This document shows positions 1 through 64,000 of a stretch of DNA of 64,000 bases, piece by piece. The stretch lies in the NCBI RefSeq assembly GCF_001245615.1, contig NZ_CWKH01000001.1, forward strand, positions 558,001-622,000, given 5' to 3'. A program made the position numbers and the translations under genes. The notes beneath the pieces were generated by a model that was given only the letters and a program-made list of their open reading frames with translations, did not search any database and was not told the origin of the DNA. The DNA is from Mycolicibacterium neworleansense (GTDB lineage: Bacteria; Actinomycetota; Actinomycetes; Mycobacteriales; Mycobacteriaceae). How positions within the stretch are numbered: position 1 is the first letter of the stretch; every line of letters starts with the position of its first letter.

Positions 1-485
1 AGCAGGATGCCCAACCAGAAATCCGGCACCGATATGCCGAACTGGCTGGCGACCCGGACGATCGCATCGGCGGCCCGGCCCTCGCGCAGCGCCGCGAAGA
101 TCCCGGCGGGCAGCGCGATCACCAGGGCGATGAGAATGCCGACCACCCCGAGCGACAACGTGGCAGGCAACCGGTCGAGCAGGGTCACTGTGACCGGGTC
201 GCCGTTGCGGAAGCTGACCCCGAGATCGCCGGTCAGCGCCGAGCCGAGATAGGAGAAGAACTGCTCGACGATGGGCCGGTCCATGCCGCTGGCCGCACGC
301 AGCGCGTTGTAGGCCTGTGGGGTATAGCGGGTGCCGAGCGCGATGCGGACCGGGTCGCCCGGTACCAGATGCACCAAGGTGAACACCACGATCAAAACCC
401 CGATGAGCACCACCGCCGAGTAGAGCAGCCGTCGGGCCAGGAACTCGACGATCGGATGATTCGCACGAATCGTACTCAGGTTCAT
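1..485 (-). CDS. ABC transporter permease, DppB/OppB family (partial, N-terminal part)
   Basis: Inner-membrane permease of a dipeptide/oligopeptide (or nickel) type ABC importer. Only the first about 161 codons lie in the window; the rest runs off the left edge. The start ATG is at 485-483 and overlaps the stop of the substrate-binding gene as ATGA, which fixes the start and implies translational coupling. Visible features are an N-terminal membrane segment (about residues 20-41, LLYSAVVLIGVLIVVF), the VPGDPVRIALG stretch typical of DppB-like permeases, and a second hydrophobic segment (about 109-130) followed by the predicted cytoplasmic EGRAADAIVR region. It is transcribed with the upstream binding-protein gene; a second permease and ATPases would be expected further left. 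Substrate cannot be named. Confidence 0.9.
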   Translation of the reverse strand, partial: MNLSTIRANHPIVEFLARRLLYSAVVLIGVLIVVFTLVHLVPGDPVRIALGTRYTPQAYNALRAASGMDRPIVEQFFSYLGSALTGDLGVSFRNGDPVTVTLLDRLPATLSLGVVGILIALVIALPAGIFAALREGRAADAIVRVASQFGISVPDFWLGIL

Positions 486-2011
486 CGGGTTTCACCTCGA
501 TCAAGGTCGGCGGAGCGGAACCGGACGGCACCGTCACGGCGCACCTGGTAGCCCGCCAGGTTCTTGGCCCAGGCCTGGATCACCGACGGGTTGTACAGGT
601 AGATGTAGCTCGCCTGATCCGCGATCCGGGTTGCGGCCTTGGCGTAGATGTCTTTTCGCTTGGCGACATCGGTCTCGGTACGGCCGGCATCCAGCAGCCG
701 GTCGACCTCGGGGTCGGAGAACTTCTGCGCGTTGCTGGTGCCGCGCGAGTGGTGTTGGGCGTAGTAGAAGTCGTCGGGGTCGATGTTTCCCAGCCAGCCC
801 ATCATCAGCATGTCGAAGTGGCCGGTGTTCTGTTCGTCGAGCCAGGTGGCGAAATCCACGGTGCGGATGTTCACCGTGATACCAAGGGGCGCAAGGTTGT
901 CGGCGATGATCTGGGCCGCCGTCACGGTCTCGGGATACTCGCTGGTGACCAGCATGTCCAGGTTGTGCGGTGCCGCACCGGCCTGGTCCAGGAGCGTCTT
1001 GGCTTCCTGGATGTCGTAGCGGTAGCGGTGGTAATCGGTGAACCATGGGCTGCCCTGCGGGATCGCGAGCTGATTGACCTCCGCGGTGCGATAGCTGGTG
1101 GCCGCTGCGATCGCGTCCCGGTCGATGCCGTACGCGATGGCTGCACGTACCCGTGGGTCGTTCCACGGTGGCCTGGCCTCGTTGAGCGCCAGATACCAAT
1201 AGTCGTTGCCGGGTGTGACCGCCAGCGTCAGCGAGTCGTCGTCGCGCAACTGTGCCACCCGTTGGGGTGGCACCGAATCCGTCCAGTCGATCTCGCCGGC
1301 CTGCAGCGCCGAGAGCGCCGTCGTCGGCTCGGAGATGAACCGGAACGTCACCCCGGATACCGGGGGAGCGCCTCCCCAGTAGTGCGGGTTGGCTTTGAGG
1401 GTGATGGAGTCGCCACTGCGACGGCCGGCGAAGGCGAACGGGCCGGTGCCGATCGGACTGGCGGCGATCTGCCCGCTCTCGACATTGCCGCGTTGCACGA
1501 TCGCCATGCCCTTGAACCCGCCGAGGTTGGTCAGCAGATTCGGGGTCGGCTGGCGGACCGTGATCCGCACGGTCGCCGGGTCCGGCGCGGTGACACTGCT
1601 GACCGCACTGAACTTGTCGACGTTGGTGAGTTGCTCGTCGATGATCCGCCGGTACGAATAGACCACGTCCTCGGCGGTCAGCGGGCTGCCGTCATGCCAG
1701 CGCACACCGTCGCGCAGATGAAAGGTCCAGGTGAGTTGGTCGCCGCTGACCTCCCATGACCGCGCCAGCGCCGGGCGCATCTGCAGGTTCTCGTCGGGCT
1801 CGACCAGTGTGTCGAACACATTCTCCAACACTTCGAACGAGAAGTAGGCGCTCGTCCGGTGCGGATCGAGCTGATCGGGTTCCCCCGCGATGGCGGCGAT
1901 GAGATTGCCCGACGACTCGTCCCCGAGGTCTACTCGGCTGCCGGTGGAACAGGCAGCCAGCACGAACACCAGGACTGCCGCCAACGTTTTCATCGCTGGT
2001 CGTGTGGTCAC
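482..2011 (-). CDS. ABC transporter substrate-binding lipoprotein, family 5 (DppA/OppA-like)
   Basis: Extracytoplasmic solute-binding protein that delivers peptides or similar ligands to the adjacent permease. The 509-residue product has a signal peptide ending in a lipobox (VLAAC), so it should be a lipoprotein. SBP_bac_5 hallmarks are WTFHLRDGVRWHDGSPLTAED in the first third and NDPRVRAAIAYGIDRDAI in the middle. I chose GTG at 2011-2009 because GGAG lies 5 bases upstream; an internal ATG at 1993 (MKTLAAVL) is the alternative. The stop overlaps the permease start by 4 bases. Ligand is unknown; family members carry dipeptides, oligopeptides, nickel or glutathione. Confidence 0.9.
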   Translation of the reverse strand: MTTRPAMKTLAAVLVFVLAACSTGSRVDLGDESSGNLIAAIAGEPDQLDPHRTSAYFSFEVLENVFDTLVEPDENLQMRPALARSWEVSGDQLTWTFHLRDGVRWHDGSPLTAEDVVYSYRRIIDEQLTNVDKFSAVSSVTAPDPATVRITVRQPTPNLLTNLGGFKGMAIVQRGNVESGQIAASPIGTGPFAFAGRRSGDSITLKANPHYWGGAPPVSGVTFRFISEPTTALSALQAGEIDWTDSVPPQRVAQLRDDDSLTLAVTPGNDYWYLALNEARPPWNDPRVRAAIAYGIDRDAIAAATSYRTAEVNQLAIPQGSPWFTDYHRYRYDIQEAKTLLDQAGAAPHNLDMLVTSEYPETVTAAQIIADNLAPLGITVNIRTVDFATWLDEQNTGHFDMLMMGWLGNIDPDDFYYAQHHSRGTSNAQKFSDPEVDRLLDAGRTETDVAKRKDIYAKAATRIADQASYIYLYNPSVIQAWAKNLAGYQVRRDGAVRFRSADLDRGETR

Positions 2012-2139
2012 GATTACTCCAGGATCACCGCGGGTGATCCGCCGTACGCTCACCCGCTGGGGCCGTCACGCGGGCCGGCCTGAGGGATCCGGACCCATAC
2101 CGGTGACGACGCTGATGAAGACTGCGATACTCACCCATT

Positions 2140-2679
2140 GTGACGTTCAAGCGCATGGCCTCTGCAGCCGCCCTGTTCTCGTCGGTCGGAATCGGACTCA
2201 GCCTGGGCATTGCCGCCCCGGCACAGGCCGAACCCGTCATGCAGGGCGTGTACACCTACACCCAGGAGGGTGGCAAGACCGACACCTGGGGTGTCTGGCC
2301 GTCTTGTGTCCCGACGGTCGGAGATTTGCGTGAGCCGCTGGAGCTGGCGGTGGCCTGCCGGCTGCATGTGGAGACCCAGCGCGTCAGCGTGGGTGGCGAC
2401 GCCAGGCTGGTCGGTGGGCAGTGGACATATTCGACGACGGTCATGGAGGGCTTCCAGTGTTCCGACGGCAGTTGGGCGTCCATCACCGAGACCTACAAGT
2501 TCGACGACATCGCGCTCAGAGGCACCCGCAGCGTGGCCAACAACGAGGCGTGCAACGGCACCATCGCTCCCGCGATCCACACCTTCCCCTTCACGCTGTC
2601 CTACAAGGAGCCGCTGCGCACGCGGATCGAGGTCTATCCGCTGGACTGCGAGCCGGGCGGCCTGCGGTGGTGCACCTAG
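2140..2679 (+). CDS. Secreted hypothetical protein
   Basis: A 179-residue exported protein with a clear Sec signal peptide: basic start (TFKRM), hydrophobic core and an APAQA-E cleavage site near residue 30. GTG at 2140 is the listed start; ATG at 2155 (MASAAAL) would also give a signal peptide. The mature part is rich in Thr and Trp and holds several Cys residues (for example PSCVP, VACRL, FQCSDG, NEACNG, LDCEPG, RWCT) that could form disulfides outside the membrane. I do not recognise a named catalytic domain. It resembles the class of small secreted mycobacterial proteins of unknown function. It is divergent from the ABC transporter and upstream of a DUF4185 gene. Confidence 0.75.
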   Translation: MTFKRMASAAALFSSVGIGLSLGIAAPAQAEPVMQGVYTYTQEGGKTDTWGVWPSCVPTVGDLREPLELAVACRLHVETQRVSVGGDARLVGGQWTYSTTVMEGFQCSDGSWASITETYKFDDIALRGTRSVANNEACNGTIAPAIHTFPFTLSYKEPLRTRIEVYPLDCEPGGLRWCT

Positions 2680-2686
2680 GCGCGAG

Positions 2687-3766
2687 GTGCCAGGGGGAGT
2701 GCTACCGCTGATCGACGGCAAGGTCGTCGATATCACCGGACCGGGACGTACCGATCAGTTCGGGGTGACCGCCACCGACCTCGGGGCGTCGGTGGTCGCG
2801 CCCAACGGCAAGCTGGTGTCGGTCTTCGGTGACACGTTCTCGGGAAGCCGGGTCGGGCAGGGGGACTGGCGGTCGCCGGTGGTGCTGATCGGTGAGGGCG
2901 ACGCCGATCACGAGATCGTCTACGAATACGCCGGGGGAGCCGACCCCGAATACGCGCGGCAGCTGTGGCACTACACCCACGACGATGCGGCGTCCGGGTG
3001 GCGGCGCGGCGGTGTCAGCACCGTGATCCCGTCGGACCTGCTGCGGGTCGGGGATTCGCTGTACTTGCACGCGATCATCAATCGCGGCTTCGGGACGGTG
3101 GTCTGGACCGAGATCTGGCGCTCGGATGACAGCGGCGTGTCCTGGACCCATCTGGGGGAAGAGGCGAGGTTCCCGGCTGGTCTGCACGATGGCCATGCGC
3201 AGTGCTGGTCGTGGGACTTCGACCCCGACGACGGCTGGGTGTACGTGGTAGCCACGGGATTTCAGCGCGACAAGGGCATCATCCTGATGCGCGTCCGGCC
3301 CGATCAGATCGGCCGAAGGTCGCAGTACTCGAGTTGGGGGTTCACCAACCGGCGCTGGCAGTGGGGCCGGCGGGCCACGCCGATCACGCCGCCCGACGAG
3401 ACCTGGGGCGAGTTGACCTTCCGCCGTACCGCCCGGGGACGATGGGTCCTGGGCGGATTTCTGGCGTCCTCATACGCATTGGGATACCGGGTGGTGTCCT
3501 CCCCGCTGGCCAACATGCACACCACGCCGGTGCAGACGCCGATCGTCGGATCGTCGTGGGAGTCCGAGGACCACGCCGGCGGCAAGGTCGCCCAGCTCTA
3601 CGGCGGCTACCTGCTGCCGGGTTCGCGCTTCGGTATCACCGGCGGCGTCGGGCTGGTGGTCTCGCAATGGCGAACCGACACCGGATGGCCTTACCGGGCA
3701 ATGCAATTCAAGGCGGACTTGAAGGACACCGCCAAGACGTCGCGCCGGACGGACCTCAACCTGTGA
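2687..3766 (+). CDS. DUF4185 domain-containing protein
   Basis: About 359 residues with the DUF4185 pattern: repeated beta-strand blocks such as VVAPNGKLVSVFGDTFSG near the N-terminus, RSPVVLIGEG, WTEIWRSDDSGVSW and GGYLLPGSRFGITGG near the end. These are typical of a beta-propeller-like, sialidase-like fold, but no enzymatic activity is established for the family. The start is uncertain: GTG at 2687 follows a weak AGG; GTG at 2699 lies directly after a purine-rich run. No signal peptide is seen from either start, which is odd for a family that is often exported. It sits 7 bases after the secreted protein gene, so the two may be co-transcribed. A second, longer DUF4185 protein occurs at 22.0-24.2 kb. 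Confidence 0.75.
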   Translation: MPGGVLPLIDGKVVDITGPGRTDQFGVTATDLGASVVAPNGKLVSVFGDTFSGSRVGQGDWRSPVVLIGEGDADHEIVYEYAGGADPEYARQLWHYTHDDAASGWRRGGVSTVIPSDLLRVGDSLYLHAIINRGFGTVVWTEIWRSDDSGVSWTHLGEEARFPAGLHDGHAQCWSWDFDPDDGWVYVVATGFQRDKGIILMRVRPDQIGRRSQYSSWGFTNRRWQWGRRATPITPPDETWGELTFRRTARGRWVLGGFLASSYALGYRVVSSPLANMHTTPVQTPIVGSSWESEDHAGGKVAQLYGGYLLPGSRFGITGGVGLVVSQWRTDTGWPYRAMQFKADLKDTAKTSRRTDLNL

Positions 3767-3770
3767 CTCC

Positions 3771-4532
3771 TCAGACCGTGTAGCCGCCGTCGACGTTCCA
3801 GTTGGCGCCCGTGACATACGCCGACTCCGGACCGGCGAGGAAGCTCACGATTGCGGCGACATCGCGGGTGTGCCCGTAGCGGCCGAGGGCGCCCACTTGT
3901 TTTCGCTGGTCTGCGGATTCGCCCTCGGCGGGGTTCATATCGGTGTCGATCGGACCCGGCTGCACATTGTTGACGGTGATCCCGCGTGGCCCGAGTTCGC
4001 GGGCCAGCCCGCGCGTCAGGGAGGCCACCGCGCCCTTGGTCATGGCGTAGATGGAGAGACCGGCCTCGGGGACGCGGTCGGCGTTGATACTGCCGATGTT
4101 GATGATCCGTGAGCCGTCGCCGAGATGGCCGACCGCGTTACGGATCGCTGCGTATACCCCGCCGATGTTGACCGCCACCAGGCGATCGAATTGCTCCTGG
4201 GGAAACTCGCCGATCGGTGCGACGTAGGCCGTCCCGGCATTGTTGACCAGAATGTCGAGACCACCGAGGGCTGCTACGGCTTGCTCGACGGCGGAGGCCA
4301 CCTGCCGTGGATCGGCCGCGTCGGCCAGGATGGCGACGGCGTTCGTGTCCGCTGCGCTCACCTCGGCGACCAGTTTCTCTGCCTCGGCGGCCGACGCCGA
4401 GTAGGTGAACGCCACCTTGGCGCCGTCGGCGGTGAGCCGTCGCACGATGTCAGCGCCGATCCCGCGAGACCCTCCGGTTACCAGTGCGCGGCGCCCGGTC
4501 AGGGGTGCCTCGACAGCTTCAGCCACGGTCAA
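3771..4532 (-). CDS. Short-chain dehydrogenase/reductase (SDR), copy 1
   Basis: Classical NAD(P)-dependent SDR of 253 residues, FabG-like. The cofactor motif TGGSRGIG is at about residues 20-27, NNAG at about 100, catalytic Ser in INIGSINAD, and YAMTK supplies the Tyr and Lys. The C-terminus GANWNVDGGYTV is typical. Substrate unknown; family members reduce 3-oxoacyl or other carbonyl groups. It is divergent from a TetR regulator (4640-5188), on the other side of which lies a closely related SDR (5178-5924), so the regulator probably controls one or both. By eye the two proteins are roughly three-quarters identical, with long identical blocks (for example SRIINIGSINADRVP and GPRGITVNNVQPGPI). 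Confidence 0.93.
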   Translation of the reverse strand: MTVAEAVEAPLTGRRALVTGGSRGIGADIVRRLTADGAKVAFTYSASAAEAEKLVAEVSAADTNAVAILADAADPRQVASAVEQAVAALGGLDILVNNAGTAYVAPIGEFPQEQFDRLVAVNIGGVYAAIRNAVGHLGDGSRIINIGSINADRVPEAGLSIYAMTKGAVASLTRGLARELGPRGITVNNVQPGPIDTDMNPAEGESADQRKQVGALGRYGHTRDVAAIVSFLAGPESAYVTGANWNVDGGYTV

Positions 4533-4553
4533 TGTCCTCCAGCTTCAATAACG

Positions 4554-4565
4554 AACTGATCGGTT
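4554..4565. promoter_or_regulatory. Candidate TetR operator between SDR copy 1 and tetR
   Basis: AACTGATCGGTT is a 12-base near-perfect palindrome (one mismatched pair) in the 107-base divergent intergenic region. Position, 21 bases upstream of the SDR start and 74 upstream of the tetR start, suits a repressor site for both genes. Inference from symmetry and location only. Confidence 0.4.
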
Positions 4566-4639
4566 ACAAAGTATGCTGAGTTCAAGCCGGTTGTCGAGTG
4601 GGAGGATCCCGGTGTGACCGGGAACACGAGAGGGAGGCC

Positions 4640-5188
4640 ATGGCGGTAGGGCGACCCAGGGAGTTCGACGCCGATCAGGTCGAGGACATCGCGATGAGGC
4701 TGTTCTGGGACCGTGGCTTCGATGGGGTGTCGATCAGTGACCTGACCGCCGCCACGGGCGTGAACCGGCGCGGTATCTACGCCGAGTTCGGATCCAAGGA
4801 AGGGCTCTTCGAACGCGCCAAGCGGCGCTACGTCGCCGGGCCGGGTGGCTATGTGGCCGAGGCGCTGACCCGGCCGACCGCTCGCGCGGTCGCAGAGGCG
4901 ATGGTGCACGGTGCGGCAGATGCCACCTCAGGTGACCCTCATGGTTGTCTACTGGTCGGAAATGCGGTCGGACTGGCGGAGTTTCGTGAGGCGTCCGTGA
5001 GCGAGCTGGCCCACCGATTCGATGCGGCGGTGGCGGCGGGCGAGCTCCCCGAGGTGGACACCACAGCGCTCGCCCGCTGGATTGCCGCGATATGCCAAGG
5101 CATTTCGATACAGGCCAGGAGCGGAGCGACCCGACCGGACCTGCATGCGGTCGCCGACCTGGCGTTGGCGGGTTGGCCTACGCGGTGA
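4640..5188 (+). CDS. TetR/AcrR family transcriptional regulator
   Basis: A 182-residue repressor with an N-terminal helix-turn-helix: FWDRGFDGVSISDLTAATGVN followed by the recognition-helix region RRGIYAEFGSKEGLF, the TetR signature. The C-terminal half would bind an unknown ligand. ATG at 4640 is chosen because GAGAGGGAGG lies just upstream. It lies between two paralogous SDR genes: divergent from copy 1 and tail-to-tail with copy 2, overlapping its 3' end by 11 bases. Likely represses the neighbouring dehydrogenases until an aldehyde, quinone or lipid inducer is present; the ligand is not deducible. Confidence 0.9.
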   Translation: MAVGRPREFDADQVEDIAMRLFWDRGFDGVSISDLTAATGVNRRGIYAEFGSKEGLFERAKRRYVAGPGGYVAEALTRPTARAVAEAMVHGAADATSGDPHGCLLVGNAVGLAEFREASVSELAHRFDAAVAAGELPEVDTTALARWIAAICQGISIQARSGATRPDLHAVADLALAGWPTR

Positions 5189-5924
5189 ACCCGCCGTCGA
5201 CGTTCCAATTCGCACCGGTCACGTACCCGGACTCCGGGCCGGCCAGGAAGCTCACCACGGCAGCGATGTCGCTGGTGTGTCCGTAGCGGCCAAGTGCAGT
5301 GGTTTGCCTTACGAGATCGGCGAATTCACCTTCATCAGGGTTCAGATCGGTGGCGATCGGACCCGGCTGCACGTTGTTGACGGTGATCCCGCGGGGCCCG
5401 AGATCGCGGGCCAGGGCCCGCGTCAGGGACGAGACCGCGCCCTTGGTCATGGCGTAAACCGCAGTCCCGCCGGTGGGCACCCGGTCGGCGTTGATGCTGC
5501 CGATGTTGATGATCCGTGATCCTTCACCGAGATGTGCCACCGCACTGCGGATCGCGGAGTAGACGCCACCGATGTTGATCGCCACCAGCCGGTCGAACTG
5601 ATCCTGGGGGAAGTCGTCGATCGGTGCGATGAAGGCGGTCCCGGCGTTGTTCACCAGGACGTCCAGACCGCCGAGATCGGCGACCGACTGCTCGACAGCT
5701 GCGGCGACCTGTGCCGGATCGGCGCTGTCGGCCTGGATCGCCACGACCTTCGCACCGTCTGCCGTCAGCTCGGCGACCAGCTTGTCGGCCTCGACGGCGG
5801 ATGCCCCGTAGGTGAATGCCACCGCGGCGCCGTCGGCGGCCAGTCGTCGCACGATGCCCGCGCCGATCCCGCGGGATCCTCCCGTCACCAGTGCGCGGCG
5901 TCCGGTCAAAGTGGTTGTGGTCAT
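5178..5924 (-). CDS. Short-chain dehydrogenase/reductase (SDR), copy 2
   Basis: A 248-residue classical SDR, paralogue of the gene at 3771-4532. It shows TGGSRGIG cofactor binding, NNAG, INIGSINAD with the catalytic Ser, YAMTK, and the ending GANWNVDGGFTA. Its 3' end overlaps the convergent tetR gene by 11 bases. The two copies match over nearly their whole length, differing mainly in the region around residues 55-75 and in NPDEGEFADLVRQ versus NPAEGESADQRKQ, so a local duplication followed by divergence is likely. Substrate unknown. Confidence 0.92.
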   Translation of the reverse strand: MTTTTLTGRRALVTGGSRGIGAGIVRRLAADGAAVAFTYGASAVEADKLVAELTADGAKVVAIQADSADPAQVAAAVEQSVADLGGLDVLVNNAGTAFIAPIDDFPQDQFDRLVAINIGGVYSAIRSAVAHLGEGSRIINIGSINADRVPTGGTAVYAMTKGAVSSLTRALARDLGPRGITVNNVQPGPIATDLNPDEGEFADLVRQTTALGRYGHTSDIAAVVSFLAGPESGYVTGANWNVDGGFTA

Positions 5925-6031
5925 GATGTCGGCCCTCCGCGGGTTGTACGGCGAAAGCGAATGATGTTGAGGTCAAAGCTGATCGCGGCATGATGATTCC
6001 CGATGTGACCGGTATCACCTATGGTGTGGAC

Positions 6032-7105
6032 GTGAGCAAACGCGTAGTGGTGTGGGGCACCGGGTTCGTCGGACAGATGGTGATCGCCGAGATCCTCAAA
6101 CACCCGTTGTTCGAACTCGTCGGGGTGGGCGTCAGCAATCCGGAGAAGGTGGGCCGCGACGCCGGCGAGATCTGCGGCCTCGGTGCCGGCACCGGGATCC
6201 GGGCCACCGATGACATAGACGCCCTCATCGCGCTCAAGCCCGACGCCGTGGTGCACTACGGCCCCACGGCCGCCCACGCCGACGTCAACATCGACGTGAT
6301 CACCCGGTTCCTGCGAGCCGGTATCGACGTGTGCTCCACCGCGATGACCCCGTGGGTCTGGCCGCAGATGCACCTCAATCCACCGGCCTGGATCGAGCCG
6401 ATCACCGAGGCGTGCGAGGCCGGCCAGTCATCGTGTTTCACCACCGGCATCGATCCGGGCTTCGCCAACGACCTGTTCCCGATGACACTGATGGGGCTGT
6501 GTTCGGAGGTGCGCCGGGTCCGGGCCTCGGAACTGCTGGACTACACGAATTACACCGGCGACTACGAATTCGAGATGGGGATCGGCAAACCGCCCGAGCA
6601 CCGCGCCCTCCTCGAAACCCCCGACATTCTCATCTTCGCCTGGGGTGCAACGGTTCCCATGATCGCGCACGCGGCGGGCATCGAGCTCGACGCGATCACC
6701 ACCACCTGGGACAAGTGGGTCACCCCCGATGAACGCAAATCGGCCAAGGGCATCATCGGAGCCGGCAACGTCGCGGCCGTGCGCTTCACGATCAACGGCG
6801 TGTACCGCGGCGAGACCCGGATCCAGCTCGAGCACGTCAACCGCATCGGCCTGGACGCCGCACCGGACTGGCCATCCGGAAACGACAACGACGTCTACCG
6901 CGTCGACATCGAGGGCACCCCGAGCATCTCGCAGGAGACTGCGTTCCGCTTCACCGACGGTTCCGGTCGCGATGCGGCTGCGGCGGGCTGTCTGGCCACC
7001 GGACTGCGCGCGCTCAACGCCGTCCCCGCGGTCAATGAACATTTGCCAGGATGGGTGACGCCACTGGATCTGCCACTGATTCCAGGACTGGGAACCATTC
7101 GCTAA
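6032..7105 (+). CDS. Dihydrodipicolinate reductase-like NAD(P)-binding protein
   Basis: A 357-residue oxidoreductase-like protein with an N-terminal Rossmann fold (VVVWGTGFVGQ) of the DapB/2,4-diaminopentanoate dehydrogenase superfamily, common in several copies in mycobacteria. The middle contains AGIDVCSTAMTPWVWP and TGIDPGFANDLFP, conserved in this group. No experimentally defined reaction is known to me for the mycobacterial members; an amine or imine substrate is only a guess. GTG at 6032 puts the Rossmann motif at the usual distance from the N-terminus; in-frame ATGs at 5990/5993 are alternatives and no strong ribosome site separates them. Divergent from SDR copy 2. Confidence 0.82.
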   Translation: MSKRVVVWGTGFVGQMVIAEILKHPLFELVGVGVSNPEKVGRDAGEICGLGAGTGIRATDDIDALIALKPDAVVHYGPTAAHADVNIDVITRFLRAGIDVCSTAMTPWVWPQMHLNPPAWIEPITEACEAGQSSCFTTGIDPGFANDLFPMTLMGLCSEVRRVRASELLDYTNYTGDYEFEMGIGKPPEHRALLETPDILIFAWGATVPMIAHAAGIELDAITTTWDKWVTPDERKSAKGIIGAGNVAAVRFTINGVYRGETRIQLEHVNRIGLDAAPDWPSGNDNDVYRVDIEGTPSISQETAFRFTDGSGRDAAAAGCLATGLRALNAVPAVNEHLPGWVTPLDLPLIPGLGTIR

Positions 7106-7168
7106 GTAACGCCAGCCCCGTCAAACGAGATGGACTACCGGATAGGGTTCTTCTCGAAACGGGGTGAC

Positions 7169-8974
7169 ATGGCTGACGGGATCGGGTTGTCGATCGGATC
7201 GACGAACCTCACAGCGGTGGTGGTGGGCCGCGCCGCGGTGACGCGGTCACCGGTGCTGACGCTCTACCCGCACCGCGCCGCCGAAGTGGGTGTACCCAGC
7301 GAGAACGCCAACCTGAACGAACGTGGCCTGATCCTCACCGACTTCGTCGAACGGGTGGGCGACCCGGTCGGAATGCTGGCGCCCGACGGTTCGACGCACC
7401 GGGGCGAGACCGTGCTGGCCGAGGCGCTGGGGGCACTGCTGCGCACGCTGACCGGGGGACGCCCCCCGGTCGATCCGATCGCCGTCACCCACCCCGCGCA
7501 CTGGCGGCCCAATCAGGTCGAGGCGCTGCGTGCCGCGCTGTCGACGATCGGCGACTTCGGCGATCCGGTTCTGGTGTCCGACGCGGTGGCGGCCCTGGTC
7601 GCGCTGCAGGACAACCCCGGGGTGCCGACCCGAGGCGTGATCGCGGTGTGCGACTTCGGGGGCAGCGGCACCAGCATCACGCTGGCCGACGCCGACCGCG
7701 GCTTTCAGCCGATCGCGCCGACGATCCGGCACCCCGACCTGTCCGGTGACCTGATGGACCAGGGACTGCTCACCCATGTGGTGAACGACCTGTCCGCCGC
7801 CGGAACCATCGACCTGGCCAGCACCTCTGCCATCGGCTCACTGGGCCGCCTGCGTGCCGAGTGCCGGCGCGCCAAGGAGCGCCTGTCCACTGAATCCGTC
7901 ACGTCCCTGGTCGCCGAACTGCCCGGACATCGCAGCGATGTGCGGTTGAACCGCAACGAACTCGACGACGTGATCGCCGAACCGCTACGTGAATTCATGT
8001 CGGTCCTGCACGGGGCGATCGAACGCGCCGGGTTGCGGCCCGGCGAGCTGGTGGCGGTGGCTTCCACCGGTGGTGGGGCCAGGATCCCGGCCATCACGAC
8101 GACACTGTCCGAACATCTGCGGGTGCCGGTGATCACCGCGCCCCAGCCGGAACTGACCCCGGCCATCGGCGGCGGCCTGACCGCGGTGCGCGGCACAGCC
8201 GAAGATGGCATGACCGCGATGGCCCCGGCATCTGCGGCCGCCCCGCCCACCACCGCCGCAGCTCTGGTGGCGCCCGAGCCTCCGGCCGCATCCCAGGCGC
8301 TGGCCTGGTCCGATGCCCACGACGTCCCCGACGTCGCACCGGTCGACGACTATCGGACCGAGGGATACGGCGACGACTACGGGGCGGATTTCGACACCGG
8401 ATTCGAACCCGCGGGCGGGCGCACCGCCGCACGCCCGCAACTAGAGTTCGGCGAGCGTGAGCTGACCGAACGTGACGAGATCGCGGCGCGGCCCTGGTAC
8501 CGCCGGCCGCCGGTGCTCCTGGGTGCCGGTGCCGCAGTGGTGCTGGTCGCCGTCGTGGCGGCGTTGGTGAACGTCACCGGCAGCGATGAGCCCACCCGCC
8601 CGGCGTCCACCTCGAAAGCGGTCACTTCGACGAGCGCCGCACCGGAGACCGCCCCTGCCGTGCCGGTGAACGAACCCGCGCCCGCCGACGCACCGCAGAC
8701 GGTGACGCATCAGGCACCGGCCCCGCGCACCGTGACGCAGACGGTGGAACAGCCCGCCCCGGAGGCTCCACCGGTAACGGAGAACCCGCCGCCGGCCGAA
8801 ACGCCGACGCCGACGACGACGGAAGCGCCGCCTCCCACGACCACGGAAGCGCCACCGACGACGACTCAGGCGCCGGCCACCACGCAGGCGCCGTGGAGTC
8901 CCACCGCCCCGTACCCGACGATTCCCGGTCTGCCTTGGGTGCCGGCACCGGGCGGCGGTCACACGGGAGGCTGA
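7169..8974 (+). CDS. Hsp70-family (actin-like ATPase) protein with C-terminal membrane anchor and Pro/Thr-rich tail
   Basis: A 601-residue protein. The N-terminal about 350 residues are an actin/Hsp70 ATPase fold: phosphate-1-like IGLSIGSTNLTAVVV, phosphate-2-like CDFGGSGTSITLAD (about residues 165-178), and adenosine-motif-like ASTGGGARIPAIT (about 300). No substrate-binding domain of DnaK follows. Instead there is an acidic linker, one membrane segment (about 448-470, PPVLLGAGAAVVLVAVVAAL) and a roughly 130-residue tail of Pro, Thr and Glu ending GGGHTGG. The tail after a single membrane span suggests an intracellular ATPase and an external low-complexity domain. Start ATG at 7169 is the best fit with the first motif; ATG at 7130 is in frame. 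Function is unknown; a cell-envelope role is an inference. Its last 16 bases overlap the convergent gene at 8959. Confidence 0.85.
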   Translation: MADGIGLSIGSTNLTAVVVGRAAVTRSPVLTLYPHRAAEVGVPSENANLNERGLILTDFVERVGDPVGMLAPDGSTHRGETVLAEALGALLRTLTGGRPPVDPIAVTHPAHWRPNQVEALRAALSTIGDFGDPVLVSDAVAALVALQDNPGVPTRGVIAVCDFGGSGTSITLADADRGFQPIAPTIRHPDLSGDLMDQGLLTHVVNDLSAAGTIDLASTSAIGSLGRLRAECRRAKERLSTESVTSLVAELPGHRSDVRLNRNELDDVIAEPLREFMSVLHGAIERAGLRPGELVAVASTGGGARIPAITTTLSEHLRVPVITAPQPELTPAIGGGLTAVRGTAEDGMTAMAPASAAAPPTTAAALVAPEPPAASQALAWSDAHDVPDVAPVDDYRTEGYGDDYGADFDTGFEPAGGRTAARPQLEFGERELTERDEIAARPWYRRPPVLLGAGAAVVLVAVVAALVNVTGSDEPTRPASTSKAVTSTSAAPETAPAVPVNEPAPADAPQTVTHQAPAPRTVTQTVEQPAPEAPPVTENPPPAETPTPTTTEAPPPTTTEAPPTTTQAPATTQAPWSPTAPYPTIPGLPWVPAPGGGHTGG

Positions 8975-9279
8975 CGCCGGACGCCGCTCACGGCGGACCG
9001 CGGTAATCGGCCGGCTCTGGAATACCCGGCCATGGTGTCGCCGTCGACCGTGACATCGAACTGCAGGTTGAGGCGCATGGGTTTGGTCACCGACTGGCGC
9101 CAGGTAACCCGTTGTGCGCCAGAGGTATCGGTAACAGTGATGTCGTGCAGCGGCACGGTCTCGCCCTTGCCCTCGGCGGTGCCGGTGAGCGTCCCGGCGC
9201 TCTCGTCGAAGCGGTAGCGCACGTCCAGCGAGCCGATGGGCGTCTTGATCCTGACCTGCCATTCCCCGGGCAATCCCAT
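8959..9279 (-). CDS. Hypothetical protein, small beta-rich
   Basis: A 106-residue protein starting MGLPGEWQVRIKTPIG. Its ATG overlaps the stop of the DJ-1-like gene (ATGA), which fixes the start and suggests co-expression. Sequence alternates short strands (VRYRFDES, TLTGTAEGKGE, LNLQFDVTVDGDTMAG), suggesting a small beta-barrel resembling a lipocalin or ligand-binding fold. No signal peptide and no known catalytic motif. I do not recognise the family. The C-terminal 16 bases overlap the convergent Hsp70-like gene. Confidence 0.75.
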   Translation of the reverse strand: MGLPGEWQVRIKTPIGSLDVRYRFDESAGTLTGTAEGKGETVPLHDITVTDTSGAQRVTWRQSVTKPMRLNLQFDVTVDGDTMAGYSRAGRLPRSAVSGVRRQPPV

Positions 9280-9932
9280 CAGAACGCCTCCGGGTTCCGG
9301 CCGTTGTCGGTCCACACCGTGCCGCGGCGTTCGTAGCCGAACATCGACTCCACGGCCAGCGCGATCTTCGGTCCGTAGCTGCGCTGCAACAGATGAAGGG
9401 CCAGATCCAGGCCAGAGGTCACCGCCCCCGAGGTGACCAGGTCTCCGTCGTCGACGACCCGGGCGTCGACGACGGACACCCCGGTCGCCTCGAGCACGTC
9501 CATGCCGAGGTGATGGGTCGCGGCGTGGCGGCCTTCCAACAGGCCCGCCATGGCCAGGGCCAGGGAACCACCGCACACACAGGCGACGGTGACGTCGGGA
9601 TTGGCCAGGGCCCGGCGCATCAGGGCGACGGCCGGCGTCTCGCCGAACCGGGCCAGGAGCACGGGGATGGTGTCCACCTCGTCGGGGTCCGCGTCGATCG
9701 GGCCGACTGCGCCGGGCACCACGATGAATCCGGGCTTCTCCGGGTCGAGCGGGGCGGTCGCCGCCAAGGTCAGGCCGCGGTTACCGCTCACGACGGTCCG
9801 CGGACCTTCGGCGGCAACAAGTTCCACGATCAGCTCACCGCCGACAGCGTCGCTGCCGGCGCACAGCACCTCGAACGGGGCGATGACATCGAGCGGGTCG
9901 AACCCGTCGAACAACACGATTTGCGCGTACAC
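9279..9932 (-). CDS. DJ-1/PfpI family protein
   Basis: A 217-residue DJ-1/PfpI domain protein. Start region QIVLFDGFDPLDVIAPFEVL is typical, and the nucleophile-elbow Cys lies in VACVCGGSLALA, followed by GLLEGRHAATHH. Such proteins include isonitrile hydratases, glyoxalase-III-like enzymes and amidotransferase-like sensors; the exact activity here is unknown. Start GTG at 9932 is chosen from domain alignment; no strong ribosome site is visible. It is divergent from the ThDP enzyme gene (10036) with only about 100 bases between, and a GlxA-type regulator with the same domain lies just beyond, so the three may form one response unit. Confidence 0.87.
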   Translation of the reverse strand: MYAQIVLFDGFDPLDVIAPFEVLCAGSDAVGGELIVELVAAEGPRTVVSGNRGLTLAATAPLDPEKPGFIVVPGAVGPIDADPDEVDTIPVLLARFGETPAVALMRRALANPDVTVACVCGGSLALAMAGLLEGRHAATHHLGMDVLEATGVSVVDARVVDDGDLVTSGAVTSGLDLALHLLQRSYGPKIALAVESMFGYERRGTVWTDNGRNPEAF

Positions 9933-10035
9933 GAGGGCTATCGTCGTGGCCCCGGGCAGCGGCCGGAAAGTGGCCAGATGGCCACATTGCGACGGGATCT
10001 TGCCAGCGGCCTCGGCGGCGACCACTATAGGGCGG

Positions 10036-11616
10036 GTGGCAGAGCGCAGTGAGCAACCCGACCTGAGCACCGGTGCCGAAGTAGTGGTGAACCGTCTGCT
10101 CGCCGAAGGCGTCGACGTGTGCTTCGCCAATCCGGGCACCTCCGAGATGCACTTCGTCGCGGCGCTGGACGCGGCCCCGGCGATGCGCCCGGTGCTGTGC
10201 CTGTTCGAAGGCGTCGCGACCGGAGCCGCCGACGGGTACGCCCGCATCGCCGGAAGTCCCGCGGCGACACTGCTGCATCTCGGGCCCGGTATGGCCAACG
10301 GCCTGGCCAACCTGCACAATGCCCGACGGGCGTTCAGCCCCGTGGTCAATGTTGTCGGCGACCACGCCACTTATCACCAACCCCTCGATGCGCCACTAGA
10401 ATCCGACATCGACGCACTCGGACACTGGGCGCACGGCTCGGTACACCGGCCCGAATCGGCCGCCGGCCTCGACGCCGCCGTGCATGCCGCCGTGCAGAGC
10501 GCGACCGGGACGCCCGGATCCGTCGCCACCGTGATCCTGCCCGCCGACTACTCCTGGGGCAGTGCACCGCAGAACCCATTGTCGGACAAGGCATCTGAGC
10601 AACCGTCACCCCGAACCGAGGAGGAACTCGATATTGCCGCCGCCGCGGACCTGCTACGCGGCCAGGGGCAGCGCGCGGTCATGTTGCTCGGCGGTGCGGC
10701 GACCGATACCGACGGGCTGCGGGCGGCAGCGCGGATCAACGCCGCCACCGGGGCCCGCGTCCTGGTCGAGACCTTCCCGGCCCGGTTGGCCCGCGGGCAG
10801 GGAGTGCCTCCGATCGAACGCCTCGGCTATCTGGCCGAGCAGGCCACACAACAACTTTCCGGGGCAACGCATCTGGTGCTGGTCGGCGCGAAGTCACCGG
10901 TGTCGTTCTTCGCGTACCCGGGCAAGCCGAGTGTGCTGGTACCCGACGGCGCCGACGTGCAGACCCTGAACATCGACGATCTGGTGGGCCTCGCCGAAAA
11001 ACTGGGTGGGGCTGAGCCCGTCGCACCGGAACCCGAACCGGCTGAGCTGCCGACCGGACCGCTCAACCCGCAAACTCTGGCCCAGGTGATCGCCGCACTC
11101 CTGCCCGAGGACGCCATCATCTCCGACGAGGCCAACACCAGCGGGGTCTTCCTGCCTGCCGCCACCGCGTCGGCACCGCGGCACGACGTCCTCACCCTGA
11201 CCGGGGGCGCGATCGGGCAGGGCCTGCCCGTCGCGGTGGGCGCCGCCATCGCCGCGCCGCACCGCCCGGTCATCGCCCTGCAGTCCGACGGCAGTGCCGC
11301 ATACACCATTTCGGCACTGTGGACGATGGCCCGCGAACAACTCGACATCACCGTGGTGATCCTGAACAACCACGCCTACGCGATCCTGCAGCTTGAGTTG
11401 CTGCGGGTGGGCAGCCAGGCCGATGGGGAGCGGTCGCGCTCCCTGCTCGACCTGAGCCGGCCCGACATCGACTTCGCCTCGATCGCACAGGGATTCGGTG
11501 TGCCGGCCACCCGCGCCACCACCGCCGAAGAACTGGCCGACCAATTCCGCGCGGCACTGGACGAGCCAGGCCCACACCTGATCGACGCGGCGCTGCCCAC
11601 CTGGTCGCCAGGATGA
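10036..11616 (+). CDS. Thiamine-pyrophosphate enzyme, acetolactate synthase/benzoylformate decarboxylase-like
   Basis: A 526-residue ThDP-dependent decarboxylase/ligase-like enzyme. N-terminal PYR domain shows FANPGTSEMHFVAAL and the conserved ThDP-activating Glu in CLFEGVATGAADGYAR; the C-terminal PP domain has LQSDGSAAYTISALW and, 25 or so residues on, VVILNNHAYAIL (Mg/ThDP motif with Ser replacing the first Gly). Members include IlvB/IlvG/IlvX, benzoylformate decarboxylase and oxalyl-CoA decarboxylase; it resembles the mycobacterial IlvX-like group, but the substrate is not deducible. GTG at 10036 gives a reasonable N-terminus. It overlaps the following GlxA-type regulator gene by 4 bases (ATGA). 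Confidence 0.88.
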   Translation: MAERSEQPDLSTGAEVVVNRLLAEGVDVCFANPGTSEMHFVAALDAAPAMRPVLCLFEGVATGAADGYARIAGSPAATLLHLGPGMANGLANLHNARRAFSPVVNVVGDHATYHQPLDAPLESDIDALGHWAHGSVHRPESAAGLDAAVHAAVQSATGTPGSVATVILPADYSWGSAPQNPLSDKASEQPSPRTEEELDIAAAADLLRGQGQRAVMLLGGAATDTDGLRAAARINAATGARVLVETFPARLARGQGVPPIERLGYLAEQATQQLSGATHLVLVGAKSPVSFFAYPGKPSVLVPDGADVQTLNIDDLVGLAEKLGGAEPVAPEPEPAELPTGPLNPQTLAQVIAALLPEDAIISDEANTSGVFLPAATASAPRHDVLTLTGGAIGQGLPVAVGAAIAAPHRPVIALQSDGSAAYTISALWTMAREQLDITVVILNNHAYAILQLELLRVGSQADGERSRSLLDLSRPDIDFASIAQGFGVPATRATTAEELADQFRAALDEPGPHLIDAALPTWSPG

Positions 11617-12578
11617 CGCACACCGTCGCGGTACTGGCGCTGCCCGGCGTCAACGCGTTCGACATGGCCACCGCCATGGAGGTGTTCGGCCGTGCCACGC
11701 TGCCCGGCGGGAGCCCGGCGTACCGAATCCTGGTGTGCAGCCCCGCCGAGATCACCGATGCAGGCCCCGTACGCATCCTCACCGACCACGGGATCGAGCG
11801 GCTGGCCGAGGCCGACACCATCGTGGTCCCGGGCTGCCAGGACATCGGTGCACCGGTTTCCGAGGACGTGCTCGCGGCCCTGCGTGCGGGGTTCGACGCG
11901 GGTGCCCGCATCGCCTCGATCTGTACCGGAGCGTTCATCCTGGCGGCGGCCGGGTTGCTGGACGGCCGCCGGGCCACCACGCACTGGTTGGCCGCAGACG
12001 TGTTCCGCGCCGCCTTCCCCGCGGTGCAACTGGATCCTGACGTGCTCTACGTCGACGAGGGGCAGGTGCTCACCTCCGCGGGGGCCTCGGCGGGAATCGA
12101 CCTGTGCCTGTACCTGGTCGGACGTGACCACGGGGCGGCCGCGGCCGCCGACACTGCGCGGCTGGCGGTGGCGCCCCTGCACCGCGACGGTGGGCAGGCG
12201 CAGTTCATCCCACGAAACACGGTGGCGGCCAGGCATATCGGGCAGCGCACCGAACTCGACGACGTGCTGGCCTGGATCGACCGCGAAGCCCATCGCGAGC
12301 TGAGCCTGGCAGACATCGCCGCACGGGCCGCCATCAGCGTGCGTACCCTCAACCGGCGGTTCCAGGCCGAGACCGGGCAGACGCCGATGCAGTGGCTGAC
12401 CGGGGTACGGATCCGCCATGCCCAGCAGTTGCTCGAAAGCACCAACGACGGTGTCGAACACATCGGCCGTCAGGTCGGGTTCGGTTCGCCGGCCAACTTC
12501 CGTGATCAGTTCCGCCGGCTCACCGGGGTCACCCCGCAGAACTACCGAAACACGTTCCGCCGCCTCAAGGTGAGTTGA
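11613..12578 (+). CDS. GlxA family transcriptional regulator (DJ-1/PfpI + AraC HTH)
   Basis: A 321-residue regulator. Residues 1-190 are a DJ-1/PfpI domain (VLALPGVNAFDMATAMEVF, then ICTGAFILAAAGLLDGRRATTHW); residues about 215-315 are an AraC helix-turn-helix pair (LSLADIAARAAISVRTLNRRF and EHIGRQVGFGSPANFRDQFR). GlxA-type proteins sense small metabolites and activate nearby catabolic genes. The start overlaps the ThDP enzyme stop (ATGA), so the regulator is probably made with its likely target. The DJ-1 gene at 9279-9932 may also belong to its regulon. Confidence 0.92.
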   Translation: MTHTVAVLALPGVNAFDMATAMEVFGRATLPGGSPAYRILVCSPAEITDAGPVRILTDHGIERLAEADTIVVPGCQDIGAPVSEDVLAALRAGFDAGARIASICTGAFILAAAGLLDGRRATTHWLAADVFRAAFPAVQLDPDVLYVDEGQVLTSAGASAGIDLCLYLVGRDHGAAAAADTARLAVAPLHRDGGQAQFIPRNTVAARHIGQRTELDDVLAWIDREAHRELSLADIAARAAISVRTLNRRFQAETGQTPMQWLTGVRIRHAQQLLESTNDGVEHIGRQVGFGSPANFRDQFRRLTGVTPQNYRNTFRRLKVS

Positions 12579-12594
12579 TCGTCCGGCGTGCCGG

Positions 12595-13593
12595 TCACGA
12601 GTTTCGGCGGCGCTTCTCCAACACCACGGCCGCGATCGGAATCCGCATCTCCTCGGGATCCGAGGCCAGCCGCGCCGCGATACCCGCATGCAGCCGGTCG
12701 TAGAACACCGGGACCCGATCGGGGGAGCCGCCGAGTGCCGCGCCCAGATCGGCGAACGAGGTGAACCGACAGAAATCGGCCCAGCGAGTACCGAAAGCGC
12801 TCGTGTTCCTGTCACCGCGGTAGGCGTTGAAGATGCGGTCCTCGGCGTCGAACAGCTCTACGTGCTGAACTTCCATCCGCTCGAACCGCCCCGACGGGGC
12901 GAACGGCGCGGCGAAATCCGCGGCACATCGACCGGCGATCGGCAGCGACATCCGGGCGACCTCGTCGGCGCTCACCACACCGTCGGAGACCAACTCGGCC
13001 AGCGTGCTGACCACCGACCGGAACAGCGGCCGATAACCGAAGTCACCTTCGTCATCCAGCGCGGTCGTCAACACCACCAGGCGACCGCCGGGGGCCAGCT
13101 CGCGGCCACGAAACGCGACGAACTCGTGCCAATCGTGCGCCGCCTGCCTGGCATAGGCCGTGCGCACCCGCTCATCCCGGCTGTACACCGCGACGACGTG
13201 ATCTGCGACCGGCATCGGTACCCGGCCCAACCGCACGATCGCCCAGGCAGACCAACCCAGGTGCACGCTGTTCGACGGCAGGATCTGGCTGTAGAACGAC
13301 CGGCCGATCGCCGAGCTGAAGGTGGCCGGATCCTTGTGCAGATAGGACTCCGGATCGTCCTCCAGGATCCGAAACATCGTGGAGAAGTCATTGTCGGCGG
13401 TATCGGTGTGCGTCACCAGGATCGAATGTTCGGGCCGCGTACGGCCGCGCACGGCGGCGATCGCGGCATTGATCGGCTGCATCGAATTCTGGGCGGTGCC
13501 TGCCCCGTAATCGGCGATGACGACGGGCTGTGGCGCGGCGGGGATCGGCACGGTGCGCGCAGCCAGCTCGAGGAGCTTGATCGCCGAACTCAT
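12595..13593 (-). CDS. SABATH-family SAM-dependent carboxyl methyltransferase (fatty acid O-methyltransferase-like)
   Basis: A 332-residue methyltransferase of the SABATH (Methyltransf_7) family, best known from plants and also found in mycobacteria as a fatty-acid O-methyltransferase. Evidence: SAM-binding VVIADYGAGTAQNSM near the N-terminus, SFYSQILPSNSVHLGWSAWAIVRL (the family marker region FPxxSxH), and APGGRLVV in the middle. The predicted reaction is transfer of a methyl group to a free carboxylate, giving a methyl ester. The start is uncertain: ATG at 13593 is given, ATG at 13638 would add 15 residues and lie 2 bases after the upstream gene. Likely co-transcribed with the LapA-like gene. 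Confidence 0.87.
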   Translation of the reverse strand: MSSAIKLLELAARTVPIPAAPQPVVIADYGAGTAQNSMQPINAAIAAVRGRTRPEHSILVTHTDTADNDFSTMFRILEDDPESYLHKDPATFSSAIGRSFYSQILPSNSVHLGWSAWAIVRLGRVPMPVADHVVAVYSRDERVRTAYARQAAHDWHEFVAFRGRELAPGGRLVVLTTALDDEGDFGYRPLFRSVVSTLAELVSDGVVSADEVARMSLPIAGRCAADFAAPFAPSGRFERMEVQHVELFDAEDRIFNAYRGDRNTSAFGTRWADFCRFTSFADLGAALGGSPDRVPVFYDRLHAGIAARLASDPEEMRIPIAAVVLEKRRRNS

Positions 13594-13640
13594 TCCGGCG
13601 GTGTGTGGGCGGGGTGTGGTTCGGCGCGGCGCGGGCATGG

Positions 13641-13880
13641 CTAGCTTCGCCGCCGGCGCAGCAGCAATCCGATCAGAAGGCCCATGACGAAAATGATGAC
13701 CAAGATGAACCACATCGGCGACTCGACGGTCACCCAGAGCACGTGCACATTCACCCGATCACGGTTCTGCGCGACGAAGATCGCAGCGAGGGCGACCAGG
13801 ATCAGGGCCACCCAGTAGCGCAGCGCAACCCGCCGAGCCGGTCCGGTGGTCGCGGGTGCGTCGGTCTCGTCGCCAGCCAT
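13641..13880 (-). CDS. LapA-domain (DUF1049) small membrane protein
   Basis: A 79-residue protein with two predicted membrane helices, RYWVALILVALAAIFVAQN and MWFILVIIFVMGLLIGLLL, ending in a basic RRRRS tail. The NRDRVNVHVLWVTV linker between the helices is typical of LapA/DUF1049 proteins, which in enterobacteria assist lipopolysaccharide assembly; the role in mycobacteria is unknown. ATG at 13880. Upstream of, and probably co-transcribed with, the SABATH methyltransferase. Confidence 0.85.
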   Translation of the reverse strand: MAGDETDAPATTGPARRVALRYWVALILVALAAIFVAQNRDRVNVHVLWVTVESPMWFILVIIFVMGLLIGLLLRRRRS

Positions 13881-13926
13881 ATCCCGACCGTAGCTCTCGA
13901 GTCGTCGGCCGTGACAAACTTCGGCC

Positions 13927-14667
13927 ATGAACAGCCGTCGGTCTGCCCCGCGCGCCGCGATCGTGACATCGATCTGCACCCTCGCCATCGGCGCTGTCGG
14001 CCTGTTCGTGATGATCTTCCTGAACGCGTTCGTCCTGGACGAGTACGACGCCTACGGAGAGGTGCCGATCCCTGGAACTGCCATCCTGAACCTGCCGCAG
14101 GGCGAGGTGACCGTCAGCCTTCACACCATGGTCACCGGCTCCGGAAGCGGCCTGCCGGTTCCGCCGCTGCGGTTGAACGTGTCCGCACCCGATGGGGCGG
14201 CGGATCCGGTGGTGACCGAAAGCATCGGCGGGACAACCACGGTCAACAGTGACGCCCGGGTCAGGGTATGGGTCATGCAGGTGCCCACTGCCCGCGCCTA
14301 CGAGATCAGCGTCGACGGCCAGGTCCACGGCTACATCAACCCACGGCTGGCTTTCGGGCACGGCAGTCGATACGGCTGGTTGGCCTGGCTGTTCGGTGGA
14401 CTGACCGCAGTGGGTGCGCTGGGGTTGATCGCCGGCGTGTTGTGGTCGGCGCGGCAGAGCAAGCGGGCGCGCCCCATCTCAGGTGTGGGACTGGGAATGA
14501 TCCCGCCGCAATCCCAGGTGACCACCGGCTACCTGCCCGGCAGCTATCAGCCGACGGACCAGGCGATCAGGCTCGAGCAACTCAAAACGATTGCCGCGTT
14601 GCGTGATACCGGAGCACTGACCGAGGCGGAGTTCGAGGCGGAGAAGCGCCGGATCCTGGACAGCTGA
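13927..14667 (+). CDS. Membrane protein with C-terminal SHOCT domain
   Basis: A 246-residue protein with an N-terminal membrane segment (IVTSICTLAIGAVGLFVMIF), an extracytoplasmic region of about 120 residues, a second membrane segment (WLAWLFGGLTAVGALGLIAG) and a cytoplasmic C-terminus. The last about 30 residues, LEQLKTIAALRDTGALTEAEF and EAEKRRIL, form a SHOCT module, a short helical pair thought to mediate oligomerisation. No enzymatic motif is visible. Divergent from the LapA-like gene with 46 bases between starts. Confidence 0.8.
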   Translation: MNSRRSAPRAAIVTSICTLAIGAVGLFVMIFLNAFVLDEYDAYGEVPIPGTAILNLPQGEVTVSLHTMVTGSGSGLPVPPLRLNVSAPDGAADPVVTESIGGTTTVNSDARVRVWVMQVPTARAYEISVDGQVHGYINPRLAFGHGSRYGWLAWLFGGLTAVGALGLIAGVLWSARQSKRARPISGVGLGMIPPQSQVTTGYLPGSYQPTDQAIRLEQLKTIAALRDTGALTEAEFEAEKRRILDS

Positions 14668-14683
14668 AGCCGTCGGGAGTCGG

Positions 14684-16066
14684 CTAGGCAGCCTGGGTCG
14701 CCCAGCCCGACCGTCGGAAGGACCCGGCCGGAATGAATCGCTCCAAGAGCGCGTCGGCGGGCTCACCGGCGAACTCGGTGATCAGCTGCTTGGCGGCGGA
14801 CGCCGAGGTGAGAGACTCGACCGGCCGGGGATCGTCCAGCAGGCCAAACAGTTTCGAGGCGAATCGGGAGCTGCCCTGCGCAGCGGCGAAGAAAAGGTTG
14901 CCGTATTCGGCCAGCTCCGGATCGGCCAGGAACAACCGGGTCACCAATTGTGCGGACCGCACCCGATGCGCATAGAACTCCTCGAAGGTGGCGCGCAGCC
15001 AGGCCTCGTCGAACCGGCCGTCGTGTGCGGCGGCCTTGCGGACCAGACTGGCGGCATGGACCAACCCGCCCTGAGCGCCCTGGCCGGCGATCGGGTCGAA
15101 CGACACCGCGGTATCGCCGAGCGCGGCCACGGGATGACCGCTCGCGGTACGGCCCACCCCGGACCGGACCACCTGGGTGACCGCACCTTTCAGCCAGGAG
15201 TGCGGATCGCCCTCGACAGGCCTGAGCGCACTTACCTCGGGTAGATCCCAGTCGATGTAGTCGCGATGCAATGCGGTGACGACGTCGAGTGCTGCCTGTG
15301 CGCTGTCGGCGGCGGCGAAGCGGCGTTCCCAATCACTGCCCGGCCGTGCCCAGCCCAGGAACGTCCACGTGGGGCCGGCGTCCTTGTGCAGGTATCCGCC
15401 CCACCATGACTCACCCTGATCGGTCACCACCGTGAACGCGTTGTGGCGCCCTCCGGCATCGCCGCGGTGAGCGAAAACATCTGGACCGTAAGGCAATCCG
15501 GAAAGGGTCACGGTCAGCAGGCTGCGCTGGGGACGGTCGTAGGCGGAGCGCTCGACATCGACCGGGAACAAGGACGACAGCCCGCCGCGGCCGGTGGCCA
15601 CCAGCGTCAAGTCGGCGCCGGCGGCGATGGTGTCGAGTCGCGCCGGGTCAACCGCCTCGACCACGAACCGTCCCCCGCGCTGCCTGAACAGGTTCAGCCG
15701 GTCGTCGGCCTTGAGGCGGGTGTCCACCGCCACCCCGACAAAACCGTCGAAGTCGGCGTCGAAAGCGATCTCCTCCGCACGGTCCGGACCAGATCCGGCG
15801 ACCACCCGCACGCTCTGCCCGGTCGAGGTCGGGGCGGTGGCCAGGTAGGTGTTGAGCCCGAGGGACTCCTCGGCCCGCTGGGCCTCGCCGAAGATCAGGG
15901 CGGTGCCCGTGGCCGGAACGTCGTCGCGCAAGCTGCGCTGATCGCGGTCACTGTAAAGGGTGACGTCGAATCCGTTGTCCAACAACCCGAGTGCTGCCGT
16001 CACGCCGGTCTGCCCAGCACCGATCACCGCCGCAGTACGTCCATCCGAACTCGTCATGGCTGTCAC
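14684..16066 (-). CDS. StyA-like flavoprotein monooxygenase
   Basis: A 460-residue FAD-dependent monooxygenase resembling styrene/indole monooxygenase subunit A. The FAD-binding Rossmann motif is VIGAGQTGVTAALGLL at the N-terminus, and the second flavin motif is AALGDTAVSFDPIAGQGAQGG at about residue 315. SWWGGYLHKDAGPTW and LGWARPG fit the group E flavoprotein pattern. Group E enzymes need a separate NADH:FAD reductase (StyB); no such gene is present nearby, so reduced flavin must come from elsewhere. Likely reaction: epoxidation or sulfoxidation of an aromatic or alkene substrate, not identified. ATG at 16057 is an alternative start. Confidence 0.82.
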   Translation of the reverse strand: MTAMTSSDGRTAAVIGAGQTGVTAALGLLDNGFDVTLYSDRDQRSLRDDVPATGTALIFGEAQRAEESLGLNTYLATAPTSTGQSVRVVAGSGPDRAEEIAFDADFDGFVGVAVDTRLKADDRLNLFRQRGGRFVVEAVDPARLDTIAAGADLTLVATGRGGLSSLFPVDVERSAYDRPQRSLLTVTLSGLPYGPDVFAHRGDAGGRHNAFTVVTDQGESWWGGYLHKDAGPTWTFLGWARPGSDWERRFAAADSAQAALDVVTALHRDYIDWDLPEVSALRPVEGDPHSWLKGAVTQVVRSGVGRTASGHPVAALGDTAVSFDPIAGQGAQGGLVHAASLVRKAAAHDGRFDEAWLRATFEEFYAHRVRSAQLVTRLFLADPELAEYGNLFFAAAQGSSRFASKLFGLLDDPRPVESLTSASAAKQLITEFAGEPADALLERFIPAGSFRRSGWATQAA

Positions 16067-16122
16067 TATGGGCGCGCCGCGCGTGTGCGTTAAGGAACTG
16101 ACTCAGCGTGATCGCAATGTCG

Positions 16123-17265
16123 CTAGACGGGTGTGGCGCCGATCATCGACATCAACGGGTCGGCGGGGCCGATGTCGAGGGTGCACTCGGTGGGGCGTGG
16201 ATCCGGCACGAAGGCCCAGAACATCGCACCCGCGGCGCCCATTGTGCGCATCCTGGCGATGGCATCGCCGAGGACCTGCTTTCGGTCACCCAGCGATACG
16301 CAGAAACCGGCCTGCATGCCGATCTCGGCGGCGAACAACGGCTTGCCCACCGCACGTGTTTGGGCGACGCGCCGCTGCAGCCCGTCGTACGGGTCTCCGG
16401 GCAGATAATCCGTGTGTTCGTAGTAGTGGTACTCGAGCACGTCCACGCCGGGGGATGCGGCCACCATCTCGAACTCGTGTCCCGCCGACCCGCACTGCCC
16501 GCCGCCGGCGTGACCGCTGAAAATAACGGTGCCAGGGTCCAACTCGCGGATCCGGGCGCCGGAGACGTCCAGGAACGCGCGCAGTGTCTCCGGCGCGGCG
16601 GCGTGGCAGCTGCGCTTGGTCCAGTGGCAGGTGTGGTCCAAGCAGTAGGACGGCTCGGGTTCGCCCACCGCAGTCCACCCGGCAAGCGAAGGGGAGCCGC
16701 CCCATCGTTTGACGGCGGTGTCCAGCCACGCGGCGAAGGTCATCGGAAGACCGTGCGACACCTCGGTGCGCCAGCCGCCCGCATACCAGTCGTAGTCCTT
16801 GAAATAGTCGTTCTCGCAACCGCCGTCGTCACTGGTGAGCACCGCGATCAGGAGCTGCCCGTGGCGTTCGGCGGCCCCGAACACCGCATCGAGCGAGGTG
16901 AAATCGAGCTGACCGGTGAACTTGTTCACCGCGAAGCTGGAATAGGCGTTGAAACGCGTCACCGAATGTGGTGGCAGGCTGCCGAAATACGAGTCGAGAT
17001 CGACTTGCGCGCCACATCCCGCATTGATGGACCAGTTGGTGGCCAGCTGGTAAGCGTTGATGCCGATCGGCCACACCGGTTTGCCGTCGAGCGTGAGCGA
17101 GGTTCCAGAGACTCCCAGCCGGGGGATCGGCGCCTGGCCGCCTGTCGGCGGAGCGGTCAGGCTGGGCAGCGGAGGCATCGGCTCGGGCGCCGAAGGCGAG
17201 CAGGCCATCGCGACCAGCAGTGCCACGCAGAGCAACACCGCGGTACGAAATGGCCTGTCGACCAT
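16123..17265 (-). CDS. Glycoside hydrolase-like (GH5-type TIM barrel) lipoprotein
   Basis: A 380-residue exported lipoprotein: hydrophobic signal ending in the lipobox VAMAC-S, then a Pro-rich linker. The rest looks like a clan GH-A TIM barrel: GINAYQLATNW near the N-terminus of the domain, AGWTAVGEPEPSYC with a Glu in the expected acid/base position after strand 4, and PLFAAEIGMQAG with the expected nucleophile Glu after strand 7. Several Cys residues suggest disulfides. Substrate could be a beta-mannan or beta-glucan; not deducible. Stands alone on this strand. Confidence 0.75.
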   Translation of the reverse strand: MVDRPFRTAVLLCVALLVAMACSPSAPEPMPPLPSLTAPPTGGQAPIPRLGVSGTSLTLDGKPVWPIGINAYQLATNWSINAGCGAQVDLDSYFGSLPPHSVTRFNAYSSFAVNKFTGQLDFTSLDAVFGAAERHGQLLIAVLTSDDGGCENDYFKDYDWYAGGWRTEVSHGLPMTFAAWLDTAVKRWGGSPSLAGWTAVGEPEPSYCLDHTCHWTKRSCHAAAPETLRAFLDVSGARIRELDPGTVIFSGHAGGGQCGSAGHEFEMVAASPGVDVLEYHYYEHTDYLPGDPYDGLQRRVAQTRAVGKPLFAAEIGMQAGFCVSLGDRKQVLGDAIARMRTMGAAGAMFWAFVPDPRPTECTLDIGPADPLMSMIGATPV

Positions 17266-17301
17266 TGACTCAGGCTATCGACTCACGTGCCGTTGCACGC
17301 G

Positions 17302-17934
17302 TCAATGCCCCCGCGCAACCCATTCGTCGTAGTGGACGATCTCGTCACCGATGGTGGTGGTGTCACCATGGCCGGTGTAGACGACGGTCTCCCCGGGCAG
17401 CATCCCCAGCCGCTTGGAGATGGAGTCCAGGATGGTTGGGAAGTCCGAGAACGACCGTCCGGTGGCACCCGGGCCGCCCTGGAACAGGGTGTCGCCCGAG
17501 ATCACCGCGCCCAGTTCGGGGATCGACCAGCAGACCGAGCCGGGGGAGTGACCCGGGGTGTGCAGGGCGTGCAGTTCGATGCCGCCGGCGCGCAGCACCT
17601 GGCCCTCCTCGACCGTGCGGAAGTCGTTGTCGGGGTGCACGACTCGCCACAGCATCTCGTCGGCGGGGTGCAGCAGCACCGGTGCGTCCAGTGCCTTGCC
17701 CAGTTCGGGGGCGACGGTGATGTGGTCGTTGTGGCCGTGGGTGCAGACCACTGCGACGACGTTGCGGCCGCCTACGGCCTCGATGATGGGAGCGGCGGTG
17801 TGGGCGGCGTCGAACACGATGACGTCACTGTCATCCCCGACGAGCCAGATGTTGTTGTCGACGTCCCAACTGCCGCCGTCGAGTTCGAACTTGCCGCTGG
17901 TGACTACCCGCTGGATCTGCGAAGGTCCGCTCAT
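17302..17934 (-). CDS. MBL-fold metallo-hydrolase (glyoxalase II-like, Rv2260 equivalent)
   Basis: A 210-residue metallo-beta-lactamase fold hydrolase. Metal ligands are visible in THGHNDHI (HxHxDH), [16 protein letters not shown] and YTGHGD. Similar to glyoxalase II and, by position next to mscR, to Rv2260 of M. tuberculosis. The start overlaps the stop of mscR by 4 bases, indicating one transcript. The likely role is hydrolysis of a thioester formed in mycothiol-dependent aldehyde detoxification (for example S-formylmycothiol); this is inferred from the pairing. Confidence 0.9.
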
Positions 17935-19022
17935 TTCTTCAACACCACCACCGAGCGCAGTACCTCGCCGGAGTGCATCTTGTGGAACGCATCCTCGATC
18001 GCATCCAGCCCGATGCGCTCGGAGACGAACTTCTCCAACGGCAGCCGGCCCTGCAGGTACAGGGAGATCAGGGTGGGGAAGTCGCGTTCGGGCAGGCAGT
18101 CGCCATACCAGGAGGACTTCAAAGATCCACCGCGGGAGAAGAAGTCGACCAGCGGCATCTCCAGCGTCATGTCCGGGGTCGGCACACCGACCAGCACCAC
18201 GGTGCCGGCCAGATCACGCGCATAGAACGCCTGCTTCCAGGTCTCGGGGCGGCCGACCGCGTCGATCACCACGTCGGCGCCGAAGCCGTCGGTCAGATCC
18301 TGGATGGTCGTTACCGCGTCGAGCTCACGGGCGTTGATGGTGTGGGTGGCCCCGAAATCGCGGGCCCAGTCCAGCTTCTTGTTGTCGGTGTCGACGGCGA
18401 TGATCTTCTTGGCGCCGACCAGTGCGGCACCGGCGATCGCGGCATCGCCCACCCCGCCACAGCCGATCACCGCGACGGTGTCGTCACGGGTCACCGCGCC
18501 GGTGTTGATCGCCGCGCCGATGCCGGCCATCACGCCGCAGCCCAGCAGGCCGGCCACGGCCGGGTCGGCCTCGGAATCGACCTTGGTGCACTGACCTTCG
18601 TGGACCAGGGTCTTGTCGGCGAACGCGCCGATGCCCAGCGCCGGGGTGAGTTCCGTTCCGTCGGTCAGCGTCATCTTCTGGGCGGCGTTGTGAGTGTCGA
18701 AGCACAGATGCGGGCGGCCGCGTTTACAGGCGCGGCATTCGCCACACACCGCACGCCAGTTGAGGATGACGAAGTCGCCGGGTTCGACGTGGGTGACTCC
18801 CTCGCCGACCGATTCGACCGTGCCTGCGGCCTCGTGGCCGAGCAGGAACGGGTATTCGTCGTTGATACCGCCCTCGCGATAGGTCAGGTCGGTATGGCAC
18901 ACGCCGCAGGCGATGATGTCGACCACCACCTCACCGGGCCCCGGATCGGGGATGACGATGTCGACCAGTTCGACCGGCTGACCTTTGGACCGAGAAATCA
19001 CACCACGCACCGTCTGGCTCAT
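17931..19022 (-). CDS. mscR: S-nitrosomycothiol reductase / mycothiol-dependent formaldehyde dehydrogenase
   Basis: A 363-residue zinc-dependent class III-like alcohol dehydrogenase. Catalytic zinc ligands lie in ACGVCHTD and LLGHEAAG; the structural-zinc lobe has the four-Cys pattern [15 protein letters not shown]; the NAD site is [14 protein letters not shown]. Length and the [15 protein letters not shown] region match MscR (AdhE2, Rv2259), which oxidises S-hydroxymethylmycothiol and reduces S-nitrosomycothiol, protecting against formaldehyde and nitric oxide. Overlaps the downstream MBL-fold hydrolase gene by 4 bases, so both are probably translated together. The upstream region (19023-19125) is shared with a divergent gene. 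Confidence 0.93.
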
Positions 19023-19125
19023 GCCTATAACCTAATGCAAACCGGACAGGTGTCCAATTAGTGGCCGGATCTTCGTCGCCCACTGAATCTCGGCCTGGTG
19101 GAGCGTCCGCGCGTTACCGTGGGTT

Positions 19126-20010
19126 GTGGTCGACGATCGAACCCAATTGCTGGTGGTCGCACGCTCGGCGTATCGGCGAAATGACTGGCGCACCAGCTAT
19201 GAATCCTTCAGCCGCGTCGACGGGGTGCAGACCCTCGACACCGATGATCTTGCCGTATACGCGTCGGCAGCCTGGCGTCAGGGGCACGGCCGCGAATCCG
19301 TGCGGATCAACGAACAGGTGCACACCCGCCTATTGCGTACCGACCCCGTGCAGGCGGCGATGAAGGCCGCCGAACTCGGCCTGGCCTGGCTGGCCCGCGG
19401 TCACCTTGCGCTGGCCCGCAGTTGGGGGCAAAGAGCGCAGGTTCTGCTCGACGGCGTTCCCGAGACCACCGCGCACGGTTACCTGGCGTACCTGCTCGCG
19501 GTGATCGCGGCCGACGCCGGCGAGCCCGAACACTTCGATACTGCGACACGCCAATTGGCGGTCATCGCGAAGAACTTGGACGATGCCGCCCTGCGCACGC
19601 TGGCGCAGGCGCTCACCGGCACGGCCGCCGTGGCCGCAGGCGATCCTGCCGGCTCCCGGGCCCTCGATCAGGTGCTGCTGCCGGTGCTGGACGAGCCGGT
19701 GCCGGTGGAATGGGCCGCCGATGTCTACCGGCGCGCGCTGACCCTGGCGCACCGGCAGGGCGCAGGTGACCGCGTCGCCTCCTGGGCGCAATCCATGCAG
19801 CGCTGGTGTGACGCCACCGAGCCGGAATCGACCCAGTCGGCATATCGTGCGGTGTGCGACGTGCACCGCCTGTCGGTAGTCGCCGATCCGGACCCGCGGG
19901 ATCTGGTTCGGCGGGTGGTCGGTCTGCGCCGGCTCGTGGCCGATGTGGATGCCGTGGCCGCGAGCATGGTCGAGGAACTGCTTTCCCGGAACCTGGGGGA
20001 CCACCGATAG
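19126..20010 (+). CDS. Helical repeat (TPR-like) hypothetical protein
   Basis: A 294-residue Ala- and Leu-rich, mostly helical protein starting at GTG 19126. Successive helix pairs such as SYESFSRVD, AAWRQGHGRES, MKAAELGLAWLARGHLALA and ADVYRRALTLAHRQGA resemble tetratricopeptide repeats seen in LuxR-type regulators, but no helix-turn-helix is present. No signal peptide. I do not recognise a specific family. It is followed 10 bases later by a beta-lactamase-fold gene, so they may share a transcript. Confidence 0.72.
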   Translation: MVDDRTQLLVVARSAYRRNDWRTSYESFSRVDGVQTLDTDDLAVYASAAWRQGHGRESVRINEQVHTRLLRTDPVQAAMKAAELGLAWLARGHLALARSWGQRAQVLLDGVPETTAHGYLAYLLAVIAADAGEPEHFDTATRQLAVIAKNLDDAALRTLAQALTGTAAVAAGDPAGSRALDQVLLPVLDEPVPVEWAADVYRRALTLAHRQGAGDRVASWAQSMQRWCDATEPESTQSAYRAVCDVHRLSVVADPDPRDLVRRVVGLRRLVADVDAVAASMVEELLSRNLGDHR

Positions 20011-20020
20011 ATTGGGCGCG

Positions 20021-20854
20021 ATGAGCGCTGCCGATGTCCTCAAGCTGATCGACGATTGGCCGGTCGACGCGGCGGCCGCAGCGGTGGTCGGCCCGTCCGG
20101 TGTGCTGGCCGGCCATGGTGACCTGAGCAAGGCCTTCACGCTGGCCTCGGTGACCAAACCACTGGTGGCCCGTGCCGTTCAGGTCGCGATCGAAGAGGGC
20201 GCCGTCGAACTCGACACCCCGGCCGGCCCGCCCGGTTCGACGATCCGTCATCTGTTGGCGCACGCATCGGGGGTGGCCATGCGGTCGGCCGAGGTGCTGG
20301 CCCAACCCGGACAGCGACGCATCTATTCGAACTACGGATTCGAACTGCTGGCGCGTGCGGTCGAGGCCGCCGCCGACATCGAGTTCGGCAACTATCTGAC
20401 CGAGGCGGTGTTCGAGCCGCTGCAGATGTCGGCTTCCACGTTGCTGGGTGGGGCCGAGGCGGCCGGGTTCGGCGGAGTGTCGACGGTGGCCGACCTGGCG
20501 ATGTTCGCCCGGGAGCTGTTGCGGCCGGGTTTGGTGTCCCAGCAATTGCACGATGAGGCGGTGACCGTGCAGTTCGGCGGCCTTGACGGGGTGCTGCCGG
20601 GGTTCGGTGTGCAGCGGCCCAACGACTGGGGGCTGGGCTTCGAGCTCCGGGACGACAAATCGCCGCACTGGACCGGCTCGGCAAACTCGCCACGTACGTT
20701 CGGGCACTTCGGCCAGTCGGGGACGTTCCTGTGGGTCGATCCGGCCGCTGACCTGGCCTTGGTGGTACTGACCGACCGCGATTTCGGGGACTGGAGCTAC
20801 CCGCTGTGGCCCGCGATATCTGATGGAGTGCTGAGAGAAAACGGCACAGACTAG
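20021..20854 (+). CDS. Beta-lactamase-fold serine hydrolase (Rv2257c equivalent)
   Basis: A 277-residue class C beta-lactamase/esterase-family protein. The nucleophile motif SxxK is seen in LASVTKPLVA (near residue 40-45) and the second motif YxN in RIYSNYGFELL (about 105). No signal peptide, so a cytoplasmic esterase or peptidase-like enzyme is more likely than a secreted beta-lactamase. ATG at 20021 is in frame and follows TTGGGCGCG. Gene order with the following DUF3145 gene matches Rv2257c-Rv2256c. Confidence 0.87.
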   Translation: MSAADVLKLIDDWPVDAAAAAVVGPSGVLAGHGDLSKAFTLASVTKPLVARAVQVAIEEGAVELDTPAGPPGSTIRHLLAHASGVAMRSAEVLAQPGQRRIYSNYGFELLARAVEAAADIEFGNYLTEAVFEPLQMSASTLLGGAEAAGFGGVSTVADLAMFARELLRPGLVSQQLHDEAVTVQFGGLDGVLPGFGVQRPNDWGLGFELRDDKSPHWTGSANSPRTFGHFGQSGTFLWVDPAADLALVVLTDRDFGDWSYPLWPAISDGVLRENGTD

Positions 20855-20968
20855 CGCAACACTGGCCACACAAGGCACAATAGACACGCGCGACACACAC
20901 AACTGGATGCTCGATCGGAATACCAGGCCGTTGGGGAAGACGTCCCTCGTATCCCGAAGGAGTAGCAG

Positions 20969-21481
20969 ATGCGTGCGTCGAACCAGTTCGCCGACGCGGC
21001 GACGGGCGTGGTGTATGTCCATGCCTCACCCGCGGCGGTTTGCCCGCATGTTGAGTGGGCGTTGTCGTCGACCCTGTCGGCGCGGGCGAACCTGAAGTGG
21101 ACCCCGCAACCGGCCATGCCTGGCCAGTTGCGCGCGGTGACCAACTGGATCGGGCCCGTCGGCACCGGGGCGCAGCTGGCAAATGCCCTGCGCTCCTGGT
21201 CAGTGCTGCGCTTCGAGGTGACCGAGGACCCCAGCGCCGGCGTGGACGGGCACCGCTGGTGCCATACCCCGCAGCTGGGCCTGTGGAGCGGCGCGATGAG
21301 CGCCAACGGCGACGTTATGGTCGGCGAGATGCGACTGCGTTCGCTGATGGCCGGCGGCGCTGACATGCTGGCCGCCGAACTCGACACCGTGCTGGGCACC
21401 GCGTGGGACGAGGCCCTCGAGCCCTACCGCAACGGCGGTGATGGCGCTGAGGTCTCCTGGCTGAGCCGGGGCGTGGGGTAG
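20969..21481 (+). CDS. DUF3145 family protein (Rv2256c equivalent)
   Basis: A 170-residue actinobacterial conserved protein of unknown function. The N-terminus MRASNQFADAATGVVYVHASP and the middle RWCHTPQLGLWSGAMSANGDVM are strongly characteristic of DUF3145. It has its own ribosome site (GAAGGAG) 6 bases before ATG. The 114-base gap upstream contains a candidate -10 element (CACAATAGA, about 20876-20884), consistent with an independent promoter. No signal peptide or catalytic motif seen. Confidence 0.88.
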   Translation: MRASNQFADAATGVVYVHASPAAVCPHVEWALSSTLSARANLKWTPQPAMPGQLRAVTNWIGPVGTGAQLANALRSWSVLRFEVTEDPSAGVDGHRWCHTPQLGLWSGAMSANGDVMVGEMRLRSLMAGGADMLAAELDTVLGTAWDEALEPYRNGGDGAEVSWLSRGVG

Positions 21482-21485
21482 CGCG

Positions 21486-22010
21486 TCAGCTACGAGCCCA
21501 GAGGCAGTAGCCGCTGAGCTTCACCGTGAACATGTGATCGCTGACCTCGACGGTCAGCGGTTGGCCCGGGGCCGCCGTCGAGGTTTTGGGGCCTGATGTA
21601 CGGCCCGCCGCGACTACGTCGACCACCTCGGCACTGCAGTGGGCCTCGGCGGTCTGCGGCGTCGCCGTCCAGGTTCCTCCCTGGGCCTCCGGATTCCGGC
21701 GGCCCTGCCCGTGCAGGATGAGTTCGGGCCCGGTGGTCAGCCACCGATCCGACGAAGGATAGGGGCTCCCGAACGCCTGCCACCTGCCGTCCGCGCACTG
21801 CAGCAGCCGCCGGTCGTTACCGATCTGCCCCGGATCGGTCGGAGTCAGCGCGCCGGCAAGACTTCCGGCACACGACGCCTCCGGCTGAGGAGCCGTGGTT
21901 TCGGGTGGGCCGGGTGGCACCGGCTCCGGATCGGCGTGTGCACAGGCACTCGTGGACAGTCCGGCGACCACGGTCAGGGCTGCCGCACCCAGCGCCAACG
22001 CTCGACACAT
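21486..22010 (-). CDS. Secreted/lipoprotein-like hypothetical protein
   Basis: A 174-residue exported protein. The N-terminus MCRALALGAAALTVVAGLSTSACAHAD is a signal peptide; STSAC could be a lipobox or ACAHA-D a signal peptidase I site. A Pro/Glu-rich linker follows. Cys residues at ASCAGS, LQCADG, AHCSAE and GYCLWARS may form two disulfides. Lies 3 bases downstream of the large DUF4185 surface-protein gene in the same direction, suggesting an operon. Function unknown. Confidence 0.78.
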   Translation of the reverse strand: MCRALALGAAALTVVAGLSTSACAHADPEPVPPGPPETTAPQPEASCAGSLAGALTPTDPGQIGNDRRLLQCADGRWQAFGSPYPSSDRWLTTGPELILHGQGRRNPEAQGGTWTATPQTAEAHCSAEVVDVVAAGRTSGPKTSTAAPGQPLTVEVSDHMFTVKLSGYCLWARS

Positions 22011-22013
22011 CGT

Positions 22014-24200
22014 CTACACCGAGACGGTCTTCATCGTGGACACGTCGGTCTGCATCAACTGCACGTTGTACGCACCCCAGTAGGAAAGGTTGTAGTACAG
22101 GTACTGCGAGTTGTCCTCCACGACATTGCCGTTGGCGTCGACCTTGTTGAAGTAATCGGTGCCCGACATCGGGTGGACCATGGGCGCGTACATGCCGGTG
22201 TTGGACGTCAGGTTGTTGTTCACCAGCGTCGTGGTATCCGACCATTCACCCTGCGGTGAATCGGATACCCGCATCACCACATTGTTGCCGCCATCGGTGT
22301 AGAGCACCACGTACTTGCCCAGGTACTCGTTGTACTGCACCGACATCTCGCTGACGTTGCCGCCCGTGGGCAGGCCGCCGACCCAGATACCGTTCGCGAT
22401 CTTGGTGAACAGCCCGAACGTGAAGAAATCCGCGACCCGGTACACCGTCGGCAGGAAATCGGTTCTGCTGGAACCGAACACCGGCACCGCCGCCGATGGA
22501 TCACCGGAGACCCACTGCCCGGCACCGCTGGAATCCTCACCCGCCCAGTACTCATACGCATCCAGGTTGGTGATCTGATCCTTCTCGACCCGGGCCACAT
22601 ACGCCGAACCCTGCCTGCCCGACGGTGTCCCGTACACATAGACATAGGGATCGGTCGGGTCGTCCGACATCACCAGGGCGTTCTGCTGGAAGTGTTCGTC
22701 ACCGGGGACATAGGCCGGGCCCGCGCGGAACCAGCCCGACGAACGGATGGTGTCCGGGTCGACCGTCCAGGTTTTGCCGCCGTCCGTGGAGTAGGCGATT
22801 CCGGAGTAGTTGGTGGTCCAGCTGCCCGGGTTGTCCCAGGTGCGGATCGACATCACGGTGGCGTACTGCGTGTAGCCGCCTTCGGCAGTGGGGTCATCCT
22901 TGATCGCGATCGCCGAGGTCGGGATCATCGTGTAAGTCCGGCCGAAGAGCCCGTCTTGCCCCGGGTCGTAGATGATCTGGGCGGCTCCCGCCGGGGCGCC
23001 GCCGGTGCCGTACCACGTCGGTGTGCCCGGGACGCCGGGTCCCGCGCCCGCGTGGATCAGCGCGTCGCTGAACTGAAGACCGTTGGACAGATCGGTGTCG
23101 ATGGAGCGGAACAACACGTTGTTGCGCCAGTCGCCGGTCATTCCCGGCCCGCTGTAAGTGTCGCCGAACAGCGTGTAGATGATTGCTTTTCCGGTCGCGG
23201 GATCGGTGTAGCCGCTGTTCCACATGATGCCCAGATCCGTGCCCGCGACGTACCAGTGGTCCGTGTAGCCGGGCCCGGTGACCCAACCGAGCTTTTCGGT
23301 GTAATTCGCCAGCGACGCCGGAACCTGAGGCTTGGGGGTCAGGTCATCGGTCTGTGCGGCCGTATCAGGGCTGACCGCGGCCATCGGCTGGATCTCTCCC
23401 TCGGCGACCACCGAGGCGGCGTCGTTGGCCGAGATGACGCGGGAACTCAACGGGTTCATCGACCGCTCGAATTCCCTACGCGTCCAGGCCATCATGGCCC
23501 ACAGGGCGGGGGACTGAGCGGGTGCCACGGGGCTGGTCCCGGCACCGAACGGGGACAGGCCGGCGGCGCTCAGCAGCGCCGTGACCACTGGCGGAGCGGT
23601 GATCTTCGGAACGGCGGGCTCGGGCGCGGAGATGGGCACGACGGTCTTGTCCGGTGACGCGGCCGGGACGTCGAGTGTGGTCACCGGTGTGCGCAGCGTC
23701 GAGAACGCGTCGCGGCTGCGCTCGGTGATGTCCTCGGTGGTCTCCTGCAGCCGTACGTCCACGGTGTCGGCAGGTTCGGTGCGCTTCAGCCGTGGCCCGG
23801 TGGCGGGGGTGTCGGTGATGGTGCCCTGAATCTTGCTCCGGACCTTGCTCGTCCGGCTCCGCTGCGGAGTGCGCGTGGAGTCCAGCCGGCTCTGTGTCTT
23901 CTTGATGGCGTCACCGATGTCGTCCAGGCCGGACTCGACCTCCTTGCGGACCCGCTCGCCGATCCTCGACAGCGTGTCGGAAGGTGTGGCACCGGGTTTC
24001 TTGGTCTTCGAGGGTTTGCTCGGAGTCTTCTTCTCCGCCGAACTCGAGGTGGTGCCGTCGGAGCTCCCCGCGCTCGATTTGCCAGGATCGCCCGATCCGC
24101 CTTCGGCCCAGGCGATTCCGGTCCCGGAGGTCAGTGCCGTTCCGATGCCGAGAGCAACGGCCAGCGCACCGACGCGGCCGATGTATTTGGTCGATTCCAT
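22014..24200 (-). CDS. Large exported DUF4185 domain protein with Ser/Thr/Lys/Pro-rich N-terminal region
   Basis: A 728-residue exported protein. The N-terminus MESTKYIGRVGALAVALGIG followed by TALTSGTGIAWA is a signal peptide of a type shared by many mycobacterial surface proteins. Residues about 33-270 are low complexity, rich in Ser, Thr, Lys and Pro (SSSAEKKTPSKPSKTKKPG). The C-terminal about 430 residues are DUF4185-like: NSGYTDPATGKAIIYTLFGD, RNNVLFRSIDTDLSNGLQ and a terminal GTDYFNKVDANG region, a probable beta-propeller. ATG at 24200 is preferred (GGAG 5 bases upstream) over 24224. Surface adhesin or carbohydrate-binding functions are possible but not shown. Confidence 0.83.
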   Translation of the reverse strand: MESTKYIGRVGALAVALGIGTALTSGTGIAWAEGGSGDPGKSSAGSSDGTTSSSAEKKTPSKPSKTKKPGATPSDTLSRIGERVRKEVESGLDDIGDAIKKTQSRLDSTRTPQRSRTSKVRSKIQGTITDTPATGPRLKRTEPADTVDVRLQETTEDITERSRDAFSTLRTPVTTLDVPAASPDKTVVPISAPEPAVPKITAPPVVTALLSAAGLSPFGAGTSPVAPAQSPALWAMMAWTRREFERSMNPLSSRVISANDAASVVAEGEIQPMAAVSPDTAAQTDDLTPKPQVPASLANYTEKLGWVTGPGYTDHWYVAGTDLGIMWNSGYTDPATGKAIIYTLFGDTYSGPGMTGDWRNNVLFRSIDTDLSNGLQFSDALIHAGAGPGVPGTPTWYGTGGAPAGAAQIIYDPGQDGLFGRTYTMIPTSAIAIKDDPTAEGGYTQYATVMSIRTWDNPGSWTTNYSGIAYSTDGGKTWTVDPDTIRSSGWFRAGPAYVPGDEHFQQNALVMSDDPTDPYVYVYGTPSGRQGSAYVARVEKDQITNLDAYEYWAGEDSSGAGQWVSGDPSAAVPVFGSSRTDFLPTVYRVADFFTFGLFTKIANGIWVGGLPTGGNVSEMSVQYNEYLGKYVVLYTDGGNNVVMRVSDSPQGEWSDTTTLVNNNLTSNTGMYAPMVHPMSGTDYFNKVDANGNVVEDNSQYLYYNLSYWGAYNVQLMQTDVSTMKTVSV

Positions 24201-24320
24201 GACGCTCCGTACCAGTCCACTCACTCAAACCCCGGCCCAAACGAAAACGTACCGTGTGCCGTTCATTGCATCGGGCAAACACGCCGATTCGCAGCATGTG
24301 GCCTGAACTGCCAAGGAATG

Positions 24321-25775
24321 TCACCTGATCCGGTAGTGAGCGGGATCAGGCTCGGACAGCATGCGGGTGAGGGTGGACCGGTCGAACGGCCACAGGTCGA
24401 TGGTTCCGGCGTCGGTGATGTACCAGGAATTGCACCCGGTGTTCCATACCGTCGGCCCGAGCCCGTCGGCGACCGCGGCGTTGAATTCGTCGGTGGCCTG
24501 TTCGGTGACCTCGACTTCGGAGACCTCGCCGTTCTCGAACCGCTTGAGCCAGGCCACGATGTAGCCGGCGGTGAGCTCGGCCGAGTACTGCAGCGGGATC
24601 GACCCGGTCGGCGAGTTCGGGCCCAGCACGGTGAACAGGTTCGGGAACCCAGGGATTGCGGTCATGCGGTACGCCCGGGGGCCCTTGACCCAGGCATCAT
24701 CGAGCGTGATGCCGTCGCGGCCCACGACCGTCATGGGCCGCATGTAGTTGTGCGCCTGAAATCCGGTGGCCAGCACCACGACATCCACATCGTGGTGAGT
24801 GCCGTCGGCAGTGCGGATACCGGTAGCGGTGAACTCCGCGATGGGATCGTCGATCAGGCTGGCGTTGGGCCGCTTGATGGCGCGGTAGTACGAGCCCGAG
24901 ACCACCTGCCGTTTACACAGCGGCTCGTAGTCCGGGGTCAGCTTCGCGCGCAGCGCACGGTCGCGGACCTGGGCGGCCAGACTCCACCGGGCGTAGGCCT
25001 GCACCAACTTGCGCCGCCACGACGGCGTGGTGACGACATCGGCGAGGATCCCCGCTCCCCATTGCAGCCGCCGGAACAGGAAGTCATGCCATCCAGGGCG
25101 CCGGCGCAACACCTTCGCCAGTACCGACGACTGCCGCAGCGACATCGGTGCCCACAGGATCCACTGCGGTGACCGAGCGAAGTGCAGCAGTGCCCGGGCC
25201 TTCGGCTGCAAAGCCGAAACCACCTGCACACCGGTGGATCCCGTGCCGATCACGGCGATGCGCCGACCGTCGGTCGCCACATCCGGATCCCACCGTGCCG
25301 TGTGCACGATCGGTCCGCCGAAGGTCTCCATGCCGGGAATCTCGGGTACCGACGGGTGATGCAACACCCCGGTGGCGCAGATGACGAAATCGGCGGTCAG
25401 GGTGTCCCCGTCACGTGTGGTGAGCGTCCACGACGTCGTGGTGCTGTCGTATCGGGCCTCGGTGACTTCGGTATTGCACCGCAGATGGGCGTCGAGCCCG
25501 AATCGTTCCACGACGTCGCGGTGATAGCGCTGGATGTCACCGCCGTTGGCCCAGATGTGGCTCCAGTCCGGTTTGGGTGCGAACGAGAACTGGTAGATCT
25601 GCGACGGGACGTCGCAAGTCAGTCCGGGGTAGCGGTTCCAGTGCCAGACGCCACCGACGTCCGAACCCTTTTCCAGGATCGTGAAATTGGTGAATCCGGC
25701 CTGTTTGAGCGTGTAGGCCGTGGCGATGCCTGCCATCCCGGCGCCGATGATGACGACGCGGGCCTCGCGACTCAT
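24321..25775 (-). CDS. FAD-dependent Baeyer-Villiger-type monooxygenase
   Basis: A 484-residue flavin monooxygenase. It has the FAD Rossmann motif VIIGAGMAGIATAYTL, the Baeyer-Villiger fingerprint FxGxxxHxxxW in FGGPIVHTARWD (about residues 150-161), the NADPH Rossmann motif VIGTGSTGVQVV, and ATGFQAHNYMRP. The predicted reaction is NADPH/O2-dependent conversion of a ketone or aldehyde to an ester, or S/N oxidation. It is the last gene of a coupled three-gene unit (SDR, patatin, monooxygenase), each overlapping the next by 4 bases, an arrangement resembling the mymA operon. Substrate unknown; a lipid-derived ketone is plausible. Confidence 0.92.
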   Translation of the reverse strand: MSREARVVIIGAGMAGIATAYTLKQAGFTNFTILEKGSDVGGVWHWNRYPGLTCDVPSQIYQFSFAPKPDWSHIWANGGDIQRYHRDVVERFGLDAHLRCNTEVTEARYDSTTTSWTLTTRDGDTLTADFVICATGVLHHPSVPEIPGMETFGGPIVHTARWDPDVATDGRRIAVIGTGSTGVQVVSALQPKARALLHFARSPQWILWAPMSLRQSSVLAKVLRRRPGWHDFLFRRLQWGAGILADVVTTPSWRRKLVQAYARWSLAAQVRDRALRAKLTPDYEPLCKRQVVSGSYYRAIKRPNASLIDDPIAEFTATGIRTADGTHHDVDVVVLATGFQAHNYMRPMTVVGRDGITLDDAWVKGPRAYRMTAIPGFPNLFTVLGPNSPTGSIPLQYSAELTAGYIVAWLKRFENGEVSEVEVTEQATDEFNAAVADGLGPTVWNTGCNSWYITDAGTIDLWPFDRSTLTRMLSEPDPAHYRIR

Positions 25776-26701
25776 CGGGCCTCCTCGCCGACGACGAGCG
25801 CCCGCCGGACCGTTGCAGGTGCGGTGCGCATCGACGCCTCGAATGCCGACCGTCGTCGGCCGCGCCGCATGAAATGTGAACCGAGCCCGGCCAGATCCGC
25901 CGCATCGGGCCGGATGACGACGACCTGCGTGCCACGCGCCCGCACCGCGGCCACTTCGCGGTCCAGCCCGGCCGACATCGGTCGGCGCAGCAGTGCATGC
26001 TCCAGCCTTCCGCCGAATCCCGGTGCCCGCATACCCGGTTCGGAGGCCATGGGAGTGATGACGTAGATGACGTCTGCCTCGTCGCGGCCGATCAGATCGA
26101 CCGACGCGGTCGACGCGGCGCCGCCGTCGACGAAGTGCCTGCCGCCGATGGTGACCGGTGGCATCCATCCCGGCACCGCCCAGGACGCGCGTAGCGCTTC
26201 GCCCACGGTGGCCACAGGTGCGCCGGGCGCCCCGAATGCGACGCGCTCGCCACGCTGGTAGTCGAAGGCGACCATCCGGACACCGGCGTGGGGCAGCCAC
26301 CCCGAGGCGCCCGAGAACCCGTCGGCCAGGCGCTGCAACCAGTCTGGATTGGCACGCCCCACGGGAGCGATGCCGGTGGCGGCGGCGAGACCTCGTTGAC
26401 TGCCGAGCAGTCGCGGGTTGAGCAGGCGGGGTGCCGGGACGGGCGGCAGGCCGGCTGGAGTGTCCGCGACATGCCGGCGCAGACGCTCGTCGGCGGAGGT
26501 GCCGCGCTGCATGGCGACAAGGTCGCTCACCGTGGCGCCGCCGCCCAGCATCGTGATGAGCTCGGCTCCGGCCGACGTGCCCTGCATTATCGCGGCCTCG
26601 CGCGGATCCCACCCCGTCTGTTCGGCAAGGGCGTGCAGTGCCGCGACCGTCCAGGCACCGCCGATGGTGCCACCACAGCCGATCACCAGTGCCGTGGTCA
26701 T
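25772..26701 (-). CDS. Patatin-like phospholipase
   Basis: A 309-residue patatin-like acyl hydrolase. Oxyanion-hole sequence GCGGTIGGAW is at the N-terminus, the Ser nucleophile is in QGTSAGAEL (GxSxG), and the catalytic Asp is in FVDGGAAST (DGG). Predicted to cleave acyl chains from phospholipids or other acyl esters. The start overlaps the SDR stop, and its stop overlaps the monooxygenase start, so the three proteins should be made together: release of a lipid chain, SDR oxidation, Baeyer-Villiger oxygenation is a plausible order. Confidence 0.9.
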   Translation of the reverse strand: MTTALVIGCGGTIGGAWTVAALHALAEQTGWDPREAAIMQGTSAGAELITMLGGGATVSDLVAMQRGTSADERLRRHVADTPAGLPPVPAPRLLNPRLLGSQRGLAAATGIAPVGRANPDWLQRLADGFSGASGWLPHAGVRMVAFDYQRGERVAFGAPGAPVATVGEALRASWAVPGWMPPVTIGGRHFVDGGAASTASVDLIGRDEADVIYVITPMASEPGMRAPGFGGRLEHALLRRPMSAGLDREVAAVRARGTQVVVIRPDAADLAGLGSHFMRRGRRRSAFEASMRTAPATVRRALVVGEEAR

Positions 26702-27582
26702 GGTGTCGCCTCGGAATCACGCTGTGTCGCATGAGATTTCGACTGCCGTTCGAGACGCTGGACATAGGTAAAGCGGCCGTGCTCGTCGACGGCGGTCAGG
26801 GCGCGGCGGTCGTCGACCTTGCCTCGTACCGCGCGTTGAAGAAATTCGGGCACCAGGGCATCGACGAGGGCCCACCCGGGAGCGACCCAACCCGGCACCG
26901 AGGTCCGGGCGGCGTGGGTGCGGACAGTCTTGAGGATCGCCCGCGCGACGTCATCGGGATCCACTGTGGGCAGACCGTTTCCGAGTGGCACACCCGAGGC
27001 GAGTTCGGTGCGGACCGCTGACGGCAGTACGGCCGACACCGAGACCCCCGTGCCTGCGTACTCACGTCGGGCAGCCAGCGAAGCGCCCAGTGCGGCGAAC
27101 TTGCTGGCGTTGTAGGTCACCATGCCCGGGATCGGGATCATGCCTGCCATCGACGCCACATTGACCACGTGACCGTGACCGCGCGCCACCATCGACGGGA
27201 CGACGGTGCGCATGCCGTTGAGGACCCCTCGCACGTTGACGTCGAGGATGAGATCGGTCGTCGCCTCGGATTCGGCGTCGAACGCACCAAGTGGCATGAC
27301 CCCGGCGTTGTTGACCAAGATGTCGACACTGCCCGATTCCCGGACAGCGTCGGCCACGAAGCGCTCCCACGACGACCGCGACGTGACATCGAGGTAGGCC
27401 GCCCGGCAGCGGGGGAGACCGGCTGCGGTCGTGGCCGCCACATCGGCGTCGACATCGCCGATCCATACTGTGGCACCACGGGCGGAGAACAGCTCCGCCG
27501 TCTTGGCGCCAATGCCGCGTGCCCCGCCGGTGACGATCACCACCGCCCCGGTCATCGGCGTCTGCCGCTGTGAAAACCGCAC
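26698..27582 (-). CDS. Short-chain dehydrogenase (SadH-like)
   Basis: A 294-residue classical SDR with TGGARGIGAKTA cofactor motif, NNAGVMPLG, catalytic Ser in VASMAGMIP and YNASK. The C-terminal extension of about 50 residues (VDDRRALTAVDEHGRFTYVQ) is longer than in typical FabG proteins. Start GTG at 27582 has GGGGAGG 6 bases upstream; ATG at 27555 is an alternative. First gene of the unit with patatin and monooxygenase and divergent from tetR; probable regulator site between them. Confidence 0.91.
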   Translation of the reverse strand: MRFSQRQTPMTGAVVIVTGGARGIGAKTAELFSARGATVWIGDVDADVAATTAAGLPRCRAAYLDVTSRSSWERFVADAVRESGSVDILVNNAGVMPLGAFDAESEATTDLILDVNVRGVLNGMRTVVPSMVARGHGHVVNVASMAGMIPIPGMVTYNASKFAALGASLAARREYAGTGVSVSAVLPSAVRTELASGVPLGNGLPTVDPDDVARAILKTVRTHAARTSVPGWVAPGWALVDALVPEFLQRAVRGKVDDRRALTAVDEHGRFTYVQRLERQSKSHATQRDSEATP

Positions 27583-27638
27583 GTCATGCCTCCCCTGAGG
27601 TCTCTCGCGACCATTCGAATACTCACGGTATCTGAATA

Positions 27639-27663
27639 CTTTGAGTTAAATCAATACCCAAAG
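27639..27663. promoter_or_regulatory. Inverted repeat, candidate TetR operator
   Basis: CTTTGAGT at 27639-27646 and ACCCAAAG at 27656-27663 form an inverted repeat (7 of 8 positions) around a 9-base AT-rich spacer. It lies in the 105-base region between the divergent SDR (27582) and tetR (27688) genes, where an autoregulating TetR protein usually binds. Confidence 0.5.
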
Positions 27664-27687
27664 TCCGCTCCGAACTATCATCAGCGC

Positions 27688-28323
27688 ATGCCGCGGCTGA
27701 CCAGGGCTCAACGCCAGGAACAGACGCGGGCTGAACTCCTGCAGGCCGCCAAGCGGCGCTTCCTGAGCCACGGTTATGCCGCCACGAGCCTCGAAGACAT
27801 CGCCGACGACGCGGGCTTTTCCAAAGGTGCGGTGTACTCCAACTTCGGCAGCAAGCCGAACCTCTGCCGCGATGTCCTCGAGCTGATCCACCGCGAGAAG
27901 TTCGCCGAGATGGCCGAACTCGCGATCTCCGATGCCGAGCTGGACAGCCGCGTGGCGGCCCTGAGCGCCTGGCTGGAGCGCACCGCGGGTGATGTCGGCT
28001 GGACCATGCTCGAGCTCGAATTCGCGGTGCTGTCTCGGAACAATCCCGAACTCGCCGAAATGATCACGGCATTGCGCAACGAGGCCGCACAGATGGTCAT
28101 CGACGTACTGCAGTCGATGTCAGCCGAACTCGGCCTCACCGAAGCGCAATTGGAGCACAGTGAGGTCGCGGCGAGCCTGGAGGATCTCGGCAACCTGCTG
28201 CTCAGCGCTGGGATCGGCCTCGGCATCCAGCGGGCCATCGACCCATCGGTGCCGGCCCGGCCGTTCACCGACGCATTCGGGCATCTGGTGAAACTGCTTG
28301 CCGCCCTGGGATCGCCGAAGTAA
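27688..28323 (+). CDS. TetR/AcrR family transcriptional regulator
   Basis: A 211-residue TetR regulator: RRFLSHGYAATSLEDIADDAG and FSKGAVYSNFGSKPNLC form the helix-turn-helix at about residues 20-60. ATG at 27688 (MPRLTRAQRQ) gives the usual short N-terminal arm. Divergent from the SDR-patatin-monooxygenase unit and 15 bases upstream of an esterase gene on the same strand, so it likely represses both directions and responds to a lipid or ketone intermediate. Candidate operator at 27639-27663. Confidence 0.91.
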   Translation: MPRLTRAQRQEQTRAELLQAAKRRFLSHGYAATSLEDIADDAGFSKGAVYSNFGSKPNLCRDVLELIHREKFAEMAELAISDAELDSRVAALSAWLERTAGDVGWTMLELEFAVLSRNNPELAEMITALRNEAAQMVIDVLQSMSAELGLTEAQLEHSEVAASLEDLGNLLLSAGIGLGIQRAIDPSVPARPFTDAFGHLVKLLAALGSPK

Positions 28324-28338
28324 CCCAAAGGAGTTCGA

Positions 28339-29388
28339 ATGGTATTACCGGCCGCCGCGCTGTCGACACGACGCCCCAGTCGCAGATCCCGAGCGTGCTA
28401 CGCCATCGCCCGCCGAACGCTGCTGGTGCAGGTACGTAGATCAGTTGCCTACCAAGGGGATCGGGCCGTCGAGGATCGCCTGGCCTCGATCGGGCGTCGC
28501 ATCGACGCGCTCGCGCGGTTGCAGCGCCTCCGTCCGCGGCGCGGGCTGCGGACCAGCCGCATCACGCTCGGCCGGGTCACCGTCGAGACCGTCCGTACCG
28601 CGGAATCGGCTCACCGTGCGCTCTCGGACGGCGTCATCCTCTACCTGCACGGCGGAGGATTCTTCCTCGGCGGCTTCGACACCCACTCGCATGTCGTCGT
28701 CGCGCTTGCCCGCCGGACACAACTGCCCGTGGTGCATGTCGAATACCGCCAGCACCCCGATGTGACCGTCGACGAGTCCGTCGCGGACTGCCTGCGCGTA
28801 TACCGCTGGTTGATGGATCAGGGTGCGGACCCGGCCACCACGGTCGTGGCCGGTGACTCGGCCGGCGGATTCCTGTCATTCGCAACTGTTCTCGCCGCTG
28901 CGGCGCAGGGGATGGGCACACCGGCCGGCGTCATCGGAGTCAGCCCACTGCTCGAACTCGACGGGGAACGCCGCTCCGGCCATCCCAACTTCGCCGAGGA
29001 CCGGATGGGGATCGGCCTTGCCCTTCCGATGATCGTCGAATGCGTGGGCCCGAAGAACTCGGACGGGCATGCCCTGTCACCGGTCAACGGGGTACTCACC
29101 GATTTCCCGCCGAGTCTGATCATCGCGGCGGAATCCGAGGCGCTGCGTTGTGACGCCGAACGCATGCATGAGGTGCTGACCGATGCGGGGCGGTCGTGCA
29201 CCCTCAAGGTCTGGCCCGGTCAGCTCCACGCCTTCCCGGCGTTCCTGCCGTTTCTGCCGGAGAGCCGTGAGGCCCGCGACTGCATGGTCGAGTTCATTCA
29301 GGACTGCTTGGGCACCAGCAAGCGCAGCGCACCCGCCACCGCGGACACCGTGACGGGCAGCGGGAGCGCGAAATCCCCGTCGGCGTAG
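28339..29388 (+). CDS. Alpha/beta hydrolase, hormone-sensitive-lipase-like (LipR-like esterase)
   Basis: A 349-residue esterase with HSL-family motifs: oxyanion HGGGFFLGG (about residues 105-113), nucleophile GDSAGG (about 173-178) and a C-terminal His in GQLHAFP (about 296). AAAGGAG lies just before ATG. Predicted to hydrolyse short or medium-chain esters, such as those made by the nearby Baeyer-Villiger enzyme. Its final about 30 codons (GTSKRSAPATADTVTG) overlap the 3' end of the convergent diacylglycerol kinase by 91 bases and look like reverse-complement coding, suggesting the original stop has been lost or shifted. Confidence 0.9.
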   Translation: MVLPAAALSTRRPSRRSRACYAIARRTLLVQVRRSVAYQGDRAVEDRLASIGRRIDALARLQRLRPRRGLRTSRITLGRVTVETVRTAESAHRALSDGVILYLHGGGFFLGGFDTHSHVVVALARRTQLPVVHVEYRQHPDVTVDESVADCLRVYRWLMDQGADPATTVVAGDSAGGFLSFATVLAAAAQGMGTPAGVIGVSPLLELDGERRSGHPNFAEDRMGIGLALPMIVECVGPKNSDGHALSPVNGVLTDFPPSLIIAAESEALRCDAERMHEVLTDAGRSCTLKVWPGQLHAFPAFLPFLPESREARDCMVEFIQDCLGTSKRSAPATADTVTGSGSAKSPSA

Positions 29389-30197
29389 GCGTTGATGCCT
29401 GGGCATTCCACGTGGATTGTCTTGGCGCGCTTGGTGGTCACCTCGTCGAGATCGACATGAGTGCCCTTGAAAACGGTGGGGAACAGGCGGACCAATCTCG
29501 TGCGGGACGCCGATGTGATCATCGTGACGTCGAGCAGCCCGTCCGAGTGGTCGGCGCCGGGACAGATCAACATGCCGCCGCCATAGCTGCGGGTGTTGCC
29601 GAACGCGGCCAGGGTGAGGTCGGTGCGGATCTCCGGGCCGTCGTCGAAAGTCAGCCGGAACGGCAGCAGCCGTAGCTTCGAGATCTCGGCGAGCATCGCG
29701 ACGTTGTAGCGCATTCGCCCGTGGGGCCAGCGCATCCGGTTGGTCCGGTCGCTGACCAGGGAATCGAACCCGGCGGCCATCACGGTGCCGAACCACTTGA
29801 CCGCGCCAGAGGTATCCACGATGCGGCCGAGGTCGACCGTCTCGGTGTGACCGTCGGCGACGATGTCGGCTGCGGCCTCGGGATCGCCTGTCGGTAACCG
29901 GTATTCGCGGGCATGGTCGTTGCCGGTGCCGGCGGGCACGATGCCCAGCGGGACGTCTCCGGTGGCCAGCGCCTGCAGGGCGAGCGAGATCACCCCGTCG
30001 CCGCCGACCACCACCAGGGCGTCGGTGCCGCGGTCGAGCGCCTCGTCGACCAGGCGGCGGGCATGGGCGGCGTCGGTCCCGACGATCGCGCACACATCGA
30101 TACCGCGCCGCTGGAACTGCGCGACAGCCCGTTCGGCCGCGTGCGGCGCATTCCCGTGCCCCGACATGGGATTGGTCAGGACCGTGACCTGCTTCAC
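29298..30197 (-). CDS. Diacylglycerol kinase-like lipid kinase (Rv2252 equivalent)
   Basis: A 299-residue DagK-family kinase. GGDGVISLALQAL is the nucleotide-binding GGDG motif and LGIVPAGTGNDHARE is the second conserved block. The Rv2252 enzyme of M. tuberculosis phosphorylates diacylglycerol and feeds phosphatidylinositol mannoside synthesis; the same role is inferred. Start GTG at 30197 overlaps the stop of the upstream FAD oxidase (GTGA). The 3' end overlaps the convergent esterase by 91 bases. Confidence 0.92.
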   Translation of the reverse strand: MKQVTVLTNPMSGHGNAPHAAERAVAQFQRRGIDVCAIVGTDAAHARRLVDEALDRGTDALVVVGGDGVISLALQALATGDVPLGIVPAGTGNDHAREYRLPTGDPEAAADIVADGHTETVDLGRIVDTSGAVKWFGTVMAAGFDSLVSDRTNRMRWPHGRMRYNVAMLAEISKLRLLPFRLTFDDGPEIRTDLTLAAFGNTRSYGGGMLICPGADHSDGLLDVTMITSASRTRLVRLFPTVFKGTHVDLDEVTTKRAKTIHVECPGINAYADGDFALPLPVTVSAVAGALRLLVPKQS

Positions 30198-31807
30198 GGA
30201 ATCAGCTTGCCCGGGTTGAGGATTCCGGCCGGATCCAGGGTGGCCTTGACGGCGCGCAGTACCTCGACGCCGAGGTCGCCGATCTCCGCACGCATCCAGG
30301 GACGGTGATCCGCGCCGACTGCGTGGTGGTGGGTGATGGTGCCGCCGCCTCGAACCATGGCATCGGACGCGGCCTTCTTCGCGGCCTGCCACTGCTCGAT
30401 CGTATTGCCGCGCTGGGCCGCGACGACGGTGAAGTAAAGCGAGGCACCGGTGGGGTACACATGCGAAATGTGACACATCACCAGGGCCGGCGTGCCGGAT
30501 TCGGCGAGTGAGGTGGTCAGCGCCTCGGTCACCGCGGCCTTCAGTCCGGCCAGGTTGGACCACGTGGTCGCGGTCTCCAGGGTTTCGCACAGCGCACCGA
30601 CGGCCAGCAGCGAATCGCGCAGATACGGCGCATTGAACCGGCCGTGTTCCCAGGCCCGGGCCGGCGCGTCACCGAGCGACGTGCCACCGTGGGCTTCGAG
30701 CACGGCGCGGGTCTCCGCGTGGCGGCTCTCGGTGTGCGCCTCGGTTCCCTCGAACAACGTGACGGCCAGGCAGCCACCCGTAATGCTCTGCTCACCAATG
30801 CTTTCCGTGGTCGCCAGGTTCACCCCGGTCTCGGCCTCGTCGGACAACCGGATCACCGTCGGGCCGGTCCCGGTCTGGGTGACGGCCCGCAGCGCTTCGG
30901 CGCCCGTCGCGAAATCGGGGAAAGACCACGCTTCGTAGCGGGTGGTCGCCGGCACCGGATGTACCCGGACCCGGACCCGGGTGATGACCCCGAACACCCC
31001 TTCGGACCCGAGCAGCAGTTGCCGCAGATCCGGTCCGGCGGCCGAGGCCGGGGCGCGGCCGAGGTCGAGCGTGCCGGCCGGGGTGACCGCGCGCAGGCCA
31101 CGGACCATGTCGTCGAAACGACCGTATCCGGCCGAATCCTGCCCTGAGGAACGGGTGGCGGCGAACCCGCCGATCGTGGCGAACTGGAAGCTCTGCGGAA
31201 AGTGTCCCAGCGAGAAGCCCTGTGCGCCAAGCAGTGCTTCGGCCTGTGGTCCGGTGACGCCGGCACCGAGCTCGGCCTCACCGGCGACCTCGTCGAGGCT
31301 GTGCAGGGAGTCGAACCGGCGCAGGTCGAGTGTGACGACGGCAGCGAATTCACCGCGCAGCGGATCCAGCCCACCCACGACGCTCGTCCCGCCGCCGAAC
31401 GGGACGACCGCGATCCGTTGCTCGGCGCAGTGCGCCAGGATCGCGGCGACCTCATCATCCGAACCCGGGAGCAACACCGCGTCGGGCGCATCCTGCACCC
31501 CGGAGTCGTTGCGGCGCAGCAGATCCAACGTCGACTTCCCGCCGGCGTGCAACAGCCGTGACATGGAGTCGGTACCGCAGTGCTGGGGGCCGACGATCGC
31601 GGCGAGGGCGTCTCGGTCGCCGTCGGACAGTGCCGATGGCCGCAATTGCACCTGCGCGGGCGCCAGCTCGGCCGCCGGTGCGGCATCGACGCCCAGGGCC
31701 TGCTGCAGCAGGGACCGGATCCCGTCGGAGAGCGGCTTGGCTGCCTGCGGGTCGCCCCAGGCATTCCACTTCATCGGAGGCAGAAACTGTTCAGCCGGCT
31801 GAGTCAT
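30194..31807 (-). CDS. FAD-linked oxidase, alkyl-DHAP synthase-like (Rv2251 equivalent)
   Basis: A 537-residue flavoprotein of the FAD_binding_4 / vanillyl-alcohol oxidase family. VVPFGGGTSVVGGLDP binds FAD pyrophosphate, FPQSFQFATIGGFAATRSSGQDSAGYG is typical of AGPS-type proteins, and the C-terminal DPAGILNPGKL is the classic FAD-oxidase ending. The AGPS family makes ether lipids from acyl-DHAP; the mycobacterial member is uncharacterised as far as I know. It is coupled to the diacylglycerol kinase gene and divergent from tetR-glpD with only 17 bases between the start codons. Confidence 0.9.
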   Translation of the reverse strand: MTQPAEQFLPPMKWNAWGDPQAAKPLSDGIRSLLQQALGVDAAPAAELAPAQVQLRPSALSDGDRDALAAIVGPQHCGTDSMSRLLHAGGKSTLDLLRRNDSGVQDAPDAVLLPGSDDEVAAILAHCAEQRIAVVPFGGGTSVVGGLDPLRGEFAAVVTLDLRRFDSLHSLDEVAGEAELGAGVTGPQAEALLGAQGFSLGHFPQSFQFATIGGFAATRSSGQDSAGYGRFDDMVRGLRAVTPAGTLDLGRAPASAAGPDLRQLLLGSEGVFGVITRVRVRVHPVPATTRYEAWSFPDFATGAEALRAVTQTGTGPTVIRLSDEAETGVNLATTESIGEQSITGGCLAVTLFEGTEAHTESRHAETRAVLEAHGGTSLGDAPARAWEHGRFNAPYLRDSLLAVGALCETLETATTWSNLAGLKAAVTEALTTSLAESGTPALVMCHISHVYPTGASLYFTVVAAQRGNTIEQWQAAKKAASDAMVRGGGTITHHHAVGADHRPWMRAEIGDLGVEVLRAVKATLDPAGILNPGKLIP

Positions 31808-31824
31808 GCGTTACAGTATTACAC
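31808..31824. promoter_or_regulatory. Overlapping divergent promoter, probably leaderless on both sides
   Basis: Only 17 bases separate the start codons of the FAD oxidase (ATG ending at 31807) and tetR (ATG from 31825). On the plus strand TACAGT at 31812-31817 is a -10 element (TANNNT) placed 7 bases before the tetR ATG; on the minus strand TACTGT lies 5 bases before the other ATG. No Shine-Dalgarno fits. Direct repeat TTACA ... TTACA (31811-31815, 31819-31823) could be regulator half-sites. Leaderless transcription is common in mycobacteria. Confidence 0.55.
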
Positions 31825-32412
31825 ATGATGTCAATCAGTAACGATAGATCGCTGAGCGACCAGATCTTGGAAGCCGCCGCCAGCTGCGTGCTGGCCTTCG
31901 GTGTTGACCGCGTGACGCTGGCCGAGATCGCCCGGCGGGCAGGTGTCAGCCGCCCGACCGTGTATCGGCGGTTCCCCGACACCCAGTCGATCCTCGCCGC
32001 GCTGCTCACCGCGCGGGTGGTCGGTGTCCTCGATACGACCGAGGTAGGTGGTCCGGGCCGTGCGGCGCTGGTCGATCGCATCGTGACCGTGGCCGCGCGG
32101 CTGCGCCACGACGAGGTGATCATGGCGGTCCTGCACTCGGCGCCGGAAGTGGCGATGGTCTACATCGCCGAGCGACTGGGCACCAGTCAGCAGATCCTGA
32201 TCGATGCACTGGCCGGCGAACTCAAGCTCGCACAGGAGGCCGGTCGCGGGGACGACCGCGTCCGGGCCGGGGATCCCCGCCAACTGGCCACCATGTGCCT
32301 GCTCATCACACAATCGGCGATCCAGTCCGCACAGATGGTCGAGCCCATCCTCGATGCCGAGACCCTGGCCGGCGAACTCGCCCACGCCCTGAACGGATAC
32401 CTGGCATCGTGA
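31825..32412 (+). CDS. TetR family transcriptional regulator (Rv2250c equivalent)
   Basis: A 195-residue TetR regulator. FGVDRVTLAEIARRAGVSRPT and VYRRFPDTQSILAALL form the DNA-binding region (about residues 22-60). Two adjacent ATGs (31825, 31828) could serve as start; no ribosome site is visible. It overlaps glpD by 4 bases (GTGA) and is divergent from the AGPS-like oxidase/lipid kinase pair, so it probably regulates glycerolipid genes on both sides. Ligand unknown, possibly an acyl-CoA or a glycerol phosphate derivative. Confidence 0.9.
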   Translation: MMSISNDRSLSDQILEAAASCVLAFGVDRVTLAEIARRAGVSRPTVYRRFPDTQSILAALLTARVVGVLDTTEVGGPGRAALVDRIVTVAARLRHDEVIMAVLHSAPEVAMVYIAERLGTSQQILIDALAGELKLAQEAGRGDDRVRAGDPRQLATMCLLITQSAIQSAQMVEPILDAETLAGELAHALNGYLAS

Positions 32413-33956
32413 CCGGCCCGACAGCACTCAACCGCGCCAGGCGCACAACCGAATTGGCCGCCCTGGCCGACGGAGAACAGCTCGACGTGATCGTCATCGG
32501 CGGCGGCATCACCGGGGCCGGCATCGCGCTGGACGCCGCCACCCGGGGCCTGCGGGTGGCCCTGGTGGAGAAACACGATCTGGCTTTCGGGACCAGCCGG
32601 TGGAGTTCGAAACTGGTCCACGGCGGTCTGCGCTACCTGGCCACGGGCAATGTCGGGATCGCCCGCCGCAGCGCGATCGAACGCGGAATCCTGATGACCC
32701 GCAACGCGCCTCACCTCGTCAAGGCCATGCCGCAACTGGTGCCGCTACTGCCGTCGATGAGACGCGCGTCGCGCGCGTTGGTGCGCACCGGATTCATCGC
32801 AGGCGACGGTTTGCGCAGGCTCGCCGGAACCAGCCCGGCGACCTTGCCGCGCTCGCGCCGGGTGGACGCACGTCGCGCGGTCGAGCTGGCCCCGACCGTT
32901 CGCACCGAGGGACTCGACGGGGCCTACCTGGCCTACGACGGCCAGCTGATCGATGACGCCCGGCTGGTGGCCGCCGTCGCCCGAACCGCGGCCCAGCACG
33001 GGGCCCGCATTCTCACCCGGGTCTCGGCCGCCGCGGCCGGTGCCACCTCGGTCCGACTGACCGACGAACTCAGCGGCGATTCCTTCGACGCGACGGCGCG
33101 GGTGGTCATCAACGCCGCCGGGGTGTGGGCCGGCGACCTCGACCCGGCGCTCACACTACGGCCCAGCCGCGGTACGCATCTGGTGTTCGATTCCGCGGCA
33201 TTCGGCAATCCCACTGCGGCCCTGACAATTCCGATACCGGGGGAGTTGAACCGGTTTGTCTTCGCGATGCCCGAGCAGCTCGGCCGCGTCTACCTCGGCC
33301 TGACCGACGAAGACGCCCCTGGGCCGATTCCCGATGTGCCGGAACCGACTCCGGCCGAGATCGCGTTTCTGCTCGACACCGTCAACACCGCGCTGGCCAC
33401 AGACCTGACCACCGCGGATGTGCGCGGCACCTACGCGGGGCTGCGTCCACTGATCGACACCGGAGAGGGCAACACGGCCGACGTGTCCCGCGAACACGCG
33501 GTGGTGGAATCGGCCGGCGGCGTGATCAGCATCATCGGCGGGAAGCTCACCGAATACCGGTACATGGCCCAGGATGTCCTGGACCGGGCGCTGGCCCTGC
33601 GCGGGCTGTCCGCGGCGGGCTGTCGCACGGCGAACCTGCCGCTCGTCGGTGCGCCGGCCAATCCGGTGTCCACGTTGCGCTCCGAGCACGCCCTCCCGTC
33701 CTCGCTGGTGGCCCGGTACGGCGCCGAGGCCCCCAACGTCATTGCCCGGGCCCGGTGTGCTCGCCCCACGGACCCTGTGGCCGACGGAATCGACGTCATA
33801 CGTGCGGAATTCGAGTACGCCGTCACCCACGAAGGGGCCCTGTGTGTCGATGACGTCCTCGACCGGCGCACGCGCATCGGTTTGGTGGCGGCCGACCGGG
33901 ATCTCGCGAGCGCGGCGGCCGCCGAGATGGTCGCCGAGTTCGGGCAAGGCGAGTAG
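32409..33956 (+). CDS. glpD: Aerobic glycerol-3-phosphate dehydrogenase
   Basis: A 515-residue FAD-dependent, membrane-associated enzyme that oxidises glycerol-3-phosphate to DHAP and passes electrons to the quinone pool. The FAD motif is VIVIGGGITGAGIALDAATR, followed by the highly conserved GTSRWSSKLVHGGLRYL and IIGGKLTEYRYMAQDV. Start GTG at 32409 overlaps the tetR stop by 4 bases. Corresponds by position to glpD1 (Rv2249c). With the neighbouring lipid kinase and AGPS-like protein it links the glycerol-3-P/DHAP pool to lipid synthesis. Confidence 0.95.
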   Translation: MTGPTALNRARRTTELAALADGEQLDVIVIGGGITGAGIALDAATRGLRVALVEKHDLAFGTSRWSSKLVHGGLRYLATGNVGIARRSAIERGILMTRNAPHLVKAMPQLVPLLPSMRRASRALVRTGFIAGDGLRRLAGTSPATLPRSRRVDARRAVELAPTVRTEGLDGAYLAYDGQLIDDARLVAAVARTAAQHGARILTRVSAAAAGATSVRLTDELSGDSFDATARVVINAAGVWAGDLDPALTLRPSRGTHLVFDSAAFGNPTAALTIPIPGELNRFVFAMPEQLGRVYLGLTDEDAPGPIPDVPEPTPAEIAFLLDTVNTALATDLTTADVRGTYAGLRPLIDTGEGNTADVSREHAVVESAGGVISIIGGKLTEYRYMAQDVLDRALALRGLSAAGCRTANLPLVGAPANPVSTLRSEHALPSSLVARYGAEAPNVIARARCARPTDPVADGIDVIRAEFEYAVTHEGALCVDDVLDRRTRIGLVAADRDLASAAAAEMVAEFGQGE

Positions 33957-33968
33957 TCCACCGGAGCC

Positions 33969-34856
33969 TCACGTCTGCCCACCCTGGGACAGAAGCGCGT
34001 CGCGCACGGCTGAACTGGTGTGCCGCTGCCACAGTGCCTGGGCCCCCACCAGCAATGGGGGTTCCAGTTCGGTGACCGTCACGCGGCCGTCCATGGCCGG
34101 ACCAGGGACAGTGGTGACGAATGCGATCGCTCCGGTGGTGAGCGGGGCGGCGACGGTCGCCGCACCCTGGACCCGGCTGACGACATACTCGGGTTCGAAT
34201 CCGGCCCGCCGGCACGCACCCATCAGAAAGTCGCTGTAGTACGAGGTCCCCGGGGGAGCCCATAGCGCGATGCGCTCACCGGCGAGCTCGTGAATGTCGA
34301 CGACCGAGCGGCCGGCCAGCCGGTGTTCGCCGGGCATCGCCAGCCGCACCCGGTCGTAACCCAAGATGGCCGTGGCCAATTCGTTGGTGGGAACCACGCC
34401 TCGGCGCAGGCCCAGGTGCACGCTGCCGTCGAGCACCGCACCGGCAAGCTGATCGGGGTAGAGCTGACGGAAGGTGAAGGACGTGGCAGGGAAGGCGAGG
34501 ATGGCCGGTTCGACGCGGGCGTAGGCTTCGCTACCGCTGAGTGCCGGGGTGTGGCCGACGACGAATACCTCAGCGGCACCTCCGGCAGTCTGTTCCACCC
34601 GTGCGGCCACGGTCTGTGCTGCTGCCAGCAGTGTTCGGCCCTCGCCCAGAAGAAACTCGCCCGCCCGCGTGAGTGTCAGGCCACGCCCCTCCCGCTGGAA
34701 CAGCGTGGCGTTGAGATCTTTCTCGAATTGCTGCATGGAGCTGCTCAGGGCTTGTTGGCTAATGTGCAGCGCGGTGGCAGCGGCGGTAACGCTGCCGCAT
34801 TCCGCTATCGCAACGAATTGACGTAAACGCCGTAGATCAGGGACTTTTGCTGACAC
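33969..34856 (-). CDS. LysR family transcriptional regulator
   Basis: A 295-residue LysR regulator: the N-terminal winged helix-turn-helix is LRQFVAIAECGSVTAAATAL and HISQQALSSSMQQFEKDL (about residues 10-48), followed by TLTRAGEFLLGEG. The rest is a periplasmic-binding-like effector domain. It is divergent from an SDR gene (34944), the classic LysR target arrangement, and a candidate LysR box lies between at 34868-34890. The effector is unknown. Confidence 0.93.
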   Translation of the reverse strand: MSAKVPDLRRLRQFVAIAECGSVTAAATALHISQQALSSSMQQFEKDLNATLFQREGRGLTLTRAGEFLLGEGRTLLAAAQTVAARVEQTAGGAAEVFVVGHTPALSGSEAYARVEPAILAFPATSFTFRQLYPDQLAGAVLDGSVHLGLRRGVVPTNELATAILGYDRVRLAMPGEHRLAGRSVVDIHELAGERIALWAPPGTSYYSDFLMGACRRAGFEPEYVVSRVQGAATVAAPLTTGAIAFVTTVPGPAMDGRVTVTELEPPLLVGAQALWQRHTSSAVRDALLSQGGQT

Positions 34857-34867
34857 ACTCCTACTCT

Positions 34868-34890
34868 ATCTACAACCAGACCTTGTGGAT
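34868..34890. promoter_or_regulatory. Candidate LysR binding site
   Basis: ATCTACAA (34868-34875) and TTGTGGAT (34883-34890) form an inverted repeat, 7 of 8 positions matching, around a 7-base spacer. It starts 12 bases upstream of the lysR start codon and lies 54 bases from the divergent SDR gene, as expected for an autoregulating LysR protein. Confidence 0.45.
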
Positions 34891-34943
34891 ACTTCGGTTT
34901 TTTGCGTTATCTATCTGTGGACGACGAAACTACGCTGCTCACC

Positions 34944-35693
34944 ATGAGCAAACTTGAAGGTAAGTCCGCAGTCGTTGCTGCTGGTGCGAAGAACCTTGGT
35001 GGCCTGATCAGCACCACGTTGGCCGCCAAGGGTGTCAACGTCGCTGTCCACTACAACAGCGCCTCCACCGAGGCCGATGCCGACAAGACCGTGGCTGCCG
35101 TGCAGGCCGCGGGCGTCAAGGCCGTCAAAGTGCAAGGCGACCTGACGGTTCCGGCCAACGTCGAGAAACTCTTCGACACGGCCGTCGACGCATTCGGCGG
35201 CGTCGACATCGCGATCAACACCGTGGGCAAGGTGTTGCGCAAGCCGTTCGTCGAAACCACTGAGGCCGAGTACGACTCGATGTTCGACATCAACGCCAAG
35301 GCGGCCTACTTCTTCCTGCAACAAGCGGGCAAGCGCCTGGCCGACAACGGCTCGGTGGTCACCATCGTGACCGCGCTGCTGGCGGCCTACACCGACGGCT
35401 ACTCGACGTATGCGGGCTCGAAGAGCCCCGTCGAACACTTCACCCGGGCCGCCTCCAAGGAATTCGGCGTCCGCGGCATCAACGTCAACAACGTCGCCCC
35501 CGGCCCGATGGACACGCCGTTCTTCTATCCGCAGGAAACTCCGGAGCGGGTCGAGTTCCACAAGTCGCAGGCGATGGGCAACCGGCTGACCGAGATCACC
35601 GACATCGCGCCGCTGGTGGTGTTCCTCGCCGACGAGGGGCACTGGATCAACGGGCAGACCATCTTCGCCAACGGCGGTTACACCACCCGTTAG
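34944..35693 (+). CDS. SDR family oxidoreductase with atypical motifs
   Basis: A 249-residue SDR-fold protein. The cofactor motif is unusual (AAGAKNLGG instead of TGxxxGxG), the NNAG motif is replaced by NTVGK, and the catalytic Ser position appears to be Thr (VTIVTALLA); the YAGSK Tyr and Lys are present and the C-terminus ends NGQTIFANGGYTTR. It may bind NADP but have altered or slow catalysis. ATG at 34944 is chosen because it places the motif correctly; an in-frame start at 34902 lacks support. Divergent from the LysR gene, probably its target. Confidence 0.87.
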   Translation: MSKLEGKSAVVAAGAKNLGGLISTTLAAKGVNVAVHYNSASTEADADKTVAAVQAAGVKAVKVQGDLTVPANVEKLFDTAVDAFGGVDIAINTVGKVLRKPFVETTEAEYDSMFDINAKAAYFFLQQAGKRLADNGSVVTIVTALLAAYTDGYSTYAGSKSPVEHFTRAASKEFGVRGINVNNVAPGPMDTPFFYPQETPERVEFHKSQAMGNRLTEITDIAPLVVFLADEGHWINGQTIFANGGYTTR

Positions 35694-35705
35694 CGCGCTG
35701 AAGAG

Positions 35706-37127
35706 TTACAGCGGGATGTTCTTGTGGCGACCGCGCCGGTGCGGGGCCTCGGCCAGCGCCTGCGTCAGCTTGCTGCGGGTGTGGGCCGGATCGATTTTCT
35801 CGTCGACCACGCCGATCTCGATCGCGGAATCCACACCACCGGCGATCCGCTCGTGCTCCAGCGCGAGTTCCTCGTGCAGGGCCTCACGCTCGTGATCCGG
35901 GGCGGCGGCCAGCTTGCGCTTGTGCAGGATGCCGACGGCGGCCTTGGCGCCCATCACGGCGACCTCGGCGTCCGGCCAGGCGAAAACCTTGGTGGCGTTG
36001 AGCGAACGCGAGTTCATCGCGATGTAGGCGCCGCCGTAGATCTTGCGGGTCACCAGGGTCACGCGGGGGACCGAGGACTCACCGAAGGCGTGCAGCAGCT
36101 TGGCGCCGCGGCGCACCACGCCGCCCCACTCCTGGTCCACGCCGGGCAGGTAACCCGGGACGTCCACCACAACCACCAGCGGGATGCCGAACGCATCGCA
36201 CAGCCGCACGAAACGAGCTGACTTCTCCGCGCTTTCGGAGTTCAGGCAGCCGCCGAGGCGCAGCGGGTTGTTGGCGATCACGCCGACCGTGCGACCGGCG
36301 AGCCGGCCCAGGCCGACCACGATCGACGGGGCCCACTTGGCCTGGAACTCCTCGAACGGCACACCCTCGTCGAGCAGTGCCTCCACGATCGGGTGCACGT
36401 CGTAGGCGCGACGGGCCGACTCGGGCATCAGCGCGGCCAGGTCGGTGTCGCCGGCCTCGGCCTTGCTGCGATCGAAATGACCCTGCTGGCTGAACAATCC
36501 GACGAGGCGACGGCCACGCTCGTAAGCGTCGAGCTCGTCATCGGCGACGATGTGGCACACACCCGACTTCTTGTGGTGGGCGTCGGGGCCGCCGAGCGAC
36601 ACCATGTCGACGTCCTCACCGGTGACGCTGCGCACCACGTCCGGACCGGTGACGAAGACCTTGCTGTCCGGGGCCATGATGATGACGTCGGTCAGGGCCG
36701 GGCCGTAAGCGGCACCGCCGGCGGCGAAGCCGACGACCACCGAGATCTGCGGGATGTAGCCCGACGCGCGGATCATGGCCTCGAAGACCAGGCCGACCGC
36801 ATGCAGCGCCTTGACGCCCTCGGCCAGCCGGGCACCGCCCGAGTGCCAGATGCCCACGATGGGACTCTGCTCCTCGATCGCGGTGTCGTAGGCGTTGACG
36901 ATGTGGGCACAGCCCTCGATGCCCATGGCACCGCCCATCACGGTGCCGTCGGTGCAGAACGCAACCGTACGAACACCGTTGACCGTGCCGGCGGCGGCCA
37001 GCACGCCGGAGCGGTCCCGCTCGTGCAGCAGCTCGACGCTGCCGTCGTCGAAGAACGTCTGCAGACGCAGCAGCGGGTCACGTGGATCGAGTGATTCGGC
37101 GGCTGCCTCGGGGGCCATGATCGTCAT
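35706..37127 (-). CDS. accD6: Acetyl/propionyl-CoA carboxylase carboxyltransferase beta subunit 6
   Basis: A 473-residue carboxyltransferase that, with a biotinylated AccA3 subunit, makes malonyl-CoA for FAS-I and FAS-II. Crotonase-type motifs include GIWHSGGARLAEGVKALH, VVVGFAAGGAAYGPAL (oxyanion hole) and DVPGYLPGVDQEWGGVVRRGAKLL in the C-terminal half. Ribosome site AAAGGAG 7 bases before ATG 37127. Last gene of the FAS-II operon (fabD-acpM-kasA-kasB-accD6), 48 bases after kasB. Position matches Rv2247. Confidence 0.96.
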   Translation of the reverse strand: MTIMAPEAAAESLDPRDPLLRLQTFFDDGSVELLHERDRSGVLAAAGTVNGVRTVAFCTDGTVMGGAMGIEGCAHIVNAYDTAIEEQSPIVGIWHSGGARLAEGVKALHAVGLVFEAMIRASGYIPQISVVVGFAAGGAAYGPALTDVIIMAPDSKVFVTGPDVVRSVTGEDVDMVSLGGPDAHHKKSGVCHIVADDELDAYERGRRLVGLFSQQGHFDRSKAEAGDTDLAALMPESARRAYDVHPIVEALLDEGVPFEEFQAKWAPSIVVGLGRLAGRTVGVIANNPLRLGGCLNSESAEKSARFVRLCDAFGIPLVVVVDVPGYLPGVDQEWGGVVRRGAKLLHAFGESSVPRVTLVTRKIYGGAYIAMNSRSLNATKVFAWPDAEVAVMGAKAAVGILHKRKLAAAPDHEREALHEELALEHERIAGGVDSAIEIGVVDEKIDPAHTRSKLTQALAEAPHRRGRHKNIPL

Positions 37128-37175
37128 AAAGGTCTCCTTTAAGGGAAAGCGCTGGGTCGCCGTAGTTGTGGATTC

Positions 37176-38429
37176 TCAGTACTTTCCGAAGGCGAGCGCG
37201 ACGTTGTGCCCACCGAATCCGAACGAATTGTTGATGGCGTACTTGTAGTCGCCTTGCCGCGGCTCACCGGCCACCACGTCCAGATCGATTTCCGGATCGA
37301 GGTTACGCAGGTTGAGCGTCGGAGGAATGACGCCGTCTTTGAGCGCCATGATCGTGAGGATGGACTCCACCGCACCGACCGCGCCGACCGAGTGGCCGAG
37401 CGCAGACTTGGGCGCGTAGACCGCGGGCGCGTGGCCGCCCATCGCATTGTTGATTGCTTTCCCCTCGGCCACATCGCCGACGCTGGTGCCGGTGGCGTGC
37501 GCGTTGATGTGATCGATGTCGGTGGGCTGCAGGCCTGCCAATTGGATGGCGCGGGTCATGGCATAGCCGGCCTGTTCGCCGTTGGGGTCCGGCGCCACGA
37601 TGTGGTAGCCGTCGGAGGTGACGCTCGCACCCATCAGACGGCCCAGGATGTTGGCGCCGCGCGCCTTGGCGTGCTCCTCGGTCTCGATGACCATCAGGGC
37701 ACCGGCCTCGCCGAACACGAAGCCGTTGCGATCCTTGTCGAAGGGCCGACAGGCACCTTGCGGATCGTCATTGCTGTTGGAGAGCACGATGCGCATCTGC
37801 GCGAAGCCGGCGATCGGCACGGCTTCGATCTTGGTTTCCACGCCACCGCAGATCGCGATGTCGGCCTCGCCCAGCACGATCTGACGCCAGGCGTTGGCGA
37901 TGGCCTCGGAACCCGAGGCGCAGGCCGAGATCGAGGTACACACCCCGGCCTTGGCCTTGCGCTCGAGTCCGATGGCAGCTGCCGCGCCGTTGGGCATGTA
38001 CATCTGCACCACCAGCGGCGACACGGCACGCAGACCTTTGGCCCGCATGCCGTCGTAGGCAAACACGAGTTCTTCGGTCGAACCCAGACCGGTGCCGATC
38101 GACACCATGAGACGGCGGGCATCGACCTCGGGGGAGCCGGCATTGGCCCACACCCGGCGGCCGATGACCGTCGACATCTTCTGCAAATATGACAGCCGGC
38201 GCAGTTCGACCCGCGTCAGCTCGGAGTCGAAATCCTCCAGGAGATGGCCGCCGATGCGAACCGGCAGGTCGTACTCCTCGACGAACGAGTCGGTGAGCTT
38301 CCGAATGCCGCTCTGACCGTCGAGCAGCTTCTTCCAGGTGTTCTCAGCATCGGTTGCCAGCGCCGTTGACATCGCTACGCCGGTGACAACCACATTGGGA
38401 AGACCATTCCCAGTGGACAATCCCGCCAT
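37176..38429 (-). CDS. kasB: 3-oxoacyl-[ACP] synthase KasB
   Basis: A 417-residue beta-ketoacyl-ACP synthase that elongates meromycolate chains on AcpM; KasB governs full chain length. Catalytic Cys in [13 protein letters not shown], His residues in [13 protein letters not shown] and [12 protein letters not shown], and the C-terminal [18 protein letters not shown]. 78 bases downstream of kasA, its paralogue; the last about 25 codons are near-identical in DNA to kasA. In M. tuberculosis kasB loss shortens mycolates and removes acid-fastness. Confidence 0.96.
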
Positions 38430-38507
38430 ATTTACGGAGTTCTTCCTTCCGTGCGTTCCCTCGGTGTTTACCTTCCGGGGTTACTTAAGGGACCGGTCTG
38501 CCAGGCC

Positions 38508-39758
38508 TCAGTACTTGCCGAAGGCCAGGGCCACATTGTGGCCGCCGAATCCGAACGAGTTGTTGATGGCGTACTTGTAGTCGCCATAACGAGGCTCGCC
38601 CGCAACCACATCGAGATCGATCTCAGGATCCGGTGTCTCGTAGTTGAGCGTCGGGGGGATGACCCCGTCACGCAACGCGAGCACCGTCAACACCGACTCC
38701 AGCGCACCGACCGCACCGATCGAGTGACCCAGAGCCGACTTCGGTGCGTACACCGCGGCGTTCTGGCATCCGGCAACCCGAATGGCATTGGCCTCGGCGG
38801 TGTCACCGATCGGGGTGGCCGTGCCGTGGGCATTGACATGGTCGATGTCCTTGGCGTCCAGCCCGGCGGTTTCCAGAGCCCGCTTCATCGCGGCACCGGC
38901 CCGTACGCCGTTGTCCGCCGGAGCCACCATGTGGAACGCATCCGAGGTGATACCGGCACCCATCAACCGAGCCAGCGGCTTGGCGCCACGGGCCAAGGCG
39001 TGCTCCTCGGTCTCGATGATCATCATCGCGCCGGCCTCGCCGAACACGAATCCGTCACGGTCCTTGTCAAACGGCCGAGACGCACCCGCGGGATCGTCGT
39101 TGCGGGTCGACATGGCGCGCATCATCGAGAACGCCGCGATCGGCAATGCCTCGATACCGCCCTCCACGCCGCCGACGACGGCGAAGTCCGCGTCACCCAT
39201 CACGATCTGGCGCCAACCGTGGGCGATGGCCTCAGATCCCGACGAACACGCCGACACCGGGGTGATGACCCCGGCGCGGGCGCCGAGCTCAAGTCCGGCG
39301 ACCGCGGCCGCACCGTTGGGCATGATCATCTGAACGGCGAGCGGGCTGACCTTGCGGATGCCGCCCTCGTTCATCGCGTCGTAGGTCTCGACGATCTTCT
39401 CGCCGCCGCCGAGGCCCGTGCCGATCACGACCGCGAAGCGATCGGGATCGACCTCGGGCGCACCGGCGTTCTTCCACAGCCGGCGGGCCAGCACCAGTGA
39501 CATGCGCTGCACGTAGGAGTTACGGCGCAGCTCGATGCGGGTCAGATGACTGTCGATGTCGTCGACCAGGTGACCACCGATACGCACCGGAAGGTCCCAC
39601 TTGGTGACGAAGTCGTCGGTCAACTCATGGATGCCGCTTTCTCCGGCCAGGAGGCCCTTCCACGTGCTCTCGATGTCAGCAGCGAGCGCCGTGGTGGCCT
39701 CCACGGCGGTCACCACGACGTTCGGGAAGCCTCCGTTAGCAGTGGAAGGTTTGCTCAT
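38508..39758 (-). CDS. kasA: 3-oxoacyl-[ACP] synthase KasA
   Basis: A 416-residue beta-ketoacyl-ACP synthase essential for mycolic acid elongation, target of thiolactomycin. Catalytic triad context: Cys in [14 protein letters not shown], His in [13 protein letters not shown] and His in [17 protein letters not shown]-terminus [18 protein letters not shown]. The start overlaps the stop of acpM (ATGA), coupling carrier protein and synthase. Its spacing from kasB suggests both arose by tandem duplication. Confidence 0.97.
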
Positions 39759-40051
39759 TCCGAGCCAAACTTCTCGCGCAGGGCGGCGGCAGCCTCGGGG
39801 TTCTCTTCCTCGAGCTTCTGGATGTAGGACACGACGTCACCAACGGTGCGCAGGCCGGCCAGATCCTCATCGGGGATCTTCACGCCGTACTTGTCCTCGG
39901 TCTGAACCGCGATCTCCACCATCGACAGCGAGTCGATGTCCAGGTCGTCGACGAACGACTTCTCCGGGGTCACCTCAGACGGCTCGATGCCGGTGACCTC
40001 TTCGATGATCTCGGCGAGACCGGCGATGATTTCTTCCTGACTGGCGGCCAC
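39755..40051 (-). CDS. acpM: Meromycolate acyl carrier protein
   Basis: A 98-residue acyl carrier protein that holds growing meromycolate chains in FAS-II. The phosphopantetheine Ser is in [12 protein letters not shown] (about residue 41). The C-terminal extension ([18 protein letters not shown]) is typical of mycobacterial AcpM. GTG start at 40051 with AAGGAG 5 bases upstream; the open frame to 40099 upstream is not needed. Stop overlaps kasA by 4 bases. Confidence 0.96.
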
Positions 40052-40140
40052 AATGGCTCCTTCTTGTTGTTGAAAGCGCCCTCCGGGTGCGGAGGACAAT
40101 TCGGGACGTTCGGTTGTTCGATATTCAGTTGTCGCTGGAC

Positions 40141-41073
40141 TCAGAGCTCGTCCAAGCCGTCCAGATCTGCGGGGGCCTTCACCGCACGCGTCGGTGTGCC
40201 CTTCAATTCACGTTTGGCGATGCCGACCAGGGTGCCTGCCGGCGGGAACTCGACGATCCCGGCGCGCTCGGCGCCGTCGAACCGGCTCCGCAGGGTGGCC
40301 GTGCACAGGTCCCAGCGCACCGGCTTGGTCAGCTGCGACACCAACTTCTCCATCGCATCGGCGGCCGAGGCGACCGGCTGACCGTCCGCATTCGACAGAA
40401 GTGTCGCCGTGGGCTCAGCGGTCGTTACAGACCCGGCGGCCGCGGCGTAACCGTCCAGCGCGGAAGCCATGTAGTGGGTGTGGAACGCGCCTGCGGTGGC
40501 CAGCTGGCGGACCCGTGCCTTGGCCGGCGGATCCTCGGCGAGCTTCTCCAGTGCGGCGATCGCGCCGGCAGCCACGATCTGGCCGGCGGCGTTGCGGTTG
40601 GCGGGGACCAGGTCCAGTGACTCCAGCCGGGCCAGCACCTCGGCCTCGTCGCCGCCGAGCACCGCCGACATCCCGGTCGGCTCGACGGCGCAGGCCTTGG
40701 CCATCTCGGCGCCGCGGGTGGCAGCCAGCTTGACCGCGTCGTCGGCGGTGATGACGCCGGCGATGGCGTATGCGGCGATCTCACCGACGGAATGGCCGGC
40801 GACGATGGTCTCGGCAGTCTCGGGGACGCCGCGCTTGGTCAGTTCCTCGTAGGCCAGCAGGGTGGCGGCCACCACCAGCGGTTGCGTCACCGCGGTGTCG
40901 GTGATCTCCTCGGCGGTGGCGGTGGTTCCCAGCCGCGCCAGATCCAGGCCGCTGATCTGCGACCACGTGGCGAGGCGATCAGCCGCACCGGGCAGCTCCA
41001 GCCAGGGGGAGAGCATGCCGGGCGTCTGCGATCCCTGTCCGGGAGCAAGCAATGCGAGCACGGGTTGAGGCAC
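40141..41073 (-). CDS. fabD: Malonyl-CoA:ACP transacylase
   Basis: A 310-residue malonyltransferase that loads malonyl units onto AcpM for FAS-II. N-terminal LLAPGQGSQTPGML is the conserved acyltransferase start; the nucleophile Ser is in VAGHSVGEIAAYA (GHSVG) and the catalytic His in GAFHTHYMASALDG. GTG at 41073 or the internal GTG at 41061 could be the start; no good ribosome site is seen for either. First gene of the FAS-II operon; promoter region and MabR-like inverted repeats lie directly upstream at 41101-41160. Confidence 0.95.
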   Translation of the reverse strand: MPQPVLALLAPGQGSQTPGMLSPWLELPGAADRLATWSQISGLDLARLGTTATAEEITDTAVTQPLVVAATLLAYEELTKRGVPETAETIVAGHSVGEIAAYAIAGVITADDAVKLAATRGAEMAKACAVEPTGMSAVLGGDEAEVLARLESLDLVPANRNAAGQIVAAGAIAALEKLAEDPPAKARVRQLATAGAFHTHYMASALDGYAAAAGSVTTAEPTATLLSNADGQPVASAADAMEKLVSQLTKPVRWDLCTATLRSRFDGAERAGIVEFPPAGTLVGIAKRELKGTPTRAVKAPADLDGLDEL

Positions 41074-41100
41074 GTCATTAAGAGAACACTGTGAAGATGG

Positions 41101-41160
41101 TTTTGTGGGGTGTAAGAGATTATGAACCTTGTCTTATGTTTTTGTAGGTTCCCCACAAAA
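41101..41160 (-). promoter_or_regulatory. FAS-II operon promoter with TTTTGT/ACAAAA inverted repeats (candidate MabR/FasR sites)
   Basis: TTTTGTGGGG at 41101-41110 and CCCCACAAAA at 41151-41160 are a perfect 10-base inverted repeat separated by 40 bases. Inside it another box TTTTGT at 41140-41145 pairs with ACAAAA at 41155-41160 (9-base spacer). On the minus strand a CATAAT -10-like hexamer lies between the outer arms. The region precedes fabD and follows mabR, whose product is known in mycobacteria to control this promoter; that these repeats are its sites is inferred. Confidence 0.6.
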
Positions 41161-41233
41161 GTGCACGTGATGCGACTCTGCCTTCATCGGAGCGAAATAT
41201 CTCACGGCCCCTCGGACGTCCCGCCGGCCTGAT

Positions 41234-42517
41234 TCAGGCTCGTGGTCCGGCCGAAGGCACCGGGCGAATCGCCGGGATCACCATGGTTCCGGCATTTGAC
41301 GTGCTCGGCTGGTATGCCTGTTTGCTCAATCTGCCGACGGTGGACGCAACGCGCAGCACATAGGCGTCCCTCGGCACGGCTGGATCGCGCCCGGTGAAGT
41401 CGCCGATCCGTTTCAGCCGGTAGCGCACCGTGTTTGGATGAACGAACAATTTGCGTGCACAAGCTTCTATGGCACCCCCGGAATCGAGGAAGGCGTCGAG
41501 CGTCTCGGTGAGTGCCGGGCCGGCATCGGCCAGGGGCCGCATGACCTCGGTCTCCAGTGCCGCAATCGCCGTGGTATCGCCCAGCAGGGCCCGCTCGGGC
41601 AACAGCTCGCGCGCCGACACCGGGCGGGGCGCACCGGGCCAGCCGGCGACCGCGTTCATCCCCGAGATCGCCTCGGTGGCGCTGCGATGCGCGGCAGTCA
41701 GGGTCGGGGACGTCGGCCCGACCACCACCGGACCTTCGGCGAACACCGACAGCAGGTCGACCAGGAACCGGTCGGTTGCTGACAGCGAGCCCGACACAAT
41801 CGTCACGAGCCAGGTTCCGTGCACATCCGACAGCGCCGCCCGGTCGTTGCGCTTCACGACGTCGTGGATGTCGTCGCGGGCCAGATCCAGTCGGTCCGGA
41901 CGCGGCAGGCCGACGATCACGGTGGCCGGCGCGGTGGCGTCCCAGTTCAGGGCCGCGGCCTGGGACTGCAGCTCGGGTCCGGTGTCGCCGCGCACGACGG
42001 CGTCGACGACGTTGGCCTCCATCCGCAGATCCCAGGCTCCGCGGGCCTCGGCCTGGTCGGCGTAGGCGCTGGCCGCCGCGAACGCCAGATCCCGGCTGTA
42101 GCGCAAGATGCCCGCGGTCAGCGCGTTGAGGTGCTCTTCGGACCGGGCCAGCAGCGGCACCACCTCTTCGAAGAACTCCATCGAGGTCCGCACCATCTCG
42201 ACCGACTGGCGCAGCGCGATACGACGGCGCAGGTCCTGGGGCACCACCTCGAAGGCCTGGGCGGTATAGCTGACGTCGCTGGTCGGATCCCGCATCCACT
42301 CGACGAAGTTGACGACGGCGGTCTGAACCACCAGCTGCACGCTGGCCCGCTGCGACGCGTCGAGGTCGGAGAAGAAGTCCAGGCGTTCGGCCATGGCGTG
42401 CACGGCCTCGGTGGCCAGCCGGCCGGAATACTGCTTCAGCCGGCGCAGCACCGAGTCGGGCACGCTCTCCAAGACCTCGACGGTCGATTTCGGCGGCACG
42501 AACCGCTTGTCCGGCAT
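41234..42517 (-). CDS. mabR: PucR-family regulator of FAS-II genes (MabR, Rv2242 equivalent)
   Basis: A 427-residue transcription factor with the PucR architecture: a long ligand-binding region and a C-terminal helix-turn-helix, ESGGAIEACARKLFVHPNT-like (about residues 348-385: GAIEACARKLFVHPNTVRYR). MabR is the mycobacterial activator/repressor that tunes fabD-acpM-kasA-kasB-accD6 expression to malonyl-CoA/acyl-CoA supply. It lies just upstream of fabD and in the same direction, with 160 bases between its stop and the fabD start, and about 100 bases downstream of aceE. Confidence 0.92.
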   Translation of the reverse strand: MPDKRFVPPKSTVEVLESVPDSVLRRLKQYSGRLATEAVHAMAERLDFFSDLDASQRASVQLVVQTAVVNFVEWMRDPTSDVSYTAQAFEVVPQDLRRRIALRQSVEMVRTSMEFFEEVVPLLARSEEHLNALTAGILRYSRDLAFAAASAYADQAEARGAWDLRMEANVVDAVVRGDTGPELQSQAAALNWDATAPATVIVGLPRPDRLDLARDDIHDVVKRNDRAALSDVHGTWLVTIVSGSLSATDRFLVDLLSVFAEGPVVVGPTSPTLTAAHRSATEAISGMNAVAGWPGAPRPVSARELLPERALLGDTTAIAALETEVMRPLADAGPALTETLDAFLDSGGAIEACARKLFVHPNTVRYRLKRIGDFTGRDPAVPRDAYVLRVASTVGRLSKQAYQPSTSNAGTMVIPAIRPVPSAGPRA

Positions 42518-42567
42518 CCCTAAAAGCTACGCCAATTTTCTGGTGGATTCCTCCAAGCGCCCACCGG

Positions 42568-42601
42568 CGGGCGGTCACCCTTTTATAAGAGCGACCGCCC
42601 G
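42568..42601 (-). terminator. Stem-loop between aceE and mabR
   Basis: CGGGCGGTC (42568-42576) and GACCGCCCG (42593-42601) form a perfect 9-base GC-rich stem with a 16-base loop, 16 bases beyond the aceE stop. A run of T follows only in the loop, not after the stem, so it is not a textbook intrinsic terminator; it may attenuate read-through into mabR. Confidence 0.45.
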
Positions 42602-42616
42602 TTCGAAGAAATGTGG

Positions 42617-45406
<2,790 letters not shown>

Positions 45407-45551
45407 CTTCCGCTCCTTGTTAGGCGGTCACTACTGACAGTGCTTGTGGCACCTTCTATCGTCCACCTATCTTGCCGCCTCGATGCCGCTGGGGGTGGCG
45501 GTGCGTAAGTTACCCATCAGTTGCTTTGTGAACCGGTAACGTCTGCAGATC

Positions 45552-46124
45552 GTGCCGGTTGATGGGCGGTTTGGGGCAAAGGCGCGGATCGTCGCGTGCG
45601 CACTCGGTGGCGCCGCGGTGATCGCGATGGTCGTGGTGGGGTGTTCGGCTGTTACCGGCGGTACCGCACAGGTCGATTCGGCGGCTGCGCCCGAGTATCG
45701 GGCGTCGGTGAAGGCCTCGATCGAGGAGTCCTCGGCGAGCTCGGTGGCGCGTGAGTCCGAACGCCAGGCCTCGCTGACCACCCGCGCCGTGCACACCGTG
45801 TGCGAGGACCTCAGCACCTCCGCCGTCGACGCGGTGAACGCGGTCAACGGGTACGTCGAGGCGGTGAACAGCGGCGGGGACACCGCGGCCAAGGCCGGCC
45901 CCGCGATCGACGGGCTGAACCGCAGCGCCGATCTGGTCAGCTCGGGTCTGTCGGATGCGTTGTCACCGGATCTGCACGCCGCGCTGACCGAGTGGATCGA
46001 CTCGGCGAGAGCCCTCGTCACCGCCATATCCGGCCATGTCGGCCCGGATCAGTTCAACGCGGCATCGAACCGATCGAACACCGCCCGAGAGAACGCACTG
46101 ACCCGATGCGACAAGGCTTACTGA
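45552..46124 (+). CDS. Lipoprotein-like hypothetical protein (Rv2240c equivalent)
   Basis: A 190-residue exported or membrane-anchored protein. Hydrophobic segment ALGGAAVIAMVVVGCSAVTG contains a lipobox-like VVGC-S; the mature part is helical and Ala-rich with Cys in VHTVCEDLS and ALTRCDKAY, which may form one disulfide. GTG start at 45552. Function unknown. Divergent from aceE, matching the M. tuberculosis order Rv2241/Rv2240c. Confidence 0.85.
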   Translation: MPVDGRFGAKARIVACALGGAAVIAMVVVGCSAVTGGTAQVDSAAAPEYRASVKASIEESSASSVARESERQASLTTRAVHTVCEDLSTSAVDAVNAVNGYVEAVNSGGDTAAKAGPAIDGLNRSADLVSSGLSDALSPDLHAALTEWIDSARALVTAISGHVGPDQFNAASNRSNTARENALTRCDKAY

Positions 46125-46237
46125 CCGGCGGGCCGACAAACTCGCCCGCCAGACGCCCGCGCAAGTGCGTCGCCGTGCGACGATAGGTCGATACTCAGTC
46201 TTGAGACAGGCTCGAAGAAAGGTTAGGAGGACCGACG

Positions 46238-46675
46238 GTGGTCGCGGCGGCGGGGACGGACTCAGGCCCGAACTACGCCCACATCCTGGGGATCCACAAG
46301 GATCAGATCGTCCAGGAACTGGGTTGGGACGAGGATAGCGACGACGACATCCGGGCCGACATCGAGGAAGCGTGCGGTTCCGAGCTGCTCGATGAGGATT
46401 CGGACGAAGTCGTCGACGTCGTATTGCTCTGGTGGAGGGACGACGACGGGGATCTTGTCGACCGGCTCATGGACGCCATCACCCCACTCGCCGAGGACGG
46501 CGTGATCTGGGTGGTGACTCCCAAGACCGGTAAGGCTGGGCACGTGCTGCCCGCCGAGATCGCCGAATCGGCGCCGACGGCCGGTCTGATGCAGACCTCG
46601 TCGGCCAAATTGGGGGACTGGACGGCGAGCCGGTTGGTGCAGCCGAAATCGAAGGCCGCCGGAAAGCGGACCTGA
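46238..46675 (+). CDS. DUF3052 family protein (Rv2239c equivalent)
   Basis: A 145-residue conserved actinobacterial protein. ILGIHKDQIVQELGWDEDSD near the N-terminus and DGVIWVVTPKTGKAGHVLP in the second half are typical of DUF3052. It is strongly acidic in the first half (DEDSDDDIRADIEEAC). AGGAGG lies just before the GTG start. Its stop overlaps the ahpE start by one base (TGATG), so the two are co-translated. Function unknown. Confidence 0.92.
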   Translation: MVAAAGTDSGPNYAHILGIHKDQIVQELGWDEDSDDDIRADIEEACGSELLDEDSDEVVDVVLLWWRDDDGDLVDRLMDAITPLAEDGVIWVVTPKTGKAGHVLPAEIAESAPTAGLMQTSSAKLGDWTASRLVQPKSKAAGKRT

Positions 46676-46962
46676 TGCTGGCCGTCGGTGCCCCGGCGCC
46701 CGATTTCACGCTCCGGGACCAGAACGGCAGGCCGATCACCCTCAGCGCGTACCGCGGTGCCAAGGACGTGCTGCTGGTGTTCTTCCCGTTGGCGTTCACC
46801 GGTGTGTGTGAAGGCGAACTCGGCGAGATTCGCGACAAGCTGCCGCAGTACGAGAACGACGACACCGCGACCCTGGCGATCTCGGTCGGTCCGCCTCCGA
46901 CGCACAAGATCTGGTCCATCGAAAGCGGATTCACCTTCCCGGTGCTGGCCGATTTCTTTTAA
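46675..46962 (+). pseudogene. ahpE: AhpE peroxiredoxin fragment (N-terminal about 94 residues), cut by adapter-like sequence
   Basis: N-terminal part of one-Cys peroxiredoxin AhpE, which reduces peroxides and peroxynitrite using mycothiol or mycoredoxin. The peroxidatic Cys is in PLAFTGVCEGELGEI, and VGAPAPDFTLRDQNG is the standard start. Full-length AhpE is about 153 residues; here the sequence is normal up to FTFPVLADF and then reads into an adapter-like palindrome and a stop. The second half of the domain is missing. The cause is most likely an assembly artefact (see the junction at 46952-46989) rather than a natural mutation. Confidence 0.9.
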
Positions 46963-46989
46963 ACACATCTAGATGTGTAAAAGAGACAG
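46952..46989. other. Sequence resembling the Nextera/Tn5 mosaic-end mate-pair junction (probable assembly artefact)
   Basis: Bases 46971-46989 read AGATGTGTAAAAGAGACAG, differing by one base from the 19-base Tn5 mosaic end AGATGTGTATAAGAGACAG used in Nextera kits. Bases 46952-46970 match the reverse complement at 15 of 19 positions, with the central ACACATCT/AGATGTGT exact. The back-to-back arrangement is that of the Nextera mate-pair circularisation adapter. Flanking sequences are halves of two different genes (ahpE left, cobC right). Confidence 0.85.
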
Positions 46990-47246
46990 CCCGCCGGCTG
47001 GCCGAGCTGCGGGCGGCGATGGCTACCGGGCTCGAGAGGCTCGGACTGGACGTGGTGGCCGGCGCGGCGCCATTTGTGCTGTTCACCGTGCCCGACGCGG
47101 AGCTGATGCGAAAACATCTGGAAAGCAAAGGCATTGCGGTACGGCGTTGCGATACGTTCGTGGGCCTGCCGGAGAATTACCTGCGTGCCGCGGTGCGGCC
47201 GGAATGGCCCGCACTGATCGACGCCATGACGGAGGTGCTGAAATGA
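46990..47246 (+). pseudogene. cobC: CobC-like aminotransferase, C-terminal fragment
   Basis: About 85 codons encoding the end of a class I/II aminotransferase similar to CobC (Rv2231c), which acts on threonine phosphate in the cobalamin pathway or on histidinol phosphate. The visible sequence [18 protein letters not shown] and [20 protein letters not shown] is the typical C-terminal domain; the PLP-binding Lys region and everything before it are missing. An internal ATG at 47019 gives an apparent 75-residue frame, but the reading frame is open back to the adapter-like junction. The stop overlaps the next gene (ATGA). Almost certainly truncated by the assembly join. Confidence 0.85.
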
Positions 47247-48376
47247 CCGCGCGAGGCGCCGGGGTGCCGTTGGCAGAGGTGATCGCCGCGCTGGACGCGG
47301 CGTACCCGCCGCACCTGGCCCACGACTGGGATTCGGTGGGTCTGGTGTGTGGGGATCCCGGCGAACCGGTCGAATCGGTGACGATCGCGGTGGACGCGAC
47401 CGAGGCCGTGATCGAGGAGGTTCCCGAGCGCGGTCTGCTGCTCGCGCACCACCCGCTGCTGCTGCGCGGTGTGGACACCGTGGCGGCCGACACCGCCAAG
47501 GGCGCGCTGATCCACCGGCTGATCCGCACCGGGCGGGCCCTGTTCACCGCGCACACCAACGCCGATGCGGCCTCACCCGGCGTGTCCGACGCGCTGGCCG
47601 AGGCGCTGGGCCTGACCGTCGACGCGGTGCTGTCCCCGGCTGCGCCGGGCCCCGATCTGGACAAGTGGGTGGTGTTCGTACCGGCCGCGGACGCCACCAC
47701 GGTGCGAGAGGCGCTGTTCGACGCCGGTGCCGGGCGCATCGGCGACTACTCGCACTGCAGTTGGAGTGTGGCCGGAACCGGGCAGTTCCTGCCGCACGCC
47801 GGCGCGGCCCCGGCCATCGGCGAGGTGGGCACCGTCGAGCAGGTGGCCGAGGACCGGGTGGAGGTGATCGCGCCCGCGCGGCTGCGTGCGGCCATCCTGT
47901 CCGCACTGCGCTCCGCACATCCGTATGAGGAACCGGCCTTCGACATCTTCGCGCTGGCACCGATCCCCGGTGAGGTCGGAATCGGCCGGATCGGCGAGCT
48001 GGACCGACCGGTTCGGTTGTCGGAGTTCGCTTCCCGGGTACGCGCCGCGCTTCCGGCCACCTCGTGGGGAGTGCGAACCTCAGGTGATCCCGACGCCATG
48101 GTGTCGCGGGTCGCGGTGTGCGGGGGAGCCGGCGATTCCCTGCTGGGCACGGTGGCCCGGGCCGGCGTAGAGGCTTACGTCACATCGGATTTGCGGCACC
48201 ACCCGGCCGACGAGCACCGCCGGGCCTCACCGGTCGCGCTGATCGACGTGGCGCACTGGGCCACCGAATTCCCCTGGTGCGGCCAAGCTGCCGAAGTGCT
48301 GCGCGGGCAGTTCGGTGACGCCCTGAAGGTGCGGGTGTCGTCGGTACGCACCGACCCGTGGAACGTCGAGTGCTGA
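47243..48376 (+). CDS. Nif3-like dinuclear metal-binding protein (Rv2230c equivalent)
   Basis: A 377-residue NIF3/YqfO-type protein (often annotated GTP cyclohydrolase 1 type 2). Conserved metal ligands are in [25 protein letters not shown] and the C-terminal [12 protein letters not shown]; a central insertion domain (about residues 130-240, with [20 protein letters not shown] and [13 protein letters not shown]) is of the CutA-like type found in long Nif3 proteins. Biochemical role remains uncertain. ATG overlaps the cobC stop (ATGA). Confidence 0.93.
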
Positions 48377-48404
48377 TCGTTACCAACTACATGAAAGTCA
48401 GGGC

Positions 48405-49133
48405 ATGAAAGCCGAAGTAAAACAACAACGTTCGCTTCTCGCGCTGACCGAGGTCGATGCCGAACTCGGGCGTCTCGCGCACCGCGCCAAGAACCTGGCC
48501 GAACAGAAGAAGGTGGACGAGGCGCAGGCTGAGCACGCCGCGGCCAGCGACGGGGTGGGTGTCCTGGGCATCGCATTGGAAGACCTGGACGCCCAGGTGA
48601 CCAAGCTCGAGAGCGAGATCGACTCGGTGCGTCAGCGCGAGGACCGCGACCGTGGGTTGATCGACGGCGGCACGGTGGGCGCCAAACAGGTCGCCGAGAT
48701 CCAGCACGAACTGGAAACGTTGGAGCGCAGGCAAGCCAGCCTGGAGGACTCGCTGCTTGAGCTCATGGAACGGCGTGAGGAACTGTCCGGCCAGCAGGCC
48801 GAGGCGCTGCAACGCATCGATGACCTGCAGACCACCCTGTCGGCGGCGCAGCAGGCGCGCGATGCCGCACTGGTGGAGATCGACCAGGCCAAGCATCAAG
48901 CGGTGACCCGTCGCGACGGACTGGTGAGCGTCATCGATCCCGAACTCGTCGCCCTGTACGAACGGCTGCGGGCCCGCGGGGGTGCCGGCGCCGGGTTGCT
49001 GCAGGGCCGGCGCTGCGGTGCCTGCCGGATCGAGATCGACCGCGGCGAGAGCGCCCGCATCGCCGCCGCCGCCGAGGACGAGGTGTTGCGCTGCCCCGAG
49101 TGCGGGGCGATCCTCTTGCGGATCAAGCAGTGA
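48405..49133 (+). CDS. Coiled-coil protein with C4 zinc ribbon (Rv2229c equivalent)
   Basis: A 242-residue protein whose first about 180 residues form long charged coiled coils (LEDLDAQVTKLESEIDSVRQ, LELMERREELSGQQAEALQ) and whose C-terminus is a zinc ribbon: RRCGACRIEID and LRCPECGAILL provide four Cys. This CT398-like family is thought to bind nucleic acid or act as a scaffold; function not established. Stop overlaps the RNase H/phosphatase gene by 4 bases. Confidence 0.92.
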   Translation: MKAEVKQQRSLLALTEVDAELGRLAHRAKNLAEQKKVDEAQAEHAAASDGVGVLGIALEDLDAQVTKLESEIDSVRQREDRDRGLIDGGTVGAKQVAEIQHELETLERRQASLEDSLLELMERREELSGQQAEALQRIDDLQTTLSAAQQARDAALVEIDQAKHQAVTRRDGLVSVIDPELVALYERLRARGGAGAGLLQGRRCGACRIEIDRGESARIAAAAEDEVLRCPECGAILLRIKQ

Positions 49134-50227
49134 AGGTTCTGGTCGAAGCCGATGGCGGTTCCCGGGGCAACCCCGGACCGGCGGGCTACGGCGCGGTCGT
49201 GTTCGATGCCGAGCACGCCGCCGTGCTGGCCGAACGCAAAGAGGCGATCGGCCGGACCACCAACAACGTCGCCGAATACCGGGGCCTGATCGCGGGTCTG
49301 GAGGCAGCCGCCGACCTGGGCGCCGACGAGGTGGCGGTGTCGATGGATTCCAAGCTCGTGACCGAACAGATGGCGGGACGCTGGAAGGTCAAACATCCCG
49401 ACCTGATCGAACTGCAGCGCCGGGCCGCTGATCTGGCCGCGGGGTTCGACCGGGTGAGCTACACCTGGATTCCGCGCGCCCGCAACAGTCAAGCCGACCG
49501 GCTGGCCAACGAGGCCATGGACGCGGCCGCGGGCATCGTCAGCGGGGACCCCGCCGCGGAACCCGTCGAAGCCGAGAAGCCCACGCTGTCGGCACCCGGC
49601 TGGACCGGTGCCACCGGAGCTCCCACCAGGCTGCTGCTGTTGCGTCACGGCCAGACCGAATTGTCCGTGGCGCGGCGGTATTCGGGCCGCGGGAACCCCG
49701 CGCTCACCGAGGAGGGCCGCAAGCAGGCCGACGCCGCCGCACGGTATCTGGGGGCGCGCGGCGGTATCGCCGCGGTGGTCACCTCGCCGCTGGAGCGGGC
49801 ATACGAGACGGCCACGGCGGCAGCCAAGACGCTCGGTGTCGACGTCCGTGTCGACGATGACCTGATCGAGACAGACTTCGGTCAGTGGGAGGGGCTGACG
49901 TTCGCCGAAGCCGCGCAACGGGATCCGGAACTGCACCGGCGCTGGCTGCGCGACACCAGCGTCGAGCCGCCCGGCGGGGAGAGCTTCGATGCGGTGGCCC
50001 ACCGGGTCCTTCGCGCGCGTGACCGGATCATCGACGAGTACGGTGCGGCAACGGTTCTGGTGGTCTCACACGTCACCCCGATCAAGACCATCCTGCGGCT
50101 GGCGCTCGATGCCGGCGAGGGCATCCTGTACCGGCTGCATCTGGATTTGGCATCCCTGTCCATCGCCGAGTTCTACGCCGACGGCGGGTCTTCGGTGCGG
50201 CTGGTGAACCAGACCGCCTACCTGTAG
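49130..50227 (+). CDS. Bifunctional RNase HI / acid phosphatase (Rv2228c equivalent)
   Basis: A 365-residue fusion. The N-terminal RNase HI domain (about 1-135) shows the acidic active site: VEADGGSRGNPGPAGYGAV, NNVAEYRGL, SMDSKLV and NSQADRLANEA. After a linker, a histidine phosphatase domain (about 165-365) has LLRHGQTELS with the nucleophile His and VVSHVTPIKT with the second His. The M. tuberculosis homologue has RNase H and CobC-like alpha-ribazole phosphatase activities. Start GTG at 49130 overlaps the upstream stop (GTGA). Confidence 0.95.
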   Translation: MKVLVEADGGSRGNPGPAGYGAVVFDAEHAAVLAERKEAIGRTTNNVAEYRGLIAGLEAAADLGADEVAVSMDSKLVTEQMAGRWKVKHPDLIELQRRAADLAAGFDRVSYTWIPRARNSQADRLANEAMDAAAGIVSGDPAAEPVEAEKPTLSAPGWTGATGAPTRLLLLRHGQTELSVARRYSGRGNPALTEEGRKQADAAARYLGARGGIAAVVTSPLERAYETATAAAKTLGVDVRVDDDLIETDFGQWEGLTFAEAAQRDPELHRRWLRDTSVEPPGGESFDAVAHRVLRARDRIIDEYGAATVLVVSHVTPIKTILRLALDAGEGILYRLHLDLASLSIAEFYADGGSSVRLVNQTAYL

Positions 50228-50228
50228 G

Positions 50229-50810
50229 TCACGCGTGCAGATGCAACTGTTCGCCGTGCGGGCCGAAGATGGTGATGGCCTCGACGGCTTTGTCGACGAC
50301 GCCGAACCAGTGCGGTGTCCAGGTTGAGAACTCCACGGCCTCACCGGGATTGACCACGAAGTCCTGCTCACCCAGGATCAGGCGCAGTTGTCCGGACAGC
50401 ACGTACATCCAGTCACGTCCCTCGTGCACGGGGAATTCGGCGGGCGGCTTGCGTCGCTTCGGGCTGATCCGGATCTTGTAGGCATGCAGCCCCGCCGCCG
50501 GACCCTGGCGGGTCAGCGGCCAGTACGTGATGTCGTGGTGGGTATGTGAGGCGCCGGTGACCCTGGGGTCCTCGGCCTGCGGCGCGCGCAAGAGCTCGTC
50601 GGTGGTCACCGATAGTGCGGCGGCCAGCCGGGGAAGGTGATCCAGGGCCAGCCGGCGCTTGCCCGATTCCAGCCGGCTCAACGTCGAGACATCGATCTGT
50701 GCGCGGCGGGCGACGTCTTCGAGGGTGAGCCCACGTTGGGCCCGTAACTCACGCAGGCGGCTCCGGACCAGGGCGTCGATGTCGGCGGGCTCCTCTGCTT
50801 TTGCCTCCAT
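50229..50810 (-). CDS. XRE family regulator with C-terminal cupin domain
   Basis: A 193-residue regulator: residues about 13-68 are an XRE/Cro helix-turn-helix (LRAQRGLTLEDVARRAQIDV and STLSRLESGKRRL), and residues about 110-185 form a cupin_2 barrel (EGRDWMYVLSGQLRLILGEQ, then EAVEFSTWTPHWF) that would bind a small ligand. Ends 2 bases after the RNase H gene stop on the opposite strand. Divergent from a thioredoxin-reductase-like gene; a strong inverted repeat covers its start codon, suggesting autoregulation. Confidence 0.92.
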   Translation of the reverse strand: MEAKAEEPADIDALVRSRLRELRAQRGLTLEDVARRAQIDVSTLSRLESGKRRLALDHLPRLAAALSVTTDELLRAPQAEDPRVTGASHTHHDITYWPLTRQGPAAGLHAYKIRISPKRRKPPAEFPVHEGRDWMYVLSGQLRLILGEQDFVVNPGEAVEFSTWTPHWFGVVDKAVEAITIFGPHGEQLHLHA

Positions 50811-50838
50811 GGCAAATTAGCTTGGCACTTTGCCATGG
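50807..50838. promoter_or_regulatory. Inverted repeat over the XRE-cupin start, candidate operator
   Basis: CCATGGCAAA (50807-50816) and TTTGCCATGG (50829-50838) are a perfect 10-base inverted repeat with a 12-base spacer that includes a further TTGGCA box. The left arm contains the start codon of the XRE-cupin gene and the whole site lies between it and the divergent oxidoreductase gene (50859). Ideal position for autorepression. Confidence 0.6.
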
Positions 50839-50858
50839 GATTGGGCAAGCTCGAAGGC

Positions 50859-51758
50859 ATGGAAAATGTTTGGGATTGCGTCATCGTGGGTGGCGGCGCG
50901 GCCGGCCTGAGTGCGGCGCTGGTACTGGGCCGGGCCCGTCGGCGCGTACTTGTCGTCGACGCGGGGAATCAGAGCAACCTGGCCGCACACGGAATCGGCG
51001 GCCTGCTGGGCAGTGACGGTCGTCCACCTGCCGAGCTCTATGCGGCAGGCCGTGCGGAGCTGGCCGCATACCCGACGGTCGAGGTGCGCACCGGTGAAGT
51101 GGTTCGCGGGGAGCCGGGATTCAGCCTCGAGCTGGCCGACGGTACCCGTGAGCGGGCCAGGACAGTGCTGCTGGCAACCGGGATGCAATACCGGGCGCCG
51201 GACATCGCCGGGCTCGAAGAACTCTGGGGCGCTTCGGTTTTCCACTGCCCCTTCTGCCACGGCTGGGAGTTGCGCGATGCGCCGGTCGCTGTGATCGCCC
51301 AAGGCGACCGTGCGGTGCACTCGGCGTTGATGATGCGCGGCTGGACCGAGGATCTGGTGGTACTCACCAACGGTGACGGCGGGCTCGACGACACACAGGT
51401 CAAGCAGTTGGACGCGGCCGGAATCGGTGTCGACGCGCGATCGATCGCCCGGTTCGTCTCCGGCGACGGAGAATTGGAGGCCGTCGAATTCACCGACGGC
51501 ACCCGGCTGGCCCGGCGCGGTGCGCTCGTCGCTGCCACGCTGCACCAGCGCTCACCGCTGGCGGCGCAACTCGGCGCCGTGTCGGCGCCCGGGCAAAGCG
51601 GGGCCGTGGGGTGGCGTCGGAGGTCGCGCTGGCCCGCCATGATTCGCCCACGTGCGGCAACCGGCATCTCGGGTTCGCCAAGGCGCTGGTCCATGAGATG
51701 CCGCATACGTTGTCGGCGCTCGAATCCGGTGTGTTGTCGGAATGGCGGGCGACCTTGA
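50859..51758 (+). CDS. Thioredoxin-reductase-like FAD/NAD(P) oxidoreductase, 3' end replaced
   Basis: FAD oxidoreductase of the thioredoxin reductase fold. Seen: VIVGGGAAGLSAALVLGRAR (FAD), LLATGMQYRAPDIAG, the redox pair in VFHCPFCHGWE (CPFC) and part of the NADPH domain. The real homology stops at about residue 245 (SPLAAQLGAVSA). The remaining 50 or so residues (GWRRRSRWPAMIRPRAAT) are out-of-frame reading of the HNH gene, and the expected C-terminal FAD-binding block (GVFAAGDV-like) is missing. The enzyme is probably non-functional as assembled. ATG at 50859 is preferred (GAAGG upstream); 50835 is in frame. Divergent from the XRE-cupin regulator. Confidence 0.8.
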   Translation: MENVWDCVIVGGGAAGLSAALVLGRARRRVLVVDAGNQSNLAAHGIGGLLGSDGRPPAELYAAGRAELAAYPTVEVRTGEVVRGEPGFSLELADGTRERARTVLLATGMQYRAPDIAGLEELWGASVFHCPFCHGWELRDAPVAVIAQGDRAVHSALMMRGWTEDLVVLTNGDGGLDDTQVKQLDAAGIGVDARSIARFVSGDGELEAVEFTDGTRLARRGALVAATLHQRSPLAAQLGAVSAPGQSGAVGWRRRSRWPAMIRPRAATGISGSPRRWSMRCRIRCRRSNPVCCRNGGRP

Positions 51759-52705
51759 TCGTGAAGGAGTCGGCGTGCCTGACGGTCGAGGATCGGCGCG
51801 CGCTGGATGCCGAGATGTGCGCCGACGTGACGAAGCTCGACGGCATGGGAAACAAGCGGATTGAGGCTGAAGCCAAGAAGATCGCCTACCGCCTGGATCC
51901 GCAAGCCGTCGTCGAACGGGCAGCGAAGGCGGCAGAGGATCGCGACGTCTGGATCCGGCCGGCACCGGACTGCATGGCCCGGCTGACAGTGTTGTTGCCG
52001 ATGCCGAAGGGCGTCGGCGTGTACGCGGCGCTGAAGCGGACTGCTGATACGACGTTCGACGGCCGGACCCGCGGCCAGGTAATGGCCGATACCGTGGCGG
52101 AGCGGGTGACCGGCCGCCCCGCCGACGTGCCCGAGCCGGTGGCAGTCAACTTGCTGATGTCCGACCAGACCCTGTTGGCCGACGATGAGAATCCGGCCGT
52201 GGTCGAAGGATACGGACCGGTGCCCGCGGCGGTGGCCCGCAACCTGGTGAGTGACGCAGTCGCCGACGAGCGGTCGCGGGCGACGTTGCGGCGGCTTTAC
52301 CGGCATCCGGTATCGGGCGCATTGGCGGCGATGGAGTCGCGGTCGCGACTGTTCCCCAAGGCGCTGGCCTTGTTCATCGGATTGCGGGACCAGACCTGCC
52401 GGACCCCGTACTGCGATGCGCCGATCCGGCATCACGAGCACGCGCGGCCTCATGCCGGCGGCGGCCCGACCAGTGCGCTCAACGGCCTAGGGGAGTGCGA
52501 ACGCTGCAATTACGTCAAAGAATCACCTGGGTGGGCGGTGACGGCGAGTGACGAAAATGGTGTCCACACGGCCGAGTTCGTCACTCCGACTGGGGCGATC
52601 TACCGCTCTACCGCCCCGCCGCCACCCGGCTCCATCGAGAAATACGAGAGCGTGACCGAGCTGCAGGTCGCGATCGAGTTCGCCCGATGCGCGCCCGCGG
52701 CTTAG
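51611..52705 (+). CDS. DUF222/HNH endonuclease domain protein (REP13E12-type), 5' truncated
   Basis: A 364-residue remnant of a DUF222 protein with C-terminal HNH nuclease-like domain. The DUF222 part has SEVALARHDSPTCGNRHLGF and RLDPQAVVERAAKAAEDRDV; the HNH part has CRTPYCDAPIRHHEHARPHA and LGECERCNYVKESPGW. Proteins of this type usually carry an additional N-terminal segment before SEVALAR; in the same frame the sequence ARAKRGRG upstream of the GTG at 51611 still looks like this family, so the truncation point is near 51580-51595. Such genes belong to the repetitive REP13E12-type family in mycobacteria. Overlaps the out-of-frame tail of the oxidoreductase gene. Confidence 0.8.
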   Translation: MASEVALARHDSPTCGNRHLGFAKALVHEMPHTLSALESGVLSEWRATLIVKESACLTVEDRRALDAEMCADVTKLDGMGNKRIEAEAKKIAYRLDPQAVVERAAKAAEDRDVWIRPAPDCMARLTVLLPMPKGVGVYAALKRTADTTFDGRTRGQVMADTVAERVTGRPADVPEPVAVNLLMSDQTLLADDENPAVVEGYGPVPAAVARNLVSDAVADERSRATLRRLYRHPVSGALAAMESRSRLFPKALALFIGLRDQTCRTPYCDAPIRHHEHARPHAGGGPTSALNGLGECERCNYVKESPGWAVTASDENGVHTAEFVTPTGAIYRSTAPPPPGSIEKYESVTELQVAIEFARCAPAA

Positions 52706-52713
52706 TGGGTGGC

Positions 52714-53133
52714 TCAGTCGGTGCGCTGGGTCAACCGGATGCTGTTGCCCGACGGGTCACGAAAACCCGAGTCGATGCCGTAGGGCATCTGGTTCGGCGG
52801 CTCGGTGAACTCCACGCCCCGGGCGCTGAGCTCCTCGTAACTCTTCTGGCAATCGTCGGTGGTCAGAAACACCGTGCCCGCGAAGCCTTTTGCGGTCAGA
52901 TCCAGCACCTGCCCGCGGGTCTGCTCATCCATCACGGGCTCGCCCGGCACGGCCATCAACACGATGCCCACGTCGTCCTGCCCCGGCGGGCCGACCGTCA
53001 CCCACCGGAACGCGCCCATCTCCTCCGGGAACGAAACATCCTCGCGCACTTCCATTCCCACCTTCTCGGTCCAGAACTTCAGCGCGACTTCCTGGTCGTG
53101 AACCCACAGGTGGGTGTATGCGATTTTCATCAT
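52714..53133 (-). CDS. VOC family (glyoxalase/bleomycin-resistance-like) protein
   Basis: A 139-residue VOC-fold protein: KIAYTHLWVHDQEVALKFWTE at the N-terminus and GFRDPSGNSIRLTQ at the end, with a second half beginning GTVFLTTDDCQKSYEELSAR. The first strand contributes a His and the C-terminal region a metal-type position often found as E or N. Likely binds a small molecule or metal; substrate unknown. Starts 10 bases after the AraC-type regulator gene, so the pair is probably one operon. Confidence 0.88.
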   Translation of the reverse strand: MMKIAYTHLWVHDQEVALKFWTEKVGMEVREDVSFPEEMGAFRWVTVGPPGQDDVGIVLMAVPGEPVMDEQTRGQVLDLTAKGFAGTVFLTTDDCQKSYEELSARGVEFTEPPNQMPYGIDSGFRDPSGNSIRLTQRTD

Positions 53134-53142
53134 GAGTCGACG

Positions 53143-53595
53143 CTACGTCCGGTCCGGGCCGGACGTCTTCTCCGTTTGTGCTGTCTTGGTTCGTCCCGAA
53201 AGGGGACGTCGGGTGTCGCGCGCCAGAATGCAGCTGGGCACCGGCGCGCGCAGCACGGCCGGCGGCAGGCTCGCCCGGTAGGCCGCCGGTGGCTTGCCGT
53301 ACACCCGGGCGAAGTTCGTGGTGAACGAACCGACGCTGTGCAGGCCCACCATCACGCAGATGTCGGCGACCGAGCGGTCGGTGTTGCGCAGCAGGGCCGC
53401 GGCCCGCTCGAGGCGCCGGCTCTGCAGGTACGCCCGAGGCGACTCACCGAACGTGCGGGTGAACATCCGGCTGAAGTGGGCCCGCGACAATCCGGCGGCA
53501 TCCGCCAGGTCGTCCACGGTGATCGGATCCGCGTAACGGGCGTCCGCGAGGTCCTTCGCGCGGAGCAAATATCGTGCCGGTGGCACCTGTGCCAT
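53143..53595 (-). CDS. AraC family transcriptional regulator
   Basis: A 150-residue small AraC-type regulator made up mainly of the DNA-binding domain: ITVDDLADAAGLSRAHFSRMF and the second helix-turn-helix SVADICVMVGLHSVGSFTTN, followed by a disordered basic tail (RDTRRPLSGRTKTAQTEK). No effector domain is present, as in some MarA/SoxS-like proteins. ATG at 53595; a longer frame would run into the rnpB gene. Upstream of and co-directional with the VOC protein gene. Confidence 0.88.
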   Translation of the reverse strand: MAQVPPARYLLRAKDLADARYADPITVDDLADAAGLSRAHFSRMFTRTFGESPRAYLQSRRLERAAALLRNTDRSVADICVMVGLHSVGSFTTNFARVYGKPPAAYRASLPPAVLRAPVPSCILARDTRRPLSGRTKTAQTEKTSGPDRT

Positions 53596-53618
53596 GGAAA
53601 TGAGAGTACGGTGATCAG

Positions 53619-54018
<400 letters not shown>

Positions 54019-54027
54019 CCAGCCCGC

Positions 54028-55524
54028 CTAGTGGGCCTTGCGGACCGCCTTGTCCAGCTTCTTGAGCGCATCCTGCAGCAGTGCCCGCGACTGCTGGGCA
54101 GTGTCGTGCTCCTGTTGATACAGCAGCCCGTAGGTGAAGGTGTCCTCGCCGGCGGCATGCGCGGCGTCAGCCTGGGTGCTCAGATGCGCCTTGCTCACCA
54201 CGCTGTCCTGGTGTTCGCCCAGCAGCGTCTGGATGTACTTGGCGCGATCGGACACCTTGTCTGCCCCGGTGGCCGCGGCCGTATAACGAAGCCGCTTGGC
54301 GCCCTTACGGATTCGATGCAACGCCTCATCCTTCTCCTCGGCGCTGGCCTCGGCATCGGTGTCGGCCGCCGCAGCCGTCTTGGCCGCCTTGCGAACCCGC
54401 TTGTACGCGGAGTCGATGCTCACCGAAGACTTTGCACCGTCCGCGGATTCGGGCTGCTCGGCCTTGACCAACTCCTCGAGCGCATCCAGCAGCCGGAAGT
54501 AGCGCTGCGAGCGCATCGCCAACAGGGACCGCCGCCAGCCCGCCGTATAGCGGCGGTTGGCGCCCTCGACCAGTCGCTGGCGCACCGGGCCGCGGATCAG
54601 CTCGGCAGGCATCTCGTCGAGCGCGTGCTGATAGCGCTCGGCCAGCACCTCGGCATCACGCGCCACACCCAGTACCGCGGCCAGCGCGCGCAATTCGTCG
54701 AGCACCCAGCCGTCGTCGTCGAGCCCGAAGGCGCCCTTCGACTCCTGCAGCAGACTGCGGATCTTGCGGGTGGTCACCCGCATCTGATGCACCGAGTCGT
54801 AGGCGTCGGCGCGCACCGCACGGTCCCACACCAGCAACGCCTCGATCTGCTCGGCGATCGCCCGATGCACCGGATCGGCCGGGGGAGTCGGCGCCGGCGC
54901 CTCATCGGTGCCGAGCACCTTGGCCAGCTTCGAACCGTGCCCGGCCGGGGCCGCGCCGGCATCGGCGAGCCGGTTCGACAACCGATCCAGCAGATCGTCG
55001 GGCACGTCGGCGGTGAGCAGCTCCAGCTCCCACTCCCGCCAGCTCTGCTCGGCATCCTGACCGGTGGCCGATGCGGTGACCCGGTCATCGCAGAACTCGG
55101 CGAGGGCGTCGCCGTCGGCCCCCTGCAGCACCGCCACGCTGCGCTGCGTGCTGATCCGGGCCACCGGGGACAGCGGACGGTCCCGGACGATCGCCAGCAC
55201 GACGTCCTTCAGATCCTCGGGGACGGTGTCGGTAGCCGAGCCCAGCGGGGTGCGGACCTCGGTGCGGGTATCGACCCCGGCCGGAAGCTTGAGGTGCCAA
55301 CCCGCGTCGCTGCCGCCGGTGCGGCGCCGCAACGTGATGCGGTGCGCGGCAAGGTCACGATCCGGGGTGTCGAAATACACCGCGTCCAGATGCTGGGTTT
55401 CCGTACGCGCCACCTCGGCGACGGCCGACAATCCCTCGAACGACGGTGAGACGGTGGCTTCGGTGACCGCGAACTTTCGTTCGATTTCGGTGTACCTCGC
55501 GGTTTTGGATTTGCCGGGGGCCAT
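54028..55524 (-). CDS. CYTH and CHAD domain protein (Rv2226 equivalent)
   Basis: A 498-residue fusion of a CYTH triphosphatase-like domain (about 1-200; EIERKFAV signature near residue 13, then LRRRTGGSDAGWHLKL) and a CHAD helical domain (about 215-498; VHQMRVTTRKIRSLL, RDAEVLAERYQHAL, HRIRKGAKRLRY). CYTH proteins hydrolyse triphosphates or bind polyphosphate, and CHAD binds polyphosphate through conserved His residues; a polyphosphate-related role is inferred. ATG at 55524 has AAGGTG upstream. Position matches Rv2226. Its stop is 10 bases from rnpB. Confidence 0.93.
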   Translation of the reverse strand: MAPGKSKTARYTEIERKFAVTEATVSPSFEGLSAVAEVARTETQHLDAVYFDTPDRDLAAHRITLRRRTGGSDAGWHLKLPAGVDTRTEVRTPLGSATDTVPEDLKDVVLAIVRDRPLSPVARISTQRSVAVLQGADGDALAEFCDDRVTASATGQDAEQSWREWELELLTADVPDDLLDRLSNRLADAGAAPAGHGSKLAKVLGTDEAPAPTPPADPVHRAIAEQIEALLVWDRAVRADAYDSVHQMRVTTRKIRSLLQESKGAFGLDDDGWVLDELRALAAVLGVARDAEVLAERYQHALDEMPAELIRGPVRQRLVEGANRRYTAGWRRSLLAMRSQRYFRLLDALEELVKAEQPESADGAKSSVSIDSAYKRVRKAAKTAAAADTDAEASAEEKDEALHRIRKGAKRLRYTAAATGADKVSDRAKYIQTLLGEHQDSVVSKAHLSTQADAAHAAGEDTFTYGLLYQQEHDTAQQSRALLQDALKKLDKAVRKAH

Positions 55525-55684
55525 AGTCACCTTCGCTGTGCACCGGAGGCGGATCGGATGGCACCAGCGTGCCATATCCGGATGGATGCCACGACCGGTG
55601 TCATGGTCACAGCAGCATCAAGACTTGGTGCTCGCGTCACCGCGCTGCCGGTCACCTCGACCCGCGTCTCCTAGTGTTGCTGAC

Positions 55685-56383
55685 ATGGGGCCTGACAGGA
55701 CGCCGGCGAGCGCCACCGCCGGGCGCGGACGTCCGCGGCTGGAGCGGCCGCGCCGGCCGGGCACGACCGCCCGTGAGCAGATCCTCGACGCGGCCGCCGA
55801 GCTGTTCACCACCCACGGGTACGCCAGCACCTCGACCCGGCGCATCGCCGACGAGGTCGGGGTGCGACAGGCCTCGCTGTATCACCATTTCGGCACCAAG
55901 GACGACATTCTCGACGCGTTGCTGGCCGACACCGTCGACGATGCGCTGCGGCTGGGCGCCGAGCTGATCGACAGCGCGGGGCCGGCGGCACAGCACTTGC
56001 ACACGCTCGTCGTCGCCGATGCGCACCAACTGTGCGCGGGCCGCTGGAATCTGGGGGCCCTGTACCTGTTACCCGAGCTGCGCACCGACCGGTTCGAACC
56101 GTTCCGGCGCCGACGCGCCGAGCTTCGCGAGGTGTATCGGAAGCTGTCGGAGGCGGTGATCGCCGAATGTGCCGGCCAGCCCGATGCCGCCGACCTGCCG
56201 TTCCGGTTGGTGGAGTCGGTGGTCAACAGCCGCTCCGACGATGTCGAGGGCTCGCCGGCGCAGCCATGGGTGATCGGGGAGGGTGCGCTGCGGATCCTCG
56301 GATTCCATGGTGACTTCGCTCCACTGGTGACAGCCACCGCGGCCCGGCTGGGGGTTCGACCACCGAAAACCCCGGCCCGCTAG
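55685..56383 (+). CDS. TetR family transcriptional regulator
   Basis: A 232-residue TetR regulator with a basic N-terminal arm (GRGRPRLERPRRPG) and helix-turn-helix FTTHGYASTSTRRIADEVGVR then QASLYHHFGTKDDILDALL (about residues 45-80). ATG at 55685. Located between the CYTH/CHAD gene and an enoyl-CoA hydratase gene starting 10 bases downstream, which it probably co-occurs with on one transcript; likely senses an acyl-CoA or fatty acid. Not at this position in M. tuberculosis as far as I recall. Confidence 0.9.
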   Translation: MGPDRTPASATAGRGRPRLERPRRPGTTAREQILDAAAELFTTHGYASTSTRRIADEVGVRQASLYHHFGTKDDILDALLADTVDDALRLGAELIDSAGPAAQHLHTLVVADAHQLCAGRWNLGALYLLPELRTDRFEPFRRRRAELREVYRKLSEAVIAECAGQPDAADLPFRLVESVVNSRSDDVEGSPAQPWVIGEGALRILGFHGDFAPLVTATAARLGVRPPKTPAR

Positions 56384-56393
56384 AGTTCGGGCC

Positions 56394-57179
56394 GTGACCG
56401 AGCCCACCTATGAAGCCATCTCGTTCGAGCAGTCCGGCGCCGTCGCGCGGATCACGCTGAACCGTCCGGACGCCGCCAACGGCATGAACGACACCATGAC
56501 TCGCGAACTGGCCGACGCCGCCCGGCGCTGCGACACCCCGGGGATCAAGGCCGTGGTGCTGACCGGTGCGGGCCGGTTCTTCTGCGCGGGCGGGGATCTG
56601 AAGTCCTTCGCCACCGCACCCGACCGTGGCCGCTTCATCAAGGGCGTCGCCGACGACCTGCATCAGGCCATCTCGTCGTTCGCCCGGATGGACGCCGTGC
56701 TGATCACCGCCGTCAACGGCACCGCGGCCGGTGCGGGATTCAGCCTCGCAGTGGCAGGAGATCTGGCGCTGGCCGCCGAATCGGCCACCTTCACCATGGC
56801 CTACACCAAAGTGGGGCTGAGCCCCGACGGCAGCGCCTCCTACCATCTGCCCCGCCTGGTCGGGCTGCGCCGGGCACAGGAGCTCATCCTGACCAACCGC
56901 ACCCTCTCGGCCGCCGAGGCACTCGACTGGGGCCTGCTCACCGACGTCGTCGCCGGTGACGACCTGGCCGCCCGGGCCACCAAACTGGCCGAGGACGTCG
57001 CGGCCGGCTCCGGCGGATCCAACGGTGCGGTCAAGTCACTTCTCGTGTCCTCGTTCAAGAACAGCCTCGAAGAGCAGATGGCGGCCGAGGGCCGGTTCAT
57101 CGCCGAGCGGGCCAACTCCGCCGACGGCCGCGAAGGCGTCGACGCGTTCCTGGCCAAGCGCAAGCCCGACTTCGCTTGA
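56394..57179 (+). CDS. Enoyl-CoA hydratase/isomerase family protein
   Basis: A 261-residue crotonase-fold enzyme of fatty acid or branched-chain catabolism. Typical features: ITLNRPDAANGMNDTM, the first oxyanion loop GRFFCAGGDLKSF, the second NGTAAGAGFSLAVAGDLALA and AYTKVGLSPDGSASYHLPRL. The position usually occupied by the second catalytic Glu reads SPDGSA, so the activity may be isomerase rather than hydratase; this is uncertain. GTG start. Follows tetR by 10 bases and ends before a strong bidirectional terminator. Confidence 0.9.
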   Translation: MTEPTYEAISFEQSGAVARITLNRPDAANGMNDTMTRELADAARRCDTPGIKAVVLTGAGRFFCAGGDLKSFATAPDRGRFIKGVADDLHQAISSFARMDAVLITAVNGTAAGAGFSLAVAGDLALAAESATFTMAYTKVGLSPDGSASYHLPRLVGLRRAQELILTNRTLSAAEALDWGLLTDVVAGDDLAARATKLAEDVAAGSGGSNGAVKSLLVSSFKNSLEEQMAAEGRFIAERANSADGREGVDAFLAKRKPDFA

Positions 57180-57203
57180 GCGGACGGTCGCGTCCGCGCC
57201 GCC

Positions 57204-57256
57204 AGATCAACAAAAACGTCGCTGCATCCGTTCGGCAGCGACGTTTTCGTTGATCT
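57204..57256. terminator. Bidirectional intrinsic terminator between the enoyl-CoA hydratase gene and panB
   Basis: AGATCAACAAAAACGTCGCTGC (57204-57225, first 20 bases AGATCAACAAAAACGTCGCT) pairs with its near-perfect reverse complement at 57235-57256 (one mismatch), around a 9-base loop. The A run on one strand and T run on the other lie within the arms. It sits between two convergent genes (ends at 57179 and 57271). Confidence 0.85.
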
Positions 57257-57270
57257 CGGCGGCGGGAAGA

Positions 57271-58128
57271 TCAGTACGAGTGCTCTTCGGCCGGGAACAC
57301 CCCGGTCGCCACATCATGGGCGTATTGCGTTGCCGCTCGGTGCAGTTCGCCACCGACATCACCGAAACGCCTGACGAACTTGGCGGTCTTGCCGCTGGTG
57401 AGCCCGGCCATGTCCTGCCAGACCAGCACCTGGGCATCGCAATTGGGCCCGGCGCCGATGCCGACGGTGGGGATCGTCAGCTTGCCGGTGATCTGGGTGG
57501 CCAATTCGGCGGGCACCATCTCTAGCACCACCGCGATCGCGCCGGCCTCCTGCACAGCGATCGCGTCGTGGATCGTCTGCTCGGCGGCGTCACCGCGGCC
57601 CTGGACCCGGAACCCGCCCAGCCCGTTCACACTCTGCGGGGTGAAGCCGATGTGCGCCACCACCGGGATGCCGGCAGCCGACAGCGTGGCGATCTGATCG
57701 GCCATCCGCTCACCGCCCTCGAGCTTGACCGCCTGCGCGCCGGTCTCCTTCATGAAGCGCGTGGCCGTCGCGAGGGCCTGCTGGGGGCTGGACTCGTAGC
57801 TGCCGAACGGCAGGTCGGCGATGACCAACGCATGCGGGGCGCCCTTGACGACGGCGCGGGCCAGGGGGATCAGCTCATCGATCGTGATCGGCACGGTGGT
57901 GTCGTAGCCGTAGACGACGTTGGCTGCCGAGTCGCCGACCAGCAGCACCGGAATCTCGGCCTCGTCGAACACTCGCGCACTGGAGTAGTCGTAACAGGTG
58001 AGCATCGCCCACTTGTGGCCTTCGGACTTCCATTTCTGCAGCGTGAGCGTGCGGACCTTGGTACGCGGCTTGGCTGCCACGGATTCCGCGGCAGCATCGG
58101 AAGCACCATAAACAGACTGTTCAGACAT
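57271..58128 (-). CDS. panB: 3-methyl-2-oxobutanoate hydroxymethyltransferase
   Basis: A 285-residue PanB, which transfers a hydroxymethyl group from 5,10-methylene-THF to 2-oxoisovalerate, first step of pantothenate synthesis. Seen: [42 protein letters not shown] and [12 protein letters not shown]; the Mg-binding Asp and the catalytic Glu regions are present. ATG at 58128 with AAGGGA upstream. Position matches Rv2225. Pantothenate feeds CoA and the phosphopantetheine arm of AcpM. Confidence 0.96.
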
Positions 58129-58285
58129 CTTTGTCCCTTGTGATGGTCGGTTCGATCCTCGAGGCCGCTCTGCGGTCCCCGGGTTCGGCTGACACGTCAA
58201 GTCTGCCACTGTGGCCAACACGGGCCAAAGAAACGTTCGAGTGGATTTCCTCACAGTTCGTGCGGGGAGCCCTAACATCAGCGGC

Positions 58286-59677
58286 ATGCAACGGCTCAGC
58301 GGACTCGACGCCAGCTTCCTCTACCTCGAAACCGCCGCACAGCCCATGCACGTGTGCTCGGTGCTAGAGCTGGACACCTCGACCATGCCCGGCGGCTACA
58401 CCTTCGACCGGATGCGTGACGCACTTTCGTTGACCATCAAGGCGATGCCGCAATTCCGGGAGAAGCTGGCCGACAGCCGGTTCAATCTCGACCATCCGGT
58501 GCGGGTGGAGGACAAGGACTTTGACGTCAACCGGCACTTGCACCGGATCGGGCTGCCGGCTCCGGGTGGGCGCGCCGAGCTGTCCGAGATCTGCGGCCAC
58601 ATCGCCTCGTTGCCGCTGGACCGGACCCGGCCGCTCTGGGAGATGTGGGTCATCGAGAACGTGGCGGGCACCGACGCCCAGTCGGGCGGCCGCCTGGCAC
58701 TGATGACCAAGATCCACCACTCCGGGGTCGACGGGGTCACCGGTGCCAACCTGATGTCTCAGTTGTGCACCACCGTGGCAGACGCGCCGCCGCCCGATCC
58801 GGTGGACGGGGTGGGCACCGCCACCGGTGCCGAGATCGCCATCAGCGGGGCGCTCAGGTTCGCGACCCGCCCGCTGAAACTTGCCAATGTGCTGCCGACC
58901 ACTGCCAGCACCGTCATCGACACCGTGCGGCGGGCCTTCAACGGCCAGGCGATGGCCGCCCCGTTCAACGCCCCGAAAACCGCGTTCAACACCAACATCA
59001 CCGGTCAGCGCAGCGTCGCGTTCGCCCAACTGGACCTCGAAGACATCAAGACCGTCAAAAACCACTTCAACGTCAAGGTCAACGACGTGGTGATGGCGCT
59101 GGTGTCAGGAGTGTTGCGCACGTTCCTGCACGACCGCGGCGAACTGCCCGAGAACTCGCTGGTCGCGATGGTGCCGGTGTCGGTGCACGACCGCTCCGAC
59201 CGGCCGGGGCGCAACCAGGTGTCGGGGATGTTCTCCAAGCTCGAAACCAACATCGCGGATCCGGCCGAGCGGCTGCGGGCCATCGCCGCGTCGAATTCCG
59301 TTGCCAAGCAACACAGTTCTGCCATCGGTGCGACGCTGCTTCAGGACTGGACGCAGTTCGCCGCGCCGGCCGTGTTCGGCGCCGCGATGCGGGTGTACGC
59401 GGCCAGCCGGCTGTCCGGGGCCAAACCCGTCCACAATCTCGTCATCTCCAACGTGCCCGGGCCGCAGCAGCCGCTGTACCTGCTGGGCTGCGAGGTCAAG
59501 GCGATGTACCCGCTTGGCCCGATCTTCCACGGTTCGGGGCTGAACATCACCGTCATGTCGCTGACCGGGATGCTCGACGTCGGCATCATGTCCTGCCCGG
59601 ATCTGCTGCCTGACCTGTGGGATATGGCCGACGATTTCCACGTCGCGCTCGGCGAACTGCTCGCCGCTACCCGATAG
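58286..59677 (+). CDS. Wax ester synthase/diacylglycerol acyltransferase (WS/DGAT, Tgs-like)
   Basis: A 463-residue acyltransferase that makes triacylglycerol or wax esters from acyl-CoA. The catalytic motif HHxxxDG is present in [12 protein letters not shown] (about residue 150). N-terminal [11 protein letters not shown] and the C-terminal [16 protein letters not shown] are typical of the family. ATG at 58286. Lies between panB and the Hip1-like hydrolases; M. tuberculosis has many tgs genes, but I do not recall one here, so this is probably a lineage-specific placement. Confidence 0.94.
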
Positions 59678-59742
59678 TGCCACCGCGCCTCGACACCAGG
59701 CCCGGCCTGCGGCGACGTCGCGCCATGGCAGCATGGTCAGCC

Positions 59743-61257
59743 ATGACGTTCAGGATGAGGTTCGGCGCGCTGCTGGCGGTGACGGCGGTGGCCGCGGCGG
59801 GCTGCACCCAGATGGTCGACGGCGAAGCCAAGATCGCCGTCCCGCGGCCCGGCACGCCGGTGCAATGGCTGCCGTGCGACGCCGGTTCCGGCGACCACGT
59901 ACAGATACCCGACAACGCCGAATGCGGGATGCTGTCGGTGCCCGTCGACTACTCCAAGCCTGACGGCGAAGTGGCCCGCCTGGCGATGATTCGCTTCCCG
60001 GCGGCCGGCCAGAAGATCGGCTCGCTGGTGATCAATCCCGGCGGCCCGGGCGAATCCGGTGTCGACTCGGCCGTCTCCCTGCTGTCCGGACTGCCGCAGA
60101 CGGTCAAGGACCGCTTCGACATCGTCGGGTTCGACCCGCGTGGTGTCGGATCCTCGACCCCGGCGGTGTGGTGCAACTCCGATGACGACAACGACCGGCT
60201 GCGCGCCGACCCCACGGTGGAATACACCCCCGAAGGCGTCGAGCACCTGGAGAACGAGACCAAAGCCTTCGTCCAGCGCTGCGTCGACAAGATGGGCACC
60301 GAGTTCCTGGAGAACGTGGGCACCGAGAACGTCGCCAAGGACCTGGATGCCATCCGGGCCGCGCTCGGCGACGACAAGCTCACCTATCTGGGTTACTCCT
60401 ACGGCACCCGGATCGGCGCGACCTACGCCGAGCAGTTCCCGGAGAAGGTCCGCGCGATGATCCTCGACGGTGCCGTCGACCCCAACGCGGATCCGGTGGA
60501 GGAAGACATCCGTCAGGCCGCGGCATTCCAGAAGGCCTTCGACGACTACGCCGCCGACTGCGCCAAGAACCCCGACTGCCCGCTGGGCACCGATCCGGCC
60601 AAGGCCGTCGAGGTGTACAAGAGCCTGATCGATCCGCTGGTGGAACATCCGGCCAAGACCCGGGATTCGCGGGGGCTGAGCTACAGCGACGCCACCGTGG
60701 GCACCATCCTGCCGCTGTATTCGCCGAACCTGTGGCGGCACCTCACCGACGGCCTGACCGGCCTGAAAAACGGCAACGGTGACGTGATGCTGGCGCTGGC
60801 CGACCTCTACATGGGCCGAGATGCCCAGGGCCACTACAACAATTCGACCGATGTGCGCGTCGCGGTCAACTGCGTGGACAAGCCCGCGATCACCGACCGG
60901 GCCACCGTCGTCGAAGAGGACAAGCGGGCCCGTGAGGTGGCGCCGTTCATGAGCTACGGCGAGTTCACCGGTCACGCACCGCTGGGCACCTGCGCGTTCT
61001 GGCCGGTGCCGCCGACCAGTGAGCCGCATGAGATCTCGGTCAAGGGGCTGCCGCCGACGCTGGTGGTCTCGACCACCAACGATCCGGCGACCCCGTACCA
61101 GGCCGGTGTCGACCTGGCCCGCCAGCTCGGCGGCACGCTGGTGACCTTCGAGGGCACCCAGCACACCGTGGTGTTCCAGGGCAACAAGTGCATCGACGAC
61201 ATCGCAGCCACGTACCTCGTCGACGTGACGGTGCCGCCACCCGGCACCCGTTGCTGA
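59743..61257 (+). CDS. caeA: Exported alpha/beta hydrolase/tripeptidyl peptidase-like lipoprotein (CaeA/Hip1, Rv2224c equivalent)
   Basis: A 504-residue exported serine hydrolase of the tripeptidyl-aminopeptidase-like (SCO7095/TAP) type. N-terminal lipobox AAAGC-T. Nucleophile Ser in LGYSYGTRIG; the Asp and His of the triad are in NDPATPYQ and GTQHTVVF; INPGGPGESGV is the oxyanion region. The M. tuberculosis protein (Hip1/CaeA) is cell-envelope associated, cleaves GroEL2 and affects envelope integrity. ATG at 59743 or the in-frame ATG at 59725. Followed by a paralogue. Confidence 0.92.
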   Translation: MTFRMRFGALLAVTAVAAAGCTQMVDGEAKIAVPRPGTPVQWLPCDAGSGDHVQIPDNAECGMLSVPVDYSKPDGEVARLAMIRFPAAGQKIGSLVINPGGPGESGVDSAVSLLSGLPQTVKDRFDIVGFDPRGVGSSTPAVWCNSDDDNDRLRADPTVEYTPEGVEHLENETKAFVQRCVDKMGTEFLENVGTENVAKDLDAIRAALGDDKLTYLGYSYGTRIGATYAEQFPEKVRAMILDGAVDPNADPVEEDIRQAAAFQKAFDDYAADCAKNPDCPLGTDPAKAVEVYKSLIDPLVEHPAKTRDSRGLSYSDATVGTILPLYSPNLWRHLTDGLTGLKNGNGDVMLALADLYMGRDAQGHYNNSTDVRVAVNCVDKPAITDRATVVEEDKRAREVAPFMSYGEFTGHAPLGTCAFWPVPPTSEPHEISVKGLPPTLVVSTTNDPATPYQAGVDLARQLGGTLVTFEGTQHTVVFQGNKCIDDIAATYLVDVTVPPPGTRC

Positions 61258-61346
61258 CCGGCCCGGGCCGGTCAGGTCACCGGATGGTCTCCGGCCGATC
61301 TCTGGTCGGCCTCAGGCACAGACCCGATGTGGGCCGCCGTGCGACC

Positions 61347-62873
61347 ATGACTGCCGTGTGGTTGGCGGGCGGGAAAGCGGTCAGGGCTCTGGCGGCGACG
61401 CTGCTCGGCGCTACCGCCGTGGTGAGTCCGGTCTCGGCGCCCGTTGCGCAGGCTGCTCCGGAATCGGGGCCGGAATGGGGAAGTTGCGCCCAGTGGGTGC
61501 AGGATCCGGCCGCGATCCCGACCGCACAGTGCAGCACCATCCCGGTACCGCTGGACTGGAACTCACCGGATCCCCAAGGCGCACAAGCGCAATTGGCGGT
61601 GATCCGAATTCCGGCCAGCGGCAACCGGATCGGCGCCCTGTTCATCAATCCGGGCGGCCCCGGCGCCTCGGCGGTGGACACCGTCGCGGGCATGGGCGCC
61701 GCGCTGGCAGGCTCGCCACTGACCGATCGTTTCGATCTGGTCGGCTTCGACCCGCGCGGCGTCGGGCATTCCACGCCGGAGTTGCGCTGCCGCACCGACG
61801 CCGAGATCGACGCCTACCGGCGTGAGTCGCTGACCGACTACAGCCCGGCCGGGGTCGCCCACATCGAAGACGTCTACCGCCAGTTCGCCCAGCAGTGCCT
61901 GGACCGCATGGGCGCCCCGTTCCTGGCCAATGTCGGAACCGCCTCAGCGGTGCGGGACATGGACGCGGTGCGGGCCGCGCTGGGGGAGGAGCAGATCAAC
62001 TATCTGGGCTTCTCCTACGGCACCGAGCTGGGCGGCGCGTACGCCGAACAGTTCGGCGACCGGGTGCGCACCATGGTGCTCGACGGGGCCATCGATCCGA
62101 GCCAGGATCCGATCACCAAGAACATCCGCCAGCTCGCCGGCTTCCAGAGGGCTTTCGACACCTACGCCGCCGACTGCGCGAAATCGGCGGACTGCCCCCT
62201 GGGCACCGATCCCGCCCAGTTCGTCGGCCGGTTCCAGGGCCTGGTGGACCCTTTGGTGACGACGCCGGGCGCGACCTCGGATCCGCGCGGGCTCGGCTAC
62301 GCCGATGCCATCACCGGTACCGGCAACGCGTTGTACTCGGCGCGGTACTGGCCCTACCTGACCAGTGGGCTGCTCGGCCTGACGCGCGGTGGCGACGCCG
62401 GTGACCTGTTGTTGCTCGCCGACGACTACTGGCACCGCGACGAGGCGGGGCACTACAAGAACCTGCAAGACGCGTTCACCGCGATCCGGTGCGTCGACTC
62501 ACCGTTCCCGACCGATCCGGCGGTGTGGGCCGACGCCGATCAGCGGCTCCGCGCCGCGGCCCCGTTCATGGCCTACGGCGAGTTCACCGGGTATGCGCCC
62601 CGTGACATCTGCGCGCTGTGGCCGGTGCCCGCGACGTCGGTGCCGCACCCCATCACCGGGCCTGGGCCGGGCAAGGTCGTGGTGGTGTCCACCACCGGCG
62701 ACCCCGCCACGCCGTATCAGGCCGGGGTGGACCTGGCCCGGCAAATGGGCGCGGCGCTGATCTCCTTCACCGGCACCCAACACACCGTGGTGTTCAACGG
62801 GGACGCCTGCGTGGACTCCGCGGTACTCAATTTCTTCGTCGACCAGACCTCGCCGGGCAACCTCTCCTGCTAA
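61347..62873 (+). CDS. Exported alpha/beta hydrolase/tripeptidyl peptidase-like (Rv2223c equivalent)
   Basis: A 508-residue paralogue of the preceding Hip1-like gene, with a Sec signal peptide (GATAVVSPVSAPVAQAAPE, no lipobox). INPGGPGASAVD, Ser in LGFSYGTELGG, TGDPATPYQ and GTQHTVVF correspond position by position to the upstream protein. Many Cys residues match between the two (SCAQWV, CSTIPV, ADCAKSADCPLG). Probable secreted peptidase. Follows 90 bases after the first copy and precedes glnA2, matching Rv2224c-Rv2223c-Rv2222c. Confidence 0.92.
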   Translation: MTAVWLAGGKAVRALAATLLGATAVVSPVSAPVAQAAPESGPEWGSCAQWVQDPAAIPTAQCSTIPVPLDWNSPDPQGAQAQLAVIRIPASGNRIGALFINPGGPGASAVDTVAGMGAALAGSPLTDRFDLVGFDPRGVGHSTPELRCRTDAEIDAYRRESLTDYSPAGVAHIEDVYRQFAQQCLDRMGAPFLANVGTASAVRDMDAVRAALGEEQINYLGFSYGTELGGAYAEQFGDRVRTMVLDGAIDPSQDPITKNIRQLAGFQRAFDTYAADCAKSADCPLGTDPAQFVGRFQGLVDPLVTTPGATSDPRGLGYADAITGTGNALYSARYWPYLTSGLLGLTRGGDAGDLLLLADDYWHRDEAGHYKNLQDAFTAIRCVDSPFPTDPAVWADADQRLRAAAPFMAYGEFTGYAPRDICALWPVPATSVPHPITGPGPGKVVVVSTTGDPATPYQAGVDLARQMGAALISFTGTQHTVVFNGDACVDSAVLNFFVDQTSPGNLSC

Positions 62874-62924
62874 CTCTTCCAGGCTCGTAACACAGAATTA
62901 ACAGCCGATGCCTACGCTGCGCTC

Positions 62925-64000
62925 ATGGACCGCCAGAAGGAATTCGTGCTGCGCACCCTGGAGGAACGCGATATCCGGTTCGTTCGGTTGTGGTTCACCG
63001 ACGTCCTCGGCTACCTCAAGTCGGTAGCGATCGCGCCCGCCGAACTCGAAGGCGCCTTCGAGGAGGGCATCGGTTTCGACGGATCGTCGATCGAAGGCTT
63101 CGCCCGCGTCTCGGAATCGGACACCGTGGCGCGGCCCGACCCGTCCACGTTCCAGGTGCTGCCCTGGACCACCAGCGCCGGCAAGCACTACTCGGCGCGC
63201 ATGTTCTGCGACATCACCATGCCCGACGGCTCACCGTCGTGGGCGGACTCCCGGCATGTGCTGCGACGGCAGTTGGCCAAGGCCAGCGACCTGGGCTTCA
63301 CCTGCTACGTGCACCCCGAAATCGAGTTCTTCCTGCTGCAGCCCGGCCCCGACGACGGCTCGGTGCCCGTGCCGGCCGACAACAGCGGCTATTTCGACCA
63401 GGCCGTGCATGATTCGGCCCCGAACTTCCGCAGGCACGCCATCGAAGCCCTGGAGCAGATGGGCATCTCGGTGGAGTTCAGCCACCACGAGGGCGCTCCC
63501 GGCCAGCAGGAGATCGACCTGCGCTACGCCGACGCCCTGTCGATGGCCGACAACGTGATGACCTTCCGCTATCTGGTCAAGGAAGTCGCCCTGGCCGACG
63601 GCGTCCGCGCCTCGTTCATGCCCAAGCCGTTCGCCGAGCACCCGGGCTCGGCCATGCACACCCATATGAGCCTGTTCGAGGGCGACACCAACGCCTTCCA
63701 CAGCCCCGACGACCCGCTGCAGCTGTCGGACGTGGCCAAGTCGTTCATCGCCGGCATCCTGGAGCACGCCAGCGAGATCAGTGCTGTCACGAACCAGTGG
63801 GTGAACTCCTACAAGCGCCTGGTGCACGGCGGCGAGGCACCCACTGCGGCCTCCTGGGGCGCGGCCAACCGCTCGGCGCTGGTGCGGGTTCCGATGTACA
63901 CCCCGCGCAAGGCATCGTCGCGGCGCGTCGAGGTCCGCAGCCCGGATTCGGCATGCAACCCGTACCTGACCTTCGCGGTGCTGCTGGCCGCCGGTCTGCG
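62925..64000 (+). CDS. glnA2: Glutamine synthetase GlnA2 (partial, 5' part)
   Basis: First about 358 codons of a type I glutamine synthetase-like enzyme; the 3' end is beyond the window. Seen: GIGFDGSSIEGFARVSESD, PEIEFFLL with metal-binding Glu, MHTHMSLFEGD, the NGGEAPTAASWG-like region (HGGEAPTAASWGAANRSAL) and SPDSACNPYLTFAVLLAAG. In M. tuberculosis glnA2 follows the Hip1 pair. Unlike GlnA1 it is not essential there, and homologues in other actinobacteria act in polyamine metabolism; the exact substrate is therefore uncertain. ATG at 62925. Confidence 0.93.
   Translation, partial: MDRQKEFVLRTLEERDIRFVRLWFTDVLGYLKSVAIAPAELEGAFEEGIGFDGSSIEGFARVSESDTVARPDPSTFQVLPWTTSAGKHYSARMFCDITMPDGSPSWADSRHVLRRQLAKASDLGFTCYVHPEIEFFLLQPGPDDGSVPVPADNSGYFDQAVHDSAPNFRRHAIEALEQMGISVEFSHHEGAPGQQEIDLRYADALSMADNVMTFRYLVKEVALADGVRASFMPKPFAEHPGSAMHTHMSLFEGDTNAFHSPDDPLQLSDVAKSFIAGILEHASEISAVTNQWVNSYKRLVHGGEAPTAASWGAANRSALVRVPMYTPRKASSRRVEVRSPDSACNPYLTFAVLLAAGL

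Follow-up and report, generated by a model that had tools for sequence, protein, structure and literature searches.

The neighbourhood of ahpE in Mycolicibacterium neworleansense raises the question of whether this strain has lost a block of genes or whether its assembly was wrongly closed. In the window (the whole stretch of 64,000 nucleotides analysed), ahpE breaks off in mid-gene and is followed, after a short adapter-like segment, by the end of cobC. The ahpE–cobC join is almost certainly an assembly artefact, in which a real gap of ~6 kb was closed with adapter from mate-pair reads, and the gene loss seen there is very probably not biology. On the plus strand, the first 94 codons of ahpE (46675–46956; Pfam AhpC-TSA, E 6.4e-22) are genuine and the remainder is missing: the Pfam match ends at profile position 89 of 124, and codon 94 is followed by one more codon (F), then a stop. 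The cobC remnant (46989–47246, plus strand) lacks its start and consists of the last 85 codons and the stop. It matches Pfam Aminotran_1_2 at profile positions 277–346 of 361 (E 9.2e-5) and is 87–89% identical to the cobC end of five relatives (L043, L044, L045, L049 and L033); the sequence-only reading of this DNA, which took the codons after the segment for the CobC C-terminus, is borne out by these 85 codons from 46989. The next gene downstream is an open reading frame at 47243–48376 (plus strand), which we take to be NIF3-like. Its frame (46973–48376) is open upstream as far as an ATG at 46973 within the adapter, and automatic annotation may start there, giving a falsely long NIF3-like N-terminus.

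The segment at 46952–46989 matches the 38-base mate-pair circularisation adapter, made of two back-to-back Tn5 mosaic ends, at 33 of 38 bases. As the sequence-only reading had described, a normal ahpE runs into a palindrome-like segment of 38 bases, whose right half (46971–46989) differs from the mosaic end at one of 19 bases and whose left half (46952–46970) matches its reverse complement at 15/19. The proposal that this is the circularisation adapter gains weight from the controls. In an ungapped scan of the whole window the site scores 33, a self-overlap two bases away scores 23 and the highest non-overlapping position scores 21, and the top score in each of 20 base-shuffled windows is 19–22. 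The mosaic-end 19-mer, at three mismatches or fewer, occurs once in the window and never in 100 dinucleotide shuffles. A chance palindrome is ruled out by these shuffles, and a 38-base palindrome of two mosaic ends, far above chance, is what a mate-pair junction artefact would leave. The full 38-mer has no match at three mismatches or fewer, because the site itself differs at five bases. The likeness to the junction adapter thus lies in 33/38 bases, the palindromic arrangement and the position at the false join; the window copy departs from it by its five differences and by a left half cut to 13 bases. We take the 38-mer to be the Nextera mate-pair junction adapter. It is given in full, as a biotin-labelled ring adapter that circularises fragments of ~4 kb, in passages of PMC7357533; those of PMC6298255 describe trimming of Nextera mate-pair junction adapters with NxTrim and do not contain the adapter letters.

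The limits of the insert follow from two sets of alignments with relatives, which share the stretches L033 and L034: set A (11 stretches, at most 10 distinct; alignments of 300 bases or fewer omitted) and set B (six stretches; alignments under 80 bases omitted). All of them (11/11 and 6/6) stop at 46957. Five of the stretches in set A (L033, L043, L044, L045 and L049) regain homology at 46989 or 46998. Of the six in set B, L033 and L035 do so at 46989 and L037 at 47271; the remaining stretches of both sets have no downstream match within the stretch compared at the cut-offs used. From these alignments the foreign piece is about 46958–46988 (31 bases), and homology to relatives is interrupted on either side of it (46957 and 46989). 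The limits first proposed for the adapter, 46952–46989, need one adjustment: since the alignments run to 46957, the first 5–6 bases are genomic ahpE. Base 46957 (plus strand) is ambiguous and fits ahpE, whose next codon (W) starts with T, and the join alike. The adapter then comprises a left half shortened to 13 bases (46958–46970, no strand assigned; 11/13 match) and a right half, one Tn5 mosaic end (46971–46989, no strand assigned; 18/19), whose final base is common to cobC.

What the join leaves out can be judged from 86 relative stretches (the best 80 of 446 loci plus six further stretches; at most 85 distinct, as L034 and L046 are on contigs of equal length, 461,966 bases). The comparison with relatives that the sequence-only reading had proposed shows ahpE running on past the break in 86/86 of them, continuing with WPHG for 57–63 residues after residue 94. 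The claim that several kilobases are missing between the two genes likewise holds up: among these best 80 of 446 plus six, the cobC end is found in 32/86, always 4.3–9.2 kb past the break, and is unfound in 54/86, 39 of which have at least 9 kb of flank. Within the same 86 stretches, the NIF3-like gene is found in 36, 4.6–9.5 kb downstream, and at least one of cobD, SURF1, ptpA, HAD and cobC lies downstream, inside the sequence compared, in 47. L033, a near relative, has an interval of 5,948–5,949 bases between ahpE and cobC, which by Pfam encodes a glyoxalase-like protein, an MPAB oxygenase-like protein, CobD, SURF1, a low-molecular-weight tyrosine phosphatase and a HAD protein, with these genes sitting ahead of and around the CobC start. 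The names ptpA and ptkA presumably apply to genes of this interval, and in M. tuberculosis the genes from about Rv2237 to Rv2232 (cobD, ptpA and ptkA included) presumably lie between ahpE and cobC. The interval is 5,950 bases long in M. porcinum (L043) and 6,461 in M. septicum (L044). The spot adjacent to ahpE is variable among close relatives: in L042, L047 and L050, ahpE is separated from the glyoxalase/MPAB/cobD genes by roughly 4–6 kb more than it is in L043 or L044. None of the expected genes was found within 10–11.6 kb after ahpE in L034, L046 and L048. The missing length, put at ~6 kb from these sequences, is an estimate, because the cobC end is unfound in 54 of the 86 and close relatives vary after ahpE. 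High G+C is a weak candidate for the cause of dropout, the G+C fraction of the interval being 0.69–0.72 in four of five relatives and 0.637 in M. septicum.

If the interval had merely moved, it should be found elsewhere in the assembly containing the window (G000; 6,287,317 bases, nine contigs), which is listed as 100% complete. As a DNA query, the L033 interval gave five weak matches (67–80% identity; 40 of 489 first-look candidates scored). These all fall in the part covering its MPAB oxygenase-like gene and are, on that ground, probably paralogues. CobD and SURF1 proteins had no match in the assembly, and the Pfam CobD model has no hit in it; as a positive control, this model matches 14 of 15 same-genus relatives, the one miss being an assembly that is 72% complete. 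The other interval genes were searched as DNA only. Relocation was thus rejected on paralogous DNA matches (40/489 candidates scored) and the lack of CobD and SURF1, and the interval is absent as far as searched. The same absence would suit a real deletion of ~6 kb in the strain, with adapter reads bridging or overlaying its junction afterwards, as would the correct order of the flanks and the differing content next to ahpE among relatives. A genuine junction, however, needs no adapter bases between its flanks, full ahpE is kept in all 86 relative stretches (best 80 of 446 plus six), and a second adapter copy lies at an unrelated place in the assembly. A real deletion is therefore highly improbable.

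This second copy emerged from a search with a mismatch-tolerant pattern of the adapter core. The pattern occurs at exactly two places in the assembly, the one at ahpE–cobC and a second degenerate copy outside the window (G000:C1:549333-549370; L122:9334-9371; 32/38), which lies in a gene that, from its translation, we take to be protein kinase-like. Both copies sit within a gene at a break of homology with relatives, and several copies at unconnected sites are what an adapter artefact would produce. Unlike the first, the second stands where two relatives have 309 and 361 bases and is preceded on its left by sequence similar to another contig. The assembly shows 94 and 104 unaligned bases at this site against 309 and 361 in its two nearest relatives, and the 66 bases ending at the first base of the copy match a gene on contig C2 (presumably UDP-glucose-dehydrogenase-like, from its translation) at 59/66. 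All seven differences are G in the C2 source and T at the second site; differences in one direction alone would suit a low-quality read inserted unpolished.

The adapter is by its nature exactly a circle junction, and the ahpE–cobC join might on that account have arisen when one mate-pair circle junction, or a pair of unrelated fragments ligated together, was taken for genomic sequence in the assembly. A chimera of this kind may explain the second site, with the DNA left of its adapter resembling a gene on another contig. At ahpE–cobC, however, a single circle would reverse the ends, placing the cobC side first, and two random fragments would hardly be expected in the correct order and strand ~6 kb apart; alignment to relatives upholds the earlier statement that the two flanks stand in correct order. 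Such an origin is even less credible than a deletion. A natural Tn5/IS50-like insertion or remnant, suggested by a mosaic end of Tn5 type, can practically be discarded and is ruled out as a transposon, given zero bases between the two halves and hence no interior transposon DNA, unlike flanks with no 9-base target duplication by eye, a mosaic end that is an engineered hybrid, and a loss of 6 kb of neighbouring genes that an insertion leaves unexplained.

The proposed closure from adapter-bearing reads agrees with what is known of the library. According to the announcement (PMC4645216), M. neworleansense ATCC 49404T was sequenced in MiSeq runs from a single 5-kb mate-paired library, and the workflow consisted of Trimmomatic, SPAdes 3.5, SSPACE 2, Opera 2, GapFiller 1.10 and homemade Python tools, yielding 6,287,317 bp in nine contigs ‘without gap’. 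The assembly was thus built from a mate-pair library, as an adapter artefact presupposes (PMC4645216); the kit was probably Nextera, to judge from the adapter, the library being called only mate-paired in the announcement. The earlier suggestion of a faulty closure from mate-pair reads therefore fits, with the second copy, the interval unfound as far as the assembly was searched, and a 5-kb mate-paired, gap-filled assembly as described in the announcement all in accord.

It is tempting to propose the following course of events. Reads across circularisation junctions would carry the palindromic 38-base adapter, and adapter copies with several read errors would escape trimming; read errors may indeed lie behind the 4–6 mismatches per copy. 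Such reads could extend the contig edges in ahpE and in cobC into adapter. Since the adapter reads alike on both strands, these extensions would overlap, and the software would close the real gap of ~6 kb with adapter in place of sequence. A merge by palindrome overlap is plausible and would come naturally, because a palindromic adapter gives both edges an identical extension. The join may have been made by GapFiller, by the assembler or by the homemade scripts. As described in passages of PMC3446322, GapFiller grows contig edges by read k-mers and by default joins two extensions once they overlap by 10 bases or more, refuses closures >50 bases off the gap estimate and needs a coverage of 2 per base. 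These defaults are at odds with the filling of a 6-kb gap by 31 error-bearing bases, and the closure would therefore call for a different step, changed settings or an erroneous estimate of the gap. No paper reporting this misassembly was found among the matches listed from open-licence PMC papers.

Similar copies occur in other mycobacterial assemblies. Among 396 same-genus genomes (the assembly itself included, drawn from a larger genus group), the core pattern matches four (G000, G113, G150 and G247) and its reversed control none (0/396); in a set of 41 genomes it matches G000 alone. This search tolerated three mismatches in the central 22 adapter bases, so that copies more degenerate than these would escape it and perfect ones would not. 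The three others have two sites each (L147–L152; 32–34/38). All eight genus-sample copies differ from the 38-mer at 4–6 bases and none is perfect, which would follow if the better ones had been lost to trimming and database screening. G113 is M. bohemicum DSM 44277 (NZ_CSTD01000001.1), which resembles the M. neworleansense case in coming from the same group and an Illumina workflow and in having two degenerate copies; according to passages of its announcement, a 5-kb mate-paired library was supplemented with 454 data (PMC4541277). As a lead, not a proof, G150 (5.9 Mb) and G247 (6.5 Mb) may be M. interjectum and M. houstonense, whose genomes of 5,927,979 and 6,451,020 bp are, in passages of their announcements, mate-pair drafts from the same group (PMC4882957, PMC4882952); unlike the assembly of M. 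neworleansense, these drafts were assembled with Velvet. Among the matches listed, six Mycobacterium genome announcements name all the elements of the M. neworleansense workflow that were looked for.

A 38-base score of at least 26 was reached among the named stretches (best 80 of 446) only in M. bohemicum (L057, score 29). This stretch (L057:18314-18351; 29/38) lies in a gene matching 48405–49133 of the window, and homology to four relatives is lost there over ~126 bases. Elsewhere in M. bohemicum, at L057:16928-16941, homology jumps from the MPAB-like to the NIF3-like gene, where L058, L063, L088 and L103 have 4.3–4.7 kb; no adapter was seen at this join. The short neighbourhood of M. bohemicum at L057:16928-16941 could be either a real loss or another false join.

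The adapter site is not a real feature; its biological interest is low and its use lies in quality control and as a warning for users of the reference. Degenerate adapters can slip through screens for near-exact copies, and a 38-base scan at six mismatches or fewer recovers all eight copies. It is likely that error-bearing adapter copies form a systematic, screening-resistant scar in mycobacterial type-strain references from one workflow, and that some gene absences in these references are false. As searched, the M. neworleansense assembly is without cobD (cobalamin), SURF1, the ptpA homologue, most of cobC and part of a peroxiredoxin, and comparative work would take these absences for gene loss. 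If the artefact reading is true, the absences of cobD, SURF1, ptpA, the ptkA-like gene and most of cobC in this assembly would be false.
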